Source of the DNA: Candidatus Stahliibacteriota bacterium | GTDB lineage: Bacteria; Hydrothermota; Tepidihabitantia; B3-TA06 | DNA length: 64,000 nucleotides | Assembly: GCA_004375895.1 (NCBI GenBank) | Contig: SOJW01000020.1 | Location: 65,170-129,169 of the forward strand | Reading direction: 5' to 3' | Part shown: piece by piece, positions 1 through 64,000 of the stretch | Layout: each line of letters starts with the position of its first letter | Numbering within the stretch: the stretch's first letter is position 1 | Notes under the pieces: model-generated | The model's input: the letters and a program-made list of their open reading frames with translations, nothing else | What the model was told of the DNA's origin: nothing | The model's database searches: none | Made by a program: the position numbers and the translations under genes

Positions 1-102
1 GTGCCAGCTCTCGTAGTAGCTGCGCTGGATGTTGACCTTCACCACCTTACTTGCGGTGGCGTCGCTGCCGTTATAGAAGTCTATCGTGCCGAAGAGAACT
101 AC
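1..102 (-). CDS. Possible partial reading frame at left edge
   Basis: The minus strand is open from about position 102 to the left edge and reads like protein (VVLFGTIDFYNGSDATASK), but a TGA lies just upstream and no standard start codon lies near it. GTG codons occur only about 20 codons in. It could be the start of a gene beyond the window, a frameshifted remnant, or chance. Function is not recognised. Confidence 0.2.
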
Positions 103-185
103 TCACCCCTTATCTCATCTGCTTCTTCAAGGCGAAAGTTCGCCACCACCGTAGGGGAAAGACGGGGGTATTGCCGGTTTTGCAC

Positions 186-219
186 TTGACATATCTGCTC
201 TTGCGCGTAACTTCTTAGG
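186..219 (+). promoter_or_regulatory. Promoter giving a leaderless mRNA
   Basis: TTGACA (186-191), a 16-base spacer, TAACTT (208-213), then six bases before ATG at 220. Transcription would start at or beside the A of the ATG. No Shine-Dalgarno sequence fits in between. Confidence 0.65.
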
Positions 220-1059
220 ATGGAGTTCAGGTTTGGTCTGTATGGTGCGGGCAACCTCGGGCTCAGCATTGCGGCGGCTTTGCATAACGCTGGCGAGACC
301 TTTGTTGGGGTATCAGATACCGATCCTGTGGCCGCGCGCAGGGGTGCCGATCTCTTAAGGTGTCCGGTGCTTCCTGCACCTTCCTTGGCAAGCGAGGCGA
401 CTGCCCTTCTCTTTGCCGTGCCTGACGACAGGATAGCATCGCTGTATGAAGAGTTGAGGGATTTCATCAATCCGAAGAGCCTTTTGGTGCACTTCTCCGG
501 GGCCCTTACGAGTGAAGTCTTTGAAGTCCCTCTTCGCCTCTCAGCGCATCCTGCCCAGACCTTCCCGTACCCTCGGTTGGGGAAAGACGTATTCAAGGAT
601 GTCTACTTCGCCCTTGAGGGAACGAAACAGGCGATAGCTTTCTTCCGACCTGTGCTCGAACGAACAGATGCAAGAACGTTTATCATCTCTCAAAAAGAAA
701 AACCCCTCTACCACGCGATGTGCATTTTTGCATCAAACCTGGTTGTGGGATTGCTCAAGTACTCCGATGACATAGGCTTATCCTTGGGATTGAGCGAGGA
801 GGAGAGAAGGGGTTCAATAACTCGTCTTGCTTTAGAAACAGTCTGCAACGCTGCTGAGAGTGGTTCCCTGGAGGATGCACTCTCCGGCCCTCTTGTTCGG
901 GGTGATAAGGAGACTATCCTCAAGAACCTCGAAAGCCTCGAGGGTTCTCCTGACCAAAAGAGGCTTTATCGCTTGCTTTCACGCAGGCTGCTCGATGTGG
1001 CCAGGCAAAGGGGGGTTCCTGAAAAGAAGCTTAAAGAGATCGAAGAGCTTCTACTCTGA
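220..1059 (+). CDS. Rossmann-fold / DUF2520 protein
   Basis: A 279-residue cytoplasmic protein. The N-terminus carries a dinucleotide-binding motif (GLYGAGNLGLSIAAAL, residues 6-21) like that of NAD(P)-dependent dehydrogenases of the ProC/6PGDH type, and the C-terminal half matches the layout of DUF2520. A reductase or dehydrogenase role is likely, but the substrate is unknown. The ATG is supported by a promoter whose -10 box ends six bases upstream. The gene converges on the OmpA-family gene and their 3' ends overlap by nine bases, so both share a very compact end. Confidence 0.8.
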   Translation: MEFRFGLYGAGNLGLSIAAALHNAGETFVGVSDTDPVAARRGADLLRCPVLPAPSLASEATALLFAVPDDRIASLYEELRDFINPKSLLVHFSGALTSEVFEVPLRLSAHPAQTFPYPRLGKDVFKDVYFALEGTKQAIAFFRPVLERTDARTFIISQKEKPLYHAMCIFASNLVVGLLKYSDDIGLSLGLSEEERRGSITRLALETVCNAAESGSLEDALSGPLVRGDKETILKNLESLEGSPDQKRLYRLLSRRLLDVARQRGVPEKKLKEIEELLL

Positions 1060-2739
1060 AAGGATAACGAACTCTATGCGGCGGTTTGTCCTCTGACCGC
1101 TTCGGGTGCGGTTGTCACCGATAGGCCTTGTTTCACCGTATCCGCGTGCCATGAGGCGCGAGGCATCTATCCCGCTGGCAACAAGCCAGCCTTTGACCGC
1201 ATCGGCACGCTGCTGGGAGAGCCGCATGTTTGTCTCCTCCTCGCCCACGCTGTCGGTGTGCCCTTCAATCTCGATTCGAACCCTGGGGTAGGTCTCAAGG
1301 AAGCGGGTCACCTCTTCCAGCGCCGCGTAGCTTTCAGACATGATGACCGCACTGCCCGGATTGAAGAGCACGTTTTCAAACTCAGGCATCCGGGCAGGTT
1401 CCGGAGGAGAAAGGCTCACATTTAGTTCTCTAACCTCGTCATCCTTCAAGGAGACCGAACGCTCTTCCTGTGCGTAGCCTTCCCTGGAGAAGGTGATCCG
1501 GTAGTCTCCCGGTGCAAGCGCGGCCTTGAAGATCCCCAAGGCGTCGGTAGTAACCTCGGGTATATCGGTCCTGCCGAATGATACGAACACCCGTTCGAGC
1601 GCCTCACCGCTTTTGGTATCCTTTACGGTCCCTGAAAGCTGAGCCCGGGGTTGTCTTTCCTTTGCCAGTGAGAAGTCCAGCACCCTTTCGTCCCCATCCT
1701 GAAGCACGACCCCCTTCTCCTTCCACTTGTATCCCGGGCTTTCGGCACGGATGCGGTATACCCCTGGCGTAAGCTCTACCGAGTAATCGCCGGTCGCCGA
1801 GTCGGTAATCACCGGTTCTATCTCGGCTTCCGGGAAGATGAGCCTTGCCGCCAGTGGATCGGCCGTTTCTTCATCAACAACACGCCCCAGAAGGTGCGTG
1901 CGAGGAATCTTTGGAGGTTGGATCAGATCGAATCCCGCCGAGATGCCAAGCTCGATCTTCCATGGGTAAAGCGATGAACCTATACCTATGGGCACTGCGA
2001 GATCAAAGGTCGCGGCAGTTACCGCAGCGGTACTCATACGAACCATAGGCGTCACTTGTAAGGCATCAAACGAAAGTACGTCATCAGTCGGGGTACGGTT
2101 TGTTACCTCCACAACCAGATCGAGTATCTCGATGGGGGAAACCTGCAAAGCCGCTCCCCAGGGAAGCGAGGTGTTAACCCCGCCTGACTCAAACCCCATG
2201 CCGTAGCCTGCGTTGATATAGAACCCGACTATATCGTAGCCCACGCCAAGTATCCCCACAAGATCAATGGCCGGAGGCGGATCAGGGACTGATGTTGAAT
2301 CGCCGGCCCAGACGCTTGCGGTGGCGAACCGACCGAGAGCCACTAAACCAGGGGCCAGGAAGAATCTCTTCTCATTCGGTTCGGAGCCAAGGTAAAAGTC
2401 ATAACCCGTTTTCAGGGCAGGAGAGAGCATGATAGGACCCATGAGGTAACGGTAGTCGTCTTCGCGGAAGCCGTCCGCGTAGACCGCGGTGGAGAACTCG
2501 AGGAATGATAGGGGAGCGAAACCGATTCCGCTGTAGTCATGACCATAGACGTGATCTGAATACCCGCCTGCCAGATGGATGAAGCTGAAGGAGAGCAACC
2601 CCTGCTCGCCTGTGGGTGCGTAGAAGACATCCAGCGCACCGTTCTGCGCCCAACGGTTGGGCCGGGCTTGAGCATGGCCATCCCATAAAAGAAACACGGA
2701 AATAATTACAGGTATGAGGAAAGTATTCCTTTTCATCAC
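1051..2739 (-). CDS. OmpA-family outer membrane protein with two regulatory-like domains
   Basis: 562 residues. A signal peptide (residues 1-25, ending GHAQA) precedes a probable beta-barrel (about 30-270). Two carboxypeptidase-regulatory-like beta-sandwich domains follow (about 283-360 and 368-445), and then an OmpA peptidoglycan-binding domain (about 450-562) with the usual IEIEGHTDSVGEE and NRRIEFV motifs. The protein should anchor the outer membrane to the cell wall. GGAGG lies just before GTGATG at the start. It follows tRNA-Glu and the PPIase gene in the same direction, so it may be read from the same transcript. The inserted sandwich domains are typical of large envelope proteins in FCB-like phyla. 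Confidence 0.85.
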   Translation of the reverse strand: MMKRNTFLIPVIISVFLLWDGHAQARPNRWAQNGALDVFYAPTGEQGLLSFSFIHLAGGYSDHVYGHDYSGIGFAPLSFLEFSTAVYADGFREDDYRYLMGPIMLSPALKTGYDFYLGSEPNEKRFFLAPGLVALGRFATASVWAGDSTSVPDPPPAIDLVGILGVGYDIVGFYINAGYGMGFESGGVNTSLPWGAALQVSPIEILDLVVEVTNRTPTDDVLSFDALQVTPMVRMSTAAVTAATFDLAVPIGIGSSLYPWKIELGISAGFDLIQPPKIPRTHLLGRVVDEETADPLAARLIFPEAEIEPVITDSATGDYSVELTPGVYRIRAESPGYKWKEKGVVLQDGDERVLDFSLAKERQPRAQLSGTVKDTKSGEALERVFVSFGRTDIPEVTTDALGIFKAALAPGDYRITFSREGYAQEERSVSLKDDEVRELNVSLSPPEPARMPEFENVLFNPGSAVIMSESYAALEEVTRFLETYPRVRIEIEGHTDSVGEEETNMRLSQQRADAVKGWLVASGIDASRLMARGYGETRPIGDNRTRSGQRTNRRIEFVILSE

Positions 2740-2767
2740 GGACCTCCTCTATTTAGCTAGAAACCAA

Positions 2768-2839
2768 TAGCCCCAACGGGAATCGAACCCGTATCTTCAC
2801 CTTGAAAGAGTGATGTCCTGACCATTAGACGATGGGGCC
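2768..2839 (-). tRNA. tRNA-Glu (TTC)
   Basis: A 72-base cloverleaf on the minus strand. The acceptor GGCCCCA pairs with TGGGGCT, the anticodon loop is CTTTCAA and gives TTC, and the T-loop is TTCGATT. CCA is not encoded. It begins only 10 bases after the stop of the upstream PPIase gene with no room for its own promoter, so it is probably cut from an mRNA. Confidence 0.93.
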
Positions 2840-2849
2840 ATAGCCTATT

Positions 2850-4637
2850 TTATCCTCCCCCGTAGTAATTGTCTGCCCTGCGGTAGTCCTTCACGTCACT
2901 GCGCGGGAAGACCTCTTCAGCCAGGGCGTTAAGGATAACCGTCTGTTCGTTTTGTATCGCGGTAGGCAAGAGTTCGGAAGCCGGGTCAAACTCACGCTCT
3001 AAGCAGCGGAAGAAGCCGTAGCCGATGTCGCACTTTACCGGACCACTCATCTGGCCTACGTCGATAGCGTAACAGGCACCGGCCATCTCCGCACCGTATC
3101 GGGTCTCCGCTTCAAAGTAAGATCCAAAATGTAAGGTATCTATACTTATGTGCGGCATACCGACAAGCGAGGGGAAATTCGCCCCGGCCTGGATCTTTCG
3201 ACGCAGCTGAATTGCGTAATCGCGCTGAGCATTCTTGGCCCTTTCACGAATTACCCGGCCACTTACGTATTCCAGGGTGCTGTCCAGGGGAATAATCTTC
3301 TGCTTTGCTATGTCTACGGTCGCAAATACGTAGTATACATCCCTGACCTCCGGGAATGGTTCACTTATATCGCCTACATGCGAGCCTAAAGCGTAGGTCT
3401 TGACGGCTTCAGTGTAAGGGAATCTTGGCATCATAACATCCTTGCTTTCGCGGACGTATGGGCCAACGCGTGCTGAGACTCCGTATTCTGCGGCTAAAGA
3501 GTCCAGGTTCTCCTTACGGGCGCGTTTGCTGAACTCGTCTATACGCGCCCGAACCGCCTTCCTGGTCTCGGCGCCGGGCTCAAGTGGGAAGTATATCTCC
3601 TGGTAGGCAATACTATCCGGGGTTCTTTTAACAATCTTTGCAAGATGCCATCCACCTCTGTCGAAGTATGGCTCTGAGGCCTCGCCTTCGGTAAGTAAGC
3701 CAAGCGCTTCATATTCCACCGCGTCCAGTAGATCAATCGAGCGGGTTACGCTCTGGCTTGAATCCTGCGTGAAGTCCAGGGCTATCTGGTCGAAATCGTA
3801 CCCGGCCGCAAGAGCCGCCACTGCATCTGCAACCCTTTCGGCCAGGAAGCTTGAGTCCTCAGAGGAGGGGTATATGGGGAAGACAAGGGTTCGTAGCTCC
3901 CACCACTTCTTGCGCTCGAAGTACTTTATGTTTTCCTCGTAGTAGGCCTGTAGTTCTGCCTGGGTAACGTTTGAATCAACCTGTGGCAGCTCGTAGATGA
4001 ATAAGGCCTCAAGGATCATCTTCGTTCCCGCCCTGAGCTGTGCTTCTACGAGTTGATTTCGGGTGAGCCGTAGCCCATTAGTTACGTCAGAGCGCAACTT
4101 TGAACGCATTACCTCACGGCCAAGTTCCGCCTTGTATATCTCGATGAATCGCTGTATCTGAGGGGTGGGGTTGGGATCGGCAAGCATCTGCCAGTAAAGC
4201 TGGTAGTTGAACTCCCCGTCGGTATACCAGGATGAATCTTGCAAGAGTTCTTGAGGCGGTGTGAACATCATGATCTCACGCAGCTCCTCTTCTCCCAGGA
4301 TGACGCGCTCACGCTTGATCGCCGACTTCCAGATCGCGTCCCCCAAAGCCTCCTCCCATGTAGCCGCGGCGAGTTCACGACGTTCCGCATCACTGAGCTG
4401 TTTGAATTGCTCTTCACCTATTTGAGAGGCCAGACGATTGTAAGCCGCAGCGTAATCCTGGGAGGTAACCTCCTCCTTTCCTGCCACGGCCAGGACGTTT
4501 TCCTTTACCTTGCGTCTCCTGCTTCTCCCGCCACGGGATGTTATATCAGCACCCCAACCCAGCACCATCAACCCTCCAAATGAGATAAGGACGATGAACA
4601 TAATAAATTTCGCCCTTTTTCGCAGATTCATAATCAT
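2850..4637 (-). CDS. SurA/PpiD-like periplasmic peptidyl-prolyl isomerase
   Basis: 595 residues. An N-terminal membrane anchor (about residues 9-28, IMFIVLISFGGLMVLGW) is followed by a SurA-N-type helical region in which the chain passes through AAAYNRLASQIGEE and LTRNQLVEA, then parvulin-like segments (about 230-370) and a long C-terminal part. The architecture is that of PpiD: a membrane-tethered chaperone for exported and outer-membrane proteins. ATG at 4637 has GGAGG nine bases upstream and its own promoter. tRNA-Glu lies directly downstream. The parvulin domain looks divergent, so chaperone activity is safer to claim than isomerase activity. Confidence 0.8.
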   Translation of the reverse strand: MIMNLRKRAKFIMFIVLISFGGLMVLGWGADITSRGGRSRRRKVKENVLAVAGKEEVTSQDYAAAYNRLASQIGEEQFKQLSDAERRELAAATWEEALGDAIWKSAIKRERVILGEEELREIMMFTPPQELLQDSSWYTDGEFNYQLYWQMLADPNPTPQIQRFIEIYKAELGREVMRSKLRSDVTNGLRLTRNQLVEAQLRAGTKMILEALFIYELPQVDSNVTQAELQAYYEENIKYFERKKWWELRTLVFPIYPSSEDSSFLAERVADAVAALAAGYDFDQIALDFTQDSSQSVTRSIDLLDAVEYEALGLLTEGEASEPYFDRGGWHLAKIVKRTPDSIAYQEIYFPLEPGAETRKAVRARIDEFSKRARKENLDSLAAEYGVSARVGPYVRESKDVMMPRFPYTEAVKTYALGSHVGDISEPFPEVRDVYYVFATVDIAKQKIIPLDSTLEYVSGRVIRERAKNAQRDYAIQLRRKIQAGANFPSLVGMPHISIDTLHFGSYFEAETRYGAEMAGACYAIDVGQMSGPVKCDIGYGFFRCLEREFDPASELLPTAIQNEQTVILNALAEEVFPRSDVKDYRRADNYYGGG

Positions 4638-4669
4638 CGGCTTATTCCTCCGTTAACAACCTTGATTTA

Positions 4670-4697
4670 ATTCTAGCGCGATCAAGGCAGAAGTCAA
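4670..4697 (-). promoter_or_regulatory. Promoter of the PPIase gene
   Basis: TTGACT (4697-4692), a 16-base spacer, TAGAAT (4675-4670). It is followed by a leader of about 30 bases containing GGAGG. It abuts the stop codon of the upstream phosphoesterase gene. Confidence 0.6.
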
Positions 4698-5429
4698 CTA
4701 TCTACCAAGAGGAAGCCGTTCGGCAAGCGAGGAAGGCAAGCCCGCTTCGGATATGCGACGTTGAGCTCCAGCAACATCGTAGGTTACACGACGCAAGGCG
4801 ATCTCACGACCCGACCAGTCCACCCTCAGGTAACATGAACGAGGATCGCCGTCACGAGGTTGACCCACGCTTCCGGAATTTATAAGATACCGGCTGCCCC
4901 TTTCCCACTTGACTGATTCTTCCATCACCTGCTCCGCTCGTCCATCCTCCTCAGATGCCTGGACGATAAAAGGAACATGGGAGTGGCCGATCACACCCAG
5001 GCGGGTGGCAAATCCATCAAACTGCCTCCTGGCCTGATAAAGCGTAAAAACGTACTCCCAGCTTGCAGGGTTCGTGAAGTCCGCATGGCAAAGGCTGATC
5101 TCTCCATTGATTAATGTAAGTGGAAGTTCTTCAAGATAGCTTCTGGATTCAGCGGAGAGGTTCTTGCTGGTCCAGAGTACAGCTTGCCGTGCGGCTGAGT
5201 TGAAGTAGTAGATAGAGGTTTTCTCGACCGCTCCCCAATCGTGGTTGCCCGCGATGCAGACGGCACCAAGCTGTCTTAGCATCTCGATGCACTCGTTTGG
5301 GGCACCACCGTAGCCAACTATGTCACCTGCAACGAGCCACTCGCAGCCCCCCCAATCCTTAGCGTCCTTTATTACCGCCGCAAGCGCCTCGATATTTGAG
5401 TGTATGTCTGAAAGAACCGCTACCTTCAC
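4698..5429 (-). CDS. Metallophosphoesterase (YfcE/MJ0936-like)
   Basis: 243 residues with the dimetal phosphoesterase motifs in order: SDIHSN near residue 7, GDIVGYGG near 35, GNHDWG near 61 and GHSHVPF near 150. The protein should be a cytoplasmic phosphodiesterase or phosphatase. The natural substrate cannot be told from sequence. It starts with GTG 13 bases after the nusB stop and is the last gene of the leftward rmlC-like to phosphoesterase run. Confidence 0.85.
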   Translation of the reverse strand: MKVAVLSDIHSNIEALAAVIKDAKDWGGCEWLVAGDIVGYGGAPNECIEMLRQLGAVCIAGNHDWGAVEKTSIYYFNSAARQAVLWTSKNLSAESRSYLEELPLTLINGEISLCHADFTNPASWEYVFTLYQARRQFDGFATRLGVIGHSHVPFIVQASEEDGRAEQVMEESVKWERGSRYLINSGSVGQPRDGDPRSCYLRVDWSGREIALRRVTYDVAGAQRRISEAGLPSSLAERLPLGR

Positions 5430-5442
5430 TATAGTGTAACCT

Positions 5443-5880
5443 TCACCGCTCTGAGACTAGGACCTCCCGCTTGTATAGCGAGTCAAGCACCCCGTTCACG
5501 AATCGCGCCGAGCTCTGGGTCCCGTAGAAGCGGGAAAGCTCCACCGCCTCGTCTATCGAGACCTTGGGAGGGATTTGGGGGAGCAAAAGAATCTCACAAG
5601 CGGCCAGACGTAGAATGGCCCGATCCACGTAGGAGACCCGATCCAGTTTCCAGTCGGTCAGTGAGCGTGAAAGCGAGGCATCTATCCGTTCCTGCTCCTG
5701 GATCGTCTTTTGGATCAGGGTTCGGAGATAGTCGGCGGAGTCAGCCCTAAGTCTTCGACGGCGTATGACCTCTTCTGTAACCTGTGAGGGTTCTGCCTCT
5801 ACCAGATCGATACGGTACAGGACCTCCACCGCCGCGATTCGGGCACGAGTCCTGGGCCCCTTGAATGTATCCTTCTTCAC
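5443..5880 (-). CDS. nusB: Transcription antitermination factor NusB
   Basis: 145 residues, the normal NusB length. The helical fold begins with [13 protein letters not shown], includes [19 protein letters not shown], and ends with [11 protein letters not shown], all hallmarks of NusB. It joins NusE/S10 at boxA RNA to support rRNA antitermination. It starts with GTG. It sits after ribH, an arrangement seen in many bacteria (rib genes followed by nusB). Confidence 0.92.
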
Positions 5881-5917
5881 CCGATCTTAAATCCCTCTTC
5901 CTTCCACCGGGAAGGCG

Positions 5918-6379
5918 TTATTTTTCTTTAGCCAGGTTCGCCATCTCGATTGCAGCAAGGGCCGCATCCCAACCCCGGTTGCCCTGCTTGACCCCGGCAC
6001 GCTCCATGGCCTGCTCGGTCGAGTCGGCGGTGATGATACCGTAGATCACGGGTTTCTCCAACTGAAGGCCAAGTGCTGCGATTCCCTTGGCCGCCTCGGA
6101 GGCAACGAACTCAAAGTGGGGGGTCTCGCCGCGAATAACCGCACCAAGACAGATCACCGCATCAACACCTTTGTCTTTGGCCATGACCTTGGCCGCATGT
6201 GGAACCTCGAAGGTCCCTGGCACGTAGCAAACCTGAACCCCATCCGCCTTGTGGCGATCAAGACAATCCAAGGCAGCCTCAAGTAAAAGCTTGGTGATGC
6301 GCTCGTTGAAGCGCGAGACAACTATCCCGAAATTGAGTCCTTTCGCGTCCAGGCTGCCCTTTTGTTCGGTAACCTTCAT
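5918..6379 (-). CDS. ribH: 6,7-dimethyl-8-ribityllumazine synthase
   Basis: 153 residues. It condenses 5-amino-6-ribitylaminouracil with dihydroxybutanone phosphate, the penultimate riboflavin step. Recognisable stretches include [38 protein letters not shown] with the catalytic His, and a C-terminal [15 protein letters not shown]. Its ATG overlaps the ribBA stop as ATGA, so translation is coupled. The next pathway enzyme, riboflavin synthase, is 46 kb away with ribD. Confidence 0.95.
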
Positions 6380-7602
6380 TTATCTTCCTCCTCGTTCTTT
6401 TGCCTATCAAGTAAATGCCCCAGCTTGTCCCGCTTGGTTTCAAGATAGAAGCGGTTATGCTCGTGGGGCTGGATAATCAGCGGCACACGTTCAACAACCT
6501 CGAGCCCATAACCCTCAAGCCCTATGCGCTTGGCAGGGTTGTTGGTCATGAGGCGGATACTTGTAAGGCCGAGATCGGCAAGTATCTGGGCTCCGATCCC
6601 GTAGTCTCTGGCGTCTGGCGGGAAGCCGATAGCCACGTTCGCCTCAACCGTATCCAGCCCCTGATCCTGCAGTCTGTAACAGACCAGTTTGTTCAAAAGC
6701 CCTATGCCTCTTCCCTCCTGCCGCATGTAGACGAGTACGCCAAGACCTTCTGCCTCGATTTTTTGCATCGCCTCGTGAAGCTGATCACCGCAGTCGCAGC
6801 GCGCCGAGCCGAACACGTCGCCGGTAAGGCACTGGGAGTGCACACGAACCAGCACGTTCTTCCTACCTTCAACGGCTCCCTTAACCAGGGCAAGGTGATG
6901 GTTTCCATCTATGACAGCCTCGTAAACTATCAGCTTGAACTCACCGTAACGGGTGGGAAGTGAAGCTGAGAAGAGTCGGCGGACAAGCTTCTCGCGGCGC
7001 TGGCGGTAGGCGATAAGGTCCTTGATGGTTATTATCTTTAAGGAGAACTCTTTTGCTATCTCCTGAAGTCGAGGCAGGCGGGCCATTGAACCGTCGGCAT
7101 CCATGATCTCACACAAGAGCCCGGCAGGTTTCAGCCCTGCCAGCCGGGCAAGATCTACCGTAGCCTCGGTATGACCGGCGCGGCGCAGCACCCCACCCTT
7201 CTTGGCCACGAGTGGGAAGATGTGACCCGGTCGGGCCAGATCGTCAGGACGGGTGGAGGGATCAACGAGAGACAGGATCGTCTTTGCCCTGTCGAACGCC
7301 GAGATGCCTGTGGTGGTGCCGTGCTTGTAGTCCACGGATACGGTGAACGCGGTGCCGTGCTTCTCGGTGTTGCGCTCGACCATCGGGGGAAGCTGGAGCT
7401 CCTCAGCTCTCTCCCTGGTTATGGGTGCGCACAAGAGACCTCGACCGTGTTTCACGATGAAGTTGATCATCTCGGGCGTTGCCTTGGAGGCTGCGGCTAT
7501 CAGATCACCCTCGTTCTCGCGGTCCTCATCATCCACCACAACTATCAACTTACCCTGACGGATGTCCTCTACAGCTTCTTCAATCGATGCAAAATCACTC
7601 AC
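6376..7602 (-). CDS. ribBA: Bifunctional DHBP synthase / GTP cyclohydrolase II
   Basis: 408 residues from the GTG chosen here. The N-terminal half is 3,4-dihydroxy-2-butanone-4-phosphate synthase (motif [13 protein letters not shown], then [14 protein letters not shown]). The C-terminal half is GTP cyclohydrolase II with zinc ligands in [18 protein letters not shown] and [13 protein letters not shown]. Both starting metabolites of riboflavin are made by this protein. An ATG 18 bases upstream is possible, but the GTG gives a four-base GTGA overlap with the upstream epimerase stop and an AGGA just before it, as in the rest of the operon. Confidence 0.94.
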
Positions 7603-8627
7603 AGCTTCCTGCCGTACCATGCCCTGGTGTATTCCTTGAAGCGCTTATCTTCCCTGCGAACTTTCCAGAACCTTTGATTGTCCCTGTACCAGTCTATGGT
7701 TTCACCCAGGCCTTGCTCGAAGCGCTTGCGAGGCTTCCATCCCAGGAGCTTATGCGCCTTGGTGGATCGTGCAACGAGCTTTGCCACATGACCGGGCCGG
7801 TCGGTGTGGGTTTTTAACAGGGTCTTTGGTTTACCCAGACGCGCAAGTATCCTTGCAGCGATCCAGTTTATTGAGAAGCTTCTGCCAGTTCCTCCGTTTA
7901 TCTCCTGGCCCGCAAGGGGCGAGAAGTCCCCTGCGAAGAGTGCCGCTTCTATAAGGGCGGCACCGTCTTGCACCCACATCCAGTCGCGCTCCGCAGAGCC
8001 GTCGCCGTAGACGTAGAGAGGCAGGTCAAGAAGTGCGTTTGTGGTGAAGAACGGTATGAGCTTTTCCACATGCTGGCGCGGACCGTACATGTTGAACAGG
8101 CGAAAGATAAGTACAGGCAGCTTGTAGGTCTTGTAGAAGGAGTAGGCCAACCGATCCGCCCCTGCCTTGGTCGCTGCATACGGAGACTGTGGGGCTATGG
8201 GATGAGCTTCATCCATAGGGGTTTTCTGTGCTGAGCCGTAGACCTCGCTGGTGGAGAGATGGATCACTCGTTTCACGTTGGAGCCAACCAGAGCCTCAAA
8301 CAGGTGCGCAGACGCCACGAAGTCGTTTTTGACGAAGGTGTCTATCGAAAGGATGGAGCGGTCAATATGTGTCTCGGCTGCAAGGTGTGCTACCGAGTCT
8401 ATCTCTTTGAGCAGCGGTTCGAGGATTCTTTTGTTACCGGCGTCGCCCCGGATAAAGCGGAAGTTGGGGTCTTTACGAACGGATCGAGGGATGGTATCCA
8501 GACGGCCGGGATAGACGAGCTTATCGAGAACCGTAACCTTTGTATCTCCCCTCTGGATCAGCCTCTCAACCAGGTGCGAGCCTACGAAACCCGCCCCTCC
8601 GGTTACCAGCACCGACCGCTTCATCAT
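7599..8627 (-). CDS. NAD-dependent nucleotide-sugar epimerase/dehydratase (dTDP-glucose 4,6-dehydratase-like)
   Basis: 342 residues of the extended short-chain dehydrogenase family. It has the NAD motif [14 protein letters not shown] at residues 9-22, the STSEVYG strand, and the active site YAATKAG. It resembles RmlB and related dehydratases that make 4-keto-6-deoxy sugars for surface polysaccharide. The adjacent RmlC-like cupin supports a deoxysugar branch. The start codon overlaps the RmlC-like stop (ATGA). The exact sugar cannot be fixed without rmlA and rmlD, which are not in the window. Confidence 0.85.
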
Positions 8628-9088
8628 CCGTCCTTCCTTGACCAGTCGTAGGGAACCTCGCCTGAGTGGGGGTCTACCCGGAACTCGTCAGGCTCGGAGT
8701 AGTTGTAGACCTCGGTGGGGACGTTGACGAAAAGCGTCGGTTCGGTGCTTATCCCCTTCATTCCGTGCAGCACCCCCGGTGGAATAGAGATCAGTAAAGG
8801 ATTCTTCTCCCCGATAAATAACTCCATCAACTGGCCCTTGGTGGAAGAGTCATCGCGCCAATCATAGAGCACCAGCTTGGCCATCCCCTTGACAACGCAC
8901 AGGTTATCGCGCTGGACCTTATGGTAGTGCCAGCCCTTTACCACTCCGGGATAGACGGTTGAGAGGTAGACCTGCCCGAACTTGGTAAATAACGCATCGT
9001 CCGCCCTTAAAATTTCCATAAGCCAGCCGCGCTCGTCAGGGATAACGCGAAGCTCCTTTATCTCTACACCTTTGATTCGCTCTTGCAT
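8624..9088 (-). CDS. dTDP-4-dehydrorhamnose 3,5-epimerase-family cupin
   Basis: 154 residues with the RmlC-type cupin fold: DERGWLMEILR, VYLSTVYPGVVKGWHYHK, and SIPPGVLHGMKG. Likely role: epimerisation or isomerisation of a 4-keto-6-deoxy nucleotide sugar made by the next gene. It heads the leftward operon that continues through ribBA, ribH, nusB and the phosphoesterase. Its ATG lies six bases after a TAAAAT box, so the operon mRNA should be leaderless. It is shorter than classical RmlC (about 180 residues), so a related isomerase is possible. Confidence 0.82.
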   Translation of the reverse strand: MQERIKGVEIKELRVIPDERGWLMEILRADDALFTKFGQVYLSTVYPGVVKGWHYHKVQRDNLCVVKGMAKLVLYDWRDDSSTKGQLMELFIGEKNPLLISIPPGVLHGMKGISTEPTLFVNVPTEVYNYSEPDEFRVDPHSGEVPYDWSRKDG

Positions 9089-9094
9089 CGCGTA

Positions 9095-9122
9095 ATTTTA
9101 GGCTCGTTTACGGCCAAGTCAA
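9095..9122 (-). promoter_or_regulatory. Promoter giving a leaderless operon mRNA
   Basis: TTGACT (9122-9117), a 16-base spacer, TAAAAT (9100-9095), then TACGCG and ATG at 9088. Same geometry as the dnaE, purM and Fic promoters. Confidence 0.7.
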
Positions 9123-9172
9123 GGGAATCGATCGGGCGAGTGAATCAGGATTCGTAGCATTAGAGAGTTTGC

Positions 9173-9200
9173 TTGACAGAGCCGCTTTTAGGAGCATAAT
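9173..9200 (+). promoter_or_regulatory. Promoter of the exported beta protein
   Basis: TTGACA (9173-9178), a 16-base spacer, CATAAT (9195-9200). The leader of about 45 bases carries a strong AAGGAGGAGG before ATG 9250, in contrast to the leaderless genes nearby. Confidence 0.6.
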
Positions 9201-9249
9201 TTTTGGTAGTAACGAGTTTGAGGTAGAATTTAAAAAGGAGGAGGCAAAA

Positions 9250-9885
9250 ATGAAGTGTTTTAAATGGCTGGCCTTGCTGTTTGTGACAGGCAGCACAGCC
9301 TGTTTCTCCCCAATCTACGATACCGCCATGACCCACGAAGGGTTTACCGTGGGCGGCGGTGTTGCCTATCAGAAGGTAATAGAAACCCAGTGGTTGGGGG
9401 GCACCCCTAGGATTGCATTCATACGGCCGGAGATCAATGTAAATTACGGATTCACCAATTGGTTCAGCGTAGTAGGACGAGCCGGTTGTTTTATGCCTAT
9501 AGACACTGTAGGGTATCTGATTCCTTGCGCCGGTTTGGGAATAAAGCTCTCTACACCTGGAGCACGAATTCTTAACCTGGCTTTGCGTGTTGAGGCTGAC
9601 TACCCAAACACCTTCGCACTTACCCCAATGATAGGGATAGCTACGAACAAGGGCCATGAGTTCCTGACAGCTGGTGTTCAAGTAACTGGGTGCATTGCGT
9701 TGGGTACGTTGGGCTTTTTCGTAAACATGCATCCGTTTAAGGGTGCACACATCCTTGTTGGGTCAGACTTCAGTCCCTTTTATCTCGGCGACTTAGGCTT
9801 AGCCCCTGGATTTTACGCAGGCATCGGCTACACCCATAATTTCGGGAAGAAAAGGAGCGAGGAGGTTAAGGACACCCTAGACTAA
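9250..9885 (+). CDS. Predicted exported beta-barrel protein or lipoprotein
   Basis: 211 residues from the ATG behind GGAGGAGG; upstream in-frame starts lie inside the promoter. The N-terminus is a signal peptide (KCFKWLALLFVTGSTACF) with a loose lipobox at STAC. The rest alternates polar and hydrophobic residues with many Gly and aromatic positions, as in small outer-membrane barrels. No family is recognised. It lies alone between the divergent rmlC-like operon and dnaE. Confidence 0.65.
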   Translation: MKCFKWLALLFVTGSTACFSPIYDTAMTHEGFTVGGGVAYQKVIETQWLGGTPRIAFIRPEINVNYGFTNWFSVVGRAGCFMPIDTVGYLIPCAGLGIKLSTPGARILNLALRVEADYPNTFALTPMIGIATNKGHEFLTAGVQVTGCIALGTLGFFVNMHPFKGAHILVGSDFSPFYLGDLGLAPGFYAGIGYTHNFGKKRSEEVKDTLD

Positions 9886-9906
9886 TCTCGTGGGGTGATG
9901 ATTTTC

Positions 9907-9940
9907 TTGACAGCCCCCACAGCATGACTAATATCTTCTC
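9907..9940 (+). promoter_or_regulatory. Promoter giving leaderless dnaE mRNA
   Basis: TTGACA (9907-9912), a 16-base spacer, TAATAT (9929-9934), CTTCTC, then ATG at 9941. There is no Shine-Dalgarno sequence. Confidence 0.75.
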
Positions 9941-12900
9941 ATGTCCTCACCAAACTTCGTGCACCTGCATCTGCATACCGAGTACAGCCTGCTGGATGGT
10001 TCTATACGTGTAGCAGAACTGGCCGAGCAGGCGCATCGCTTCAAGATGCATGCGGTGGCGATGACCGATCACGGCAACATGTTCGGCACAGTACCCTTCT
10101 ACAAGGCGATGCAGAAACGGGGGGTAAAGCCCATAATAGGGATAGAGACCTACGTTGCTTCCGGATCCATCTCCGAGAAGAAAGAAACCCCTGCTTCGGG
10201 CGAAACAAACTACCATCTTACCCTGCTTGCCGCCACAAATAAAGGCTACAAGAACCTGGTTAAGCTTTCCTCTATCGCATATCTCGAAGGCTTCTACTAC
10301 AAGCCTCGAATAGACAAAGAGATACTTGCCGAGCACAGCGAGGGTCTTGTAGCTTTGTCTGGCTGCTGGAAAGGGGAGATTCCCTCGGCGTTGGCCCGGG
10401 GGGATATCAAGACGGCCAGAGCAGCCCTGCGATCCTACCTTGACATCGTCGGGCCTGAGAACTTCTTCCTTGAGGTGCAGAACCTCGGGCTTTCCGAAAC
10501 CGAAGAGATGATTAAACGCATCGTTGATCTGGCACGAGAAGAGGGTGTGGATGTGGTTGCCACCAACGACTGTCACTTTCTTAGCCGCGAGGACGCCGAC
10601 GCACACGACGTACTTTTAGCCATCCAGACAGCCAAGAAGGTGGACGACGTTGACCGGATGCGGTTTGAGTCCAACGAGATGTACTTCAAATCGCCCAAGG
10701 AGATGGCCGAAGCTTTCAAGGATTTGCCCGAGGCTCTTGAAAACACGGTGAAGATCGCCGAGCGCTGCATGGTCAGCATCGACCTGGACACCCGCAACTT
10801 CAAGCTGCCGCGCTATCCTATCCCCAAGGAGTTCGACTCTTCGATGTCCTATCTGAGGGAACTCGCTTCCTCCGGCTGCCGCCAGAAGTGTCCTATGGAG
10901 AAAAAAATATACGCGCAACGTCTTGAGCACGAGCTTGCTATCATCCGCAAGACGGGCTTCGCCGGATACTTCCTGATCGTGAAAGACATCGTTGACTACG
11001 CACGGAAGACCGGTGTGCCTGTGGGGCCGGGACGGGGTTCGGCGGTTGGGAGCCTGGTTCTTTACTCACTGGACATCACCGCGCTTGACCCCATCCACTA
11101 CGGACTGATATTCGAGCGTTTCCTGAACCCTGACCGCATAACCCTTCCCGATATTGACATAGACTTCGCGGACGAGGATCGCGATAGGGTCATTTCATAC
11201 ATCCACGAGCGCTACGGCCAGGAGAACGTCGCACGCATCATAACCTTCGACACCATGAAGGCCAAGGCCGCGGTTCGCGACGTTGGAAGGGCGCTGGACA
11301 TCCCATTCGGTGAGGTCGACAGGCTGGCAAAGCTCATTCCGTTCAACATGAATCTTCGCGAGGCACGCAACACCCAGAAGGAACTTGCCGAGGCCATCAA
11401 GACCGATCCTCTCTACGAACGACTGTTTAACGTCGCTCAGAAGCTTGAGGGCATATGCCGTCATGCCTCAATCCACGCCTCTGGCGTGGTCATTACGCCG
11501 GAGCCTCTGACCGAGTTCGTTCCACTCTACAAGGCTGCAGACGACGGTATCTCGACCCAGTTCGACATGAAGGCTGTGGACTCCATCGGTCTCCTAAAGA
11601 TGGACATCCTGGGGCTGCGGACCCTCTCGGTGATCAAGATGAGCTCCAAGCTCATCAACCAGGACGGTCAAAAAATCGACACCAAAAATCTTCCCCTGGA
11701 TGATAAAAAAACCTTCCAGCTGTTGCAACGCGCCGACACCGCCGGGGTGTTCCAGCTTGAAAGCAGGGGTATGCGTGAGATTCTGAGAAAACTTGGTCCT
11801 ACCCAGATCGAGGACATCATCGCGGTTATCGCAATCTACAGACCCGGACCTTTGGCCAACATTGATCTGGATGAGTTCTTCCGCCGCAAACACGGAGAAA
11901 GCGAGATCACCTACCTGCATCCGCGTCTGGAACCGGTGCTTGCCGGAACCCACGGTATGTTCATCTACCAGGAGCAGGTGATGCAAACTGCCCGAGCTAT
12001 CGCCGGATTTTCTTACGTTCAGGCCGACCACCTGCGCCGCGCCATGGGAAAGAAGATACCGGAACTCATGGCCGAGATGAAGCAGCAGTTCTTCGAAGGG
12101 ACAAAGAAAGAGGGGGTACCTGAAAAGGTAGCTAAGGCTATCTTCGACCAGATCGCGCCCTTCTCAGGCTACGGATTCAACAAGTCGCACTCCGCCGGCT
12201 ACGCCCACATCTCCTACGCCACCGCATATCTTAAGGCCAACTACCCGCTTGAGTTCTTCACCGCCCTTTTGACCAACGAGATGGGACATTCGGAAGCAAA
12301 GATGGCTCAGTTCATCGCCGATGCCCGCAAGTTCGGGATTAAGATCCTTCCGCCGGAGATAAACAAAAGCGGTTATGAGTTCCTGATCCAAGGTGATGCA
12401 ATCCGTTTCGGCATCGGGGCTGTTAAGAACGTAGGGCGAGGCGCGGCGGAGCTTATCGAGCAAGAAAACTCAAAAGAGCCTTTTTCCGACATGCGAGACT
12501 TCCTTACCCGCACCCACGGAACGGTCAACCGCAAGTGTGCGGAGTTCCTGATCAAAGCCGGTTGCTTCGATTCAATCGACCCTGACCGGGAGCTTCTGAT
12601 CGCTCATCTTCTCGACGAGATCTCCCGACTGGGGAACAAGCGCGGGCTGATACTTGAGAAACAACAAGGGCTTTTCGCCGATACACAAGGTATCAAGGAA
12701 AAGTCAGAGAGGCGCAAACAAAAGAAGTTCAAGCCCACCGATTTTTTAAGCTACGAGAAGGACGCGTTCGGTTTTTACCTGTCAGGGCACCCGCTGGAGG
12801 ACTACCAGGACCTCTACGAAGCGCTTGATGTATCTCCAATCGAAGAGATAGACGAACGTCATGACGGTAAAACCATTGTTGTTGGCGGGGCAGTTGCGGC

Positions 12901-13381
12901 TCGCAAAGCAAAACGCGACAAGAATGGACGTGAATATGCAATTATAACCCTGCGCGACTTCACCGGTGAGATAGACGTGTTCGTGTTCGCAAGGCTCTAC
13001 GAGCAGCACCGTTCCATCCTTCGCTCAGACGAACCCATACTGGTTAAGGGACGCGCAGCGGTTAGTGAGGATGATACAAGGGCAAAGCTCTTCAGTGAAG
13101 AGATAATCCCGTTCAGCGCCGCACGGGCAAGACTGAATAAGATGATCGTGGAGCTGGACGAACAAGAAATCTGCAGAGAGAATCTCCTAAAGATACGCAA
13201 ACTGGCGGAGGAGTTTCCGGGACGCTGCGCCTTTTACATAAACTTACGCAACGGCGAAGACGGTAACGAACGCACCCGTATACGGAGCAAGGATATAAGG
13301 GTAAGCCCTTCGGCAGAACTTATAGAGCGTTTGAAGTCTATTCCCTGCGTGCGCAGGGTCCGCGTGCACGGAAAACTATAA
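9941..13381 (+). CDS. dnaE: DNA polymerase III alpha subunit
   Basis: 1146 residues, the normal DnaE length. It opens with the PHP domain (FVHLHLHTEYSLLDG, residues 5-19). The palm follows, with the catalytic aspartates in LPDIDIDFADEDRDR near residue 403 and GRGSAVGSLVLYSLD before it. The tandem helix-hairpin-helix and OB-fold regions lie at the C-terminus (IVVGGAVAARKAKRDKNG, ITLRDFTGEIDVFVF). It is the replicative polymerase that extends DNA with the beta clamp. It is transcribed alone from a leaderless promoter. Confidence 0.97.
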   Translation: MSSPNFVHLHLHTEYSLLDGSIRVAELAEQAHRFKMHAVAMTDHGNMFGTVPFYKAMQKRGVKPIIGIETYVASGSISEKKETPASGETNYHLTLLAATNKGYKNLVKLSSIAYLEGFYYKPRIDKEILAEHSEGLVALSGCWKGEIPSALARGDIKTARAALRSYLDIVGPENFFLEVQNLGLSETEEMIKRIVDLAREEGVDVVATNDCHFLSREDADAHDVLLAIQTAKKVDDVDRMRFESNEMYFKSPKEMAEAFKDLPEALENTVKIAERCMVSIDLDTRNFKLPRYPIPKEFDSSMSYLRELASSGCRQKCPMEKKIYAQRLEHELAIIRKTGFAGYFLIVKDIVDYARKTGVPVGPGRGSAVGSLVLYSLDITALDPIHYGLIFERFLNPDRITLPDIDIDFADEDRDRVISYIHERYGQENVARIITFDTMKAKAAVRDVGRALDIPFGEVDRLAKLIPFNMNLREARNTQKELAEAIKTDPLYERLFNVAQKLEGICRHASIHASGVVITPEPLTEFVPLYKAADDGISTQFDMKAVDSIGLLKMDILGLRTLSVIKMSSKLINQDGQKIDTKNLPLDDKKTFQLLQRADTAGVFQLESRGMREILRKLGPTQIEDIIAVIAIYRPGPLANIDLDEFFRRKHGESEITYLHPRLEPVLAGTHGMFIYQEQVMQTARAIAGFSYVQADHLRRAMGKKIPELMAEMKQQFFEGTKKEGVPEKVAKAIFDQIAPFSGYGFNKSHSAGYAHISYATAYLKANYPLEFFTALLTNEMGHSEAKMAQFIADARKFGIKILPPEINKSGYEFLIQGDAIRFGIGAVKNVGRGAAELIEQENSKEPFSDMRDFLTRTHGTVNRKCAEFLIKAGCFDSIDPDRELLIAHLLDEISRLGNKRGLILEKQQGLFADTQGIKEKSERRKQKKFKPTDFLSYEKDAFGFYLSGHPLEDYQDLYEALDVSPIEEIDERHDGKTIVVGGAVAARKAKRDKNGREYAIITLRDFTGEIDVFVFARLYEQHRSILRSDEPILVKGRAAVSEDDTRAKLFSEEIIPFSAARARLNKMIVELDEQEICRENLLKIRKLAEEFPGRCAFYINLRNGEDGNERTRIRSKDIRVSPSAELIERLKSIPCVRRVRVHGKL

Positions 13382-13392
13382 TCCACCCCGCG

Positions 13393-13499
13393 CAAGCGAT
13401 TTTAAGCTCAAATGGATAAAGATGTAGGGGCCGATCTCAGCGTGCCCCGTGGGGTACTGAGTGCCCCATAGGGTATTAAGTCGGCCCGATTATCGCTTG
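13393..13499. repeat. Nested palindrome after dnaE (family E)
   Basis: The outer arms CAAGCGAT (13393-13400) and ATCGCTTG (13492-13499) enclose GGGGCCGA (13427-13434) pairing with TCGGCCC (13481-13487). Inside are two hairpins built on GTGCCCCGTGGGGTAC and GTGCCCCATAGGGTAT. Related sequence recurs near 58925-58972. It separates dnaE from the restriction island. Confidence 0.7.
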
Positions 13500-13507
13500 A
13501 ATGGTGG

Positions 13508-13783
13508 CTATTTGAACTCCGCAAATTTCTTATCTAACTCCGGTTTTAGCTCTTGGCCTGTTTCTTGAAAAACGTCCAGCAAATCTTCGTAGATATTTGC
13601 CCCTCCAACGTAATTCCAGAACTCTTCACCCACTAATACTTCGCCCCCACCTAGGTCATACAAGCCTTTCAATGTCCATCTATCGTAAGGTCCTGGATGG
13701 TTCGGATTGTAAGGGATGGCGAGTCCCGTAAAAACTTTAGCATTGCGATCCTGACTTAATCTCAAAGCGATACCGGGCAGATA
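13508..13783 (-). pseudogene. C-terminal remnant of a type II restriction endonuclease (TdeIII-like)
   Basis: About 91 codons are open after a TAG at 13786-13784 and read FTGLAIPYNPNHPGPY, YDLGGGEVLVGEEFWNYVGG and YEDLLDVFQETGQE. From memory this resembles the C-terminus of TdeIII-type restriction enzymes (YNP motif, then a VLVGKEFW-like motif). The upstream frame is blocked by two stops and no catalytic domain remains. No methyltransferase is nearby, which fits a decayed restriction-modification system. The family match should be tested by search. Confidence 0.4.
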
Positions 13784-13789
13784 CTAGAG

Positions 13790-14032
13790 CTACACGTCTC
13801 TCAATTTCTCTACACTGGTTAAATCATCATACTTCAGGAAATAGATGTTTTCATGTATTTTGTAATCGGGGATGTTTTTGTCTCCCATCATAAGTAAATT
13901 TCTAACTTGAGAAGTAACAGCTTGCAGGCGCTTTTTGAAGATACCCTTTGATATAACACCTTCCTCAATGAGGTGGAACGCTGGCGGACTATCATCGCCG
14001 CAATAATACACTGCCGCGTAATATCTTTTCAT
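13790..14032 (-). CDS. Small hypothetical protein of the restriction island
   Basis: 80 residues starting at the ATG behind GGAGGAAGAA (a GTG four codons upstream would overlap that ribosome site). The protein reads MKRYYAAVYYCGDDSPPAF and is not recognised. It has no signal or membrane segment. It follows the EVE-domain gene by about 30 bases, so it is probably co-transcribed with it. Base composition is poorer in G and C than the flanking dnaE and pckA genes. Confidence 0.55.
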   Translation of the reverse strand: MKRYYAAVYYCGDDSPPAFHLIEEGVISKGIFKKRLQAVTSQVRNLLMMGDKNIPDYKIHENIYFLKYDDLTSVEKLRDV

Positions 14033-14061
14033 TTCTTCCTCCACTTAGGTTTGACTTCCTA

Positions 14062-14928
14062 TTAAGGGATTATCCCTAAGTCCTTTTCAAGCTGATAGAT
14101 ATCTCGCTTGGACTTATGCAAGCTTTGGATTTTCTCTGTTTCAATGAACCTGAATATGGGTTTTAGTTCGTGAAATGTCCCAGCCAGTAGTTGATTAACT
14201 GAGCCTAGAACATCAGCGGATGCCACCAAGTATATCCGGCTGTTCCATATATCGTGGGCATGTTTCAATTTACCCATCGCATGGTAAAGGTCACCGCCCA
14301 CCTGAACTTCAAAAACGTAAGTCGGGACTGATTCCTCAAGTTTCTTCCAAATCGCATCTAGGCGTTCTGTGCCCATCTTGTATTCTTTATCGACGATGAA
14401 CCCCTGTAATTTACCTACCTCAAGTATCAGCTTCTTGATACCCTCGTGATCCGAGGAAGGAATCTCTTCTTCTGTTGGTTGAGGCCGAATAGGAGCTTCT
14501 GCTAATAATTCTTTAGGGACTTCAGGGTTTAATTTCTGAATAATCGGTTTAGCTTCTTCAAGGTTTTTAATAATTAACGTTTGTGTAAACTCTGCACCTC
14601 CAGGAATAGGAACTCCGTCGTCCTTCCATTTATCCCAGTCTAAAAGAAATTCTATGTCAAACTCAAATTTAAAAGGCCATTTTACCTTCCCCGTTTCTAT
14701 CTCTTCCGGCCAAAAAGGAGTGTCTTGATAGAACTTGTTTCGGATAAACCCGTATCCCACAACTCGTTTTATTCTACCTGAAACGTAAAATAACACGACG
14801 TCATTGGGAGCCAGAGCCGCCCAATAGAGTCTTCCTCTCTTGTCGGATTTGAGTCCCCAGGTCCCTTGCATAGCAAATGCCCGTCGCCAATTGGCTTCTA
14901 TCCCAGGTACAATCCAAAAGTTCCTCAT
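14062..14928 (-). CDS. EVE-domain / PD-(D/E)XK-like protein, candidate modification-dependent nuclease
   Basis: 288 residues. The first 130 residues look like an EVE (PUA/YTH-like) domain: FWIVPGIEANWRRAF, WAALAPNDVVLFYVSG, VVGYGFI and PFKFEFDIEF. EVE domains flip out and read modified bases. The second part (about 160-265) has a PD-(D/E)XK-like layout: a helix with E170, strand D191 (ERLDAIW), then E207-x-Q209 in YVFEVQVGGDLYHAM and a following helix. This pairing suggests a nuclease acting on modified DNA (type IV restriction-like). Its ATG overlaps the upstream small gene (ATGA). The nuclease assignment is inference from motif order, and the Q in place of K is a variant. Confidence 0.6.
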   Translation of the reverse strand: MRNFWIVPGIEANWRRAFAMQGTWGLKSDKRGRLYWAALAPNDVVLFYVSGRIKRVVGYGFIRNKFYQDTPFWPEEIETGKVKWPFKFEFDIEFLLDWDKWKDDGVPIPGGAEFTQTLIIKNLEEAKPIIQKLNPEVPKELLAEAPIRPQPTEEEIPSSDHEGIKKLILEVGKLQGFIVDKEYKMGTERLDAIWKKLEESVPTYVFEVQVGGDLYHAMGKLKHAHDIWNSRIYLVASADVLGSVNQLLAGTFHELKPIFRFIETEKIQSLHKSKRDIYQLEKDLGIIP

Positions 14929-15110
14929 GTATCTCTTCTTAGGTAAGGGTGCAGGCGATGGACGTGTTTGAGTCTTTCAAATTCCCTCACCCCGAGGAAA
15001 GTAAGGTCATCTCCTAAAACTTCAATGTTCTTCTGGGTATCAGCCTTTGCTTCTATAAGGTCAGTATCAATCCCAAATTTCACCGCAGCCCTTTTATTTA
15101 CCTCAAGCAT
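14925..15110 (-). CDS. Small hypothetical protein heading the restriction island
   Basis: 61 residues from ATG 15110, chosen because a TATTCT box ends six bases upstream (an upstream in-frame GTG lies inside the promoter). It reads MLEVNKRAAVKFGIDTDLIE and is charged and soluble. No family is recognised. Its stop overlaps the EVE gene start by four bases, so the two proteins are translationally coupled and probably work together. Confidence 0.55.
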   Translation of the reverse strand: MLEVNKRAAVKFGIDTDLIEAKADTQKNIEVLGDDLTFLGVREFERLKHVHRLHPYLRRDT

Positions 15111-15116
15111 CTCATA

Positions 15117-15144
15117 AGAATAACCCACCTGGGGGGAATGTCAA
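15117..15144 (-). promoter_or_regulatory. Promoter of the restriction island, leaderless
   Basis: TTGACA (15144-15139), a 16-base spacer, TATTCT (15122-15117), TATGAG, then ATG at 15110. The tandem 11-bp repeats lie about 70 bases upstream. Confidence 0.65.
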
Positions 15145-15211
15145 GTCATTAATATGCCAATCCCTATTGCAGGAGTCTTTAACCTCAAAAACACCCAAAA
15201 TCCCCCAAAAT

Positions 15212-15266
15212 GACCAGCTTTTGTCCACCTTTTGACCAGCATTTGACCAGCTTTTGTCCAGCTTTT
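15212..15266. repeat. Five tandem 11-bp repeats
   Basis: Five directly adjacent units of the form G(A/T)CCA(G/C)C(T/A)TTT cover 55 bases: GACCAGCTTTT, GTCCACCTTTT, GACCAGCATTT, GACCAGCTTTT and GTCCAGCTTTT. Eleven bases is about one helical turn, so a protein could bind every unit on one face. The array lies between the restriction island promoter and pckA. Confidence 0.8.
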
Positions 15267-15339
15267 TGGTGACGAGTGCCACTCAAACCTGACGAGTTGG
15301 CGCCGATTTAAACAGTAGAGTAATCACGATGCCGACCAC

Positions 15340-15367
15340 TTGCAATTCCCGTTTCCCTGAGTAAGAT
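15340..15367 (+). promoter_or_regulatory. Probable pckA promoter
   Basis: TTGCAA (15340-15345), a 16-base spacer, TAAGAT (15362-15367). The leader of about 40 bases ends with AGGAGG before ATG 15413. Confidence 0.45.
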
Positions 15368-15412
15368 ACGCATCAGAAGAGGTTAAGGTTTGAGCTAAAC
15401 CCAGGAGGATGA

Positions 15413-17200
15413 ATGTCGAAGGTCAAGCGGGTGCCGCCTGATGAGGAGCCGCATCCGTTCAACGTAGCTTACATCAAGAACCCGTCGCAGGCCGACCTGC
15501 GCCGGCTGGCGCTGGAGCATTCTCCCGCGTGTTATGTTACGAAGTACGGCAACATAAACAAGATCGCGCGTAACAAGGCGCGGAAAGCCCAATACACCTA
15601 CGTCATCGCTCCTGAGCGAGATGCGCACCTTTATTCGAGCAAGGTGATCGAGCCTGACCGCGCCGAACGCATCCTGAGCCGGGTGTGGGAGTATGTGGAA
15701 CTGCAGGGCAAGCTGATTGAGATCCAGGGCTACTACGGGCTGGACGAGCGGCGCTTCCCTATCCAGTGGCTTTATACCATGCCGTGCGCGAACATTGCCG
15801 GCATGCAGCAGATTCTTTCTTTCCCGCGCGATGCGGTGGAGACGCCAGAGCAGCTTGCCGAGGAGTACAAGCCTGTGATCCGGGTGGTGATGGTGCCGGA
15901 GTTTCCGCTTCCCGACGTGCCTGGCAGGCAGGCCATTATTGTAGACCTGGAGAATTACACAACATACGTGATCGGCGCGGACTACTTCGGCGAGTCCAAG
16001 AAGGGCGCTTTAAGGATGCTGAACGACTACGTTTATCAGCGCGGCGGCCTGGTGCTTCACGCCGGGGCCAAGGCGGTGACCATCGGCGGCGAGCGCATCA
16101 CCATGACCGTGATGGGGCTTTCAGGAACGGGAAAGACCACCACCACATTCTCCAAGCAGGGCGAGCTGACCCAGCCCATCCAGGACGACATGGTGTGCCT
16201 GTGGCCGGGAGGGAAGATTACAATCACTGAGAATGGCGCGTTCGCCAAGACCTGGGGACTTAAGGAGGAATCGGAACCGATTATATACAAAGGCACCCTC
16301 GATCCCGCGGCCTGGCTGGAAAACGTCTATACCGATGCTGAGGGCGGTTTCGATTTCTCCAAGGAACGTCTTACTCCTGAAGAAGTCAAGCGTTTGCGCG
16401 ACTACCTGATCATCACCGGCGCTTTGCCCGAGAACGTTGATGCCTACATCAGGGGGGAGGTTAAGCTTGAAGATAAGGTGGACGAATACGGTATCCCTGA
16501 GGATGGGTGGGATTTTTTGGTCTGGACCCAGAACGGTCGTTCGGTGATCCCCATGTCGCGTATCGGTGGTGCGGCGGATTTGCGGGATATTCCGTCCGTG
16601 CGTTCGATGGGCATCCTGAACCGTGACGAGGGACCGGACGCGGCCATGCCAGGGATCGTGCGCTTTGTCTCTACCGAGCAGGCGGCTGCCTACTTCATGC
16701 TTGGCGAGACCACCAAGACCTCGGCGGCTGGCAAGGAGCGCGGGCGCACGCGTTCGCCCTTCACCCAGCCCTTCTTCCCAAAGGCGATGGGTCTTCAGGC
16801 CATCCGGTTTGCAGAGCTCTCGGTTCAGATTCCCAATCTTCAAACCTGGCTCATGAACACCGGCTATATCGGCGGCGATGCGAATGACGTTGAGGCGGGC
16901 AAAGCACTCAAGGTCAAGATAAGGCACTCGTCTGCGATGCTTGAGGGGATGCTTGCCGGTAAGATAGCCTGGAAGCCTGATCCTGACTTCGGCTACGAGA
17001 TAGTGGACGTGGAGGCTAAGGAGAACGCGGATTTGCTCAAAAAGGTGCCGGCAGAAATACTCAATCCTATCCTTTTCTTTGAGAAGAATAAGAAGATGGA
17101 TGTCTATAGTAATTGGGTCAAGACCATGAAGTTCAAGCGTAGGGAGTTCCTGCAGACCTACAGGGTTGATCCGAGGATTATTGCGACCATACCGGAGTAA
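15413..17200 (+). CDS. pckA: Phosphoenolpyruvate carboxykinase (ATP type)
   Basis: 595 residues, somewhat longer than typical PckA (about 530-540). The kinase P-loop GLSGTGKTTTTF is at about residues 233-244, with the metal-binding QDDMVCLWPGGKI just after and the adenine-binding C-terminal region FAELSVQIPNLQTW. It converts oxaloacetate and ATP to phosphoenolpyruvate and CO2, or the reverse in fermenters. AGGAGG lies four bases before the ATG. It is transcribed alone; the tandem 11-bp repeats lie about 150 bases upstream and might affect it. Confidence 0.93.
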   Translation: MSKVKRVPPDEEPHPFNVAYIKNPSQADLRRLALEHSPACYVTKYGNINKIARNKARKAQYTYVIAPERDAHLYSSKVIEPDRAERILSRVWEYVELQGKLIEIQGYYGLDERRFPIQWLYTMPCANIAGMQQILSFPRDAVETPEQLAEEYKPVIRVVMVPEFPLPDVPGRQAIIVDLENYTTYVIGADYFGESKKGALRMLNDYVYQRGGLVLHAGAKAVTIGGERITMTVMGLSGTGKTTTTFSKQGELTQPIQDDMVCLWPGGKITITENGAFAKTWGLKEESEPIIYKGTLDPAAWLENVYTDAEGGFDFSKERLTPEEVKRLRDYLIITGALPENVDAYIRGEVKLEDKVDEYGIPEDGWDFLVWTQNGRSVIPMSRIGGAADLRDIPSVRSMGILNRDEGPDAAMPGIVRFVSTEQAAAYFMLGETTKTSAAGKERGRTRSPFTQPFFPKAMGLQAIRFAELSVQIPNLQTWLMNTGYIGGDANDVEAGKALKVKIRHSSAMLEGMLAGKIAWKPDPDFGYEIVDVEAKENADLLKKVPAEILNPILFFEKNKKMDVYSNWVKTMKFKRREFLQTYRVDPRIIATIPE

Positions 17201-17264
17201 TTTACTCCCCAAATAACGATTGAACGGGCCGACCTTAAGGTCGGCCCCTACGAGTTTGTTTTAG

Positions 17265-17345
17265 AATAGGGTAGGGGATTTGAACCCCCGAGGCACGCCT
17301 ACCCGATCCCAAATCGGACGCCATAAACCACTCGGCCAACCTTTC
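17265..17345 (-). tRNA. Class II tRNA-like gene with UGG anticodon, possibly degenerate
   Basis: 81 bases fold with a D-arm GCCGAGTGGTTTATGGC of the Ser/Leu type, an anticodon arm TCCGA-TTTGGGA-TCGGG, a long variable arm (AGGC-GT-GCCT) and a T-loop TTCAAAT. The anticodon reads TGG, which is proline, while the long arm and D-arm are those of a serine tRNA. The acceptor GAAAGGT against ACCCTAT has two mismatches (positions 2 and 4), and CCA is not encoded. It may be a decayed tRNA-Ser, a tRNA of unusual identity, or a pseudogene. Confidence 0.45.
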
Positions 17346-17387
17346 GTAATTTGCATTGTAAAACTTTATTTAATTTTGTCAATCTGT

Positions 17388-17446
17388 GTGGCGCAGGCTC
17401 TCCAGCCTGCGCGATTTATTAGAACAGCCTGGAGAGGCTGTTCCAC
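17388..17446. repeat. Nested palindrome, family D copy 1
   Basis: The outer stem GTGG (17388-17391) with CCAC (17443-17446) encloses hairpin 1 (CGCAGGCTCTCCAGCCTGCG) and hairpin 2 (GAACAGCCTGGAGAGGCTGTTC). The same element occurs inverted at 62022-62088. Confidence 0.75.
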
Positions 17447-17503
17447 GCTCTTTTAAAAAATTGAGAAGTCTGTTTAATTATAGTTATTTTGGCTATTATT
17501 TTT

Positions 17504-17527
17504 AGAACAGACAGGAGTGTCTGTTCT
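17504..17527. repeat. Inverted repeat related to family D
   Basis: The arms AGAACAGACA and TGTCTGTTCT flank GGAG. This is similar to the GAACAG hairpin of family D but stands alone. Confidence 0.6.
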
Positions 17528-17592
17528 CCATTCGACTCATGAAATCGGGGCGCCGCGGTGTTGAGAAGCGCCGGCATGGGGTAAAAATTTTA

Positions 17593-17614
17593 GAGCGAGG
17601 CTTAAGCCTCGCTC
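17593..17614. repeat. Perfect 22-bp palindrome
   Basis: GAGCGAGGCTT and its exact reverse complement are joined head to head. A short T-rich stretch follows on the plus strand, so it might act as a terminator, though no gene is close upstream. Confidence 0.6.
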
Positions 17615-17675
17615 TGTTTAGTTTCACTAGCCAGCAGGGCCTAATCGTTATGTCCTAATAGGGCCGAAAAACAGA

Positions 17676-17774
17676 TTACTTACGCTTCTTTTTGCCGCCG
17701 GCTTTTTTCTTTCTAGAGGTCCTTTTGGTCGACTTGGCGGTTTTCTTCTTTATAGGAGCTTTTGCCTTTCCCAT
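17676..17774 (-). CDS. 32-residue lysine-rich basic protein
   Basis: A very short gene reading MGKAKAPIKKKTAKSTKRTS followed by RKKKAGGKKKRK. About half the residues are Lys or Arg with Ala, Ser and Thr between, as in histone H1-like tails. It probably binds DNA or RNA. GGAGGAAGC precedes the ATG and a good promoter lies 70 bases upstream, which argues for a real gene despite the size. Its leader contains a small hairpin. No acidic or hydrophobic core is present. Confidence 0.7.
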   Translation of the reverse strand: MGKAKAPIKKKTAKSTKRTSRKKKAGGKKKRK

Positions 17775-17842
17775 GCTTCCTCCATTACATTAAAGAGCGT
17801 TTACCTCACATAGAGGCAGTAAGCTTGCCTCCTTAGGGTAGA

Positions 17843-17870
17843 AGTATATGGGACAAAGCTTCCCTGTCAA
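17843..17870 (-). promoter_or_regulatory. Promoter of the lysine-rich protein gene
   Basis: TTGACA (17870-17865), a 16-base spacer, TATACT (17848-17843). The leader of about 65 bases contains GAGGCAAGCTTACTGCCTC, which folds as a hairpin. Confidence 0.7.
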
Positions 17871-18016
17871 TCCCCGCTAGTTCGTGCGCCAAGAGATAGT
17901 TACCAGGGTGCCCTGTGATATAAAAGATAGGGGCCGATCCGAAGTCGACTCCTATCACTTTCTCTCGATCTCAATCAACTAACTGTCAAGAATGACGAGA
18001 AAGGGATCTTTTTGTT

Positions 18017-18302
18017 TTACCAGCGGTTCCCACCGCCTCTTGAGAAGCCGCCGCGCTCGCGCGGAGGACGGGCTTCCTCTACTCTAATCTGGCGGCCCTC
18101 GTGTTCTGTTCCGTTAGTGGCTTCAATGGCCGCCTTGGCCTCCTCGTCATTCGGCATGTCTACAAAAGCAAAACCGCGAGGGGCGTTAGTGTAGCGATCT
18201 CTGGGAACCGCTACCTTACTTACTTCCCCGTGCTCAGCGAAGATCTTGCGTACCTTTTCCTCCCTCGTAGGAGTGGGGAAGGTTTCCGACGAATAAACGC
18301 AT
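18017..18302 (-). pseudogene. RRM RNA-binding protein, frameshifted
   Basis: The gene starts MRLFVGNLPHSY (the RNP2 motif of an RNA recognition motif) and shifts frame near 18262. It continues REEKVRKIFAEHGEVSKVAV, then RGFAFVDM (RNP1), and ends in an Arg/Gly-rich tail with RGGGNRW. Joined, it would be about 95 residues, the size of small bacterial cold-induced RRM proteins that bind RNA. Loss of two bases in an AC-AC run would explain the shift. The promoter is consensus and GGAG precedes the ATG, so the break is recent, an assembly error, or a programmed shift. Confidence 0.75.
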
Positions 18303-18347
18303 CTATTTACTCCTTATTGGTGCCGTTGGTGGCACCTCGAACGTTAT

Positions 18348-18375
18348 ATTATAACCTTTTTAAGGAGGGTGTCAA
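18348..18375 (-). promoter_or_regulatory. Consensus promoter of the RRM gene
   Basis: TTGACA (18375-18370), a 16-base spacer, TATAAT (18353-18348), both perfect. The leader folds as GGTGCC-ACCAAC-GGCACC ahead of the ribosome site. Confidence 0.8.
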
Positions 18376-18553
18376 CCCCGAGTTGTCGCTAAGCATCGGA
18401 AAGGAAACAGGTTAGAACTCCGTAACTTCAACGGTCTGTGGCTAAGCAGATCAGAAATAACCTGTCAATCTAAGTGCGAGTCTTTAGACTCGCTAAAGGA
18501 TCTTTCAAAGTAGTGGTGTATATAATAGGCTTAAGCCCCTTGTTTTTTCGACC
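18376..18553. other. Divergent spacer
   Basis: The spacer between the RRM promoter and the next rightward promoter. It holds a hairpin with arms GCGAGTCT and AGACTCGC at 18477-18494 and a copy of GGCTTAAGCCCCTTG, also found at 26689-26708. No gene was seen. Confidence 0.6.
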
Positions 18554-18581
18554 TTGACACCCCTTCTAATGTGCCTACAAT
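18554..18581 (+). promoter_or_regulatory. Promoter of the 18.7-19.7 kb gene pair
   Basis: TTGACA (18554-18559), a 16-base spacer, TACAAT (18576-18581). The first gene begins about 90 bases downstream. Confidence 0.6.
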
Positions 18582-18672
18582 TATTTTTAAGAAGGAGTGC
18601 CTTTTAGAACAGATTTTGAGTTCGGGAAGGAGGCGCTTCTATCTGTATAGCCATAAAAGAAAGAAGGCAAGA

Positions 18673-19215
18673 ATGCCAACCACGCCAACCTACATACTGC
18701 TTGAAGTAACCAGACAGGTAAGCGACACGTTTCCTGCCTGGCAACAGGGACTACCTCAACACACCCCAGCCGAGGTAGCCGCTTACGGTCTTGGATTCCT
18801 CAAAGGTATGCTGGAGTTGGGATCGGGTCTTTTCCTTGAGGACGCCTATAAGCCTCAATTCGAGGCTTTGTTGGATGCAGCGGTTCAGCACTTCGAGGCA
18901 AACAATATCGCCGATGGCTTAACTCAGGTTGAAACCGTCATCCTGCCCAAGATCACCGAATGGGTCCGACCTGAAAATCGGGTCCCATTCCGGGATATCG
19001 TTGACTTTGCCACATACGGGGCCAGATTCTCCGGAGAATATTACTTCACTCCCCCCTTGGACGAGATCCTGCAAAACGGTGGAATCACCGAGTGCACCAC
19101 GATTCGCGTCACGTTCCACATAGAGGGCTTAACTGGTGCGAAGGCTATCTTCAATTGCACGGATATAGAAGCCGATGTCCACGTAGAGAAGGTCACTCCG
19201 CCCGAGGAAGAGTAA
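18673..19215 (+). CDS. Hypothetical protein with C-terminal beta region
   Basis: 180 residues from the ATG behind AAGAAGGCAAGA; earlier in-frame starts overlap the promoter. The first 110 residues are helical (AAYGLGFLKGMLELGSGLF, VQHFEANNIADGLTQVE). The last 40 form predicted beta strands (CTTIRVTFHIEGLTGAKAIF) and end in an acidic tail. No signal peptide is present. The membrane protein gene follows after nine bases, so the two products probably act together. Family not recognised. Confidence 0.65.
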   Translation: MPTTPTYILLEVTRQVSDTFPAWQQGLPQHTPAEVAAYGLGFLKGMLELGSGLFLEDAYKPQFEALLDAAVQHFEANNIADGLTQVETVILPKITEWVRPENRVPFRDIVDFATYGARFSGEYYFTPPLDEILQNGGITECTTIRVTFHIEGLTGAKAIFNCTDIEADVHVEKVTPPEEE

Positions 19216-19224
19216 GGAAACCTT

Positions 19225-19713
19225 ATGGCGTATCTATGGGTAGCCATAGCCGGAGCAATAATCTTTGCGGTAAGCAGCTTTCTGCCTTGGGTTGGGGTTT
19301 CTTTTTTAGGCTCGACACCCCTTGACCTCAACATGTGGGTGGCTTTGCTTGTGGTGCAAGACGTGGAGCAATTGAATGTAGTGACCGTGATGAACATGAG
19401 CCTGTGGCTGATTCCGGCGTGCGTCGCGGCAATTCTGACGCTTGCATTGATACAGCTCGTGCGTCGTCGGATAGGGAAGGGATTGACTATAGGAATGTTT
19501 ATCCTTTCCCTTGTTCCCCTCATACCCCTGCTTTGGTCACTATCGACCTTCCGACCCCTTTTTCAAGCCGTTCTAGGTAAAGAACCCTCCCTGGGTGTTA
19601 TAATCGTCTTGCCAGAAATCGGCTACCTTCTTTCTCTTGTTGGCTTTTTAACCGTAATCGTGGGTTCGGCAATCGGCTTTTTTGGCAAAAAACGCAGGTT
19701 GAACGAGGTATAA
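19225..19713 (+). CDS. Four-helix membrane protein
   Basis: 162 residues with four hydrophobic segments (about 5-27, 57-80, 90-107 and 130-153) and a basic C-terminus KKRRLNEV. No catalytic motif was found. It is translated right after the upstream hypothetical gene, which suggests a small membrane complex. A nested palindrome begins three bases after the stop codon. Confidence 0.65.
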   Translation: MAYLWVAIAGAIIFAVSSFLPWVGVSFLGSTPLDLNMWVALLVVQDVEQLNVVTVMNMSLWLIPACVAAILTLALIQLVRRRIGKGLTIGMFILSLVPLIPLLWSLSTFRPLFQAVLGKEPSLGVIIVLPEIGYLLSLVGFLTVIVGSAIGFFGKKRRLNEV

Positions 19714-19715
19714 GA

Positions 19716-19806
19716 CATGTAGCGCGAAGCTTTAGCTTCGCAGCGAACCTGATACCCTATAAGCGCATAAAGCGCTCAAGGGGCACGCTGAGGTTCGCAC
19801 TACATG
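19716..19806. repeat. Nested palindrome (family H)
   Basis: The outer arms CATGTAG (19716-19722) and CTACATG (19800-19806), with inner arms GCGAACCT/AGGTTCGC, enclose hairpins GCGAAGCTTTAGCTTCGC and one centred on AGCGCATAAAGCGCT. It starts three bases after a stop codon. Confidence 0.75.
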
Positions 19807-19814
19807 CTTTTATT

Positions 19815-19851
19815 CCCCACGTCGTTGTTTCGCAACGCCGTGGGGACCCCG
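19815..19851. repeat. CCCCACG...CGTGGGGACCCC repeat (family B)
   Basis: The arms CCCCACG and CGTGGGG surround an inner hairpin (CGTTGTTTCGCAACG) and are followed by ACCCCGA. Related copies lie at 28095, 39233, 39421, 55067 and 59152. Confidence 0.7.
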
Positions 19852-19862
19852 AGCAGAGAAGA

Positions 19863-21005
19863 TCAGAAGTAGCCAGTTAATCTCAAAATTCCGCCCTTGA
19901 CTGGTGCAGCACCAAACTCGGAATCTTCCTTGCCAAACGAATAGAAGCCAAAAATGGAAACATCCAGGTTATCGGCAAGATTGAGGGCTAGGCGGGGAAT
20001 GATTATTCCGCTGGCATCCACCGGATTGAAGATCGCGGAGATGCCCACATTATGGAAGCTTATAATCGTCTGATCAGCCCCCAGACAAACAAGATGCCGC
20101 CCCATAGCCTTGCGTAACCCTGAGGCGCGCTCGATCCAACCGGTGAAGGTGTAGTCATCTGCAGAGTCAAAACCTCTCCCGTAGTAAAGATACTCGGCCA
20201 TCACGTGGGTGCGAAAGGTGAAGGTGTGATCAAGACCCACTACAAACTCAGCGTAACTCAATGGATCTTCTTCATATAGGTTATATCCGCCCTCGGCCCA
20301 GAGACCTATATTCCAGATCTCACCCGCGAACTGACCGCCAAGCAGCAATCTTCTTCGAGTTGTATCTGGAGTTGTGGTGGTATCCCAGAACCAGGCGCCG
20401 ATTGCGGCTAGGTCGAACCCGAAGATATTCTCCTTCAGTCTTCCTATAACCATGGTGCTGTCCGGGATGCCCCGTAACAAGCAAATTGCTTCCACTCCCC
20501 CACCGTATCTCCATGAATACGTCACCTTTAATGCGTTCTCGCCATCTCTCCTGTAGCTGGGGTCATATGCCAGCTTAGGTGCGATGATCTCGGTAGGGTT
20601 CCAGATGTATCCCGTGCCCCATGCCATAGGCTGCTTGCCTAACCGCGCCACCAGCCTCTTCCATGAGATGGACATGTAGGCGTTTGATATGCGGAACGAG
20701 GGCTCCAGCTTATAGTCGTATAGATATCTGAGGGAATCGGGGATCATATCAGCCAGCGAATCAGGCACAAAATCCAACAAGTTGGCTTGGACCGATCCAA
20801 AGGGAAGCGACGCCTCAGCGTCGGCGTGAAGGAATGATGAACCGCCAAGATTCCCGTCTACGGATAGAACCAGATTGTTGAGATCGAGGATTGAAAAGTC
20901 TTCTACATGCTGGACTGTAAGGACATTCTCGTAGGAACCGCTGAAGTCTACCTGGGGAAACGCGGTCGAGGAGACGATTAAAAGAGGCGCGATTGCCCTA
21001 AACAT
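19863..21005 (-). CDS. Predicted outer-membrane beta-barrel protein
   Basis: 380 residues from ATG 21005, where a clear signal peptide begins (MFRAIAPLLIVSSTAFPQ). The mature part has alternating strands with many aromatic residues (SFRISNAYMSISW, GQFAGEIWNIGLWAEGGYN) and ends in Phe (LRLTGYF), a classic C-terminal barrel signal for the BAM complex. The reading frame extends further upstream, but that stretch lies inside the upstream phosphatase gene. The eight-base overlap suggests coupled translation. Cargo or function is unknown. Confidence 0.7.
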   Translation of the reverse strand: MFRAIAPLLIVSSTAFPQVDFSGSYENVLTVQHVEDFSILDLNNLVLSVDGNLGGSSFLHADAEASLPFGSVQANLLDFVPDSLADMIPDSLRYLYDYKLEPSFRISNAYMSISWKRLVARLGKQPMAWGTGYIWNPTEIIAPKLAYDPSYRRDGENALKVTYSWRYGGGVEAICLLRGIPDSTMVIGRLKENIFGFDLAAIGAWFWDTTTTPDTTRRRLLLGGQFAGEIWNIGLWAEGGYNLYEEDPLSYAEFVVGLDHTFTFRTHVMAEYLYYGRGFDSADDYTFTGWIERASGLRKAMGRHLVCLGADQTIISFHNVGISAIFNPVDASGIIIPRLALNLADNLDVSIFGFYSFGKEDSEFGAAPVKGGILRLTGYF

Positions 21006-21630
21006 CCTCACGGATGAACTCCTTGAGGTGCTTGGTCTGGTTAAATAACGAAAGCGCGTACCCCCTCTGGGGGGTGTGCTCAATAATCGAATAGGAGGCA
21101 GTTTCCGGGTGCAGCTTCCAGAAGTAGGGGGCAGGGATGCCTAAGATACCGGCAATCAACGGCTTAAGCACCGCACGGTGGGTCACCACCGCGAACCCTC
21201 CTCCCATCCTCTCTTTGGTAATTCTTACGAGCGTGGCAACAGCCCTTTCCTGTACCTGGGCCAGGGTTTCTGCACCCTCCATCTTTAACTTCTCAGGCTC
21301 GGTCCGCCACAGCTTGAACTCTTTTGGAAACTTTTCCGCTATCTCCTTCTTAGGCTTACCCTCCCAGGAACCAAGGTGGATGTTATTAAAGCCCTGTTCT
21401 ACGATCGGCTCAATCCCTTGACTTCTACAGATCGCCTCAGCAGTTTCCATAGCCCTGGAAAGTGGACTGGTATATACCGCGTCGAACTTTACGTCTTTGA
21501 GTTCTTCAGCCAACCAGATGGCCTGCTTGCGTCCTACCTCGTTTAAGGGGAAGTCGTATCTGCCTCTGAACAGTCCTTCTCTGTTTCCGACACACTCTCC
21601 ATGTCTTATCAAATAGATTGTTGTCCGCAT
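20998..21630 (-). CDS. Histidine phosphatase family protein
   Basis: 210 residues from ATG 21630, which lies five bases after a TAAAGT box. The catalytic RHGE is at residues 9-12 (YLIRHGECVGNREGLF), and the second motif VVTHRAVLKPLIAG carries the other histidine. The family includes phosphoglycerate mutase, alpha-ribazole phosphatase and other small-molecule phosphatases. The substrate cannot be fixed from sequence. It is first of a two-gene unit with the barrel protein, an odd pairing with no obvious pathway. Confidence 0.85.
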   Translation of the reverse strand: MRTTIYLIRHGECVGNREGLFRGRYDFPLNEVGRKQAIWLAEELKDVKFDAVYTSPLSRAMETAEAICRSQGIEPIVEQGFNNIHLGSWEGKPKKEIAEKFPKEFKLWRTEPEKLKMEGAETLAQVQERAVATLVRITKERMGGGFAVVTHRAVLKPLIAGILGIPAPYFWKLHPETASYSIIEHTPQRGYALSLFNQTKHLKEFIREDV

Positions 21631-21635
21631 ATCTA

Positions 21636-21664
21636 ACTTTAACATCAGGATAGTGTCGTGTCAA
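21636..21664 (-). promoter_or_regulatory. Promoter of the histidine phosphatase, leaderless
   Basis: TTGACA (21664-21659), a 17-base spacer, TAAAGT (21641-21636), five bases, then ATG at 21630. Confidence 0.65.
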
Positions 21665-21723
21665 TAGTCCGAAAGACAATCTTTTAACACCTGGGGATTG
21701 TCCTTATCCAAGAGTTGTCATCG

Positions 21724-21751
21724 TTGACAGTGAAAATCTTTCCCATATAAT
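21724..21751 (+). promoter_or_regulatory. Promoter of the TonB receptor gene
   Basis: TTGACA (21724-21729), a 16-base spacer, TATAAT (21746-21751), both perfect. The leader of about 60 bases ends with TTAGGAGAAGCA before ATG 21815. Confidence 0.75.
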
Positions 21752-21814
21752 CCGGGGGTTCACGTAACACCATGGAGGGGTGGAAGGCTGGCAACTAAAC
21801 CGTTAGGAGAAGCA

Positions 21815-24250
21815 ATGCGCAAGAGAAGTTTTTGGGTTATTACTTTCATGATATGGCTATCCCTGCAGCTGTTTGCTAATCCCGGCCCCACCGGCAAGAT
21901 TGTGGGCAGGGTATACGATGCCTCAACCCGTTCACCACTCGTAGGGGCGAACGCCATGGTGCTGGATACCAAATACGGTGCAGCCGCAGACATTTCAGGA
22001 ACCTTCATTATCACTGACGTACCTGCAGGCACCTACTCTGTTGGAGCCTCCATGATAGGCTACCGTACACAGGTGAAGACCAGCGTGGTGGTTGAGCCGG
22101 GGCGTTCGGTGGAGCTGGTATTCAAGCTCTCTGAATCCGCAGTGGAGATAGAGGGCGTAACCATCCGCCCTGACTACTTCCCCAAGGTCCGCGACGCGCC
22201 GGTCTCCGAGCGCAGTTTTTCATCTGAAGAGATACAAGGTCAGCCCGGTGGATCGGGCGATATCTCCAGGGTGGTGCAGGCCATGCCTGCTGTGGTTTCC
22301 TCAGGTGATCAGTCGAACGAAATCATCGTGCGTGGCGGTAACCCCAACGAGAACCTGTTTCTCATCGACGGGGTGGAGATCCCCTACCCCAATCACTTCG
22401 GCAGTTTCCTTGAGCAGGGTGGACCTATCAACATGCTCAACCCATTACTCATCCGTGAAATGGACTTCATTGCCGGGGCGATGCCTGCCCGGTACGGGGG
22501 ACGTGCCTCATCGGTAATGGACGTATCACTCAAGCGGGGACTCAAAAACGAGTTTGCCGGAAATATTGATTTCGGCATGGGCGGTATCGGCGTGGTTGCC
22601 GAAGGTCCCCTGCCTGCAAAAGTGGGTTCTTTTATCGGTTCCTACCACAAGAGTTTCCTGGGGCTGGTGGCGAGTTGGGATATCTGGGGGATGACCGCTG
22701 TTCCGTACTACGATAACTACTTCGGTAAGGTTAACATCAGTCTGACACCCTCAGTTGAACTCTCAGCCCTAACCCTTTACGGTGATGACCATATCGATAT
22801 TGATGCCGAATCCAATATTCTAGAAAGTGATTCTGCTTACGCCCTAAGGGAGGGGCATAACAACACCTCACGATTGGTCTCAGGAGTCGGGCTTCAGACC
22901 CTTTATGGAGATGCAGGATTCGGGAAGCTGCTACTGTTCGGTGCTTTCACCCATTGGCATTACGACGAGGTCATAGAAGATACCGTGCCCGGTTCCGATC
23001 CTGATACCGTGTTTTATTATGACAATGCCGAGCAGTCATGGGGTGCGCGGTACGATGCTAGCGTGCGGTGGGGTGATGCTCACGAGACCCAGGCAGGGGT
23101 CATAGCATCATGGGTGCCGTTCCGCTACTCGATGTGGGTTGACCCCGATACAGCCTACTTATACTTCTACGATGCTGACAGCAACGTGGTTGATTCCATC
23201 CCGCTGGAGGACGAAGAAGGCAATGTAGTAATCTACGAATACGACATCGAGTCCAAAGCCGCCGGTTACAAGCTGGGTGGTTATGTCCAGCACAAGATAA
23301 CCCTTGGGCGTTTTGCCTACCTTACCCTGGGTGCGCGGGCCGACTACTTCTCCTACACCGAGAAATTCTACGTCTCGCCCCGGGTGGGATTCTCCACAGA
23401 ACCGCTCCTCGCCGGATTCAGCTTTAACGCAGGATACGGCTGGCACTATCAGGAGCCACCCTACAACGTACTGGTCAGCGACACCGCGGCCAACCACTAT
23501 CTTGTGAGCCGCCGCTCCGATCACTACGTTGTGGGTATCGAGCGGCTTCTTGCAGACGACATCAAGCTCTCCGTAGAGGGTTACTACAAGGACATTCACA
23601 ACATACCTATACCTGAGTACTGGACTACCGAAGACCCCTACGACTACAGCGGGGTTTACGTTGATATCGGAGAAGGTTCGGCCAAGGGTATTGAACTTTT
23701 CCTGCAGAAGCGCTACGCCCGCAGTTGGTACGGTACCCTTTCCTACTCACTTTCAGATTCCCGCATAACCAACCTCAGGGAATCGCAGGATATGAGCATT
23801 CCGGCTGACTACGACTACCGCCACGTGTTCACCGCGATGGGTGGGTACAAGTTCGAATTCCACCGCTATGACTGGTATCAGAACCTGCCCGGTTGGTTCA
23901 AGTATACCATCGGCTCCTTGTTCTTGTCCGACCAGGCCGATTTAGGTTTCAGGTTCCGCTACATGGGCGGCCAGCCCTACACTCCCCAGGAGTGGGAGCC
24001 TTCAACCCGACAGTGGATAGCCAACAGCGATCTATTGAATTCTGAACGCTACCTGGACTATCACCGGCTTGATGTGCGCTGGGATCACAAGTTTATCTTC
24101 GAGCGCTGGAGCTTGGCGTGGTATATCGAGGTGCAGAACGTCTACAACCGTAAGAACGTGTGGTGGTACTGGTACGGCGAGGATGCAACTGTAGATACCG
24201 TCTATCAGTTCAGCCTCTTCCCCATGGGCGGACTGGTGATAGAGTTTTGA
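21815..24250 (+). CDS. TonB-dependent outer membrane receptor
   Basis: 811 residues. A signal peptide (to about residue 23) is followed by a carboxypeptidase-regulatory-like domain (GKIVGRVYDASTRSPLVGAN, about 28-110), a plug domain (IIVRGGNPNENLFLIDGVEI near 172-191, GAMPARYGGRASSVMDV) and a large barrel ending GGLVIEF. It imports a bulky nutrient or exports ligand-bound protein using TonB energy. No ExbB, ExbD or TonB genes are nearby, so the substrate stays open. The layout is the FCB-type SusC-like relative without a SusD partner. The OmpA/PorV-like gene follows on the same strand with its own promoter. Confidence 0.88.
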   Translation: MRKRSFWVITFMIWLSLQLFANPGPTGKIVGRVYDASTRSPLVGANAMVLDTKYGAAADISGTFIITDVPAGTYSVGASMIGYRTQVKTSVVVEPGRSVELVFKLSESAVEIEGVTIRPDYFPKVRDAPVSERSFSSEEIQGQPGGSGDISRVVQAMPAVVSSGDQSNEIIVRGGNPNENLFLIDGVEIPYPNHFGSFLEQGGPINMLNPLLIREMDFIAGAMPARYGGRASSVMDVSLKRGLKNEFAGNIDFGMGGIGVVAEGPLPAKVGSFIGSYHKSFLGLVASWDIWGMTAVPYYDNYFGKVNISLTPSVELSALTLYGDDHIDIDAESNILESDSAYALREGHNNTSRLVSGVGLQTLYGDAGFGKLLLFGAFTHWHYDEVIEDTVPGSDPDTVFYYDNAEQSWGARYDASVRWGDAHETQAGVIASWVPFRYSMWVDPDTAYLYFYDADSNVVDSIPLEDEEGNVVIYEYDIESKAAGYKLGGYVQHKITLGRFAYLTLGARADYFSYTEKFYVSPRVGFSTEPLLAGFSFNAGYGWHYQEPPYNVLVSDTAANHYLVSRRSDHYVVGIERLLADDIKLSVEGYYKDIHNIPIPEYWTTEDPYDYSGVYVDIGEGSAKGIELFLQKRYARSWYGTLSYSLSDSRITNLRESQDMSIPADYDYRHVFTAMGGYKFEFHRYDWYQNLPGWFKYTIGSLFLSDQADLGFRFRYMGGQPYTPQEWEPSTRQWIANSDLLNSERYLDYHRLDVRWDHKFIFERWSLAWYIEVQNVYNRKNVWWYWYGEDATVDTVYQFSLFPMGGLVIEF

Positions 24251-24284
24251 TGCACCCCACGTGGTACGCGAAGTGCTTTAGGAT

Positions 24285-24312
24285 TTGACTTTTCTCTCTT
24301 GCGGGCTATCCT
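24285..24312 (+). promoter_or_regulatory. Promoter of the PorV/OmpA-like gene
   Basis: TTGACT (24285-24290), a 16-base spacer, TATCCT (24307-24312). The leader carries GGAGGATTTTA before ATG 24345. Confidence 0.55.
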
Positions 24313-24344
24313 TCAACTGAAATGGATCATCCCGGAGGATTTTA

Positions 24345-25841
24345 ATGATAAAGCGTCTGGTTGTGCTGCTTCTTGCGGCAGGAGGTCTTTCGGCGTTTGA
24401 GGATGTATCCTTCTCCGCACGTACCTTAGGCCTGGGAGGTGATCAGGTGGCGGTCGCTGATGATGCGTTCTCCGCTCTCACCAATCCTGCATTGCCCGCG
24501 CGTTGGATGCGGCCGGTTACGGCTCTGTCTGCCACGCTGTACCGTTGGAATAGATACTGGGCCTTTAGCTATGTTCAGCCGGTGCGTGGCCTGGGCAGCA
24601 TAGGGGGAAATCTCTTCTACTGGCATATCCCCGGCATGGCAGACAGGGGAAGCGGTGATGCAGATGCGCGCTTCTTTTGGGCCGTTCCCTTTGGGAAACA
24701 CTTCAACTTGGGTGCGGCATTTGGCACTCATAGTATCTGGAGAAGCCCGGAGCAACCGGACCGCTACGCCTTTGAAGAGCGATTTACGAAAGGCGCTTTC
24801 TTTTCCATAGGCAGCTTGGTTTCTTTACCGAAAGGGCTTGGCCTGGGATTATCCGTGGTAGAGACGGCGTTTGATCTTTATTCATCCACTATTGTCCATA
24901 CCGGGATTGTCTGGGAACCGGTGCTTAAGGGATCGGGACCCTTCTCATCCCTTCTTTTGGCCGGCGATCTGGCTTTGAGATTCAGAGAGAATGTCTTAAA
25001 GCTTCATTTAGGCACAGAGGCCTATCTGTTTCGCGATCATCTTGGACTGCGTGCCGGGATACGCTACGGGACGGATGAACTTTCGGGCTTTTCACCCACC
25101 CTGGGCGTAACCCTGCGCACACACCGGCTGCAGAAGACGGCCTTCGAGCTTTGCTACGGCACGGCGTTAAACTACGGGGCTGCCGATACCTCGATGATTC
25201 TTCACCAGTTTTCCTTAAACGTCTTGTTCGGCGATGCGCGCAAGGCTGAGAAGGACAGCATCTTAGCAGAGCAGGCCGAGCGTGCAAGACGTCTGCGTGA
25301 GGAGGCACTGGCGCGTGAGCGCGACCGCTTACGTGAAGAGCTTGATCAAATCAAAAAGGAGCGCGCAGCCCTTGAGAGGGAACGTGCGGATATCGAGCGT
25401 CTGAGACGTGAGGCTCTTGAAGAGGTGGGCCGTATCCCCGGGCTTGGTATAGTGGATAGCGACAGCCTGGTTCGTATCACCGTGACCCAAGAGGCGCTTC
25501 GCTTCGATGCGGGCTCGGCCCAGATACCTTTCCCCAAAGGATATCGAGTTCTTGCAAGGATCGGCGAGTTTCTTGCCAACTATCCTGGGAAGGTGTTGCG
25601 GGTCGAGTCGCATACCGATAACGTTCCTCTAGCCGAGGGGTTCAGAGAGAGGTATAAGGACAACCAGGCACTCTCTGCGGCCAGGGCCGAGATGGTAAGA
25701 AACTACTTCGTTGGGGTGGAGAGGATAAGTCCGAATCTTATCACCGCGAGGGGCTTGGGTTCTAAAGAGCCTGTGGCCTCGAACGAGACCGAGGAGGGGC
25801 GCGCTCAAAACCGCAGGATTGTAATCACGGTCTTTAAGTAA
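24345..25841 (+). CDS. Beta-barrel (PorV-like) protein fused to coiled coil and OmpA domain
   Basis: 498 residues. A short signal peptide is followed by a PorV/UPF0164-like barrel start (SFSARTLGLGGDQVAVADDA, TNPALPARW). After the barrel comes a charged coiled coil (about 300-355, LREELDQIKKERAALERERA) and an OmpA peptidoglycan-binding domain (about 375-498, VESHTDNVPLAEG, AQNRRIVITVFK). The fusion would tie an outer-membrane barrel through a periplasmic rod to the wall. It ends before a strong terminator. Confidence 0.82.
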   Translation: MIKRLVVLLLAAGGLSAFEDVSFSARTLGLGGDQVAVADDAFSALTNPALPARWMRPVTALSATLYRWNRYWAFSYVQPVRGLGSIGGNLFYWHIPGMADRGSGDADARFFWAVPFGKHFNLGAAFGTHSIWRSPEQPDRYAFEERFTKGAFFSIGSLVSLPKGLGLGLSVVETAFDLYSSTIVHTGIVWEPVLKGSGPFSSLLLAGDLALRFRENVLKLHLGTEAYLFRDHLGLRAGIRYGTDELSGFSPTLGVTLRTHRLQKTAFELCYGTALNYGAADTSMILHQFSLNVLFGDARKAEKDSILAEQAERARRLREEALARERDRLREELDQIKKERAALERERADIERLRREALEEVGRIPGLGIVDSDSLVRITVTQEALRFDAGSAQIPFPKGYRVLARIGEFLANYPGKVLRVESHTDNVPLAEGFRERYKDNQALSAARAEMVRNYFVGVERISPNLITARGLGSKEPVASNETEEGRAQNRRIVITVFK

Positions 25842-25908
25842 GCAGACACCTTACAAACCAGATCGGGTCCCCAAAGCAATGCGCAGCGTCGGTTTGGGGT
25901 AAAAGGAA

Positions 25909-25938
25909 GCGGCCCCCCACAGGGGAGCCGCATTTTAT
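25909..25938 (+). terminator. Terminator after the PorV/OmpA-like gene
   Basis: The arms GCGGC and GCCGC enclose a C-rich/G-rich extension (CCCC/GGGG), followed by ATTTTAT. Confidence 0.7.
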
Positions 25939-26053
25939 GAGGAGGCATTGAATATTAATCTAGTAGGCGCGGGTTGCATCCGCAGTTTGAGCCTGGCGGA
26001 TTCTGAAAAGTATACTCGTCTTTGAGTCTCTCAGTAAAGTTGTCCAGAATCTG

Positions 26054-26260
26054 TCATCGGTGAGTGGGAAGTGTGTCCTCCAGGGTTGAGAGCTCTTTTG
26101 CAAGGTGGGAATCGAGTATCGTTCCTACAGCGATGATCCTTGAGCGGGTGGATTTCTTTCCTTCTCCCGTGCAAAAGACGATGTAGGAGCATTGATTTGA
26201 TTGTCTTGAAGGCAGCAGGACAGAGAATTCTCCTTGTCCCTCGCTGATCCTACACTCCAT
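26054..26260 (-). CDS. Small hypothetical protein
   Basis: 68 residues reading MECRISEGQGEFSVLLPSRQ, with a predicted small beta fold and one Cys pair spread apart. A strong promoter about 75 bases upstream and GAGG before the ATG argue that it is real. It has no close same-strand partner. Family not recognised. Confidence 0.5.
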   Translation of the reverse strand: MECRISEGQGEFSVLLPSRQSNQCSYIVFCTGEGKKSTRSRIIAVGTILDSHLAKELSTLEDTLPTHR

Positions 26261-26333
26261 ATTATTTTCCTCATCTTCTGTTTTTGCGGTATCTTCCGTC
26301 TCATCCCTAATATCTCAAAAACATCCTGCGCTT

Positions 26334-26361
26334 ATTATAGATACTTTATATTCGAAGTCAA
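26334..26361 (-). promoter_or_regulatory. Promoter of the 68-residue protein gene
   Basis: TTGACT (26361-26356), a 16-base spacer, TATAAT (26339-26334). Confidence 0.65.
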
Positions 26362-26476
26362 GTGAAAAGGAGTTTACTCATCCCCATCCGTTGCCTCACA
26401 TGCTGTAAGGAAGGCCTGGATTCGTATCCTTCTTCTTTTTGTTATTGGTGGCAGGGGGATTAGATCCTGGTTGATT

Positions 26477-26638
26477 CTACTCTTCGAGCGAGAAGTCGTC
26501 CTTGGACGCGCCGCACACCGGGCAGGACCAATCATCCGGTAGATCCTCGAACGCGGTTCCGGCCGGGATGTCCGAATCCAAATCGCCCTGCTCAGGGTCA
26601 TAAACGTATCCGCACACGTTGCAGACGTAGCGCTTCAT
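26477..26638 (-). CDS. Rubredoxin
   Basis: 53 residues, the usual rubredoxin size. The two iron-binding CxxCG motifs are VCNVCGY near residue 6 and SCPVCGAS near 39, with FEDLPDDW between. It carries single electrons to oxygen- and peroxide-handling enzymes. Superoxide reductase, ferritin, a ferritin-like protein and an AhpD-like protein within 8 kb are plausible partners. AAAGGAGAACGAC precedes the ATG. Confidence 0.95.
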
Positions 26639-26688
26639 GTCGTTCTCCTTTGATTTTTTTCTTTCTTCTCTGTCTTACAATCTCCCAA

Positions 26689-26708
26689 CAAGGGGCTTAA
26701 GCCCCTTG
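26689..26708. repeat. 20-bp palindrome
   Basis: CAAGGGGCTTAAGCCCCTTG lies in the leader of the rubredoxin gene. A partial copy occurs near 18533. Confidence 0.6.
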
Positions 26709-26807
26709 TCTGATGAAGGGATAACTGCTTATTGAGCTATTCATTTCCAAAACCTCCGGTTTTTAAATCTCCTGCCAATGCAACTTATCATCTATTTACG
26801 CCTGGTG

Positions 26808-26852
26808 TGTTACGGGTGTTATGGGTGTTACGGGTGTTACGGGTGTTACGGG
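26808..26852. repeat. Five tandem TGTTACGGG units
   Basis: Five 9-bp units, one with a single change (TGTTATGGG). The array overlaps the end of the GAF gene and its TAA stop is part of a unit. The same array ends ribE at 52057-52092. Confidence 0.85.
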
Positions 26853-27403
26853 TACGGGGTTTTTCTTGCCTTGAGTGAGCGCTGCAACAGCCTGGTAGCG
26901 GCGTAGCAGACCTTTAAGAGGAAAGCCCTGTCCTCCTCCGAAAACGCATTGATGGTGTTGGAGTCAATGTCCAACTCCCCCATCACCTCGCCCTGTCTGA
27001 GTACGGGCAGTACGATCTCGGATTTGACGTGCGGGCTGCAAGAGAGATAGTTTTGCTCCCTGGCAACGTCCGGGACCATAAAGGTCTTCTTTCGCTCCGC
27101 GGCCTGCCCGCATATGCCGTAGCCGAAGGGGATGCGAACGTGTTCGGTGGGTGCCCCGGCAAATGGGCCGAGAACAAGTTCGCGTTCCTTGTTGGGGTCT
27201 ACCAGATAGAATCCTACCCAGTCGTAGTGGGGAACTTCTTCTTTGAGGAGATCACATACTGCCTGAAGCCTGGCATCGGCATCGTCGCCTGACTGTGCTT
27301 CAGAAGATGAAATGGAAGAGTCAGGTTGTGTTACGGGGCGGGTGGCCTGACTTACCTTGTGGATAAGGTTTGAGAAAAGCTCCTTTTTCTGTTCATCAGT
27401 CAT
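26846..27403 (-). CDS. GAF-domain protein, free methionine-R-sulfoxide reductase-like
   Basis: 185 residues. A GAF domain (about 45-175) contains HVRIPFGYGICGQAAE and SCSPHVKSEIVLPVLR. The family enzyme reduces free methionine-R-sulfoxide using three cysteines. The GICG Cys and the catalytic-position Cys in LSCSP are present, but the usual Cys before VRIP is replaced (TEHVRIP). Activity is therefore likely but not certain. It follows the AhpD-like gene with an eight-base overlap and has a 45-residue variable N-terminus. The last codon and stop fall in a 9-bp tandem repeat. Confidence 0.75.
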   Translation of the reverse strand: MTDEQKKELFSNLIHKVSQATRPVTQPDSSISSSEAQSGDDADARLQAVCDLLKEEVPHYDWVGFYLVDPNKERELVLGPFAGAPTEHVRIPFGYGICGQAAERKKTFMVPDVAREQNYLSCSPHVKSEIVLPVLRQGEVMGELDIDSNTINAFSEEDRAFLLKVCYAATRLLQRSLKARKTPYP

Positions 27404-27746
27404 TTTTTCCCTCCTTCATGTCGCACCACAGATCAACCGCCCTTCTCAGATGGGGGATTACGATAGAGCCGCCCACCATTAATCCCACCATCAGGGCCTC
27501 CTCGAATTCGGCAGATGTAACCCCTTCCTCCTTGCATCTGATAAGATGGTAGGTTATGCAGTCCTCGCATCGCAGCACAAGCGAGGCCACCAGTCCCAGC
27601 ATCTCTTTGGTCTTGGCATCGAGAGCACCCTCTTGATATGTTTGCCAGTCGAGCTGATGGAACGTCTTCATATTCTTTTCTGCGAACTCCATCACTTTTT
27701 TATGAAGCCGCTCGCGCTCTTTTTTGAAATCTTCAATCCTGCTCAT
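27396..27746 (-). CDS. Carboxymuconolactone decarboxylase / AhpD-family protein
   Basis: 116 residues, all helical, with the redox motif CEDCITYH (about residues 49-56). Family members use this CxxC and His to reduce peroxides or act as decarboxylases. With the GAF gene it forms a small operon that looks like oxidative damage repair. The start lies eight bases after a TATATT box, so the mRNA has almost no leader. Confidence 0.85.
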   Translation of the reverse strand: MSRIEDFKKERERLHKKVMEFAEKNMKTFHQLDWQTYQEGALDAKTKEMLGLVASLVLRCEDCITYHLIRCKEEGVTSAEFEEALMVGLMVGGSIVIPHLRRAVDLWCDMKEGKND

Positions 27747-27754
27747 AGGCTAGT

Positions 27755-27782
27755 AATATATCCGAGCATAAGAGGGTGTCAA
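27755..27782 (-). promoter_or_regulatory. Promoter of the AhpD-like/GAF operon
   Basis: TTGACA (27782-27777), a 16-base spacer, TATATT (27760-27755), eight bases to ATG 27746. The leader would be one or two bases. Confidence 0.65.
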
Positions 27783-27840
27783 GCGCGGGGTGATTGTAGG
27801 TCGGTGGTCAGGGGAGATGAAGTTTCCGAAAGAAGGGTTA

Positions 27841-27949
27841 GTCATTGCGAATCCTAACGTCGCAGGCGTCAGGAAGAAGCAATCTCAATGAGATTGTTCC
27901 GCAGCCGTCATCCTACGGAGCCACGCCACCTGCGGTGGCTCGCAATGAC
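27841..27949. repeat. GTCATTGCGA...CGCAATGAC long palindrome, copy 1
   Basis: The arms GTCATTGCGA and TCGCAATGAC bound a 109-base element with inner hairpins, including GCCACC-TGC-GGTGGC and an AGCAATCTCAATGAGATTGTT palindrome. A second copy is at 55193-55359. The spacer 27783-28094 has no gene. Confidence 0.75.
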
Positions 27950-28094
27950 GGAGTGAGCAAGGCTTGCTGCTTAGCGAAATAATGGACTCGGCCATAACAG
28001 AGTTTCAAGTGCTTTCTTTTTAAGCCCGCATTGCTTGAGGATTGCCGATTTTAGAATCTTGATGAAGTATTCCGGCGATTGTCGAAAAGATTTT

Positions 28095-28130
28095 GGGGTC
28101 CCCGCGAAGCTACGCAGTAGATTCGTGGGG
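28095..28130. repeat. Family B repeat after the ferritin-like gene
   Basis: GGGGTCCCCGCGAAGC and GCAGTAGATTCGTGGGG form a hairpin that ends four bases from the stop of the neighbouring gene. Confidence 0.65.
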
Positions 28131-28133
28131 TGA

Positions 28134-28643
28134 TTAATCGCCGTAGAGATCGAACTCGCGGAAGTCGAACCAGTAGCCCATCTTTGTAACCGAATCCAGC
28201 TCTGCCTGCACTAAGGCGAGGTGTCCTTCCTCGATCTCCACGAATTGGGCAAACATCTTCTGGGCATCGCCGGGGAGTTTTTCAACCATCTTTTTGTAGA
28301 AGCTCGATGTTACCTTTTCCGCTTCAAGGGCCTTTTGGAGCATGTTGATCTCGGCCCCGTAGTCCTTGCCCGAGACCTGGGCTTTCATCTTTTTGGTGCC
28401 TTCGATGATTCTTTCCTTGGAGGGAAGAGCGGTTCTGAGTCCTTCGATGGTGAGTTCTCCTGATGCCTGCCACATCGCAAGTTTTGAATAAAGGAAGTCA
28501 AGATGATGCTGTTCTTCGTCGGCCAGAAGCTTGAAGATGCGTCTGCCCTTCTCGTCGGTTGCTTTGTCCACCGCCTCCTGGTAAACGTCTCGCACCCTGG
28601 TTTCGTAGGTGATCGCGGTCTTGATCGCCTCTTCTACAGTCAT
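28134..28643 (-). CDS. Ferritin-like (rubrerythrin-type) diiron protein
   Basis: 169 residues forming a four-helix bundle with duplicated ExxH motifs (ADEEQHH near residue 43 and IEEGHLAL near 140) and further Glu ligands. It lacks the C-terminal rubredoxin domain of rubrerythrin; a separate rubredoxin gene lies 1.5 kb away. Likely role: peroxide reduction or iron handling. It is monocistronic with a GGAGG leader. Confidence 0.85.
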   Translation of the reverse strand: MTVEEAIKTAITYETRVRDVYQEAVDKATDEKGRRIFKLLADEEQHHLDFLYSKLAMWQASGELTIEGLRTALPSKERIIEGTKKMKAQVSGKDYGAEINMLQKALEAEKVTSSFYKKMVEKLPGDAQKMFAQFVEIEEGHLALVQAELDSVTKMGYWFDFREFDLYGD

Positions 28644-28667
28644 TTCTCCTCCTTGCGTCTTTAGCTA

Positions 28668-28695
28668 ATTTTACTTGACATGGGGATGAAAGCAA
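28668..28695 (-). promoter_or_regulatory. Promoter of the ferritin-like gene
   Basis: TTGCTT (28695-28690), a 16-base spacer, TAAAAT (28673-28668), then a leader with AAGGAGGAG. Confidence 0.5.
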
Positions 28696-28713
28696 CATTC
28701 ACGAAAGTCCGTT

Positions 28714-28762
28714 GGAGTACAACAACCGTGTTGTTGTAGCAATGACACGGTCATTGCACTCC
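28714..28762. repeat. REP-like element A1 (two hairpins in an outer stem)
   Basis: The outer arms GGAGTAC and GCACTCC (28714-28720, 28756-28762) enclose hairpins AACAACCGTGTTGTT and AATGACACGGTCATT. It overlaps the 3' end of arsC and supplies its last codons and TGA. Confidence 0.85.
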
Positions 28763-29182
28763 ATAATCAGGGTCGGCTATGAACTCCTCCAGCTTTGTCC
28801 TGATCGCGTCCCTTACGGTGCGGAACTCACCCAGCACCTTCTCCTCGGTTCCGGATGCGCTGATCGGATCAGGGAACGGCCAGTGCAGGCTGGTGTCTGT
28901 TTTCCCGATGAAAGAAGGGCAGTTGTTCTCGCCGCATAACGAGATAACGTAATCGAAGGACTGGCCTTGAAATTCTTGCACGTGCTTTGAGCGCTGCCCG
29001 GATATGTCAACGCCCAGTTCACCCATAACCTGGATCGCATTAGGGTGAACGAAGCAAGGGATGATGCCTGCGCTTTCCACCTCGAACCGCTCGCCTGCAA
29101 GATGTCTTAGCAGCCCCTCCGCCATCTGGGAGCGGCATGAGTTGCCGATGCAGAGAAAAAGCACTTTTATCTTATCAGGCAT
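28751..29182 (-). CDS. arsC: Arsenate reductase, low-molecular-weight phosphatase type
   Basis: 143 residues. The phosphatase loop CIGNSCRSQMAEG is at residues 11-23, and the general-acid WPFPDP lies near 99. It reduces arsenate to arsenite using an intramolecular cysteine relay with thioredoxin. The family also contains tyrosine phosphatases, but the extra cysteines near 80-90 (SLCGENNC) favour ArsC. No arsenite pump is adjacent. The final GVQ codons and stop lie in a REP-like element. Confidence 0.85.
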   Translation of the reverse strand: MPDKIKVLFLCIGNSCRSQMAEGLLRHLAGERFEVESAGIIPCFVHPNAIQVMGELGVDISGQRSKHVQEFQGQSFDYVISLCGENNCPSFIGKTDTSLHWPFPDPISASGTEEKVLGEFRTVRDAIRTKLEEFIADPDYGVQ

Positions 29183-29196
29183 TTACAGATTATTTT

Positions 29197-29220
29197 GGAG
29201 TGCAACAACCGTGTTGTTGC
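29197..29220. repeat. REP-like element A2 (half copy)
   Basis: GGAGTGC plus the first hairpin (AACAACCGTGTTGTT) only. It lies just beyond the 3' end of the transposase gene, in the same orientation as A1. Confidence 0.8.
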
Positions 29221-29226
29221 GTCAAG

Positions 29227-29781
29227 CTAGAAATCATCATTGACATTGACACGACCCCAAGGATAATCTTGTTGTAGTTTTTTGAGGCGTTCTTCTTCAG
29301 TCTTTATTCTGTAATAATAACTCCCATGCGGATAATCTTCAGGATTTGGGACATATCCATGCTTTACCGGGTTGAAGTAAATGTAGTTTAGTCTGGCAAA
29401 GTAAGACCGTTCGTGAGTAATACATCTATCCCAGTAGTTCCAGAAGATTCTTTTAGCCGATTTCGCTTCCAAGGCATTTTTCTTTATCCAGAGAGCGGTA
29501 AAGCGATGGATTTCACTGATCATTTTGGATAAATCAGGATCCTCCTCAGGGGCTTGCAGCATCAGGTGATAATGATTGTCGAGTATAACCCAATCCTCCA
29601 ATAACCAGTTGGATTTATCGCATCCTTTAATTATGGATTCCAGGAGACGAGATTTGCTCTCATGAGAACTTAGAAAAGGCTTTTTCTGGTATGTAGAAGC
29701 GGTGATGAAGTATTTGGCTTTGGGGATGAACAGATGAGGTGGATTGTGTTTGTGCTGCTTGTAGATTAAATCATCGCTCAT
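29227..29781 (-). CDS. REP-associated tyrosine transposase (Y1, TnpA_REP)
   Basis: 184 residues of the Y1/HUH superfamily. The metal-binding H70-Y71-H72 motif sits in DNHYHLMLQAPEE and the catalytic Tyr (about 133) in LNYIYFNPVKHGYV. Such enzymes (RAYTs) cut single strands at the foot of REP hairpins and are thought to spread them. Elements of one repeat family flank the gene on both sides (29197-29220 and 29798-29847), with further copies at 28714 and 62350. It looks intact, and it is somewhat more AT-rich than its neighbours. Confidence 0.92.
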   Translation of the reverse strand: MSDDLIYKQHKHNPPHLFIPKAKYFITASTYQKKPFLSSHESKSRLLESIIKGCDKSNWLLEDWVILDNHYHLMLQAPEEDPDLSKMISEIHRFTALWIKKNALEAKSAKRIFWNYWDRCITHERSYFARLNYIYFNPVKHGYVPNPEDYPHGSYYYRIKTEEERLKKLQQDYPWGRVNVNDDF

Positions 29782-29797
29782 TATACAACGCTATTCT

Positions 29798-29847
29798 GGA
29801 GTGCGACAACCGTGTTGTCGCAAGCAACGAGACGCTCGTTGCACTCC
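29798..29847. repeat. REP-like element A3
   Basis: The outer arms GGAGTGC (29798-29804) and GCACTCC (29841-29847) enclose hairpins GCGACAACCGTGTTGTCGC and GCAACGAGACGCTCGTTGC. The second hairpin differs from A1, but the compensating bases keep pairing. It lies between the transposase and copA. Confidence 0.88.
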
Positions 29848-29850
29848 ATA

Positions 29851-32076
29851 TCATATCCTTTTCCTTGACAATCTCAAGCTGTTCAGCACTACCGTCACGC
29901 TTGAGAACGCCATGGCACCGGCGGCGAGCATTGGGTGGAGGATGAAGCCAGGCAACAATCCTACCGCGGCGAATACCCCGGCGGCAAGGGGAACGAGCGC
30001 GGTGTTGTATGCAAACGCCCAGAAAAGATTCTCTCTGATGGTGCGCATGGTTGCCTTGGAGAGTTTGATGGCCCTGGCCACACCAGCCAGGTCGCCGCCC
30101 ACCAAGGTTACATCCGATGCCTCCATCGCTATATCCGTGCCGGTCCCAATAGCTATCCCTACGTCCGCCCGTGCCAGGGCCGGGGCGTCATTGATGCCGT
30201 CACCCACCATGGCCGCCCTCCTACCATCCTTTTGATACTGTTTGATATAGAATTCCTTTTTCTCTGGAAGAACCCCGGCGATTACTCTATCAATTCCCAC
30301 TTTTTGAGCAATGGCTTTTGCCGCCCGTTCGTTGTCGCCTGTGAGCATCACAGGTACCAACCCCAGGAACTTAAGGGAAGCTACCGCTTCATGGGAGGAG
30401 GGCTTTTCTTCATCTGCTACTGCCAAGAGTCCTGCCACCTTGCCATCCACCTCCACCACCATCACCGTCTTGCCCTGTGATGCCAGCTCATCCACCTTTC
30501 CTTTGATACCCTTGTTCAGCTTGAACCAGTCGGGTTTGCCTACTCTCACATCTTTGCCATTGACTGTGGCTGTTACCCCGAATCCTGAGACGGCTTTGAA
30601 ATCCCTCGGTTCTTTAAGTTTCGCCCCCTTCCCCTTCGCTCCCTCGACCACCGCCTTCGCAATAGGATGCTCGGAGCCGCGCTCAGCACTTGCGGCGAGA
30701 ACAAGTCCTTCATCCCCGTTATCCAGAGGCAACCAATCGGTAAGCACCGGCTTGCCTTCTGTTATGGTTCCGGTCTTGTCGAACATGACGGTGTCCAGCT
30801 TGTGGGCGGTCTCAAGGGCCTCACTCGATTTGAAGAGGATGCCCATCTGCGCACCCTTGCCTGTACCTACCATTATTGCTGTCGGTGTGGCTAATCCCAA
30901 CGCGCATGGGCAGGCGATCACAAGAACCGCAACCATCCTTAGCATGGCAGGCACGAACTCGCCTCCCAATCCCCACCACAGGGCAAAGGTCAGCACGGCT
31001 ATCCCGATGATTACGGGTACGAACACGCCCGAAACCCTGTCCGCCAGCCGCTGTATCGGAGCCTTGGATCCCTGCGCCTGTCTTACCAGTCTCACTATCT
31101 GGGCCAGGGCGGTCTTCTGCCCCACACCGGTGGCCTTTACCTTCAAAAGACCCTGTTGATTCACGGTCGCTCCAAAGATCTCGTCCCCCTCCTTCTTGTC
31201 CACCGGTATCGATTCTCCTGTCAGCATACTTTCATTAACAGATGAGATGCCTGTGATCACCTTCCCGTCCACCGGTATCGCCTCGCCGGGCTTGACTATT
31301 ACTACGTCACCTCGTCTCACCTGATCAGCCGGAACATCCTTCTCGTTTCCGTCGGCATCAATCACATGGGCGATCTTGGGGGCAAGATCCATCAGCTTTC
31401 GTATTGCCGCCGACGTCCTTCCCTTTGCCATCACCTCAAGCATCTTTCCGAGCTTGATAAGGGTGATGATCATGGCTGCGGTCTCAAAGTAAACGTGTTC
31501 GCCGATGCTTATGCCTGGAGCGATCAACGGAACCACGATCACCGCCAGGGAATAGAAGAATGCCACCGAGGAGCCCATCGCCACCAGCACATCCATGTTG
31601 GCCGAGCGGTTCCTTAAGGACTTGAATCCTCCGATGTAGAATCCCAGGCCGGTAAAGAACTGAACCGGGAGAGCAAGTGCAAGGAACAGCCAGTTGACCC
31701 AGGGCTGGTGAGCCCACGCGCCTACGAGCCCAAAATCTCTGCTCATGCTCAAAACGAACAGGGGAACGGTGAACCCTACCCCTACCCAGAAAGCTATCCG
31801 CTCCCTGCGAATCTCTTTCTCCCGTGCCTTCTGCTCGGCATCCTTTTCACTAGGTAGCACCGCCTTGTAGCCTGCCCGCTCGACAACGTCGGCTATCACC
31901 TTGAGATCGGCTAACTTAGGATCGAACTCCACCGATGCTCGCTCTGTTGCAAAGTTTACGTTGGCCGAGATCAGACCGGGCACCTTGCGCTTCAGCGAGC
32001 GCTCGATTGTCAACGCGCAGTTGGTGCAGGTCATTCCGATTATGGGTATCTCGGCCTTTTGAGATTTAGGCGGCAT
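29851..32076 (-). CDS. copA: Copper-translocating P-type ATPase
   Basis: 741 residues. One N-terminal heavy-metal domain carries GMTCTNC (14-20). After the first membrane helices come the actuator loop, the transport motif CPC in [13 protein letters not shown] near 390, the phosphorylation site DKTGTITEG near 430, and the hinge [19 protein letters not shown] plus the HMA domain point to Cu(I) export. It closes an operon with a PAS protein and two small HMA proteins, and GGAGG precedes the ATG. A REP-like element ends four bases beyond its stop. Confidence 0.93.
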
Positions 32077-32108
32077 CAGTCCTCCGAGCGGTCTCTATGC
32101 GTCGGGCT

Positions 32109-32315
32109 TCACTCCTGGGGCGGGTAGCCGATGGCGCTTATGCGCTCCTTGATCTTCTCCCATGTGGCGGGTGCTTCCCAGATGAAACGCGCTTGCTTGG
32201 TGGTGATATCCACCTTTACGTCCTTTACGCCTTCGAGAAGGGAAAGCTCATCGCGCATCTCGATGAGGCTGTAGTGGCCGCCGATCGCCGGTATCTTGAC
32301 TATCTTCTTCTCCAT
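32109..32315 (-). CDS. HMA-fold protein lacking the metal-binding cysteines
   Basis: 68 residues from the ATG behind GAGGAATAGATAC, inside the end of the upstream gene. It aligns along its whole length with the next upstream small HMA protein and shares the ending IGYPP. The CxxC loop is replaced by GGHYS (IPAIGGHYSLIEM), so it cannot bind copper in the usual way. It may be a regulator, a dimer partner or an adaptor. The gene is conserved in length and has no stops. Confidence 0.75.
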   Translation of the reverse strand: MEKKIVKIPAIGGHYSLIEMRDELSLLEGVKDVKVDITTKQARFIWEAPATWEKIKERISAIGYPPQE

Positions 32316-32319
32316 GTAT

Positions 32320-32526
32320 CTATTCCTCAGGCGGGTAGCCGATCTCGGTGAGGGTCTTTTTGATCTGCTCCCAGGTTGCAGGCGCGTCCCACCGAATGCG
32401 GGCGGTCTTGGCATCAACGTCTACCTCAACGCTCCTTACACCTTCAAGTTCACCCAACTCCCGCTCAATGGTCATCTTACAGTGATGACAGCTTATCGCT
32501 TGGATTTTTATCTTCTTTGCTTCCAT
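32320..32526 (-). CDS. Small heavy-metal-associated (CopZ-like) protein
   Basis: 68 residues with a ferredoxin-like HMA fold. The metal site is SCHHCKMTI (Cys 13 and 16). It probably shuttles Cu(I) to the CopA pump encoded two genes downstream. The stop is four bases from the start of its cysteine-free paralogue. The tail APATWEQIKKTLTEIGYPPE extends the fold in a way shared only by this pair. Confidence 0.85.
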   Translation of the reverse strand: MEAKKIKIQAISCHHCKMTIERELGELEGVRSVEVDVDAKTARIRWDAPATWEQIKKTLTEIGYPPEE

Positions 32527-32536
32527 GGCGTTCTCC

Positions 32537-32956
32537 TTAATCCTCCCAGTCCAACAACCGCCTCTCGCCTTCTAACTTGCGGATCTCGGTCACGTCCTGA
32601 CTAACCTCAAGGGTTCCTCTGTAGTTGCCATCGGCGTCTCTCATGGCAAAGTAGCGGATGTATATGAAACGGCCTTTCACCTCGATCCAGAATTCGGCGC
32701 TGTCCTTGCTACCTTTCTTGAACTCTTCCAGTATCTTATTAACCACGTGCACGCTCTTGGGCGGGTGACAGTTCTGCACCTTTCGGCCGATCACCGCAGG
32801 CGTGCGAGCAAAGATGCGATCTGCGGTGTCCGAGTAGTAGCGCAGCTCGTCATTGGAGTCCACGAAGCTTACGTCCACGGGCAGGTGCTTGAGCATGATG
32901 TTTATCTGCTCAAGACTAAGCTGCCCGGTATCCAGGGAAAGACTGGAATCATTCAT
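32537..32956 (-). CDS. PAS-domain protein of the DUF438 type
   Basis: 139 residues: a single PAS domain (about 15-130) with LPVDVSFVDSNDELRYYSD, the NCHPPKSVHVV segment and a C-terminal VSQDVTEIRKLEGERRLLDW helix. The same PAS type ends DUF438 proteins and may hold heme or iron. No output domain is fused. The gene opens the copper operon, 10 bases before the HMA genes, so it may sense redox state for copper handling. ATGATG follows AAAGGAGGAG; the second ATG has the better spacing. Confidence 0.8.
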   Translation of the reverse strand: MNDSSLSLDTGQLSLEQINIMLKHLPVDVSFVDSNDELRYYSDTADRIFARTPAVIGRKVQNCHPPKSVHVVNKILEEFKKGSKDSAEFWIEVKGRFIYIRYFAMRDADGNYRGTLEVSQDVTEIRKLEGERRLLDWED

Positions 32957-33061
32957 CATCTCCTCCTTTCAAGAATCGAGAATGCCCCGAAGGGGTACGG
33001 GTGTTACGGGTTGCCTTTGCAGATGGAATCACTTTGTCGCCTTGCAGGATTACTTTCAACC

Positions 33062-33181
33062 TCAGGCTTTCAGGGCCGCAAGCTGCCTGGAGAGGAGGGT
33101 TATGTGGCTCATCTCCTCTTTGATGATATCCGAGATTCGACCTTTGCCAAGGTGTTCGGGAACCATCTCCTTGATGCCCAT
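33062..33181 (-). CDS. Possible 39-residue protein or C-terminal remnant
   Basis: Open frame MGIKEMVPEHLGKGRISDII followed by KEEMSHITLLSRQLAALKA. It reads like the last two helices of a ferritin-like or rubrerythrin-like protein and begins about 10 bases after the ferritin stop in another frame. There is no good ribosome site. It could be a frameshifted tail of the ferritin region or a gene remnant. Confidence 0.35.
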   Translation of the reverse strand: MGIKEMVPEHLGKGRISDIIKEEMSHITLLSRQLAALKA

Positions 33182-33192
33182 CGTGTCTTCAT

Positions 33193-33732
33193 TTATTCGC
33201 CTGGTGTTGCAGCCGGATTCAGGATGGTTGCGGTTGCGATCAGAGGCCTTGCACCCATCTCCTTGTCCAGCATAAAGAGACCTTCCTTGCTGCCTTCCAC
33301 CATCTTGAGCCGCTCTACCGCCTTGAGGGTCTGCTCCTCCTCCTCGATCTGTTCGGCAACGAACCAGTGCAGGAGACCGATAAGGGCCGCGTTGTCCTTT
33401 TCCTCGCGTGCCAGATCAACCAGATCGTTGATCATCCTGGTTACCTTCTGCTCGTGTTCGTAAGCAGCTCCAAACGCCTCCACAGGGGTTGATAAGGTGA
33501 TCTCCGGTTTTTTGACAGCGTACAACTCCACCATTCCGCCGCGTTCGATTATGTGGTTGTAGAAGCGCATTGCATGGCTCATCTCCTCAAACGCCTGCGC
33601 CTTCATCCATTGAGCAAAACCCTCAAGGTTGGAGCCCTCAAACCATGCCCCTATGGCGAAGTAGAGATATGCGGCATAGAGTTCGGCGTTCAGCTGTTTG
33701 TTGAAGGCGTCCTCGATCTTCTTGCTTATCAT
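33193..33732 (-). CDS. Ferritin
   Basis: 179 residues from ATG 33732 behind AAGGAGAATAACC. It is a four-helix bundle of the bacterial FtnA type: LNAELYAAYLYFAIGAWFEG, AFEEMSHAMRFYNHI and WFVAEQIEEEEQTL supply the ferroxidase Glu and His ligands. It stores iron as a 24-mer shell. It is three bases from the superoxide reductase stop and in one operon with it, which links superoxide removal with safe iron storage. The tail after LDKEMGARPL is longer than usual. Confidence 0.92.
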   Translation of the reverse strand: MISKKIEDAFNKQLNAELYAAYLYFAIGAWFEGSNLEGFAQWMKAQAFEEMSHAMRFYNHIIERGGMVELYAVKKPEITLSTPVEAFGAAYEHEQKVTRMINDLVDLAREEKDNAALIGLLHWFVAEQIEEEEQTLKAVERLKMVEGSKEGLFMLDKEMGARPLIATATILNPAATPGE

Positions 33733-33734
33733 GG

Positions 33735-34115
33735 TTATTCTCCTTTCCACAGGCCGTGAACGTTGCAGTGCTCTCTTGCCACCACATTCTCCGCGTCTAT
33801 CATAAAGCGAGCCTGGGGTGCGTCGCCCGGCTTAAGGTGCCTGCGGTAAACGCGTCCCGCATCATCGGTAATCTCAATCCACTCGATGTAGTGATCCTCC
33901 TCCATGGGATGCGGGGTCGAACCCACGATGACCTTGAAGCCGCCATCGATGCGCTCGATCATGGGCACGTGCTTTTCTAGCTTGTAATCCGCGGTTTGCT
34001 CGGCCAAAAGCTTCATCGGTTCGCCGTGGCAGGAGTACTCACCGCAGCCTTCCTTGATAACCTCAATCATGTCTCCGCACTGCTCACACTTGTATATCTG
34101 TTTTATTCCAGGCAT
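33735..34115 (-). CDS. Desulfoferrodoxin (superoxide reductase) with altered center I
   Basis: 126 residues. The C-terminal catalytic domain is complete: [23 protein letters not shown] and EHCNVHGLW provide the four His and one Cys of center II, which reduces superoxide to peroxide. The N-terminal desulforedoxin domain has C10, C13, C24 and C29. The normal pair of adjacent cysteines is replaced by Cys-His (YSCHGEPM), with an extra Cys at 24. Rubredoxin, encoded at 26.5 kb, is the usual electron donor. AAGGAGGG precedes the ATG. Confidence 0.9.
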
Positions 34116-34221
34116 TCAACCCTCCTTGGTTTTTTGGATTTTTGAAACAATAATCTCTTCAAAAAATCTCACTGCACTTTCTCGTACCCTTCCGGGAAAG
34201 CCCTCTGGAAGTACCCTTTTG

Positions 34222-34249
34222 AGTATAGGATAAGAAAGGGGGATGTCAA
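34222..34249 (-). promoter_or_regulatory. Promoter of the superoxide reductase/ferritin operon
   Basis: TTGACA (34249-34244), a 16-base spacer, TATACT (34227-34222). The leader of about 100 bases is purine-rich. No riboswitch was recognised in it. Confidence 0.7.
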
Positions 34250-34389
34250 GCTGGGAGTGTAAGTAATTGATATTTGAGACAGATACATGGTTATACAGTC
34301 CAGGAGTTACATCCATCGCAGTAATTATAGTATTTTGGTAGGGATTGTCAAGGTGGGTTAATCCAATTGGGGAGAGGGGGCAAAGGCGG

Positions 34390-34418
34390 TTGACAAGGGG
34401 GAGGGAGCGGGGTATAGT
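34390..34418 (+). promoter_or_regulatory. Promoter of the protease-TPR gene, leaderless
   Basis: TTGACA (34390-34395), a 17-base spacer, TATAGT (34413-34418), five bases, then ATG 34424. Confidence 0.7.
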
Positions 34419-34423
34419 TTGTT

Positions 34424-36199
34424 ATGAGGATGATAAGAGAAGAAAAGACGACTACACGTTGGTTAGGGGGGAAGTGGATGATGGTTCTTGCTTGCATTGC
34501 AGTCGTTTCTTCATCTCTGGCTCAGGAAAATCTGACAGCCTTGATTAAAAAAGTTAGTCCTTCTGTGGTTCTCGTGATAACTTATGACGAAGAAGGAGAG
34601 GAGCTAAGTGGGGGAAGCGGTTTCTTCATAAGTGAAGCCGGCGATGTAATCACCAATCGTCATGTAATCCAGGGCGCTTACCACGCTGAGGTTAAAACCG
34701 CAGATGAAAAGGTATATGACGTTAAGGAAATTCTTGCTGAAGACAAAGAGGGTGACCTGATAAGGCTTTCGGTAGATATTCCTCGTGATGCAGTGCACGT
34801 CTTAGGGATAAGCGATTCTCTTCCCGAAGTAGGAGAGCGAGTAATTGTTGTTGGGAACCCATTAGGGCTTGAGCAAACGGTTTCTGACGGTATTGTATCC
34901 GCCGTTCGTGAGATTCCGGCCTTCGGGAACATTATTCAGATTACGGCTCCAATATCCTCGGGTTCCAGCGGCAGTCCGGTAGTTAATATGAAGGGCAAAG
35001 TCATAGGGGTTGCGAGCTTCCAGATGGTGGAAGGACAAAACCTCAATTTTGCCATCCCAGGCGAAAGGGTGACAAAACTTACGCCTGGCAAGGGCCAGAC
35101 CCTTGCCGAACGTAAAGCAGCTATAACTGAAGAATGGCTTGCTTCGGCAGAAGGGCTTTACTGGCAAGGGATGCATTACTTCTGGGTTGAGGATTATGAG
35201 AAAGCCCTTTCCTGTTTTGAAGATGCGGTTGAGAAAAACCAGCAACATGCGGAAGCCTGGTTTTACGTTGGGTATTGCAAAAACAAACTCGGTAGCTACT
35301 CCAAAGCGATTGAGGCCTATGAACAGGCGATTCGTATTGATCCCGATCATGCCAAGGCGCATCACAACCTGGGTGTGATTTACGGCAACCTTGGTCTCTA
35401 CTCCGAAGCGATAGAGGCCTATAAGCAAGCGATTCGTATTGATCCCGATTATGCCAAGGCTTTTTATTCTCTGGGCTGGGCTTACAGCGAACTCGGTCTC
35501 TACTCCAAAACGATAGAAGCCTACAAACAGGCGATTAGTATTAATCCCGATTATGCCGAGGCGTACTATAATCTGGGTATAGCTTACGCTAAGCTCGGTC
35601 GCTATTCCGAAGCGATAGAAGCCTACAAACAGGCGATTAGTATTAATCCCCATAGTGCCAAGGCGCATTACAACCTGGGCTGGGCTTACAGCGAACTCGG
35701 TCTCTACTCCGAAGCGATAGAGACCTATAAGCAAGCGATTCGTATTGATCACGATTATGCCGCTGCGTACTATAATCTGGGTCTAGCTTACGCTAAGCTC
35801 GGTCGCTATTCCGAAGCGATAGAAGCCTACAAACAGGCGATACGCATCAATCCAGATGATGCCTATACGTATTACAATCTGGGCTTGACTTACCTTAACC
35901 TTAAAAGCTACTCCAAAGCGATAGAGGCCTATAAGCAGGTGATACGTATCAATCCGGATAATGCCTATGCACATTACAATCTGGGTGTGGCTTACGCTAA
36001 CCTTGGTCGCTATTCCGAAGAAATAGAGGCTTACAAGCAGGCGATATGCTTCAATTCAGATTATGCCTATGCGCATTACGGTTTGGGCCTGGCTTATTTA
36101 AGAACTAAAGATACAGGCTCGGCTTTACAGGAATACAAGATTCTCAAGGGATTGGATGTGGAGTTGGCAAATCAGTTGTTCAATTTCATTTATCCGTAG
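34424..36199 (+). CDS. Exported trypsin-like protease fused to TPR repeats
   Basis: 591 residues. A basic N-terminus and hydrophobic segment (about 17-33, ending SSLAQ) direct export. The trypsin-like domain (about 35-215) has His in VITNRHVIQG, Asp in EDKEGDLIRL, and Ser in SSGSSGSPVV. From about 240 to the end are ten or so 34-residue TPR units with near-identical text such as YSEAIEAYKQAIRI. The DNA repeats are also very similar, so the copy number may vary. No PDZ domain is present; TPRs probably replace it in substrate choice. The start follows the leaderless promoter. Confidence 0.85.
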   Translation: MRMIREEKTTTRWLGGKWMMVLACIAVVSSSLAQENLTALIKKVSPSVVLVITYDEEGEELSGGSGFFISEAGDVITNRHVIQGAYHAEVKTADEKVYDVKEILAEDKEGDLIRLSVDIPRDAVHVLGISDSLPEVGERVIVVGNPLGLEQTVSDGIVSAVREIPAFGNIIQITAPISSGSSGSPVVNMKGKVIGVASFQMVEGQNLNFAIPGERVTKLTPGKGQTLAERKAAITEEWLASAEGLYWQGMHYFWVEDYEKALSCFEDAVEKNQQHAEAWFYVGYCKNKLGSYSKAIEAYEQAIRIDPDHAKAHHNLGVIYGNLGLYSEAIEAYKQAIRIDPDYAKAFYSLGWAYSELGLYSKTIEAYKQAISINPDYAEAYYNLGIAYAKLGRYSEAIEAYKQAISINPHSAKAHYNLGWAYSELGLYSEAIETYKQAIRIDHDYAAAYYNLGLAYAKLGRYSEAIEAYKQAIRINPDDAYTYYNLGLTYLNLKSYSKAIEAYKQVIRINPDNAYAHYNLGVAYANLGRYSEEIEAYKQAICFNSDYAYAHYGLGLAYLRTKDTGSALQEYKILKGLDVELANQLFNFIYP

Positions 36200-36201
36200 A
36201 C

Positions 36202-36281
36202 AATTCGTAGGGGCGACGCATGCATCGCCTCTGGTGAATCTTGCTGCCGGGCAAAATCAGGGCAGGGTTTTCCTGCGAATT
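36202..36281. repeat. Nested palindrome between protease and sigma genes
   Basis: The outer arms AATTCGTAGG (36202-36211) and CCTGCGAATT (36272-36281) pair with one mismatch. They enclose hairpins GGCGACGCATGCATCGCC and an arm pair TGCTGCC/GGGCAG. A GGGGCGACGCA-like hairpin recurs near 62403. Confidence 0.7.
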
Positions 36282-36305
36282 CCGTAAGATCAACGGAATC
36301 GACCG

Positions 36306-36333
36306 TTGAATTTGGCAAAAATGTGTCTATATT
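36306..36333 (+). promoter_or_regulatory. Promoter of the sigma/anti-sigma genes, leaderless
   Basis: TTGAAT (36306-36311), a 16-base spacer, TATATT (36328-36333), five bases, then an in-frame GTG at 36339. Confidence 0.6.
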
Positions 36334-36338
36334 TACCT

Positions 36339-36983
36339 GTGAGCGCTTCTTTCAGAAAATCTTCAAGATCGAGCGAACCTTTCAGGGGTTCTTCACGTCA
36401 AAATAAAACGATGGACAGCGAGGGGTTAACTGCGGCTCTTGACACCCGGCAGGCGGAGAAGGAGTCGCGTGCCGAGGTGAGAGAACGCGAACGAGAAAAG
36501 AAACTGGAGCAAATCTATGCCGACCACGTGGCTATGGTTTACAATCTGTGCTACAGGATGTTTGCCAACCGTGCCGACGCGCAGGACGCGACACAGGATG
36601 TGTTTGTTAAGGTCTACAAGAACCTTGATAGGTTCAGAGGTCGTTCGAAGCTTTCGACCTGGATATACAGGATCACGATGAACCACTGCATTGATCGAAT
36701 GAGGCGCAAGAAGCTGAAAACGGTCGAGATTCAGGAATGGACAGCCTCGCCGAAGCGCGATCATGATGCACGCATTGAGCTCGAGAAGGCCGTTGCAAGC
36801 CTGCCTGCTAGCTATCGCAGCGTCTTTGTGCTTCACGACATCCAGGGTTTCCGCCACGCAGAGATAGCAGAAATCCTGGGCATTACAGCGGGTTCGTCCA
36901 AGTCGCTACTGCATCGTTCGCGTGTTATTTTGAGGAAAAAACTTAAAGGAATCTGGAGGCGCAATGGGCCGACACCCGTCTGA
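36339..36983 (+). CDS. ECF-type RNA polymerase sigma factor
   Basis: 214 residues from the GTG placed by the promoter; an ATG at 36411 is an alternative. Region 2 (about 45-115) includes YNLCYRMFANRADAQDATQD and LSTWIYRITMNHCIDRMRR. Region 4 (about 145-200) has a helix-turn-helix (GFRHAEIAEILGITAGSSKS). It is followed, with a 20-base overlap, by a zinc-type anti-sigma factor and then a Do protease, the layout of an envelope-stress sigma regulon. The Ser-rich N-terminal extension is unusual. Confidence 0.9.
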   Translation: MSASFRKSSRSSEPFRGSSRQNKTMDSEGLTAALDTRQAEKESRAEVREREREKKLEQIYADHVAMVYNLCYRMFANRADAQDATQDVFVKVYKNLDRFRGRSKLSTWIYRITMNHCIDRMRRKKLKTVEIQEWTASPKRDHDARIELEKAVASLPASYRSVFVLHDIQGFRHAEIAEILGITAGSSKSLLHRSRVILRKKLKGIWRRNGPTPV

Positions 36984-37581
36984 TGCAACCCTATCCCGCT
37001 ACGCCGACGGGGATTTGAGTGGAGCGGAAAAAACTCACCTGGCAACTCACCTTAAGGGGTGCTCGGGATGCGAGAGGCGTCTTGCAGAGATCATCCAGAT
37101 CAAGGATCTGGCAGAAAGCCTTGAGCCTCTGGCGGTGCCCCAAGGCCTTCTTTCAGGTGTCCGTGAGCGTATCAAAGCACAGACTACCCATGGATTGTGG
37201 CGCGGGATAATCCTGGGATTTGCAATAAGTGCTGCAATAGCTCTATTTATACTTCTTCCCCACAGCACCACTCAGAAGCATCGAGCGGAACCCGTAACAC
37301 CACTGGTAATTGAACCCGCAGCCGAACCCGTTGGCCCGCCGCTTGGGCTGGCACACGCTCAGGGGTTCGGTCAATCATCCCAAACCAACCACTCAGATGT
37401 ACATGTTGCAGCCTATGAGGAGCCTTCGCATGATACAGTTATTCTTATCCCGCTTGATGAGACGGCCAGGCAGAACTTAGAGGCCGCTAAGACCCCCCAC
37501 TTCAGGCAAGGGCCTTGGTTCCATATACCTAAAGAAGACGAAGGGTGGATCGTTACCGTAGGGGAGACCATCTACAGGTAA
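36964..37581 (+). CDS. Membrane-anchored zinc-type anti-sigma factor
   Basis: 205 residues. The anti-sigma zinc motif THLKGCSGCERRLAE (about 25-39, HxxxCxxC) is followed by a single membrane helix (about 76-95, IILGFAISAAIALFILLP) and a periplasmic Pro- and Glu-rich domain ending EGWIVTVGETIYR. It should hold the upstream sigma factor until an envelope signal triggers release. The overlap of the two genes gives balanced synthesis. Confidence 0.88.
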   Translation: MGRHPSDATLSRYADGDLSGAEKTHLATHLKGCSGCERRLAEIIQIKDLAESLEPLAVPQGLLSGVRERIKAQTTHGLWRGIILGFAISAAIALFILLPHSTTQKHRAEPVTPLVIEPAAEPVGPPLGLAHAQGFGQSSQTNHSDVHVAAYEEPSHDTVILIPLDETARQNLEAAKTPHFRQGPWFHIPKEDEGWIVTVGETIYR

Positions 37582-37632
37582 AGAGTAAGGAGTAAGGATA
37601 AAGTTGCAATAATAACCGTAAGGAGGAAAAAG

Positions 37633-39048
37633 ATGAGAAGAGTTCTAAGCATTTTGATCCTTATCTCATCGGCAGCACTCAACGCTGCTGTACCGCTTGA
37701 AGGATTCAGCGAGGTGGTGGATAAGGTGGCGCCGGCGGTGGTCGGTATCACCGTGACAAAGGAGGTTCCATTCGTTCAGGGGTTCGATTTCGACGAGGAG
37801 AGTGTCCCGGAAGAACTTCGTAAGTTCTTTGAATTTTGGGACTTCGACATCCCTGCTCCACGTGCCCCCCGGTTTGTTCCGGGTGCCGCCTCCGGCGTGA
37901 TCTTCGATGAACGAGGATACATACTGACAAACAACCACGTGGTTGATGGCGCTAAGGATATCGGAGTAAAGTTGTCAGACGGCAGGGAGTTCTCCGGCAA
38001 AGACGTGGAAGTCATCGGCACAGACCCTGAGACCGACCTTGCCGTTCTCAAGATCAAAGCCAAGGACCCCCTCCCGGTAGCGAAGTTTGCCAGCTCTGAA
38101 GAGGTCAAGGTCGGCGACTGGGCGATTGCCATCGGCAACCCCTACAACCTTGAGCAGACCGTGACAGTGGGCGTGGTAAGTGCCAAGGGACGCAGTAACG
38201 TGCTCCTATATGGCGGTCCAAGCTACCAGAACTTCCTGCAGACCGACGCGGCAATCAACCCGGGCAACTCGGGCGGAGCATTATGCAACATCAATGGCGA
38301 GGTCATCGGCATCAACACCGCCATCCGTACGAACGGGCTTGCGAACTCAGGTATAGGGTTCGCCATTCCTTCTGACATGGCCGCCGATATCGCAGGCGAG
38401 CTTATCAAGCACGGCAAGATCTCACGCGGCTATATGGGGATATATCTCGAGGAAGTCAAACCTGAGGTGCTTGAAGCAATGGATATCGAGGAAGAAGGGG
38501 TTTTTGTAACCAGGGTTGTTCCTGACTCACCGGCCGAGAAGGCGGGTCTGGAGGACGGCGACCTAATCACCTCGTTTGCCGGAGAAAAGATAACCTCGGT
38601 AGATCAGCTTCGCTGGCTTGCCGCGAGCACTGCACCTGGCACAAAGGTAGACCTTGATATTATCCGTGAAGGCAAACGCAGGAAGATAACCCTGAGGCTT
38701 GCCGAACGCCCAGCTCGCGAGGAACTCTCCACCCGCATCGAGCCTGTACCCGAAGAGGAGAAAGGGACCAAGACATCTATCCTTGGCATAACGGTCAAAG
38801 ACATAAGTGACAGAATCAAGAAGGATTATGATCTCAAGCATGGGGTTCTGGTGGAGGATGTCGAACCCGGCAGTCTGGCCGACAGGGCAGGGATCAGGGT
38901 CGGAGACGTAATCGTTAAAGTCAACAAAATCCCCATCTCTAACGTCAAAGAGTTAAAGAGACTGAAAGGTGATCTGGAGAATGCAGACGTGGTCCTTTTC
39001 CAGATTAACCGCAGAGGGCACACGCACTTCCTAACCATCCGACCCTAG
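37633..39048 (+). CDS. Periplasmic Do-type serine protease (DegP/DegQ family)
   Basis: 471 residues. A signal peptide (to about 20) leads to a trypsin-like domain with His in LTNNHVVDGA, Asp in GTDPETDLAVL, and Ser in INPGNSGGALCN. Two PDZ domains follow (about 260-350, GVFVTRVVPDSPAEKAGLED; about 375-471, GVLVEDVEPGSLADRAGI). It degrades or refolds damaged envelope proteins. It is probably in the regulon of the sigma factor two genes upstream. GGAGG precedes the ATG, and a good terminator follows. Confidence 0.94.
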   Translation: MRRVLSILILISSAALNAAVPLEGFSEVVDKVAPAVVGITVTKEVPFVQGFDFDEESVPEELRKFFEFWDFDIPAPRAPRFVPGAASGVIFDERGYILTNNHVVDGAKDIGVKLSDGREFSGKDVEVIGTDPETDLAVLKIKAKDPLPVAKFASSEEVKVGDWAIAIGNPYNLEQTVTVGVVSAKGRSNVLLYGGPSYQNFLQTDAAINPGNSGGALCNINGEVIGINTAIRTNGLANSGIGFAIPSDMAADIAGELIKHGKISRGYMGIYLEEVKPEVLEAMDIEEEGVFVTRVVPDSPAEKAGLEDGDLITSFAGEKITSVDQLRWLAASTAPGTKVDLDIIREGKRRKITLRLAERPAREELSTRIEPVPEEEKGTKTSILGITVKDISDRIKKDYDLKHGVLVEDVEPGSLADRAGIRVGDVIVKVNKIPISNVKELKRLKGDLENADVVLFQINRRGHTHFLTIRP

Positions 39049-39063
39049 AAAGACCACAAAGAG

Positions 39064-39090
39064 CCGGGGCCACAAGGCCCCGGTTTTTAT
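39064..39090 (+). terminator. Terminator after the Do protease
   Basis: The hairpin CCGGGGCC-ACAA-GGCCCCGG is followed by TTTTTATT. Confidence 0.88.
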
Positions 39091-39142
39091 TAAATGGGGG
39101 GTTTTGGGTTGCTATGGAAAACCAAGTTGATACGAGTTAGGA

Positions 39143-39228
39143 GGGGCCGCGAAAGGCGCAGCAAATAATATATACCTTACTGCGCCTGAAGTATTTGTTC
39201 GTCAGGACAAATGCAAGGCCCCGGTTTT
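39143..39228. repeat. Nested palindrome with T-run
   Basis: The outer arms GGGGCC (39143-39148) and GGCCCC (39217-39222) enclose hairpins GGCGCAG/CTGCGCC and ATTTGTTC/GGACAAAT. GGTTTTTTT follows on the plus strand. Confidence 0.7.
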
Positions 39229-39232
39229 TTTA

Positions 39233-39315
39233 CCCCACACGTCTACTGCGTAGCCGCGTGGGGACCCCGTTTTTTATTGCTCCTTTTCTCCTGCGGAGAA
39301 AAGATCGCAGGGAGG
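39233..39315. repeat. Family B composite repeat
   Basis: CCCCACACG...CGTGGGG encloses CTACTGCGTAG, then ACCCCG, then a second hairpin CTTTTCTCCTGCGGAGAAAAG followed by ATCGCA. The same order occurs at 55067-55137. Confidence 0.75.
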
Positions 39316-39420
39316 AAGTTTTTGCCGAAACAACGAATGCTTCGCCTTCTTGTAGAGGCTCGGAGAAATTGATTCGCAGGAGCCGGAAGGACGTAGTGAT
39401 TTATTCCCAGAGATAATGTG

Positions 39421-39507
39421 TTTTTCTCCTTTGCGATCTTTTTGCCGAAGGCAAAAAGGAGCAAAAATCGGGGTCCACGCGGCTTCACGAAGTGAAGACG
39501 TGGGGTA
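39421..39507. repeat. Family B composite repeat, inverted
   Basis: TTTTCTCCTTTGCGATC and a TTTTTGCC/GGCAAAAA hairpin are followed by GGGGTCCACGCGGC and GACGTGGGG. This is family B in the opposite order. Confidence 0.65.
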
Positions 39508-39514
39508 TAAATTG

Positions 39515-39611
39515 CTTGACAAGCGCTCGATTCTGAGGATTATACACAGCCAATCAAACAAGGAGGCGTAAATGGAACACAAGATAGAGTATGGGCCTGC
39601 GTTTTCCCTGC
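39515..39611. repeat. 97-bp direct repeat, left copy
   Basis: It matches 40970-41066 with one mismatch. It contains the promoter, ribosome site and first codons of the AIM24-family gene. Together the copies bracket the 1358-base Fic cassette. Confidence 0.93.
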
Positions 39612-39622
39612 CGCGGTCTTAA
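39572..39622 (+). pseudogene. 5' fragment of the AIM24-family gene
   Basis: ATG followed by the first 13 codons of the 41.0 kb gene (MEHKIEYGPAFSL), then PRS and a stop. This is what is left when the repeat meets cassette DNA. Confidence 0.85.
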
Positions 39623-39759
39623 AAAAATCAGGAAAAAACAGTCTTCCGCGGTGACGATTTAAAGAAAGTGGGTGTTTTTATAATTCGCCACGAATTTTTA
39701 CCGCGGCAGTAAAATAATTTTAACAGGGATTCCACTTCGGGCCTTTAATTAAAAAAACC

Positions 39760-39787
39760 TTGACAAATTTTAATTTGAGACTATACT
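39760..39787 (+). promoter_or_regulatory. Promoter of the Fic gene, leaderless
   Basis: TTGACA (39760-39765), a 16-base spacer, TATACT (39782-39787), TCCCTT, then ATG 39794. Confidence 0.75.
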
Positions 39788-39793
39788 TCCCTT

Positions 39794-40942
39794 ATGCTAA
39801 AGGCACATTCTAGAAGTGGTGTATATCTCCAGCAAGCTACAGGATACCAAGCCTTTATCCCCAAGCCGTTGCCTCCTGACAATCCGTCACTTCAGATGGA
39901 TTCCCGAAGGATCAAGTTGCTGGTGGATGCCTATGGTGCTTTATGTAAACTTGACGCACACGCCGAGCTTCTTCCTAACCCTGATTTATTTGTTGCTTCG
40001 TTTGTTAATAAAGAAGCCTTACTCAGTTCTCAGATTGAAGGTACCCAAGCGTCTTTGGAGGATGTTTTTGCATTCGATCCAACCCGTAGAGATCCAAGTT
40101 TTTCCGATGTTCTTGAAGTTATTAATTATGTTAAGGCACTCAATTATGGACTTGAGCGCCTTAATTCTTTACCTCTTTCTCTGCGTTTGATTCGGGAGAT
40201 ACACGAATGCCTCATTAAAGGAACCCGTGTCGAAAGAAAACATCCTGGAGAGTTTCGAAAAGAACAGAACTGGATTGGTCCTCCAAACTCGCTTCTAAGG
40301 GACGCCGTTTTTGTTCCCCCGCCTCCTCATGAGATGATGAAAGCTCTGTGGGAATGGGAAGATTTCCTGCATAAGGAGACCGATGAGCATCCTCTAATAA
40401 AATGTAGTCTCATGCACGCTCAATTCGAAACAATACATCCTTTCTTGGACGGTAACGGCCGAGTGGGACGTCTGCTTATTACTTTTTTTCTCTGCCATGA
40501 AGGTATACTTAACCGGCCAATTCTTTATCTAAGTTTATACTTCAAGGCAAATAGGGACGAATACTATGCTAGCCTCAATGCAATTCGGCATGAAGGCGAT
40601 TGGGAGGGTTGGCTTTCCTTCTTCCTTGAAGGAATTAAGAAGGTTTCGTTGGAGTCGATCTCACTGATTACGAAAATCAAAAAACTGATTGAATCTCATA
40701 AGGAGACTATGAGAGGTAAACTAAGGCACCCTAGTAGGGCTTTGGTGCTTCTCGACCGTCTGGGAAGTAGACCCATAGTTACTGTATCCCAGGTGGCAGA
40801 GTGGCTAGGAATTACTTATCCTACAGCTTCGCATCTGTTGGATACACTTGTCGAGCTCGAGATCCTTGAGGGGAATTATAATGTTCGTCCACGAAGATTT
40901 GTTTACCGAGATTACTTAAATCTTCTTAGGGAAGGGACATAG
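39794..40942 (+). CDS. Fic-family protein adenylyltransferase
   Basis: 382 residues. An N-terminal Fic_N domain carries the autoinhibitory motif SSQIEG (78-83). The Fic core has the active site HPFLDGNGRVGR (215-226). A C-terminal winged helix (about 320-375, VSQVAEWLGITYPTASHLL) may bind DNA. It should attach AMP to a target protein and keep itself off through the inhibitory helix. It is alone in a cassette between 97-bp direct repeats and is more AT-rich than its neighbours, which points to transfer. Confidence 0.92.
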   Translation: MLKAHSRSGVYLQQATGYQAFIPKPLPPDNPSLQMDSRRIKLLVDAYGALCKLDAHAELLPNPDLFVASFVNKEALLSSQIEGTQASLEDVFAFDPTRRDPSFSDVLEVINYVKALNYGLERLNSLPLSLRLIREIHECLIKGTRVERKHPGEFRKEQNWIGPPNSLLRDAVFVPPPPHEMMKALWEWEDFLHKETDEHPLIKCSLMHAQFETIHPFLDGNGRVGRLLITFFLCHEGILNRPILYLSLYFKANRDEYYASLNAIRHEGDWEGWLSFFLEGIKKVSLESISLITKIKKLIESHKETMRGKLRHPSRALVLLDRLGSRPIVTVSQVAEWLGITYPTASHLLDTLVELEILEGNYNVRPRRFVYRDYLNLLREGT

Positions 40943-40969
40943 TTTTATTCGTTGGTAACCGTCTCACAA

Positions 40970-41066
40970 CTTGACAAGCGCTCGATTCTGAGGATTATAC
41001 ACAGCCAATCAAATAAGGAGGCGTAAATGGAACACAAGATAGAGTATGGGCCTGCGTTTTCCCTGC
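40970..41066. repeat. 97-bp direct repeat, right copy
   Basis: The intact copy holds TTGACA (40971-40976), a -10-like TTATAC, AAGGAGGCGTAA and the start of the AIM24-family gene. Confidence 0.93.
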
Positions 41067-41689
41067 TTTCGATCCGGATCGGCGAGGGCGAAAAGATTAC
41101 CGCTGAAGCCGGAGCGATGGTCTCAATGGACGGTGCCGTCAACATCGAAACCAAGATGCGAGGCGGTCTTGGCGGAGCACTCAAGCGTTCACTCCTGGGC
41201 GGCGAGAGCTTCTTCATGAACCACTACACCGGCACAGGCGAAGTAACCCTTGCCTCTTCCGTCCCGGGCGACATCAAACACGTCCCGATGGTCGGCAACA
41301 CCCTGTTTGTCCAATCCGGCTCGTTCATCTGCTCGGTAGGAGACATCGAGGTAGACACGAAGTTCGGCGGCGCCAAAACATTCTTCTCCGGCGAAGGTCT
41401 GTTCCTTCTGAAGATCTCGGGCACCGGCGATCTTTTCCTGTCCTCCTACGGGGCGATGACCGAGCGTGAACTGCCTGCCGGTCAGGAACTCAAGGTGGAT
41501 ACCGGGCACATGGTCGCTTTCGATGAGGACGTGCAGTACAACGTAAAGGCCGTAGGCGGCCTGAAGAGCACACTTCTTTCGGGCGAGGGCCTGGTCGCAA
41601 GCTTCACCGGCCCTGGTAAAGTCATCATGCAGACGCGATCACTCAGTTCATTCATAGGTTTGCTTACCACGAGGATGAAGAGCAAGTAG
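41027..41689 (+). CDS. AIM24 / TIGR00266-family protein
   Basis: 220 residues with the Gly-rich beta-helix-like fold of this family: GEKITAEAGAMVSMDG, GGALKRSLLGGESFFMNHY and GEGLFLLKISGTGDLFLSSYGA. The biochemical role is unknown in bacteria; the mitochondrial relative helps membrane organisation. GGAGG lies eight bases before the ATG. Its promoter and first 13 codons are duplicated 1.45 kb upstream across the Fic cassette. Confidence 0.85.
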   Translation: MEHKIEYGPAFSLLSIRIGEGEKITAEAGAMVSMDGAVNIETKMRGGLGGALKRSLLGGESFFMNHYTGTGEVTLASSVPGDIKHVPMVGNTLFVQSGSFICSVGDIEVDTKFGGAKTFFSGEGLFLLKISGTGDLFLSSYGAMTERELPAGQELKVDTGHMVAFDEDVQYNVKAVGGLKSTLLSGEGLVASFTGPGKVIMQTRSLSSFIGLLTTRMKSK

Positions 41690-41811
41690 ATGCGCTTGAA
41701 GCGGTTTTAGGGGGTCTGATCCTCTAATTGCGGAGAGAGCGAATTATCGGAAGATTTCTGAGTACCGAAAGGGAATCCGAGGTCCGATCCTCTAATTGTG
41801 GATAGGGCAGG

Positions 41812-42336
41812 CTATTTTTGAGGGCTGCGCCTGGCGGATTTCTTGGAGGGAGCCGATGGGATGGCTTGTGGCGGGAGCTGGGCGAGAAAGTCCCAGATTC
41901 GCTGCTTGAGTACGGTGTGATTCTTAAGGGAGATGTTGTACCCGCCTACGGCAACGAGCCGCGCACCGAAGTGCCCCAACACCTTTTGCATCCAGCGCGA
42001 AGGGCGTTTGTGGGGATCGGTTTTGGTGTAGGAAAAGAACACAGCCACCTGCTTTTCGGCAAGTCGTGTCTCGGCAAGGAAGGTTTTAAGAGGTGTTGCC
42101 GGCCTGCCTGACCATATCGGAACCACAAGCACCATAAGGTCCCAGTCCTGGGGTTGTAGAGGGATGGTTTTGATCTCAGGACGACGCCCGAAAAGGGCGG
42201 AGAACGTAGAGCGGACCACTCCTCTGTGGCGCTTGACCTCTATGCGGTGCACGGGTGCTTGAAGATGTTTTGCTATCAAGCGCGCCGCCACCCGCGAGTT
42301 CCCGTAGCGCGAGTAGTAAACAACAACCGTCTTCAT
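41812..42336 (-). CDS. Flavodoxin-family protein
   Basis: 174 residues with a flavodoxin fold: the FMN phosphate loop YYSRYGNSRVAARL (8-21), then MVLVVPIWSGRPATPLKTFL and FFSYTKTDP. Likely an electron carrier or NAD(P)H:quinone/menaquinone-dependent reductase. The tail is Pro-, Ser- and Lys-rich (SAPSKKSARRSPQK). GGAGG precedes the ATG, with its own promoter. Confidence 0.82.
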   Translation of the reverse strand: MKTVVVYYSRYGNSRVAARLIAKHLQAPVHRIEVKRHRGVVRSTFSALFGRRPEIKTIPLQPQDWDLMVLVVPIWSGRPATPLKTFLAETRLAEKQVAVFFSYTKTDPHKRPSRWMQKVLGHFGARLVAVGGYNISLKNHTVLKQRIWDFLAQLPPQAIPSAPSKKSARRSPQK

Positions 42337-42351
42337 TAAATCCTCCAGAGG

Positions 42352-42379
42352 ATTGTATCCAGTTATGAGGGGAAATCAA
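42352..42379 (-). promoter_or_regulatory. Promoter of the flavodoxin-family gene
   Basis: TTGATT (42379-42374), a 16-base spacer, TACAAT (42357-42352). Confidence 0.55.
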
Positions 42380-42408
42380 GGGATGTTTGATCAGCTGGTA
42401 GCAGGGTA

Positions 42409-42440
42409 TAAAAATCGGGGGCGGAGAACCGCCCCCTCGG
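42409..42440 (-). terminator. Terminator of the six-paralogue array
   Basis: On the minus strand GGGGGCGG-TTCT-CCGCCCCC is followed by GATTTTTATA. The other intergenic gaps of the array carry similar GC hairpins without the T-run. Confidence 0.8.
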
Positions 42441-42450
42441 TTTGAAGTTA

Positions 42451-42897
42451 TTACTCCACCTTCCAGCCTCTCATGGTCCCCTGCTCGCTGGGCGACGGCC
42501 AGATGGTAGTCCAGGTACCGGTACATTCCCTCTCGAAGGCGTAGAACTTCATCTCGAAGTCGCCTCCGTATACCGGTTCGTGACTGGTACCGGTAGGATC
42601 GAACCAGTACCAAGAACCTCTGGCGATTGCGACGGTGGTGCTTACCCAGAGGATTTCGCTTTCGAATGTGCCGCGGTTGTCGAGGTTGTCTTTCCACTCG
42701 CCGGAAAAGACGTCTTCAGAGTTGGGGATCTCGCCTACCCACTTCTGCCAGGGGTAGATGATCGTGCCCGGGTGTGGACAGCAGCAGCTGGTTCCGGTGC
42801 CTTCCCATGTGCCTGCGATCTGGGCGGCAATAGGCGTGGCCCCTAGTAAAAGGATCACCGCCAAACCGGTTAGCAGGATTTTTTTGGGGGTGCTCAT
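42451..42897 (-). CDS. Secreted paralogue 1 of 6
   Basis: 148 residues. The signal peptide MSTPKKILLTGLAVILLLGA ends at TPIAA; the mature form begins QIAGTWEGTG. The family core has conserved Trp and Gly (IYPWQKWVGEIPNSEDVF, GEWKDN, GDFEMKFY) and ends GTMRGWKVE, a compact beta fold of lipocalin-like length. A Cys cluster TSCCCP near 36 is special to this copy. It has lost much of its upstream neighbour's N-terminal variation: the first 110 bases are the same as in paralogue 5. No known family. Confidence 0.75.
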   Translation of the reverse strand: MSTPKKILLTGLAVILLLGATPIAAQIAGTWEGTGTSCCCPHPGTIIYPWQKWVGEIPNSEDVFSGEWKDNLDNRGTFESEILWVSTTVAIARGSWYWFDPTGTSHEPVYGGDFEMKFYAFERECTGTWTTIWPSPSEQGTMRGWKVE

Positions 42898-42966
42898 TTG
42901 TTCCTCCTTTGAGGTTTAGGGTTTATAGGGGGCGGAAGCCCGCCCCCTGATGGTTTCTATTATGCC

Positions 42967-43422
42967 TCAGTCTCCTAACCTGTAGCCCCACATGTGTCCG
43001 CCAAGCCCAGGGCCAGAGTAAGACCACCATTCACCTTCGCAGGTTTCAAGGTCCAGATTGAACTCCATCGAGAAGCCACCCATTTCGATGGGTATTGTGC
43101 CTTCGGAGCTCACCCACGTCCAGGTTCCTTTGCAGTGGGCAAACGTATGCGAAGGTGGTTCAACAGAGATGTAGAAGGATATGATGCCGCCGTGGAAATC
43201 GCCGTAGTTGCCGTCCGAGTCTTCCCACACGCCTTCGAAGGTTCCGTTCAGGACGTCACCTATCCAGTTTTGCCAGGGATAGATAAGGGTGCCGTCCGGG
43301 GCGTAGCAGCTTCCATCGCCATGGCCTTCCCAGATGCCGTCGAGCTCGGCGGCAAGAGGCGTTGCTCCGATCAGAAAGATCACTGCCAAGGCGGTGAGCA
43401 TTAGCTTTTTGGAGTTACTCAT
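42967..43422 (-). CDS. Secreted paralogue 2 of 6
   Basis: 151 residues. Signal peptide (MSNSKKLMLTALAVIFLIGA), then ELDGIWEGHGDGSCY. The most divergent copy: the middle reads VEPPSHTFAHCKGTWTWVSS and the end is GGHMWGYRLGD rather than GTMRG. Cysteines are retained near 38, 105 and 130, so a disulfide is likely. A GC hairpin lies in the gap on each side. Divergence from its neighbours suggests it escaped recent gene conversion. Confidence 0.72.
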   Translation of the reverse strand: MSNSKKLMLTALAVIFLIGATPLAAELDGIWEGHGDGSCYAPDGTLIYPWQNWIGDVLNGTFEGVWEDSDGNYGDFHGGIISFYISVEPPSHTFAHCKGTWTWVSSEGTIPIEMGGFSMEFNLDLETCEGEWWSYSGPGLGGHMWGYRLGD

Positions 43423-43495
43423 TGCTTCTCCTTTTGGTTTAAGGTTTATTAGGGGGACGGGAACCCGCCCCCCCCACAGGTGTTTTGTGTGTTAC

Positions 43496-43945
43496 CTAAT
43501 CTATTTTTCTTCCTCTCATGGTTCCGTGATCGCTGGGTGAGGGCCAGATGGAGGTCCAGGTGCCTTCGCATCTTCCTTCCAGGATGTAGAACGTCATCTC
43601 GAAATCTCCGCCATACAACGGTTCGTGGCTGGGACCTGTGGGGTCGTACCATGTCCATTCGCCTTCAGCGTACGCTAACTCTGGGATGACTGAGAATTCG
43701 ACCGCACCTTTGAATGTGCCGTGGTTGCCGTCAGCATCCCACCATTCGCCGGTGAAGACATCCTGGGAGTTGGGGATCTCGCCTTTCCACTCCTGCCAGG
43801 GGTATATGACCGTACTGAGCCGTGGATAGCAGCAGCCGCGGCCAGTGCCTTCCCAGGTGCCTGCGATCTGGGCGGCAATAGGCGTGGCCCCTGCGAGGAA
43901 GATCACCGCAAGCGCGGCGATGAGGATTTTTTTGGAGTTACTCAT
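43496..43945 (-). CDS. Secreted paralogue 3 of 6
   Basis: 149 residues. Signal peptide MSNSKKILIAALAVIFLAGA, then IAGTWEGTGRGCCYP. Shared core: VIYPWQEWKGEIPNSQDVF, GEWWDADGNHGTFKG, EWTWYDPTGPSHEPLYGGDF. It ends CEGTWTSIWPSPSDHGTMRG. The 3' flank is shared with paralogue 6 (CACAGGTGTTTTGTGTGTTA), a sign of recombination between copies. Confidence 0.75.
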   Translation of the reverse strand: MSNSKKILIAALAVIFLAGATPIAAQIAGTWEGTGRGCCYPRLSTVIYPWQEWKGEIPNSQDVFTGEWWDADGNHGTFKGAVEFSVIPELAYAEGEWTWYDPTGPSHEPLYGGDFEMTFYILEGRCEGTWTSIWPSPSDHGTMRGRKID

Positions 43946-44005
43946 TATGTTCCTCCTTTGAGGTTTAGGTTTTATCAGGGGGCGGAAGGCCGCCCCCTGA
44001 TCTTA

Positions 44006-44476
44006 CTACGGTTCTATCCAGCTACCTCTCATGGTGCCGGAGTATATTCCGCTGGGAAGGTGGGCCTGCCACTCGCCTCTGCACGAACTCCCGTCGCGCC
44101 TGAACGTCATGTTGAAAGTACCCATATGATAAACGCGGGGGGGGTCCACACGCTCATCCCACCAGTACCAGTCTCCCCGGCAGCCGATCTCGGTAGGCGT
44201 TTCCAGAATTGCACGACCCTTGAACGAGCCGTGTTCTTCGCTGGCGTCGTACCAATCGCCGAAGAAGATGTATCCAACCTGATTAGGGTCAGGCTCCAGG
44301 CGACCTTTCCAGGTTTGCCAGGGCTTCATGTACTCTGAAGGGTAGGGTACAGGAAAGGGGCACCAGCCCTCGCCCGTGCCGTCCCAGGTTCCGACAGGCT
44401 GGGCGAAGAGGGGGGTTGCTCCTAGTAAAAGGATTACCGCCAAAGCGGTCAGTAGGAGTTTTTTGGAGTTACTCAT
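44006..44476 (-). CDS. Secreted paralogue 4 of 6
   Basis: 156 residues. Signal peptide MSNSKKLLLTALAVILLLGA, then PVGTWDGTGEGWC. Longer loops than the others (PVPYPSEYMKPWQTWKGRL), and a DWYWWDERVDPP segment in place of WTWYDPTG. It ends SGTMRGSWIEP. Cysteines pair likely between about 38 and 95/129. It may bind a different partner from the other copies. Confidence 0.74.
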   Translation of the reverse strand: MSNSKKLLLTALAVILLLGATPLFAQPVGTWDGTGEGWCPFPVPYPSEYMKPWQTWKGRLEPDPNQVGYIFFGDWYDASEEHGSFKGRAILETPTEIGCRGDWYWWDERVDPPRVYHMGTFNMTFRRDGSSCRGEWQAHLPSGIYSGTMRGSWIEP

Positions 44477-44539
44477 CTTTACTCCTTTCTGGTTTAAGAT
44501 TCATCCCGAGGGGGGACGGGGCCCCCTCGGCGTTAAGGT

Positions 44540-44977
44540 TCAGTGTACCTTCCTGCCTCTCATGGTTCCCGGCAGGCCAGGCGATGGCCAGATGGATGTC
44601 CAGGTGCCTTCGCATATTCCTTCCAGGATGTAGAACGTCATTTCGAAATCGCCTGCAACGATGGACGGGGCGGAAGGATCATCCCAAGTCCAATAACCTT
44701 CGCAGTATGCTTCGGTGATGCTTACCCACTCGATCTCGCCCTTGAAGATGCCGTGGTTGCAGTCCGAGTCCCGCCATTCGCCGTAGAAGACGTCCAGACT
44801 GTTGGGTATCTCGCCTATCCAGTTTTGCCAGGGGTGTATAGGTGGGTGGCAGGGCGGATAAGCTTCGCCCCTACCAGTGCCCTCCCAGACTCCTGCGATC
44901 TGGGCGGCAATAGGCGTGGCCCCTAGTAAAAGGATCACCGCCAAACCGGTTAGCAGGATTTTTTTGGGGGTGCTCAT
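44540..44977 (-). CDS. Secreted paralogue 5 of 6
   Basis: 145 residues. The signal peptide and first mature residues equal those of paralogue 1, including the DNA and ribosome site, over about 110 bases. The middle differs (GEAYPPCHPPIHPWQNWIGE). The end ICEGTWTSIWPSPGLPGTMR equals paralogue 6 at DNA level. The gene therefore looks like a mosaic of two neighbours. Confidence 0.75.
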   Translation of the reverse strand: MSTPKKILLTGLAVILLLGATPIAAQIAGVWEGTGRGEAYPPCHPPIHPWQNWIGEIPNSLDVFYGEWRDSDCNHGIFKGEIEWVSITEAYCEGYWTWDDPSAPSIVAGDFEMTFYILEGICEGTWTSIWPSPGLPGTMRGRKVH

Positions 44978-45051
44978 TTGTTCCTCCTTTGAGGTTTAAG
45001 GTTTATTAGGGGGACGTGAACCCGCCCCCCCACAGGTGTTTTGTGTGTTAC

Positions 45052-45495
45052 CTAATCTATTTTTCTGCCTCTCATGGTTCCCGGCAGGCCAGGCGATGGC
45101 CAGATGGATGTCCAGGTACCGGTACATTCTCTCTCGTAGACGTAGAACTTCATCTCGAAATCGCCGCCGTATACGGGATCGTCTGAACCGGTAGGATCGT
45201 ACCAGGTCCATTCGCCGTTGCAGACAGCAACGTCAGTGCTTATCCAGAGGATCTCGCCCTCGAAGGTGCCGTGGCTGAGGTTAGAGTCCCGCCATTCGCC
45301 GGTGAAGACATCCTGAGTGAGCGGGATCTCTCCTTCCCATTCCTGCCAGGGGTAGATGACAAAGTTGTTTCTGGGGTAGCAGTAGCCGGTACCAGTGCCC
45401 TCCCAGTTGCCGGCCAGCTGAGCGAACGCCGGAGTGGCTCCCAGCAGCAGGATAACTGCCAGGACGGCGAGTATGAGTTTTTTGGAGTTGTGCAT
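45052..45495 (-). CDS. Secreted paralogue 6 of 6, first in the operon
   Basis: 147 residues from the ATG behind AAGGAGGAGAT; an upstream in-frame start lies inside the promoter. Signal peptide MHNSKKLILAVLAVILLLGA, then LAGNWEGTGTGYCY. Core FVIYPWQEWEGEIPLTQDVF and YDPTGSDDPVYGGDFEMKFY. It is next to the only clear promoter of the array, so it should be the most strongly expressed copy. Confidence 0.76.
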   Translation of the reverse strand: MHNSKKLILAVLAVILLLGATPAFAQLAGNWEGTGTGYCYPRNNFVIYPWQEWEGEIPLTQDVFTGEWRDSNLSHGTFEGEILWISTDVAVCNGEWTWYDPTGSDDPVYGGDFEMKFYVYERECTGTWTSIWPSPGLPGTMRGRKID

Positions 45496-45554
45496 ATCTC
45501 CTCCTTGGGTTGAAGGTTTCTGAAAGAAGGACATAAACATTCCTTCTATCCCTA

Positions 45555-45582
45555 ATAATGCACAAAATTTTATGATTGTCAA
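45555..45582 (-). promoter_or_regulatory. Promoter of the six-paralogue array
   Basis: TTGACA (45582-45577), a 16-base spacer, CATTAT (45560-45555). The leader of about 55 bases contains AAGGAGGAG. Confidence 0.65.
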
Positions 45583-45700
45583 GAGCTTTTGGCATAAATC
45601 AAAAAAATGGTATCAATGTCTTAATTGGCTAAGGCAACACCTCGTCCCTCGTAGGTTTTAGATACCGGGGATTACCCTAAGGGTGTTTTAGATTGCTCCA

Positions 45701-48469
45701 TCAATCCCAAGCTTGCTCAGGATAGCCGAACAGCTCGGTAGGAGAGAGTATGCTGCGTCCTTCCACCTCGTCCAGAAGCCTTTGCGCCTGTTCGCGAAGT
45801 GCGGGGTAGGAGGCATCAAGATAGGGCCGCGCAAGCTCAGCCAAGCGCTCCTTGAGGTCTGAGGTCTTCTCCTCGTCCTCTAGTTTCGTATAGACGTTGC
45901 GCAGTGCTCGCAGGAGTGTTGTCTGATAATCCGGTTTGCGTGCTTTGTCCAACTCAATCTCAAGGGGTTCAAGTGCCGCCTCACCTATCTGGGCTAAAGC
46001 GGCCATCGCCGCGGCGCGGACCGTAAAGTAGGGATCCGAAAGATCATCTATCAAGACAGGTACGGCCCTTTCGTCCTTTATCTTTGAGAAAGCCTCGGCC
46101 ACCAGAATCCTCATGCGTTCCTTATGATGATCGGCGTAGGGGACTATCGCAGGAACCGCCTGATTTGCCTTTAACTTCCCAAGCGCAGAGACCAGTGAGC
46201 CTGCCAGGGAGTCGTTGCGTTTGTCCTCAAGCTTTTTGATTAATGTGTCTGCTGCTCCCTCGATCTCGAGCTGCCCAAGAAGATAGATCGAGTTGCGAAC
46301 GATGGTGTCGTTGTCTGCTTCAAGACCTTGATAGAGATAGTAGGCGGCGGTGTCCTTGAACTCCTTGAAGTGCTCCTCGATGGCACGAAGGGTCAGCCCG
46401 CTGTAGGTGCAGAACTCGTAGTTGAAGATATATGAGACCGCCTGCTCTGCGTAATCCTCTTTCAGCATCCTTCTGGCCGTTCGCACCTTGGCGATGTCGC
46501 CGCGCACCTCCCACAAGGACGCGTAGTGGAACAAGCGCGCCATCTTGGCAGAATCCGACTCTATAGTATCCAGCTCAGGGAAGGTAGTAACCGTATCCTG
46601 CCAGGGTTCCTTGCGAGGCTCCACAGCCTCCACGTCCATACCCAGGGCGAAGGTGCCTGAGGTCCAGACGTGGTTGTTCTCACCTTTATCCTCTTCAGCA
46701 TAACGATCCGAGCCTTGAAGGTCGATAAACATACCGACCCCTCCTGTTCCTCTTGCCCAGTTTGCCCCGCCCTGGGAAAGACCTTCCCTCGAGCAGTAGT
46801 CGTCGTTACCCCTTGTGTCCACGAATATCCCTACCGAGTTGGTCAGGCCGATCCCCTGACCTCCTGACGCGTAATACACATCGTCGCCGTCGGCATCAAG
46901 AAGCCACCCAACCGCCCAGTCGTAGCCTTCGCCCTGGGAAGGCCCGTACCGGGAGAAGTAGTGGTCGTCGCCCTCAAGATCGAGCAGCGCCCCTACCGAG
47001 AGGTGTATACCCGCACCTTGAGAGTACTGGGCCGCGGTGTAGAGATCGTTGCCCTGTTCATCCAGAAGCATGCCCAGAGCGAACCAGTAGGAGGTGGCCT
47101 GCGCGTATATCTCTGAGATGTACTTGTCGTTGCCCTGCCGGTCGTATAGGAATCCGATACCGCCCGAGGCAATATCGCGCCAGCCGAACCCGAACCCCTG
47201 GGCGAACGAGCGGTACTGGTCAGGTGTTAAGGGATGATGTATGTGCACCCCGCCCGCGTAGTACAGATCATCGCCTTCGTAGTCGGCAATTAACCCGTAT
47301 CCCCACGGGCCGCCCATGCCCTGGGCCCAGTCCCAGGCCCGGTAGGTGTCGTCGCCTTCACGATCTACCAACACACCTGATCCGAAGTTGCCCGCGCCCT
47401 GGGTGAAGAATCCGGCCCTGTAAGAATCCTCTCCGTCCTCGTCGATCAGCATGCCGATCCCATACAGACCCGCACCATGTGAGATATGGAACGCGGTGTA
47501 GGAGTCGGCACCCTCCATATCCCAGAGAAGTGCTGCACCGAAGAGCGCCGCACCCTGGTTTACCAGCTTGGTACGGTTGCGGTAGACGTCGTCTCCTGCA
47601 AGATCGAGCACGAAGCTGACCGCGGTCCACAGCTCGCCAACCGCACCTGCGGCTCGTCCTTCGTAGACATCGTTGCCGCCCAGATCGATGATCACCGCGA
47701 AATCACCGGTATAGGTGTTATGCCACGGCCCGCCGATAACGCATTTCTGGCCATCGGGGAGAGCGTAGACCGCGTAGACCACTCCTTCAACGCCCTCCAC
47801 CTGCACCTGAGGAGGGTTCTCCTGCTTGAGAAGCTCCTCTGCAAGTGGAATCAGCTCCTCGAGCCCTTGTGCAAGTATGGCTCCTGCGGCGTGAAGCTCG
47901 ACCATATCAGTTTCGGCGGCCAGGCGTAGGATGTCGAGTTTACTCAGCGCATAGCTTGTGTCCCTTTCTAAACCGAACTCTGCGTGCAACGCACCGAGGT
48001 AACCGTCCTCAAGCGAGTCCGCCTCATCAGACCACAAGGCAGGTGCGGTGTAGATCAGGCTGTCTCTCTGATCCGGGGTCAGCCCTTTGAACGCCTTATC
48101 CAGATGCTGGCTGGTCAATTCGAACACCTCTTTAACCGCATCCTCGATATCTGCAGCTTTTATCTTCTCCGATCTGAACCTCTTTCCGGTAAGCTCCAGA
48201 CATGTAAACCTCAGGTAGTCGGAAGGCCGGTAGAGCTCACGTATCTCCTTACCTGACAAAAGCACGTAGTCCGGCACGTCCAGCGGGTTGTTCATAAGGT
48301 CGTTGACGATTTCGAGCCTGAAGGAGTCTTCGCGCCAGAGCTTATCGTAGCCCAGATCTGAAACCTCAAGATTCATAAGCTGGAGCCCTTCAAGTATGTG
48401 ATCGTACTCTACCTGCCAGAGGCTATCTATGGGTGCAGTAATGATCGCGAAAACCACTACCAGAGACAT
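45701..48469 (-). CDS. Exported protein with about 12 GxDxY repeats and a HEAT-repeat domain
   Basis: 922 residues. An N-terminal hydrophobic stretch (residues 1-12) may be a signal. From about 260 to 606 come about a dozen units of roughly 30 residues, each with G(D/N)DxY (LAGDDVY, EGDDTY, QGNDKY, EGDDHY, DGDDVY) followed by a QG.G or GxGxL segment. The regular D/N and Gly spacing suggests a stacked beta solenoid, perhaps with metal. From about 700 to 905 are HEAT repeats (AVPVLIDDLSDPYFTVRAAA). It probably serves as a large surface or periplasmic scaffold. GGAGG precedes the ATG. Confidence 0.72.
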   Translation of the reverse strand: MSLVVVFAIITAPIDSLWQVEYDHILEGLQLMNLEVSDLGYDKLWREDSFRLEIVNDLMNNPLDVPDYVLLSGKEIRELYRPSDYLRFTCLELTGKRFRSEKIKAADIEDAVKEVFELTSQHLDKAFKGLTPDQRDSLIYTAPALWSDEADSLEDGYLGALHAEFGLERDTSYALSKLDILRLAAETDMVELHAAGAILAQGLEELIPLAEELLKQENPPQVQVEGVEGVVYAVYALPDGQKCVIGGPWHNTYTGDFAVIIDLGGNDVYEGRAAGAVGELWTAVSFVLDLAGDDVYRNRTKLVNQGAALFGAALLWDMEGADSYTAFHISHGAGLYGIGMLIDEDGEDSYRAGFFTQGAGNFGSGVLVDREGDDTYRAWDWAQGMGGPWGYGLIADYEGDDLYYAGGVHIHHPLTPDQYRSFAQGFGFGWRDIASGGIGFLYDRQGNDKYISEIYAQATSYWFALGMLLDEQGNDLYTAAQYSQGAGIHLSVGALLDLEGDDHYFSRYGPSQGEGYDWAVGWLLDADGDDVYYASGGQGIGLTNSVGIFVDTRGNDDYCSREGLSQGGANWARGTGGVGMFIDLQGSDRYAEEDKGENNHVWTSGTFALGMDVEAVEPRKEPWQDTVTTFPELDTIESDSAKMARLFHYASLWEVRGDIAKVRTARRMLKEDYAEQAVSYIFNYEFCTYSGLTLRAIEEHFKEFKDTAAYYLYQGLEADNDTIVRNSIYLLGQLEIEGAADTLIKKLEDKRNDSLAGSLVSALGKLKANQAVPAIVPYADHHKERMRILVAEAFSKIKDERAVPVLIDDLSDPYFTVRAAAMAALAQIGEAALEPLEIELDKARKPDYQTTLLRALRNVYTKLEDEEKTSDLKERLAELARPYLDASYPALREQAQRLLDEVEGRSILSPTELFGYPEQAWD

Positions 48470-48485
48470 CTATCCTCCTCTTTTT

Positions 48486-48518
48486 AAAAAGTTGAGGGCC
48501 GCGTCCAAAGCGGCCCTC
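48486..48518 (-). terminator. Terminator after the DUF1015 gene
   Basis: On the minus strand GAGGGCCGC-TTTGGAC-GCGGCCCTC is followed by AACTTTTT. The next gene (the GxDxY protein) starts 17 bases on and has no other visible promoter, so some read-through is likely. Confidence 0.75.
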
Positions 48519-48548
48519 TGAATTCTTTTTAGTTACGTCCAGACACGG

Positions 48549-49838
48549 CTATTCAGGCAGGACCTCGCCAGGGGCCACGTCGAACGCCACCAGACCTGAA
48601 ACGAGCTTCGGGTAGAAGTCGGTGGACTTCTGAGGCATCCTGGCTCCGGCCGCCGAGACCGCTTCAACCTGCTCGACTTTTGTCGGGTTCATGAGGAAGC
48701 ATATCTCAAACTCGCCGGAATCCACATTCTCGAACGCTTTATCAACGTATCGCTCGTAGCGGATGTATGACTCGATCTCTTCCTTGCTGATACCCAGAAT
48801 CCTCTCGATCACCAGGTTGTGCAGCACAGATACGTCGAGCGCCTTGATCTGGGGCTGATCTGCGGGCATTACCTCGTCCATCACGGCATCGTCCTTGAGC
48901 AGCAGAAGCCAGGAACCGTCCTTACGATAGAGGCCAAACGCATGCTTATCCGCGTTCTCCTTGACCTTGACCGCAAGTTCTTCCTTGGCAACCGGCGTGA
49001 TCTCGAAATACTCTGCCATCTCCGCTTTGGCGGTATCGAAGTCGGTTTTCAGTTTTATCACGTAGCGGTGGGTAGGAAGCACCAGCAGTCCTGGATCGAA
49101 CAGATTAACGAGCGTGACCATGCGGTGGTTGAACGCAGTTTGATCGGGGACGTCAGGGTGATCCTTTGTAAGATGCTCCTTGAGTGCAAGCGCGGTCTCG
49201 TAGCGGTGGTGACCGTCGGCGATCATTACCGGTTTGGGAGCTAAAACCTCCTGAACCTTGCCGATCACCTCAGGATCAGAAACCCGCCAAACCCTGTGGA
49301 TACAGTCATAATCGTCCGTCGCCTCCATCAGGGGCTTTTGGGCCATCGCGGCCTCAAAGAGCTGCTCGATCCTGCGGTCGGAATCAGCGTAGAGCATGAA
49401 CACCTGCTCGTAGTTCTTATGTGTCTTTGAAAAGAGCTTGAAGCGATCCTGTTTCGGCCCCTTCAGGGTGCGCTCGTGCGGCAGAATCACCCTGTCCTCG
49501 TAAGGGTGAAGCTTGAGTGCGGTGATGAATCCGGTGCGGGTGATCGGGTCGGGATTACCCTCAATCCTATAAGTCTGGGTGTATGGGTAGAGTGCGGATT
49601 CGGCATCCTTGATGATGAGACCCTCTTCCATCCACTTGTTGAAGAAATCCGCCGATTCCTGGTAGCGGTCTTCTTCGCGGCCAAAGATAAGTCGCACGTA
49701 GTTTTGAGGGTGGCGATCGTAGTAGGCTGCCTGCAACTCTGTATTGATCTTATCGTAGGGCTGGGTGATGACACGAGAGAGATCAGCTATCTCTTCCGGG
49801 TTGTAGCGAAGCCCTCTGAACGGTCGTATGGTTGCCAC
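48549..49838 (-). CDS. DUF1015 protein in a serine operon
   Basis: 429 residues, full length for DUF1015. Conserved text includes FRGLRYNPEEI at the start, VILPHERTLKGPKQDR, and the motif IADGHHRYETALALKEH near 219. The DGHHR motif resembles that of ParB/SerK-type enzymes; SerK is an archaeal serine kinase. The gene starts directly after the serA stop and is third in an operon with an aminotransferase and serA. No phosphoserine phosphatase (SerB) is in the window. A role in serine or phosphoserine conversion is an inference from context. Confidence 0.8.
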   Translation of the reverse strand: MATIRPFRGLRYNPEEIADLSRVITQPYDKINTELQAAYYDRHPQNYVRLIFGREEDRYQESADFFNKWMEEGLIIKDAESALYPYTQTYRIEGNPDPITRTGFITALKLHPYEDRVILPHERTLKGPKQDRFKLFSKTHKNYEQVFMLYADSDRRIEQLFEAAMAQKPLMEATDDYDCIHRVWRVSDPEVIGKVQEVLAPKPVMIADGHHRYETALALKEHLTKDHPDVPDQTAFNHRMVTLVNLFDPGLLVLPTHRYVIKLKTDFDTAKAEMAEYFEITPVAKEELAVKVKENADKHAFGLYRKDGSWLLLLKDDAVMDEVMPADQPQIKALDVSVLHNLVIERILGISKEEIESYIRYERYVDKAFENVDSGEFEICFLMNPTKVEQVEAVSAAGARMPQKSTDFYPKLVSGLVAFDVAPGEVLPE

Positions 49839-50738
49839 TTATGACCCCTTGAGCGCCTCGATTACCTTTTCTGCGACCTGCACGCCTGCGCGCTGCTGTC
49901 CTTCTGCGGCCTGCGCACCCACGTGCGGGGTGAGCACCACGTTATCCAGACTAAACAGCTTGTGCTCGGTTACAGGTTCGCTCTCGTAGACGTCTACGGC
50001 GGCCGCTCTGAGCTTGCCTGAGGTGAGCGCTTCATACAGCGCCTCCTCATCAACCACACCGCCGCGGGCAGCGTTGACAAGGATCGCTCCGTCCTTCATC
50101 TTCGCAAACGCATCGGTGCTTATGAGGTAATGGGTGCTGTCGTTATGGGGCAGGTGAAGGGAAAGGAAATCAGCCTCGGCCAGGACCTCGTCCATCTCCT
50201 TGTAGGTGCCGAACTCGGATTCGGAGACTACGGCGTCGAAGAAGAAGACACTCATGCCCATGGCCTGGGCACGCTTTGCAAGCTCGGAGCCGATGCGGCC
50301 CATGCCGATGATTCCCAGGGTCTTGCCGTAAAGCTCAATTCCCTTGAACTTCTTCTTGTCCCAGCGGCCTTGCTTCAGGCTCACCGTGCCCTGTGCGATA
50401 TGCCGGGCCGCGGAAAGCATCATACCCAGAGCAAGCTCAGCTACCGAGATGGATGTCGCTGCCGGGGTGTTGTAGACAGCAATGCCGCGCTCCTTGGCCG
50501 CCTCGCGGTCAACGTTATCCAGTCCCACGCCGGCGCGGCCGATCACCTTCAAATTATCCGCTGCCTCGATGATCTCACGGCGCACCTTGGTTGCCGAACG
50601 AACGATGAGGGCGTCGTAGTCTTTGATCTGAGCTTTCAAATCCTCCGGTTCGAGATGATCCACCACCACCTCGAATCCTGCGTCCTTCAGCTTCTGGACG
50701 CCCTGGGGGGCGATGGCGTCGTTTACTAAAACCTTCAT
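49839..50738 (-). CDS. serA: D-3-phosphoglycerate dehydrogenase, short form
   Basis: 299 residues, lacking the C-terminal regulatory ACT domains. NAD site GIIGMGRIGSELAKRAQAMG (143-162), upstream GRAGVGLDNVDREAA, and the catalytic His in LTPHVGAQAAEGQQRAG near 279. It oxidises 3-phosphoglycerate to start serine synthesis. Without the ACT domains the enzyme is probably not inhibited by serine, so control may fall on the operon leader. It is nine bases after the aminotransferase stop. Confidence 0.92.
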   Translation of the reverse strand: MKVLVNDAIAPQGVQKLKDAGFEVVVDHLEPEDLKAQIKDYDALIVRSATKVRREIIEAADNLKVIGRAGVGLDNVDREAAKERGIAVYNTPAATSISVAELALGMMLSAARHIAQGTVSLKQGRWDKKKFKGIELYGKTLGIIGMGRIGSELAKRAQAMGMSVFFFDAVVSESEFGTYKEMDEVLAEADFLSLHLPHNDSTHYLISTDAFAKMKDGAILVNAARGGVVDEEALYEALTSGKLRAAAVDVYESEPVTEHKLFSLDNVVLTPHVGAQAAEGQQRAGVQVAEKVIEALKGS

Positions 50739-50747
50739 TACATCCTC

Positions 50748-51818
50748 CTAGTGGCCGAGGATCTCGTCGATCGTGGCCAATAGCTCGTCAATGTCTTTCA
50801 TCTGAAGATCGCCCATATGAGCGATGCGGAAAGTCTTCTCCTTGAGCTTTTTACCGTAGCCGTTGGCCAGGGCCATGCCGCGCTCAGCCAATGCCTTGTT
50901 CAAATCGGCCACACTTATGCCCTTGGTGTTGGCGATAACGGTCACGGTCTCGGACTCATAGCCTTGCTCAGGGAAAAGATCAAAGTGCTCCTTTGCCCAG
51001 GAGCGCGTGCGCTCGGCCATATCCGAGTGACGTTTGTAGCGGTTCTCCATACCCTCGGCAAGCATCCTATCGAGCTGGAAGTCGAGTGCGTTGTAGAGGG
51101 CAAGGTTCGGCGTAGACGGGGTTTGACCTCCTCGCTCGTCTATGTACTTCTTCATCTGCAGGAAGTCGGTGTAGAAACCGCGGTGCTCGATGGTCTTGGC
51201 ACGCTCAAGGAACCTGTCGGAGACGGTGCAGAAGGAAAGGCCGGGTGGAAGTGCCACACATTTCTGGGTAGAGGTCAAAACCACGTCGTATTTGTCAACG
51301 TTGATCCTGGCACCGGTGAGTGAGGAGACGGCGTCTACCAGGATCAAAACGTCCGGATAGCGCTCACGCACCATCTCCGCGATGGCGTCGGTTGGGTTCA
51401 TCACGCCGGTAGAGGTCTCGTTGTGGGTCAGGCACAGCACGTCGTATTTGCCGGTTGCCAGTTCGGCGTCCACCATCTCCGGCGTTATCGCCTTGCCCCA
51501 TTCGACTTCAATAGCACCACATGGCAAGCCGTTGGCCTTGGCCATCTTGTGCCAGCGCTCGGAAAAAGCCCCGCAGATGGTGTTGAGGACACCTTTCTTC
51601 ACGCTGTTGCGTATGGATGCCTCCATGATCAAGGAACCCGAAGCGGTCCATACGATCACCTGCTGGTCGGTGTCAAGGACTTTCTTCAGCTTGTTGATTA
51701 CCGATGTTCCCAGTTCGGATGCCTCCTTCATGCGGTGCCCGATCATGGGCTTGGTCTGAGCCGCCAGTACCTCAGGCAGGACCTCGGTGGGTCCTGGGAT
51801 GAAAAGTTTTTTATGCAT
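50748..51818 (-). CDS. Class V aminotransferase (serine-pyruvate / phosphoserine type)
   Basis: 356 residues from ATG 51818 behind GAGGAGGTAGTG. PLP-enzyme signatures: KKLFIPGPTEVLPEVLAAQ, the strand VLILVDAVSSLTG, and the PLP lysine in VVLTSTQKCVALPPG. In this operon it most likely makes phosphoserine from phosphohydroxypyruvate, as do class V enzymes paired with SerA in other bacteria and archaea. Alanine-glyoxylate or serine-glyoxylate activity is the alternative. Confidence 0.88.
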   Translation of the reverse strand: MHKKLFIPGPTEVLPEVLAAQTKPMIGHRMKEASELGTSVINKLKKVLDTDQQVIVWTASGSLIMEASIRNSVKKGVLNTICGAFSERWHKMAKANGLPCGAIEVEWGKAITPEMVDAELATGKYDVLCLTHNETSTGVMNPTDAIAEMVRERYPDVLILVDAVSSLTGARINVDKYDVVLTSTQKCVALPPGLSFCTVSDRFLERAKTIEHRGFYTDFLQMKKYIDERGGQTPSTPNLALYNALDFQLDRMLAEGMENRYKRHSDMAERTRSWAKEHFDLFPEQGYESETVTVIANTKGISVADLNKALAERGMALANGYGKKLKEKTFRIAHMGDLQMKDIDELLATIDEILGH

Positions 51819-51821
51819 CAC

Positions 51822-51933
51822 TACCTCCTCGGAGGTTTGAGGGTTAACTTCACGAACACACCTTATCTGCTACTTTACTCCACCAGGGAGTTATTGTCTT
51901 GTTCCCGTGTCCGCAGATGCCTCCAGAGAACAG
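51822..51933 (-). promoter_or_regulatory. Structured 5' leader of the serine operon
   Basis: The leader of about 110 bases folds. ATCTGC (51918-51913) pairs with GCAGAT (51870-51865), enclosing a hairpin ACTCC-CTGGT-GGAGT (51891-51877) and a purine-rich internal segment GGACACGGGAACAAGACA. It ends with GAGGAGGTAG before the first gene. It matches no riboswitch class known to me. It could sense serine or a related metabolite, or simply protect the mRNA. Confidence 0.45.
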
Positions 51934-51939
51934 GAGTCA

Positions 51940-51967
51940 AGTATAACGGGCGTTCTTAACGTGTCAA
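51940..51967 (-). promoter_or_regulatory. Promoter of the serine operon
   Basis: TTGACA (51967-51962), a 16-base spacer, TATACT (51945-51940). Confidence 0.75.
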
Positions 51968-51980
51968 GTGCTTAGGAATA

Positions 51981-52050
51981 AACCACAGATTTCGCAGATT
52001 ACACGGATTAAAGAACAGATCCATCGGCGAAATCTGCGTAATCTGCGGTT
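51981..52050. repeat. AACCACAGATTTCGCAGATT inverted repeat
   Basis: A long imperfect palindrome. The arm AACCACAGATTTCGCAGATT (51981-52000) pairs with AAATCTGCGTAATCTGCGGTT (52030-52050). Elements with this kind of text (CACAGATTACGCAGATT) are scattered in many environmental bacteria. Confidence 0.75.
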
Positions 52051-52056
52051 AAGGTG

Positions 52057-52092
52057 CGTTACGGGTGTTACGGGTGTTACGGGTGTTACGGG
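52057..52092. repeat. Four tandem TGTTACGGG units
   Basis: Four 9-bp units (the first reads CGTTACGGG). The TAA of ribE is formed by a unit, as at the end of the GAF gene (26808-26852). A shorter copy is near 33000. Confidence 0.85.
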
Positions 52093-52667
52093 CGGGTGTG
52101 TTCCCGCACGTACTTGGCGATTATATCGAACTCAAGGTTCACCTTATCGCCCACCCTTAGCCCGGATAAGGTGGTGCGCCGCAGTGTCTCCGGGATGATG
52201 TTTACCAGCAACTTCGGGCCGGGCAGCTTCTTTAAAACCGTCAGGCTCACACCATCAATGGCAACAGAACCCTGATCAACCACCAGATCGGCAAACCCCT
52301 TTGAAAACGCCACCTCTATATGCCAGGCGTCTTGAGTCTTCTTGAGCGCGGCAACCTTGCCCTTCTCGTCCACGTGGCCCTGGACAAGATGGCCTCCCAG
52401 GGGCTTTTGCAATGTCAGCGCCCTCTCCAGATTGATCCGCGAGCCTGCGTGCAGATCGCCCAAGATGGTCCGCTTGTTCGTTTCTCCTGTCGCCGCCGCC
52501 TTCACCCAATCCTCGCCGACTTCGACAATCGTAAGACACGCACCGCTCACCGCCAGGCTGTCACCCTCCCTTAACTCCAGGGAGGTCTCTATCTCAAGTA
52601 TCTTATTCTCACCGCGCGTGGTTACCCTGCGCAGGATACCTACTTCTTCGATGATGCCGGTAAACAA
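52086..52667 (-). CDS. ribE: Riboflavin synthase alpha subunit
   Basis: 193 residues with the two repeated lumazine-binding folds. The N-terminus MFTGIIEEVGILRRV is canonical, SVAIDGVSLTV is in the second repeat, and NLEFDIIAKYV is at the end. It dismutates two lumazines into riboflavin. It overlaps the 3' end of ribD by 28 bases. Its last residues and stop fall in the 9-bp tandem repeat (EHTRP). Confidence 0.94.
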   Translation of the reverse strand: MFTGIIEEVGILRRVTTRGENKILEIETSLELREGDSLAVSGACLTIVEVGEDWVKAAATGETNKRTILGDLHAGSRINLERALTLQKPLGGHLVQGHVDEKGKVAALKKTQDAWHIEVAFSKGFADLVVDQGSVAIDGVSLTVLKKLPGPKLLVNIIPETLRRTTLSGLRVGDKVNLEFDIIAKYVREHTRP

Positions 52668-53764
52668 GGTCGCGCCTCGAGTCTTAGATCTTTACCCAGC
52701 CAGGAAACCTTCACGTCTTTAAGACAGATTCGTTCGTTGATGTTGGAATACTCAATGGTGTCGGTGTAGCCGATTCCTTTGCCGAGGAACGAGAGGTTGA
52801 TGCAGCAGATGAAGCGATCCACAAGGCCCTGACGCAGCAGCTCGGAGGCAAGCATGCCGCCTCCTTCAACCAGAAGCTGGGCGATCTGCCTTCTCCCCAG
52901 CTCTTTCAGCACCTTTTTAAGATTCAGCCGTCCATCTTCAGTCAGGTCGACCGCTGCGAACGAAACCTTTGCCGCATCGTAACTTTCTCTTCGAGCAAGC
53001 GATTCGCGTGAGGTGAAAATCAATGTTTTGCCTTCATCGAACACCTTGGCATCGGCAGGCATCCTCAGCTTGGTGTCGAGGATCACCTTGAGGGGATTGT
53101 GACCGGTTACTAGCCTCACCGTAAGTTGCGGGTTATCTTTCAGGATGGTTCCAATGCCTACCATCACCGCGTCGGACTCGGTCCTCAGTTGATGCGAGTA
53201 ACGCCGCGCCTCCTCGTCTGTGATCCACCGGGAGTCGCCTGTAGAAGTAGCTAGCTTCCCGTCGAGTGCGGTAGCGAGCTTAAGGATAATCAAGGGCAAG
53301 CCCGTCTCGCGGTGCTTGAAATAGGCCTGGTTCAACGCGCGAGTCTGGGCTTCCAAAAGACCCACATCCACATGAATGTGTGAGCGGCGCAGGTACTCTA
53401 TGCCTTTGCCGTTAACCAGCCTGTCCGGGTCTTTTATGGCGATCACCACCCTCAGGATACGGGCTTTGGATATCTTCTCCACACATGGAGGCGTACGCCC
53501 GAAGTGAACGCAGGGTTCGAGATTCACATAAAGGGTCGCGCCGTCCGCCCGCAGCCCGGCGTCGGCGATAGCGATAGCCTCGGCGTGAGGCCCTCCGTAG
53601 CGGGAATGATAGCCTTTGCCGACCACCTCACCTTCCTTCACGATAACCGCACCCACCATCGGATTTGGTGAAACCTGACCCCTTCCCTTCTCTGCCAGAG
53701 CTAAAACCATGCGCATGTAGCGCTCGTCCTCTTGAGAGAACTCCGGGAAGAGGGTGTCACTCAT
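52640..53764 (-). CDS. ribD: Riboflavin biosynthesis deaminase/reductase
   Basis: 374 residues. The deaminase domain (about 10-150) has the zinc motifs GPHAEAIAIADAG and NLEPCVHFGRTPPC. The reductase domain (about 155-360) has LATALDGKLATSTGDSRWIT and VEGGGMLASELL. It carries out the second and third steps of riboflavin synthesis. Its ATG overlaps the serS stop by four bases. Confidence 0.94.
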   Translation of the reverse strand: MSDTLFPEFSQEDERYMRMVLALAEKGRGQVSPNPMVGAVIVKEGEVVGKGYHSRYGGPHAEAIAIADAGLRADGATLYVNLEPCVHFGRTPPCVEKISKARILRVVIAIKDPDRLVNGKGIEYLRRSHIHVDVGLLEAQTRALNQAYFKHRETGLPLIILKLATALDGKLATSTGDSRWITDEEARRYSHQLRTESDAVMVGIGTILKDNPQLTVRLVTGHNPLKVILDTKLRMPADAKVFDEGKTLIFTSRESLARRESYDAAKVSFAAVDLTEDGRLNLKKVLKELGRRQIAQLLVEGGGMLASELLRQGLVDRFICCINLSFLGKGIGYTDTIEYSNINERICLKDVKVSWLGKDLRLEARPCLPASSKK

Positions 53765-55014
53765 CTGCCCAGATGCTCCTTGCCGTCCATGTAGGGACGC
53801 AGAGCGTCAGGCACTTTTATGCTGCCGTCAGCCTGCTGGTAGTTCTCTAAGATAGCGATAATCAACCTGGGGAACGCGGTGCCCGAACCGTTGAGTATGT
53901 GTGGATAGATCAAGCTGCCGTCTGCGAGCCTCAGCCGCGTCTTGTTGCGACGTGCCTGGAAGTCGGCGCAATTGGAGATCGAGGAGACCTCTAGCCAATC
54001 TTCGGCACCTGCAGCCCACACGTCGATGTCAAAGGTGAGTGATGCCTGGAACGCGGCCTCGGTTGGGGAGAGCGCTTTCACCCTGTAGGGTAGCTCGAGC
54101 AGCTGAAGGACCTTCTCAGCATTAGAAAGGATTTCATCGAAAGCCTCCCGCCAGTGCTCAGGATGCGCGAACTGCACAAGCTCCACCTTCTCGAACTGAT
54201 GTATGCGGAAGAGACCTTTGGTCTGGGTGCCGTAGGTTCCTGCCTCGCGGCGGAAGCAGGAGGTGTAGGCGGTGTATTTAAGAGGTAAGTCTTCTTCCTT
54301 GATCTCTTGCCTCATATGCAGGTTGATAAGTGCTGTCTCCGAGGTTGGGATGAGGTATAACGGATCGTCGGCTAAGGCGTACATGTCTTCAAGTTTGGAA
54401 AGCTGCCCGGCGGCGTTTGCCGATTCAGCACGGGCTAATACCGGCGGGAAGACCTCTTTGTAACCGTGTTCTCTGGTGTGCAGATCAAGGCAGAGGTTTA
54501 CCAGCGCACGCAGGAGGAGCGCGCCATCGCCTGTATAGGCGGCAAAACGTGCACCGGCGTAGGATGCCGCGTAGCGGAAGTCGCAAAGCCCAAGTCTCTC
54601 GCAGATGGTTACGTGATCGGCGGGTTGGAAGTCGAACTCCGGTTTGGAACCCCATGATCTGATCACCGTATCTTCATCCGGCGCGTCAGGATCAGGCAGA
54701 TTGGGCAGCTGCCAGAGTAACTCTTCGAAGCGTGCCTCGATCTCCGAGAGCTTACCATCCAGCTCCTTGGTTTTAGCAGAAAGCTCCTTGGTCTTCGCCA
54801 TTGCTTCAGATGCATCCTTGCTTTCTCTCTTTAATTTGCCGATGGCATCGGATGCCTGCTTCAGATCGTGCCTCAGCGTATCACGTTCCGCCTGCAGCTT
54901 GCGTCGCTTTTCATCTACTGCTAAAATCTCGTCAACGCTTATCGGACACCTTCTTCGTGCCAGAAGCTTGCGAATCTCGTCAGGGTTCTCGCGAATCTTC
55001 CTGGGGTCAATCAT
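53761..55014 (-). CDS. serS: Seryl-tRNA synthetase
   Basis: 417 residues from ATG 55014 (MIDPRKIRENPDEIR); an earlier in-frame start would lie in the promoter. The long N-terminal coiled-coil arm (about 25-105) grips the long variable arm of tRNA-Ser. The class II core shows motif 2 (CFRREAGTYG, TKGLFRIHQFEKVE) and motif 3 (LNGSGTAFPRLIIAILENYQ). It heads an operon with ribD and ribE, an unusual partnership. It is transcribed from a promoter that leaves no leader. Confidence 0.95.
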   Translation of the reverse strand: MIDPRKIRENPDEIRKLLARRRCPISVDEILAVDEKRRKLQAERDTLRHDLKQASDAIGKLKRESKDASEAMAKTKELSAKTKELDGKLSEIEARFEELLWQLPNLPDPDAPDEDTVIRSWGSKPEFDFQPADHVTICERLGLCDFRYAASYAGARFAAYTGDGALLLRALVNLCLDLHTREHGYKEVFPPVLARAESANAAGQLSKLEDMYALADDPLYLIPTSETALINLHMRQEIKEEDLPLKYTAYTSCFRREAGTYGTQTKGLFRIHQFEKVELVQFAHPEHWREAFDEILSNAEKVLQLLELPYRVKALSPTEAAFQASLTFDIDVWAAGAEDWLEVSSISNCADFQARRNKTRLRLADGSLIYPHILNGSGTAFPRLIIAILENYQQADGSIKVPDALRPYMDGKEHLGR

Positions 55015-55019
55015 AGGGT

Positions 55020-55049
55020 ATAATATAATGAAGGGAGTTGATATGTCAA
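55020..55049 (-). promoter_or_regulatory. Promoter of the serS-ribD-ribE operon, leaderless
   Basis: TTGACA (55049-55044), an 18-base spacer, TATTAT (55025-55020), or TATATT with 16. ATG follows five to seven bases later. There is no Shine-Dalgarno sequence. Confidence 0.65.
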
Positions 55050-55066
55050 CTGGAACGCACCCCACT

Positions 55067-55137
55067 CATTCGCTTCGCGGCTGAGCGGGGACCCCGATAT
55101 ATGCTCCTTTTCTCCATCGGAGAAAAGATCGCAGTAA
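55067..55137. repeat. Family B composite repeat
   Basis: CACCCCACTCATTCGC...GCTGAGCGGGGACCCCGA is followed by TGCTCCTTTTCTCC-ATC-GGAGAAAAGATCGCA. It has the same two-part order as 39233-39315. Confidence 0.75.
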
Positions 55138-55192
55138 CTAAATCTAATGACTTTCAAAGAAGCGCTGAACTTCAAAGAGCCCGTTTCATTTT

Positions 55193-55359
55193 GTCATTGC
55201 GAGGAAGCCGAAGGCTTCCGTGGCTCCGAAGGATGACCGCAGGGAATAATCTCATGGCAGAAAGTTGAAAATCATCAGACTTATTGAAGTGTCTTTAAAT
55301 GAGTGCTATGAGATTGCTTCGTCGTGAACGCTCCATGGAGCGTTACTCCTCGCAATGAC
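55193..55359. repeat. GTCATTGCGAGG...CGCAATGAC long palindrome, copy 2
   Basis: A 167-base element with ends GTCATTGCGAGG and CCTCGCAATGAC and inner hairpins GAAGCCGAAGGCTTC and AACGCTCCATGGAGCGTT. With the family B copy it fills the gap between serS and the helicase. No gene lies in 55050-55370. Confidence 0.75.
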
Positions 55360-55370
55360 AGTAGGGATGG

Positions 55371-57326
55371 CTAGTGGTTTTCGAAAAAACGTTGGACTTC
55401 AAGTAGGTTAAATACAACCGGAGCTGGCGGCATCGAGTCCAGGAACAGCCTACCGTAGGCGCGTTTGACGATGCGGGAGTCCAGCACCGCTATCACCCCG
55501 TAGTCGTCGTCGCGGCGGATCAATCTTCCGATGCCCTGCCTGAACCTCAAGACGGACAAAGGTAGCTGGTAGGCGGTAAAAGGCTCCTTTCCCTGTCTGC
55601 GATATCCCTCAAGGATCGCCTCAGCCCGCGGATCGTCAGGAACCTCGAAGGGAAGGCGCGTGATCACCAGCATCACCAGCGACTCGCCAGGGATATCCAC
55701 ACCCTCCCAGAACGAGGTGGTGGCGAATAAGACCGATGAGGTGTCGAACCGGAACTCATCGAGAAGCACATTCCTGCTAGTCCGCCCTTGCACCAGCACG
55801 GTGTGCTTCTTGGAGACCTCTTCTTCCAGAGCCTCGACGGTTTTGTTTAGCGTTGCGTAGCTGGTGAATAGGACTAATGCTCTACCTTCGCTTACTTTGA
55901 GCAGTTCGCCGACCCTTTGCGGCATGCGCTCGGCCCACGCTTCATGCTTGGGCGATACCAGATCGTGCCCTACATAGGTCAGGGCGTTCTGCTCGTAATC
56001 AAATGGCGAGCCGATCCAGAGCGTCCTGCCCTTAAACCCTATCCTCTCCGCGGTAAAATCAAACCGCTTGCCCACGGTCAGGGTGGCCGAGGTCAGGATG
56101 TTGGTCCAAGACTGGTTCCACACCGAGTTGCGCATCATCTCAGAAACGTCAATCAAAGCCGAGTGGATCGAGACACGGTCGTTACGGTCGCTTGCCTCTA
56201 TCCAGTAAACCGAGTTCGCATCGGCCATGTCCAGGAAACTGACCACCGCGCCCTTAGCCACCGATACCCGGTCCCCAAGCGAGATGAGTTCGAAAGACAG
56301 ATTCTCATCGTCGGTGTCCTTGGCCTTCTCGAAAAGGAACCCGGAAAGATCGTCAAGTGGTTGCTCAAGATCGTTGGGTACGCAGCCCGCTGCACGGATG
56401 CGTTTCTTGGTCTCGTAGGGCTTGAGCAAATTGGCTATATTCATAAAGAAGTTGTCAGCCGCCAAGCGAGTCTCCTCGATGAGCGCCCGCAGTTTGGGTT
56501 TGAGTGCGGGGAAGCCGGGTAGCTTGGGGGCTATCCCCGAGCCGCGGCGGGGATTGTAGATACGGGAGCAAAGCAATGAAAGCCCGATCGAGGTCAAGCG
56601 TACCCCGAAGTAGGAGGCGGCTACCTGCTCAAGGCGCTGCGCCTCGTCGAATACAGCGGCACCGAACTCTGGCAGAAGCTTGCCCGCCGACTCAAGATGG
56701 GCAAAGAACAGGAGGTGGTTGATCACGATGATGTCGGCCTGCTCGGCTGCCCGGCGCTTGCGGTAGTAAGGACACTCGACGTAGTAGGTGCAGTTGCGGC
56801 GAAGGCAGGCCTCGGAGCGGCGGCTTATCTGTCCCTTGAGTCCGGGGGAGATGGGTTCTTGGTAGTCTTCGAAGACACCGCTTTCTTGACTGGCCCAGGT
56901 TGCAATCCGCTCAAGCTCTGAGGCCTGGTCCGGATCGTCAAAAAGACCGTACTGAGCGACCATCCCGGCCCTGCGGCGGCAGAAAAAATTCTCCTGACCA
57001 TAGAGGACCTCGAACTTAAACGGTATATCGCTGTGATCTGCAAGGAAGGGCAGGTCCTTGGCGACAAGCTGGTTCTGCAGAACCTTGGTTCCGGTGGCGA
57101 CCACCGCCTTGCGGCCTTCCTTGAGGGTCCAGTAGATCAAGGGCACAAGATAGGCAAAGCTTTTGCCGATGCCGGTGCCCGCCTCCACCATCAGGTTGGT
57201 TTCTGAGGTAAGCGCGTCCGCCACCGCTAATGCCATTTCCAGCTGTCCACCGCGCTTTTCATATCTGGGGAGGTTGGTGAGGATCGGGCCGCGTCCTGTG
57301 AACTCCGCCTCTATTCTCGCGTGCAT
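55371..57326 (-). CDS. DinG/XPD-family iron-sulfur DNA helicase
   Basis: 651 residues. Walker A EAGTGIGKSFAYLVPL is at about 43-58. Four cysteines (ENFFCRRRAG, then ACLRRNCTYYVECPYY near 175-190) form the iron-sulfur cluster site. The Walker B box is FDEAQRLEQVA, with DEAQ replacing DEAH. Motif VI is FRQGIGRLIRRDDDYG. It unwinds DNA 5'-3' during repair or collision relief. The DEAQ variation is not common in DinG but should keep metal binding. Confidence 0.9.
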   Translation of the reverse strand: MHARIEAEFTGRGPILTNLPRYEKRGGQLEMALAVADALTSETNLMVEAGTGIGKSFAYLVPLIYWTLKEGRKAVVATGTKVLQNQLVAKDLPFLADHSDIPFKFEVLYGQENFFCRRRAGMVAQYGLFDDPDQASELERIATWASQESGVFEDYQEPISPGLKGQISRRSEACLRRNCTYYVECPYYRKRRAAEQADIIVINHLLFFAHLESAGKLLPEFGAAVFDEAQRLEQVAASYFGVRLTSIGLSLLCSRIYNPRRGSGIAPKLPGFPALKPKLRALIEETRLAADNFFMNIANLLKPYETKKRIRAAGCVPNDLEQPLDDLSGFLFEKAKDTDDENLSFELISLGDRVSVAKGAVVSFLDMADANSVYWIEASDRNDRVSIHSALIDVSEMMRNSVWNQSWTNILTSATLTVGKRFDFTAERIGFKGRTLWIGSPFDYEQNALTYVGHDLVSPKHEAWAERMPQRVGELLKVSEGRALVLFTSYATLNKTVEALEEEVSKKHTVLVQGRTSRNVLLDEFRFDTSSVLFATTSFWEGVDIPGESLVMLVITRLPFEVPDDPRAEAILEGYRRQGKEPFTAYQLPLSVLRFRQGIGRLIRRDDDYGVIAVLDSRIVKRAYGRLFLDSMPPAPVVFNLLEVQRFFENH

Positions 57327-57379
57327 CCCTAAATCAACCTCAACCGTTTTTTTGTGGTGACAAGAACCTCAAACCGGCG

Positions 57380-57781
57380 TCAATCTTTTGATGCATCGCC
57401 TAGAGGATAGGCGTTAACCAGATCGCGGTCGAAGTCGAAGACGCCCACAAAATCTTCCTTGCGGTCCTCGTCGGTCTTGGTAAACTCCCCGGCCTCGATA
57501 AGGTTAAACACTATCTCCCCGAAGTCTCGAGTAGAGCGAACCCCCCAGCTCTCGAATACCTGTTTTGCCAGTCGGCCGTATCGCTCCCAGCCCAGCGCCC
57601 TGATCCCTTCAAGGAGTTCTCTGGCCGTGAGGTGACGCCGTTTATCTGGAGAGTCCACCCCCAGACGTTTCAGCTCGTAGTGCAATGCCTCGATTACGAA
57701 GAGATAAGCCTCAAGCTTGTAACGACGATCGCGTCCCAGGATTTCGGCGAGTCTCGTGAGCCTTTGAAGCTGATTGTTCAT
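57380..57781 (-). CDS. Minf_1886-family protein
   Basis: 133 residues with text typical of this uncharacterised family: YLFVIEALHYELKRL, HLTARELLEGIRALGWERYG and STRDFGEIVFNLIEAGEF. Small, helical, soluble. Its start overlaps the purM stop by four bases, so it is translated with purM. Relatives are scattered widely in bacteria with no known activity. Confidence 0.8.
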   Translation of the reverse strand: MNNQLQRLTRLAEILGRDRRYKLEAYLFVIEALHYELKRLGVDSPDKRRHLTARELLEGIRALGWERYGRLAKQVFESWGVRSTRDFGEIVFNLIEAGEFTKTDEDRKEDFVGVFDFDRDLVNAYPLGDASKD

Positions 57782-58776
57782 GCTGGATTTACTCTTCCTT
57801 TACCCTTCTCGATCCTGCCGATGAGGATACCACGGGTCTTCTCGCGTACCTCCTCAGCGTCCTTCGACCTTACGAACAGCACCATACCTATCCCCATGTT
57901 GAACACGTGATACATCTCATCTTCTGCAACCTGGCCGCGAATCTGTATCAGACGGAAGATAGGCTGTGGCTTCCAGCTCTTTTTCTTGATCACGCAGTCC
58001 ACGTTATCAGGAAGCAGTCTCGATACGTTTCCCTCGAACCCGCCGCCGGTGATGTGGGCGATGCCCTTAAGAAGCGGCTTCACCCCCTCAACCTCTTTCC
58101 GATAGGATTTGTGCACGGCCAGAAGCGCCTGGCCCACCGTCTTTTTGGTCCCCGGGACCGGTGCGTCCATGGGGAGGGGGGCGTTGCCTTCAAGAAGCAC
58201 CTTTCTTGCCAGGGAGTAGCCGTTGGTGTGAAGTCCGGTGGAGCGCAGTCCTATCGCCACATCCCCTTCCTTGATCTCACTACCGTCAATCAGCTTGCCT
58301 TCTTCGATCGCCCCCACGATCGTTCCAACCAGATCATACTCGCCCGGTTTGTAAACCCCTGGGAGCTGGGCGGTCTCGCCGCCGATGAGCGCAACCCCCT
58401 CCTTTCTGCACGCCTTTGCCGCACCCTCGACGATCTCGGCCACCTTATCCGCATCCAGTTTGGAGAACGCAAGGTAGTCGAGAAAGAACAGGGGCTGGGC
58501 ACCGGTGCACAGGATGTCGTTAATCCCGTGGTTCACGATGTCCGCGCCCACCGTGTCGTAGCGGCCTGCCAGTCTCGCGACCTTGGCCTTGGTGCCGATG
58601 TTGTCGGTCGAGGCCACGAGCACCGGCTTGCGATACCCCTTCAGGCGAAACCCTCCGCCGAAGTGCCCGAACTCGGTAACCACGTTCTCGGTGAACGTTC
58701 GCTTCACCGCTCTCGACATCCTCTTCTTGATCCTATCCAGCGTCGCGATATCCACGCCTGCCTTACGGTAATCCAT
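57778..58776 (-). CDS. purM: Phosphoribosylformylglycinamidine cyclo-ligase
   Basis: 332 residues from ATG 58776, two codons after an in-frame TTG that lies between the -10 box and the ATG. PurM text: MDYRKAGVDIATLD, DNIGTKAKVARLAGRYDTVG, VNDILCTGAQPLFFLDY-like NDILCTGAQPLFFLDYLA, GETAQLPGVY, and AHITGGGFEGNVSRLLP. It closes the imidazole ring of purine synthesis using ATP. Leaderless start six bases after TATGCT. Confidence 0.95.
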   Translation of the reverse strand: MDYRKAGVDIATLDRIKKRMSRAVKRTFTENVVTEFGHFGGGFRLKGYRKPVLVASTDNIGTKAKVARLAGRYDTVGADIVNHGINDILCTGAQPLFFLDYLAFSKLDADKVAEIVEGAAKACRKEGVALIGGETAQLPGVYKPGEYDLVGTIVGAIEEGKLIDGSEIKEGDVAIGLRSTGLHTNGYSLARKVLLEGNAPLPMDAPVPGTKKTVGQALLAVHKSYRKEVEGVKPLLKGIAHITGGGFEGNVSRLLPDNVDCVIKKKSWKPQPIFRLIQIRGQVAEDEMYHVFNMGIGMVLFVRSKDAEEVREKTRGILIGRIEKGKGRVNPA

Positions 58777-58782
58777 ACCCAA

Positions 58783-58810
58783 AGCATAGACTCGTTAAGG
58801 AAGTTGTCAA
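58783..58810 (-). promoter_or_regulatory. Promoter of purM, leaderless
   Basis: TTGACA (58810-58805), a 16-base spacer, TATGCT (58788-58783), TTGGGT, then ATG 58776. Confidence 0.75.
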
Positions 58811-59143
58811 GATAAATGTGCTCCTTTTTGGGATGCTCCTTTTCTCCTTCACAGAAAAGTTCGCAATGGGAATTTAGGAATGTTTGCTTATTCGAGATAA
58901 TAGTTCCCCCTCCCTGTGTGGACAGCGTGCCCCTTGGGGCGCCAATTTTACTGCGCCCCATAGGGTAGGGGGATAAAGGGGGAGGGGTGAATAATGCTCC
59001 TTTTCTTCTGCGAAGAAAAGATCGCAAGAAAAACAGAAGTTACCTTGGTGGCCTGGAGAGGCCGCCTTCCATTTTTCCAAATAATCTATGGTTAAATAAC
59101 GGACACGGCGCGGGCTTTGCTCCTAAGCCAATTCCGATGGGTA
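58811..59143. other. Gene-free spacer with repeat pieces
   Basis: It holds two copies of the GCTCCTTTTCT...AGAAAAG hairpin seen in family B (58834-58862, 58991-59023) and a family E-like piece with GCGTGCCCCTTGGGGCGCC and GCGCCCCATAGGG (58927-58972). No gene was found. Confidence 0.65.
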
Positions 59144-59890
59144 TCATTCGGGGTCCCCGCGCGGCTGTGAAGCAGGCGTGCGGGGTGAATTCGGCGGCAA
59201 GAGCTTTACCGATAGCTTCATCGCCAGGTTCTCAAGTGGCTTGTGGATAAGGTAAACACCTACCAGAAGTCCTACAAACCCCGCAGCCAGAATTATCCAG
59301 TGGATGGTTGAGAAGTGGATTGACTGCTTGCCCAGCCAGCTACCCACGATGAGTGAGGGTATACGGCCCACAGCAACCATCAGAAGAAGCTTCCACAGTT
59401 TGATGTCCGAGAGCGCCGCCATGTAGTTTACCGTATCGCCAAGTGGGTTGGGCACGATGTAGAGGAGGAAAAGATATGCCCATCCTCGTGTCCTGACATA
59501 TTTATCGAACCTATCCAGCTTCTCCTCGGAGATGAAGATGCGCATGAGCGAGCGGCCAAACGCCCGCATCACCAAAATGGCGATCACCGCTCCTATCACG
59601 CAGGAGATCCAGGAAAGCCCTACCCCGCCTCCCCAGCCGAACATAAACCCGCCTGCGAAGTTCATGAGCGTGCCGGGAATCGGGGCAACGATGATCTGGA
59701 AGACGTAAAGGGCGACGAAGATCACCGGCGCCCAGATGCCGAACGAGGCAATGTAAGAACGGATCTCGGTGGGGTTTGAGAAAAGGTGGGAAATCTGCGG
59801 CCACTGCCAGATGACTAACAGCACAATTCCGGTAATGACAAGCACTCCGGACGCAAGGGTGATCCAGTCACCGGGTCGGGTCTTCTTCAT
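59144..59890 (-). CDS. TVP38/TMEM64-family membrane protein
   Basis: 248 residues with about six membrane segments and the SNARE-associated (VTT) domain: FGIWAPVIFVALYVFQIIVA, GTLMNFAGGFMFGWGGGV, and the loop IVPNPLGDTVNYMAALSDI. Relatives act as lipid scramblases or transporters. The C-terminus is odd: the last 15 residues (NSPRTPASQPRGDPE) are encoded by a family B repeat (59152-59192). Confidence 0.85.
   Translation of the reverse strand: MKKTRPGDWITLASGVLVITGIVLLVIWQWPQISHLFSNPTEIRSYIASFGIWAPVIFVALYVFQIIVAPIPGTLMNFAGGFMFGWGGGVGLSWISCVIGAVIAILVMRAFGRSLMRIFISEEKLDRFDKYVRTRGWAYLFLLYIVPNPLGDTVNYMAALSDIKLWKLLLMVAVGRIPSLIVGSWLGKQSIHFSTIHWIILAAGFVGLLVGVYLIHKPLENLAMKLSVKLLPPNSPRTPASQPRGDPE
59152..59192. 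repeat. Family B repeat inside the TVP38 gene end
   Basis: CGGGGTCCCCGCGCGGC...GCAGGCGTGCGGGGTGAATT is the repeat in inverted form. It overlaps the last 14 codons of the gene. Confidence 0.65.
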
Positions 59891-59899
59891 GTGGGGTTA

Positions 59900-59927
59900 A
59901 GTATAGGTGAGCTCAAGGGAAGGTCAA
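59900..59927 (-). promoter_or_regulatory. Promoter of the TVP38 gene
   Basis: TTGACC (59927-59922), a 16-base spacer, TATACT (59905-59900), nine bases to ATG 59890. The leader would be only about three bases. Confidence 0.6.
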
Positions 59928-60024
59928 CCCATAACACACCTTCCCCCTCTGATTTGCTTCCATCGAGGGAGGAGAAGCCATAATATCTCCTCCCCCTGAT
60001 GGAGGAGGGTAGGGTGGGGGTGAT

Positions 60025-61692
60025 TTATCCTTCGTACCTGTTCGTTATAGGCATGCGCCGACCGAAGCCAAAGGGGCGTGGCGTAATCTTAAGTATCGGT
60101 GCGGCCTGGCGGCGCTTGAACTCGTTGCGGTCAATCCGGCTGATAATCGAGCGCACCAGTCCCTCATCGAATCCCTTAGCTATAATCTCCTTGGAGGATA
60201 GGTTCTCCTCGATATAAAGCTCAAGCACCCGATCCAGCAGCTCGTATGGCGGCAGGTCGTCGGCATCTTTTTGATCAGGCGCAAGCTCGGCAGATGGGGC
60301 ACGGGAAAGTATCCCCGAAGGTATCTGATCGGTCCCTTCACGCGCATTGAACCACCGGGCGAGCGCATAGACCATGGTCTTGGGTATGTCACCTATGGGA
60401 GCCAAACCGCCTGACATGTCGCCATATAAAGTTGCGTAACCCACGGCAAGCTCAGACTTGTTGCCGGTGGCCAGCACCAGATACCCGAACTTGTTGGAAA
60501 ATGCCATCAGAAGGTTGCCCCTTATTCGCGCCTGGATGTTCTGCTCGGTGTTGTCGGGCCTGGTGTCCTCGAAGTGTTCCTTGAGAGTCTTGAGGTAGCT
60601 TTCAAAAAGCTCGTCTATCGGGATGGGTTCTGATTTGATCCCCAGGTTGCTTGCCAGAAGCGAAGCATCCTTGAGGCTCTGTTTTGAGGTGTAGCGGGAG
60701 GGCATGACCAGACCCAGAACGTTCTCCGGCCCCAATGCCTCGGATGCTAAGGCGGCGACTAGGGCCGAGTCGATACCCCCTGAGACGCCGAGAACCGCCT
60801 TTGTAAACCCGTTCTTGTGAGCGTAGTCGCGAAGACCCAATACCAGCGCTGCCCAGATTTCGCCCACCTCGTCAATCTCAGGTTTAACTTCCTTATCCTC
60901 ACCATCGTATACAAACAAATCCTCCTTAAATCCCTTGGCCAATCCTACAATCCTGCCACCTGCATCCACCACCACACTACGACCGTCGAAGATCAAATCG
61001 TCCTGACCGCCAACCATGTTGACGTAGACGAGCGGCAGCCCGGCTTCCTTTGCCCTGGTTGACAATAAGTCAAGCCTGGCTTGAAACTTGCGTGCGTAGA
61101 ATGGCGAGGCGGAGATGTTTACCACAAGATCGGCACTCTGCCCCTTCATCCGGGCAGATGGGCCGTCCTTTACCCATATATCCTCACAGATGGTAACCCC
61201 AACCTTGGTTCCGTCCTTCAGTTCTATGATCGAACCCGAATTCGGGGCACTTTCCTCAGTAGGTGTGTTACGGGGGGCGTCGTAGTTGGACAGGTGGGTT
61301 TTGTGGATATAACGTTCCACCTTTCCGTTTCTTAGGACTGCGGCGGAATCGAAAAGCTTCCAGCGGGCGCTTACCCGTGCGGAGAGATCGTATAAATTCT
61401 GTCCCTGGACCTCCTCGCGCGGAGTAAAGTCCACGCAGCCCACGATCACCGGAGTATCACCTGTGATCTTAGCGATCTCGGTAAGCCTCTGGCGCTGCTC
61501 TTCAAGGAACCGGGTTTTTAATAAGAGATCTTTGGGCGGGTAGCCGGTAAGGACAAGCTCAGGGAAGACTATAAGCTCCGCGTCTTTACTCACCGCCTTC
61601 TTGATCCATTCGACTATCTTTGCCGCGTTGCCGCGCAAATCGCCCACCGTCGGGTTGATCTGGCACAGCGCTATCTTTGGGAACCTATCCAC
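60025..61692 (-). CDS. nadE: Glutamine-dependent NAD+ synthetase
   Basis: 555 residues from GTG 61692, which matches the usual N-terminus (DRFPKIALCQINPTVGDLRG). The nitrilase-type glutaminase domain (about 1-245) has Glu in VFPELVLTGYPPKDLLL, a catalytic Lys and Cys in VGVTICEDIWVKDG. The NAD synthetase domain (about 270-540) has the P-loop VLGVSGGIDSALVAALA. It makes NAD from deamido-NAD, ATP and glutamine. A longer reading frame runs 30 codons upstream through the promoter and is not used. Confidence 0.95.
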   Translation of the reverse strand: MDRFPKIALCQINPTVGDLRGNAAKIVEWIKKAVSKDAELIVFPELVLTGYPPKDLLLKTRFLEEQRQRLTEIAKITGDTPVIVGCVDFTPREEVQGQNLYDLSARVSARWKLFDSAAVLRNGKVERYIHKTHLSNYDAPRNTPTEESAPNSGSIIELKDGTKVGVTICEDIWVKDGPSARMKGQSADLVVNISASPFYARKFQARLDLLSTRAKEAGLPLVYVNMVGGQDDLIFDGRSVVVDAGGRIVGLAKGFKEDLFVYDGEDKEVKPEIDEVGEIWAALVLGLRDYAHKNGFTKAVLGVSGGIDSALVAALASEALGPENVLGLVMPSRYTSKQSLKDASLLASNLGIKSEPIPIDELFESYLKTLKEHFEDTRPDNTEQNIQARIRGNLLMAFSNKFGYLVLATGNKSELAVGYATLYGDMSGGLAPIGDIPKTMVYALARWFNAREGTDQIPSGILSRAPSAELAPDQKDADDLPPYELLDRVLELYIEENLSSKEIIAKGFDEGLVRSIISRIDRNEFKRRQAAPILKITPRPFGFGRRMPITNRYEG

Positions 61693-61698
61693 ATGCGC

Positions 61699-61727
61699 AG
61701 TATAGACAGGGAGGGGATAAGTGTCAA
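61699..61727 (-). promoter_or_regulatory. Promoter of nadE, leaderless
   Basis: TTGACA (61727-61722), a 17-base spacer, TATACT (61704-61699), GCGCAT, then GTG 61692. Confidence 0.78.
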
Positions 61728-62021
61728 CATCCCCGCCCCCCGACGTAAACGTCGCCCCCCTCCACCAGGGAGGGGGAGTCACCCCCTCTTTAATTCTCCC
61801 CCGTCAAGGGGGAGATACAATACGATAGTCAATCTTTGATTGGCTCAGTTCTGATCTTCCCCTCCCTCGACGGGACAGCGTACCCTGTTAATCCCACCGT
61901 CTGGGGCAGTCGGGTAGGGGATAAGAGAGGAGGGTGATTACTTTACGAGGGAAGTTTTTCACACTCGGAGTATAGGAAGCAGTGACATGCATGTCAAGCA
62001 CTGTCAACGGGTTCTTAGACT
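61728..62021. other. Gene-free spacer of G/C-run hairpins
   Basis: Several GGGGGAG/CTCCCCC type inverted pieces (61760-61812) and a TACCCTGTTAATCCC stretch like family E (61870-61920). No gene was seen. Confidence 0.55.
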
Positions 62022-62088
62022 GTGGAACAGGCTCTCCAGCCTGTTCTGATGGAGAGAATAAACGCGCAGACTGGAGAGTCTGCGCCAC
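62022..62088. repeat. Nested palindrome, family D copy 2
   Basis: The outer stem GTGG (62022-62025) with CCAC (62085-62088) encloses GAACAGGCTCTCCAGCCTGTTC and GCGCAGACTGGAGAGTCTGCGC. The hairpins occur in the opposite order to 17388-17446, so the element is inverted. Confidence 0.78.
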
Positions 62089-62096
62089 ATTTTAGT

Positions 62097-62349
62097 CTAT
62101 CGAATCAGGATCACCTTCTGTTTAGACAACTCCCCGTCTGTGGGCATAATGAAGTAGACACCCGGGCTCATCCCCCTGCCCCAGGTGATTGTACTCGCCT
62201 GCAGGTCTGAATGCAGCTCGTCAACCTTCTGACCGGACGCGTTGAAGATTGCGGCGTGGAAGCCCTGGGGTCTGTCCGAATACCTAAGCACAATCTGGGA
62301 ACCGATGGGGGTAACCTCCCAGGAAGACGTAACGTCAGCAATTGTCTTT
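62097..62349 (-). pseudogene. Orphan C-terminal sorting domain
   Basis: About 75 codons read SWEVTPIGSQIVLRYSDRPQ, then AIFNASGQKVDELHS and MSPGVYFIMPTDG, ending KQKVILIR. This is the layout of the C-terminal sorting (type A, FlgD-like) domains of secreted proteins. Nothing precedes it but a REP-like element that supplies the apparent start. It is probably the tail of a secreted protein gene cut off by rearrangement. Confidence 0.65.
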
Positions 62350-62398
62350 GGAGTGCAACAAGCGTCTTGTTGCCGCAATGACGCGGTCATTGCACTCC
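62350..62398. repeat. REP-like element A4
   Basis: The outer arms GGAGTGC (62350-62356) and GCACTCC (62392-62398) enclose hairpins GCAACAAGCGTCTTGTTGC and GCAATGACGCGGTCATTGC. It lies between the mosaic subtilase and the orphan sorting domain, 33 kb from the transposase. Confidence 0.88.
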
Positions 62399-62430
62399 CA
62401 AAGGGGCAGGCCCTGCGTCGCCCCTACAAT

Positions 62431-64000
62431 CTATTGCGTTTTGATGATCTTACCGACTTGCTGCCTTCCCTCTTGTGGTTTGTAGACACCAAAGTAGACC
62501 CCTGCTGGAAACCCGGAGAAATCAACGTCAACGTGGCCGTAAACCTGTATTGGCGCTTGAACCCTTCTACCGGTGCTCGCTTCGTAGATCGTTAAAGTCC
62601 CTCTTTCCGGGAAGGTGGCTTGGTAGAGGTTTGAAGAGCCTAGAATTATGTCGGTTAATTCTGAGGGTCTTTGAGTCGGGGTTTGTTCTTCTATTCCTTG
62701 TGGTTCATCTAGGGCCTTTTCTACTGCTCTTTTAGCATTAACTCTTAAAACCTTGCCTTTATCTGTGGTAATAGTATCTGCACTTTCAGATAATAATTCT
62801 CTAACCCTCTCAGGAGTTAAAGAAGGATTTGCCTCCAACATTAATGCACCTACTCCAGATGCTTCTGCAGTAGCTCCTGAAGTTCCCTCTTTCTTTTCAT
62901 ATCCTCCACCAAGAGCTGTTGCCAAAATTGCTTCTCCGGGAGCAAAAAAGTCTACACTTAAACCATAATTTGAACCAACTGAGCTATTTCTTATCCATCT
63001 CCCATCAGTTGGACTTGAAGCAGCAACACCAATAACAACTTCATAAGCAGAAGGATAAAAATTTGAAGCATCTCTATTATAATTTCCAGCAGCGGCAAAA
63101 AGAACAAGTCCTTTTTCATGAGCATAATTTAAGGCGTTTTCTTCAGCAGAATAAGGGTCACCAAAACGACCCCAACTCATATTAATAACATCTACATTAT
63201 TATCTGCTGCATAAGTAATTGAATTTATAATAGAAGCCCAATCTTCAAAATTTCCTTGATTGTTCATAACTCTTAATGGCATTATAGAAGCATTATAAGA
63301 AACTCCTGCAATACCTTTATTATTATCTCCTTTTGCAGCAGCAAGACCTGAAACTGCAGTTCCGTGCCCATGTCCATCTTCATAAGAACCGCCAATAAAA
63401 CTTTTCCCAGGAATAATATTATCAATTAAATCTTCATGGTCTGTGTCAACTCCAGAATCAATATAAGCAATAATGATATTTTCTCCATTTATGTCTGCTC
63501 CCCAAACATATTCACATTGCATTTTTGTTTTGTCCCATTGCTGTGGGAATAATGGGTCATTTGGTGTATAAGGATTATCTAAACTAGTATCTGGAAAATT
63601 AAATGTTTGATTTGTTTGATCAGTATCAGGATATAAATAATACGGAGCTTTATTTGGTTTAATCTCAACAGTTCCAGGCAAATCAGTTAAAAGGGAAACC
63701 AGGTTTTGTTTTTCAGAACTTTGTAAGTTTGAAGGAATTTTAATTATTTTATATTGTAAAAAAGCATCTTGTGCTTCTTGAGTTTGAACTTCTGGATCCA
63801 TTAAGGGCCTAATTTCAAGACCGTATTGAGAAACAAAATTATTTAATTGTTCTAAATTTTGTGTTTCAACAATAACTTCGTTGTTGCCATAAAGATTCAA
63901 GACCTGTTCTTCTCCGCCCTTTTCATAGGAGACCTGAGTGATCTGGGGTTGATTATCAAAAGTGACCTGTGATCCCTGCGCTTCCCCCATCATAACTAAA
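62431..64000 (-). CDS. Subtilisin-family protease, mosaic, 5' partial
   Basis: At least 520 residues; the frame stays open to the window edge, where LVMMGEAQG looks like the end of a signal peptide. Numbered from the first ATG in the window (63993), an inhibitor-like propeptide (about 1-120) precedes an S8 domain with Asp in IAYIDSGVDTDHEDL, His in GHGHGTAVSGLAAA and Ser in EGTSGATAEASGVGALML. The C-terminus has a sorting-domain tail (FPAGVYFGVYKPQEG). The core (about 62720-63900) is strikingly AT-rich with A/T-ending codons, while both ends look like host DNA, so the catalytic part appears to be acquired. Confidence 0.88.
   Translation of the reverse strand, partial: LVMMGEAQGSQVTFDNQPQITQVSYEKGGEEQVLNLYGNNEVIVETQNLEQLNNFVSQYGLEIRPLMDPEVQTQEAQDAFLQYKIIKIPSNLQSSEKQNLVSLLTDLPGTVEIKPNKAPYYLYPDTDQTNQTFNFPDTSLDNPYTPNDPLFPQQWDKTKMQCEYVWGADINGENIIIAYIDSGVDTDHEDLIDNIIPGKSFIGGSYEDGHGHGTAVSGLAAAKGDNNKGIAGVSYNASIMPLRVMNNQGNFEDWASIINSITYAADNNVDVINMSWGRFGDPYSAEENALNYAHEKGLVLFAAAGNYNRDASNFYPSAYEVVIGVAASSPTDGRWIRNSSVGSNYGLSVDFFAPGEAILATALGGGYEKKEGTSGATAEASGVGALMLEANPSLTPERVRELLSESADTITTDKGKVLRVNAKRAVEKALDEPQGIEEQTPTQRPSELTDIILGSSNLYQATFPERGTLTIYEASTGRRVQAPIQVYGHVDVDFSGFPAGVYFGVYKPQEGRQQVGKIIKTQ

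Follow-up and report, generated by a model that had tools for sequence, protein, structure and literature searches.

A RAYT transposase and its probable partner family of TGGA-tagged, head-to-head REP doublets in a Candidatus Stahliibacteriota genome

REP-associated tyrosine transposases (RAYTs, or TnpAREP) and their REP hairpins have so far been studied mainly in Proteobacteria, in systems that use a GTAG guide. Roles have been assigned to the guide-binding residues of the E. coli enzyme, yet W94, Q95 and R104 among them are not universal, and some RAYT subclasses lack these residues (PMC6006769). REPINs consist of two inverted REPs, with a spacer between them, in a unit of 71–110 bp that folds into one long imperfect hairpin; their doublets outnumber singlets, the singlets resemble decayed doublets, and each family is tied to a specific RAYT (Bertels and Rainey 2011, PMC3116915). 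In head-to-head dimers of GTAG REPs, such as GTAG-17 of Opitutus terrae, the tags lie outermost and the spacers measure 1–2 bp, and heterodimers with different stems also occur in GTAG families (PMC3733652). The REP of Stenotrophomonas REPtron Sm (group 3) is a perfect 8-bp palindrome with a 3-nt loop and a 5' tetranucleotide guide, GTAG (PMC8266576), while TnpAREP subclass 2.6 and class 3, the latter with the tag CnGA, have atypical, non-GTAG structures near the gene (PMC6006769). The partnership between a RAYT and REPINs is known; what is distinctive at the locus described here is a TGGA tag together with an altered tag-reading stretch of the protein, not the three-way junction that its repeats can form.

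The DNA analysed (the window) is a stretch of 64,000 nucleotides from contig C5 of a 2.2-Mb draft genome of a Candidatus Stahliibacteriota bacterium (G000). Judged from its sequence and predicted fold, the open reading frame on the minus strand at 29227-29781, encoding 184 amino acids, is a RAYT, i.e., a Y1/HUH transposase. It matches Pfam Y1_Tnp (6e-8) and NCBIfam REP_Tyr_transpos (109.5 bits, cutoff 80), and it scores 21.5 bits against transpos_IS200, under the cutoff of 55. A sequence search leads to the E. coli TnpAREP-REP complex (PDB 4ER8, E 1.3e-11), which is also the best fold match of a predicted model (pLDDT 87, E 1.5e-11). The HUH motif is N69-H70-Y-H72, an NYWD motif ends at D118, and the catalytic tyrosine, Y133, lies within NYIYFNP; N69, H70, H72, D118 and Y133 are invariant in an alignment with 24 homologues. 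As expected of a RAYT, the gene is flanked by REP hairpins that recur throughout the genome, and it is a single-copy resident without IS-like spread: G000 holds one close copy, and its other RAYTs are 21–28% identical to it. The E. coli enzyme shares the fold, the HUH motif, the catalytic tyrosine and YIYxNPVKHG. However, where it has the guide-binding stretch WQPRFWEHAIR, the protein described here reads FWNYWDRCIT in the alignment, so that W94, Q95 and R104 are not retained; NYWD is found instead, with Thr at the R104 position. Since these residues are not universal, their loss limits the subgroup of the protein and not its membership among RAYTs. The enzyme also lacks the DHxH/WQ/YI[VI]ANP motifs of the Stenotrophomonas REPtron Sm subclass (PMC8266576), and none of the tabulated TnpAREP subclasses matches its combination of NHYH, NYWD and YI(Y,W)xNP (PMC6006769).

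Each REP unit of the associated repeat consists of a tag, T-N-T-GGAGT, followed by a perfect 8-bp stem and a 3-nt CRY loop, so that stem, loop and 5' guide are laid out as in REPtron Sm. Two types can be told apart by the stem apex, CAAC in the A-type and YGAC in the G-type. A full copy is made of two inverted units with the tags outermost, usually 1 nt apart (0–2 nt typically, 0–23 nt over the full range), and can be described either as a compact REPIN or as a head-to-head dimer of REPs. The conserved doublet element, T-N-T-GGAGT ... ACTCC-A-N-A, exceeds the arms noted earlier, and the sequence outside it is random. GTAG or GTGG at the hairpin foot, which defines the GTAG superfamily, is absent; instead, the tags read TGGAG, TGGAC or TGGAA.

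In agreement with the family profiles, the sequence-only reading had recognised a Y1 transposase between a half copy and a full copy of the repeat. The half copy, a single A-type unit on the plus strand at 29197-29220, lies 6 nt past the transposase stop codon, and the equivalent site in the related genome G001 carries a single unit and a full doublet. The full doublet, on the plus strand at 29798-29847, lies 17 nt upstream of the start codon and joins an A-type unit (29798-29821, plus) to a G-type unit (29824-29847, minus) over a 2-nt spacer, giving 50 nt; the other full copies in the window measure 49 nt, with a 1-nt spacer. Both of the further copies reported are present, again as plus-strand doublets. 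The one at 62350-62398 pairs an A-type unit with an AAG/CTT apex (62350-62373, plus) with a G-type unit (62375-62398, minus). The one at 28714-28762 comprises an A-type unit (28714-28737, plus) and a G-type unit (28739-28762, minus), but starts with GGAGTAC and not with the GGAGTGC ascribed to it; the partner base is altered as well (...GTTGTTGT), a compensated stem base in the A-type unit. This copy overlaps the end of an arsenate-reductase-like (arsC-like) reading frame (28751-29182, minus): the doublet's right arm encodes the closing Gly-Val-Gln-stop (GGA GTG CAA TGA), so that the repeat provides the stop codon.

The genome-wide search proposed earlier showed that the copies are many. The full-copy pattern gave 15 exact matches in G000 against none for a reversed control, and a one-mismatch search for single units found 53 REP units, again with none for the control. 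Combining a relaxed outer-stem search with the unit search brought the totals to no fewer than 27 doublets and 13 singlets, a singlet/doublet ratio (13/27) below the value of 2 used to recognise REPINs. Gene-context sorting placed 26 copies within mechanically called reading frames, some possibly spurious, and the gaps holding repeats were mostly tandem or convergent (1 of 39 scored was divergent). The doublets of G000 all combine an A-type with a G-type unit, save one with a G-to-C variant, and none is A/A or G/G. The expectation that known RAYT/REP pairs are simpler is not supported, as GTAG REP dimers with 1–2-bp spacers and heterodimers had already been described (PMC3733652, PMC3116915). 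Like REPINs, the doublets pair two inverted REPs as a unit, outnumber singlets and go with a specific RAYT, and the singlets look like decayed doublets; they differ in their 1-nt spacing, in forming two perfect and separate hairpins, in being obligate heterodimers and in the TGGAG tag. With the head-to-head GTAG dimers they share the outermost tags, the minimal spacers and the use of different stems, and differ in the tag, TGGA[G/C] in place of GTAG.

The hairpins vary between copies while pairing is kept, as had been proposed. Tested on 32 distinct copies of 49 nt, the structure with two hairpins leaves 99.1% of cells paired and 8 of 21 pairs changed on both sides (33 cells), values that 0 of 500 shuffles reached and that lie well above those of slid versions, the relatedness of the copies limiting what the shuffles prove. 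Folding the same copies as a single long REPIN hairpin paired 84.8% of cells with no double-changed pair, and this structure was rejected. A compensatory difference also separates the orthologous copies G000 C18:30584 and G001 C10:5059. In single-stranded DNA folding, the minimum is indeed two hairpins within one outer stem (z -5.2 and -5.7 for two copies). With the copy counts and their controls, these results set the pattern apart from chance. The step from this fold to a three-way junction as an unusual substrate, recognised whole and unlike known RAYT systems, appears improbable. In its favour, the junction is the minimum-energy fold of the WOR-3 copies, and the tight 1-nt spacing and obligate heterodimer are uniform. 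Yet the outer stem is invariant across the 32 copies and shows no covariation, which makes it neutral as evidence on pairing, and of the 30 doublets next to transposases of relatives, 17 have a broken fifth pair (TGGAG/CTCCA) because the right tag there is often TGGAC. Moreover, spacers reach 23 nt, single units persist and the doublet of G032 favours another fold. Two identical tags facing outwards produce a three-way junction by themselves, and shared tags account for the outer stem without selection for pairing. Selection is therefore taken to act on each tagged hairpin as a unit, with the junction arising as a side effect of the head-to-head placing. The fixed heterodimer raises the question of distinct roles for the two REPIN ends. 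There is a small chance that it is asymmetric in function, with GGAG on one side and, in relatives, often GGAC on the other marking left and right ends recognised jointly by one enzyme lineage, and with the junction-folded doublet serving as a single synaptic substrate, a situation undescribed for RAYTs.

What the earlier reading overlooked is the unusual pair of features, a non-GTAG tag and a matching change in the protein. Homologues of the transposase come from records of WOR-3, Planctomycetes (including Scalindua), Marinimicrobia, Cloacimonadota, Firestonebacteria, Nitrospirae, Deltaproteobacteria, Tenebribacter and Zophobacter, and NYWD-type enzymes are present in at least eight phyla. 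TGGA-tagged hairpins occur within 160 nt upstream of the gene at 21 of 28 loci, downstream at 25 and on both sides at 20, compared with 8 of 331 control windows; their stems vary by host, and the overall design is retained. When all RAYTs in the fetched loci were sorted by motif, 24 of the 27 NYWD proteins had TGGA hairpins, none had GTAG and three were undecided, while the nine WQ proteins divided into five with GTAG, one with TGGA (L266) and three undecided (Fisher 4e-5 for decided cases only, kinship being ignored). Comparison of these sequences thus indicates that the repeats of the NYWD lineage are tagged TGGA[G/C] in place of GTAG and that the presumed tag-reading region of the protein has changed alongside. 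With guide and presumed reader both altered in a lineage spanning many phyla, the guide-recognition code becomes testable by comparison and by loop swaps. Like TnpAREP subclass 2.6 and class 3, this lineage keeps non-GTAG structures near the gene. The literature searched, which takes in part of the RAYT-group papers, contained no paper pairing a GGAG tag with a RAYT, and an earlier mention is possible.

Besides this gene, G000 encodes three or more further full-length RAYTs, all of the WQ type, and one fragment (C32:5890, C5:12061, C59:12300 and C45:79721; L264, L266-L268). GGAGTGC was absent near the three full-length genes; GTAG hairpins (such as GTAGGGGCCGACC...GGTCGGCCC and GTAGCGCGGGCTCTCAGCCCGCG) adjoin most of these other RAYTs, and repeats of a similar kind turn up again in the stretches of intergenic DNA that were inspected. 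In G039, from another family, a separate repeat set of about 25 near-identical, probably recent units has different stems and the same design, with doublets at all four loci examined.

Genomes with an intact gene hold more copies. G000 and G001, whose transposases are intact and identical, have 53 and 50 REP units, compared with lower numbers in other genomes of the genus: 17 in G002, where a frame change and a stop interrupt the gene, and 15 and 7 in G003 and G004, in whose drafts a close transposase gene went undetected. Copies are thus much rarer where the gene is broken or undetected; equal numbers would have told against the pairing. Elsewhere, G005 had one unit, G006 five, G039 19 and G052 one, and nearly all other genomes had none. 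These counts fit enzyme-driven amplification and decay after gene loss, although fragmented MAGs may miss the gene through incompleteness. Between G000 and G001 (1.5 Mb) or G002-G004, no clean empty/filled site was found, only broken versus full doublets, and many copies are old and common to members of the genus. The flanking intergenic DNA in this comparison is a mosaic of other repeats with too rapid a turnover, and mobility of the doublets is what we infer. Singlets are broken doublets at the orthologous sites G001 C2:102013 and C18/C115/C171, the latter compared with G000 C7:83455.

Taken together, the locus is very probably a REPtron, i.e., a RAYT gene with a cognate REP family arranged as compact REPINs. 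Studied REPtrons bind single-stranded hairpins, cleave as the guide directs and are inactive on the inverted unit (PMC8266576). By analogy, whenever DNA becomes single-stranded, as the lagging-strand template does, the HUH-Y1 enzyme would bind one hairpin per strand with its 5' tag, leaving the inverted unit on that strand without enzyme activity. The tag may act as a guide choosing the cleavage dinucleotide, as GGAG retains the A3G4 that picks C|T in GTAG systems. The REPINs would then transpose and spread in trans through the resident, single-copy gene, and half copies would be broken doublets.

It is very improbable that the doublets are instead MITEs or IS200/IS605-like elements, moved as such by the enzyme through a left and a right end. 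Each doublet does have two distinguishable ends and the HUH-Y1 fold resembles IS608 TnpA, yet its hairpins are inverted, unlike IS200/IS605 ends, which lie on one strand, and the single-copy transposase fits the RAYT model and not that of transpos_IS200. Least probable is that the repeats work at the RNA level as terminators or as stabilisers of mRNA, with selection on the RNA hairpin and the transposase no more than a neighbour: known REPs can act on mRNA, and the compensatory changes and gap bias are compatible with this, but an Rfam search of the window returned two tRNAs only, without a match to the repeats, the tags and 3-nt boundaries fall outside the stems, and the flanking layout tracks the RAYT lineage across phyla.

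Further observations concern individual copies. The doublet at 62350-62398 sits at a synteny break, where the left and right flanks match separate G001 contigs (C3 and C14). In a Marinimicrobia MAG (L085), the unit by the transposase, downstream of 2532, has multiplied in tandem to give a long array of GATTGAGCATTGACACAGTC. At G001 C2:140636-140740, another repeat is nested within a GGAG unit, in its loop region, and the orthologous unit in G000 is intact.
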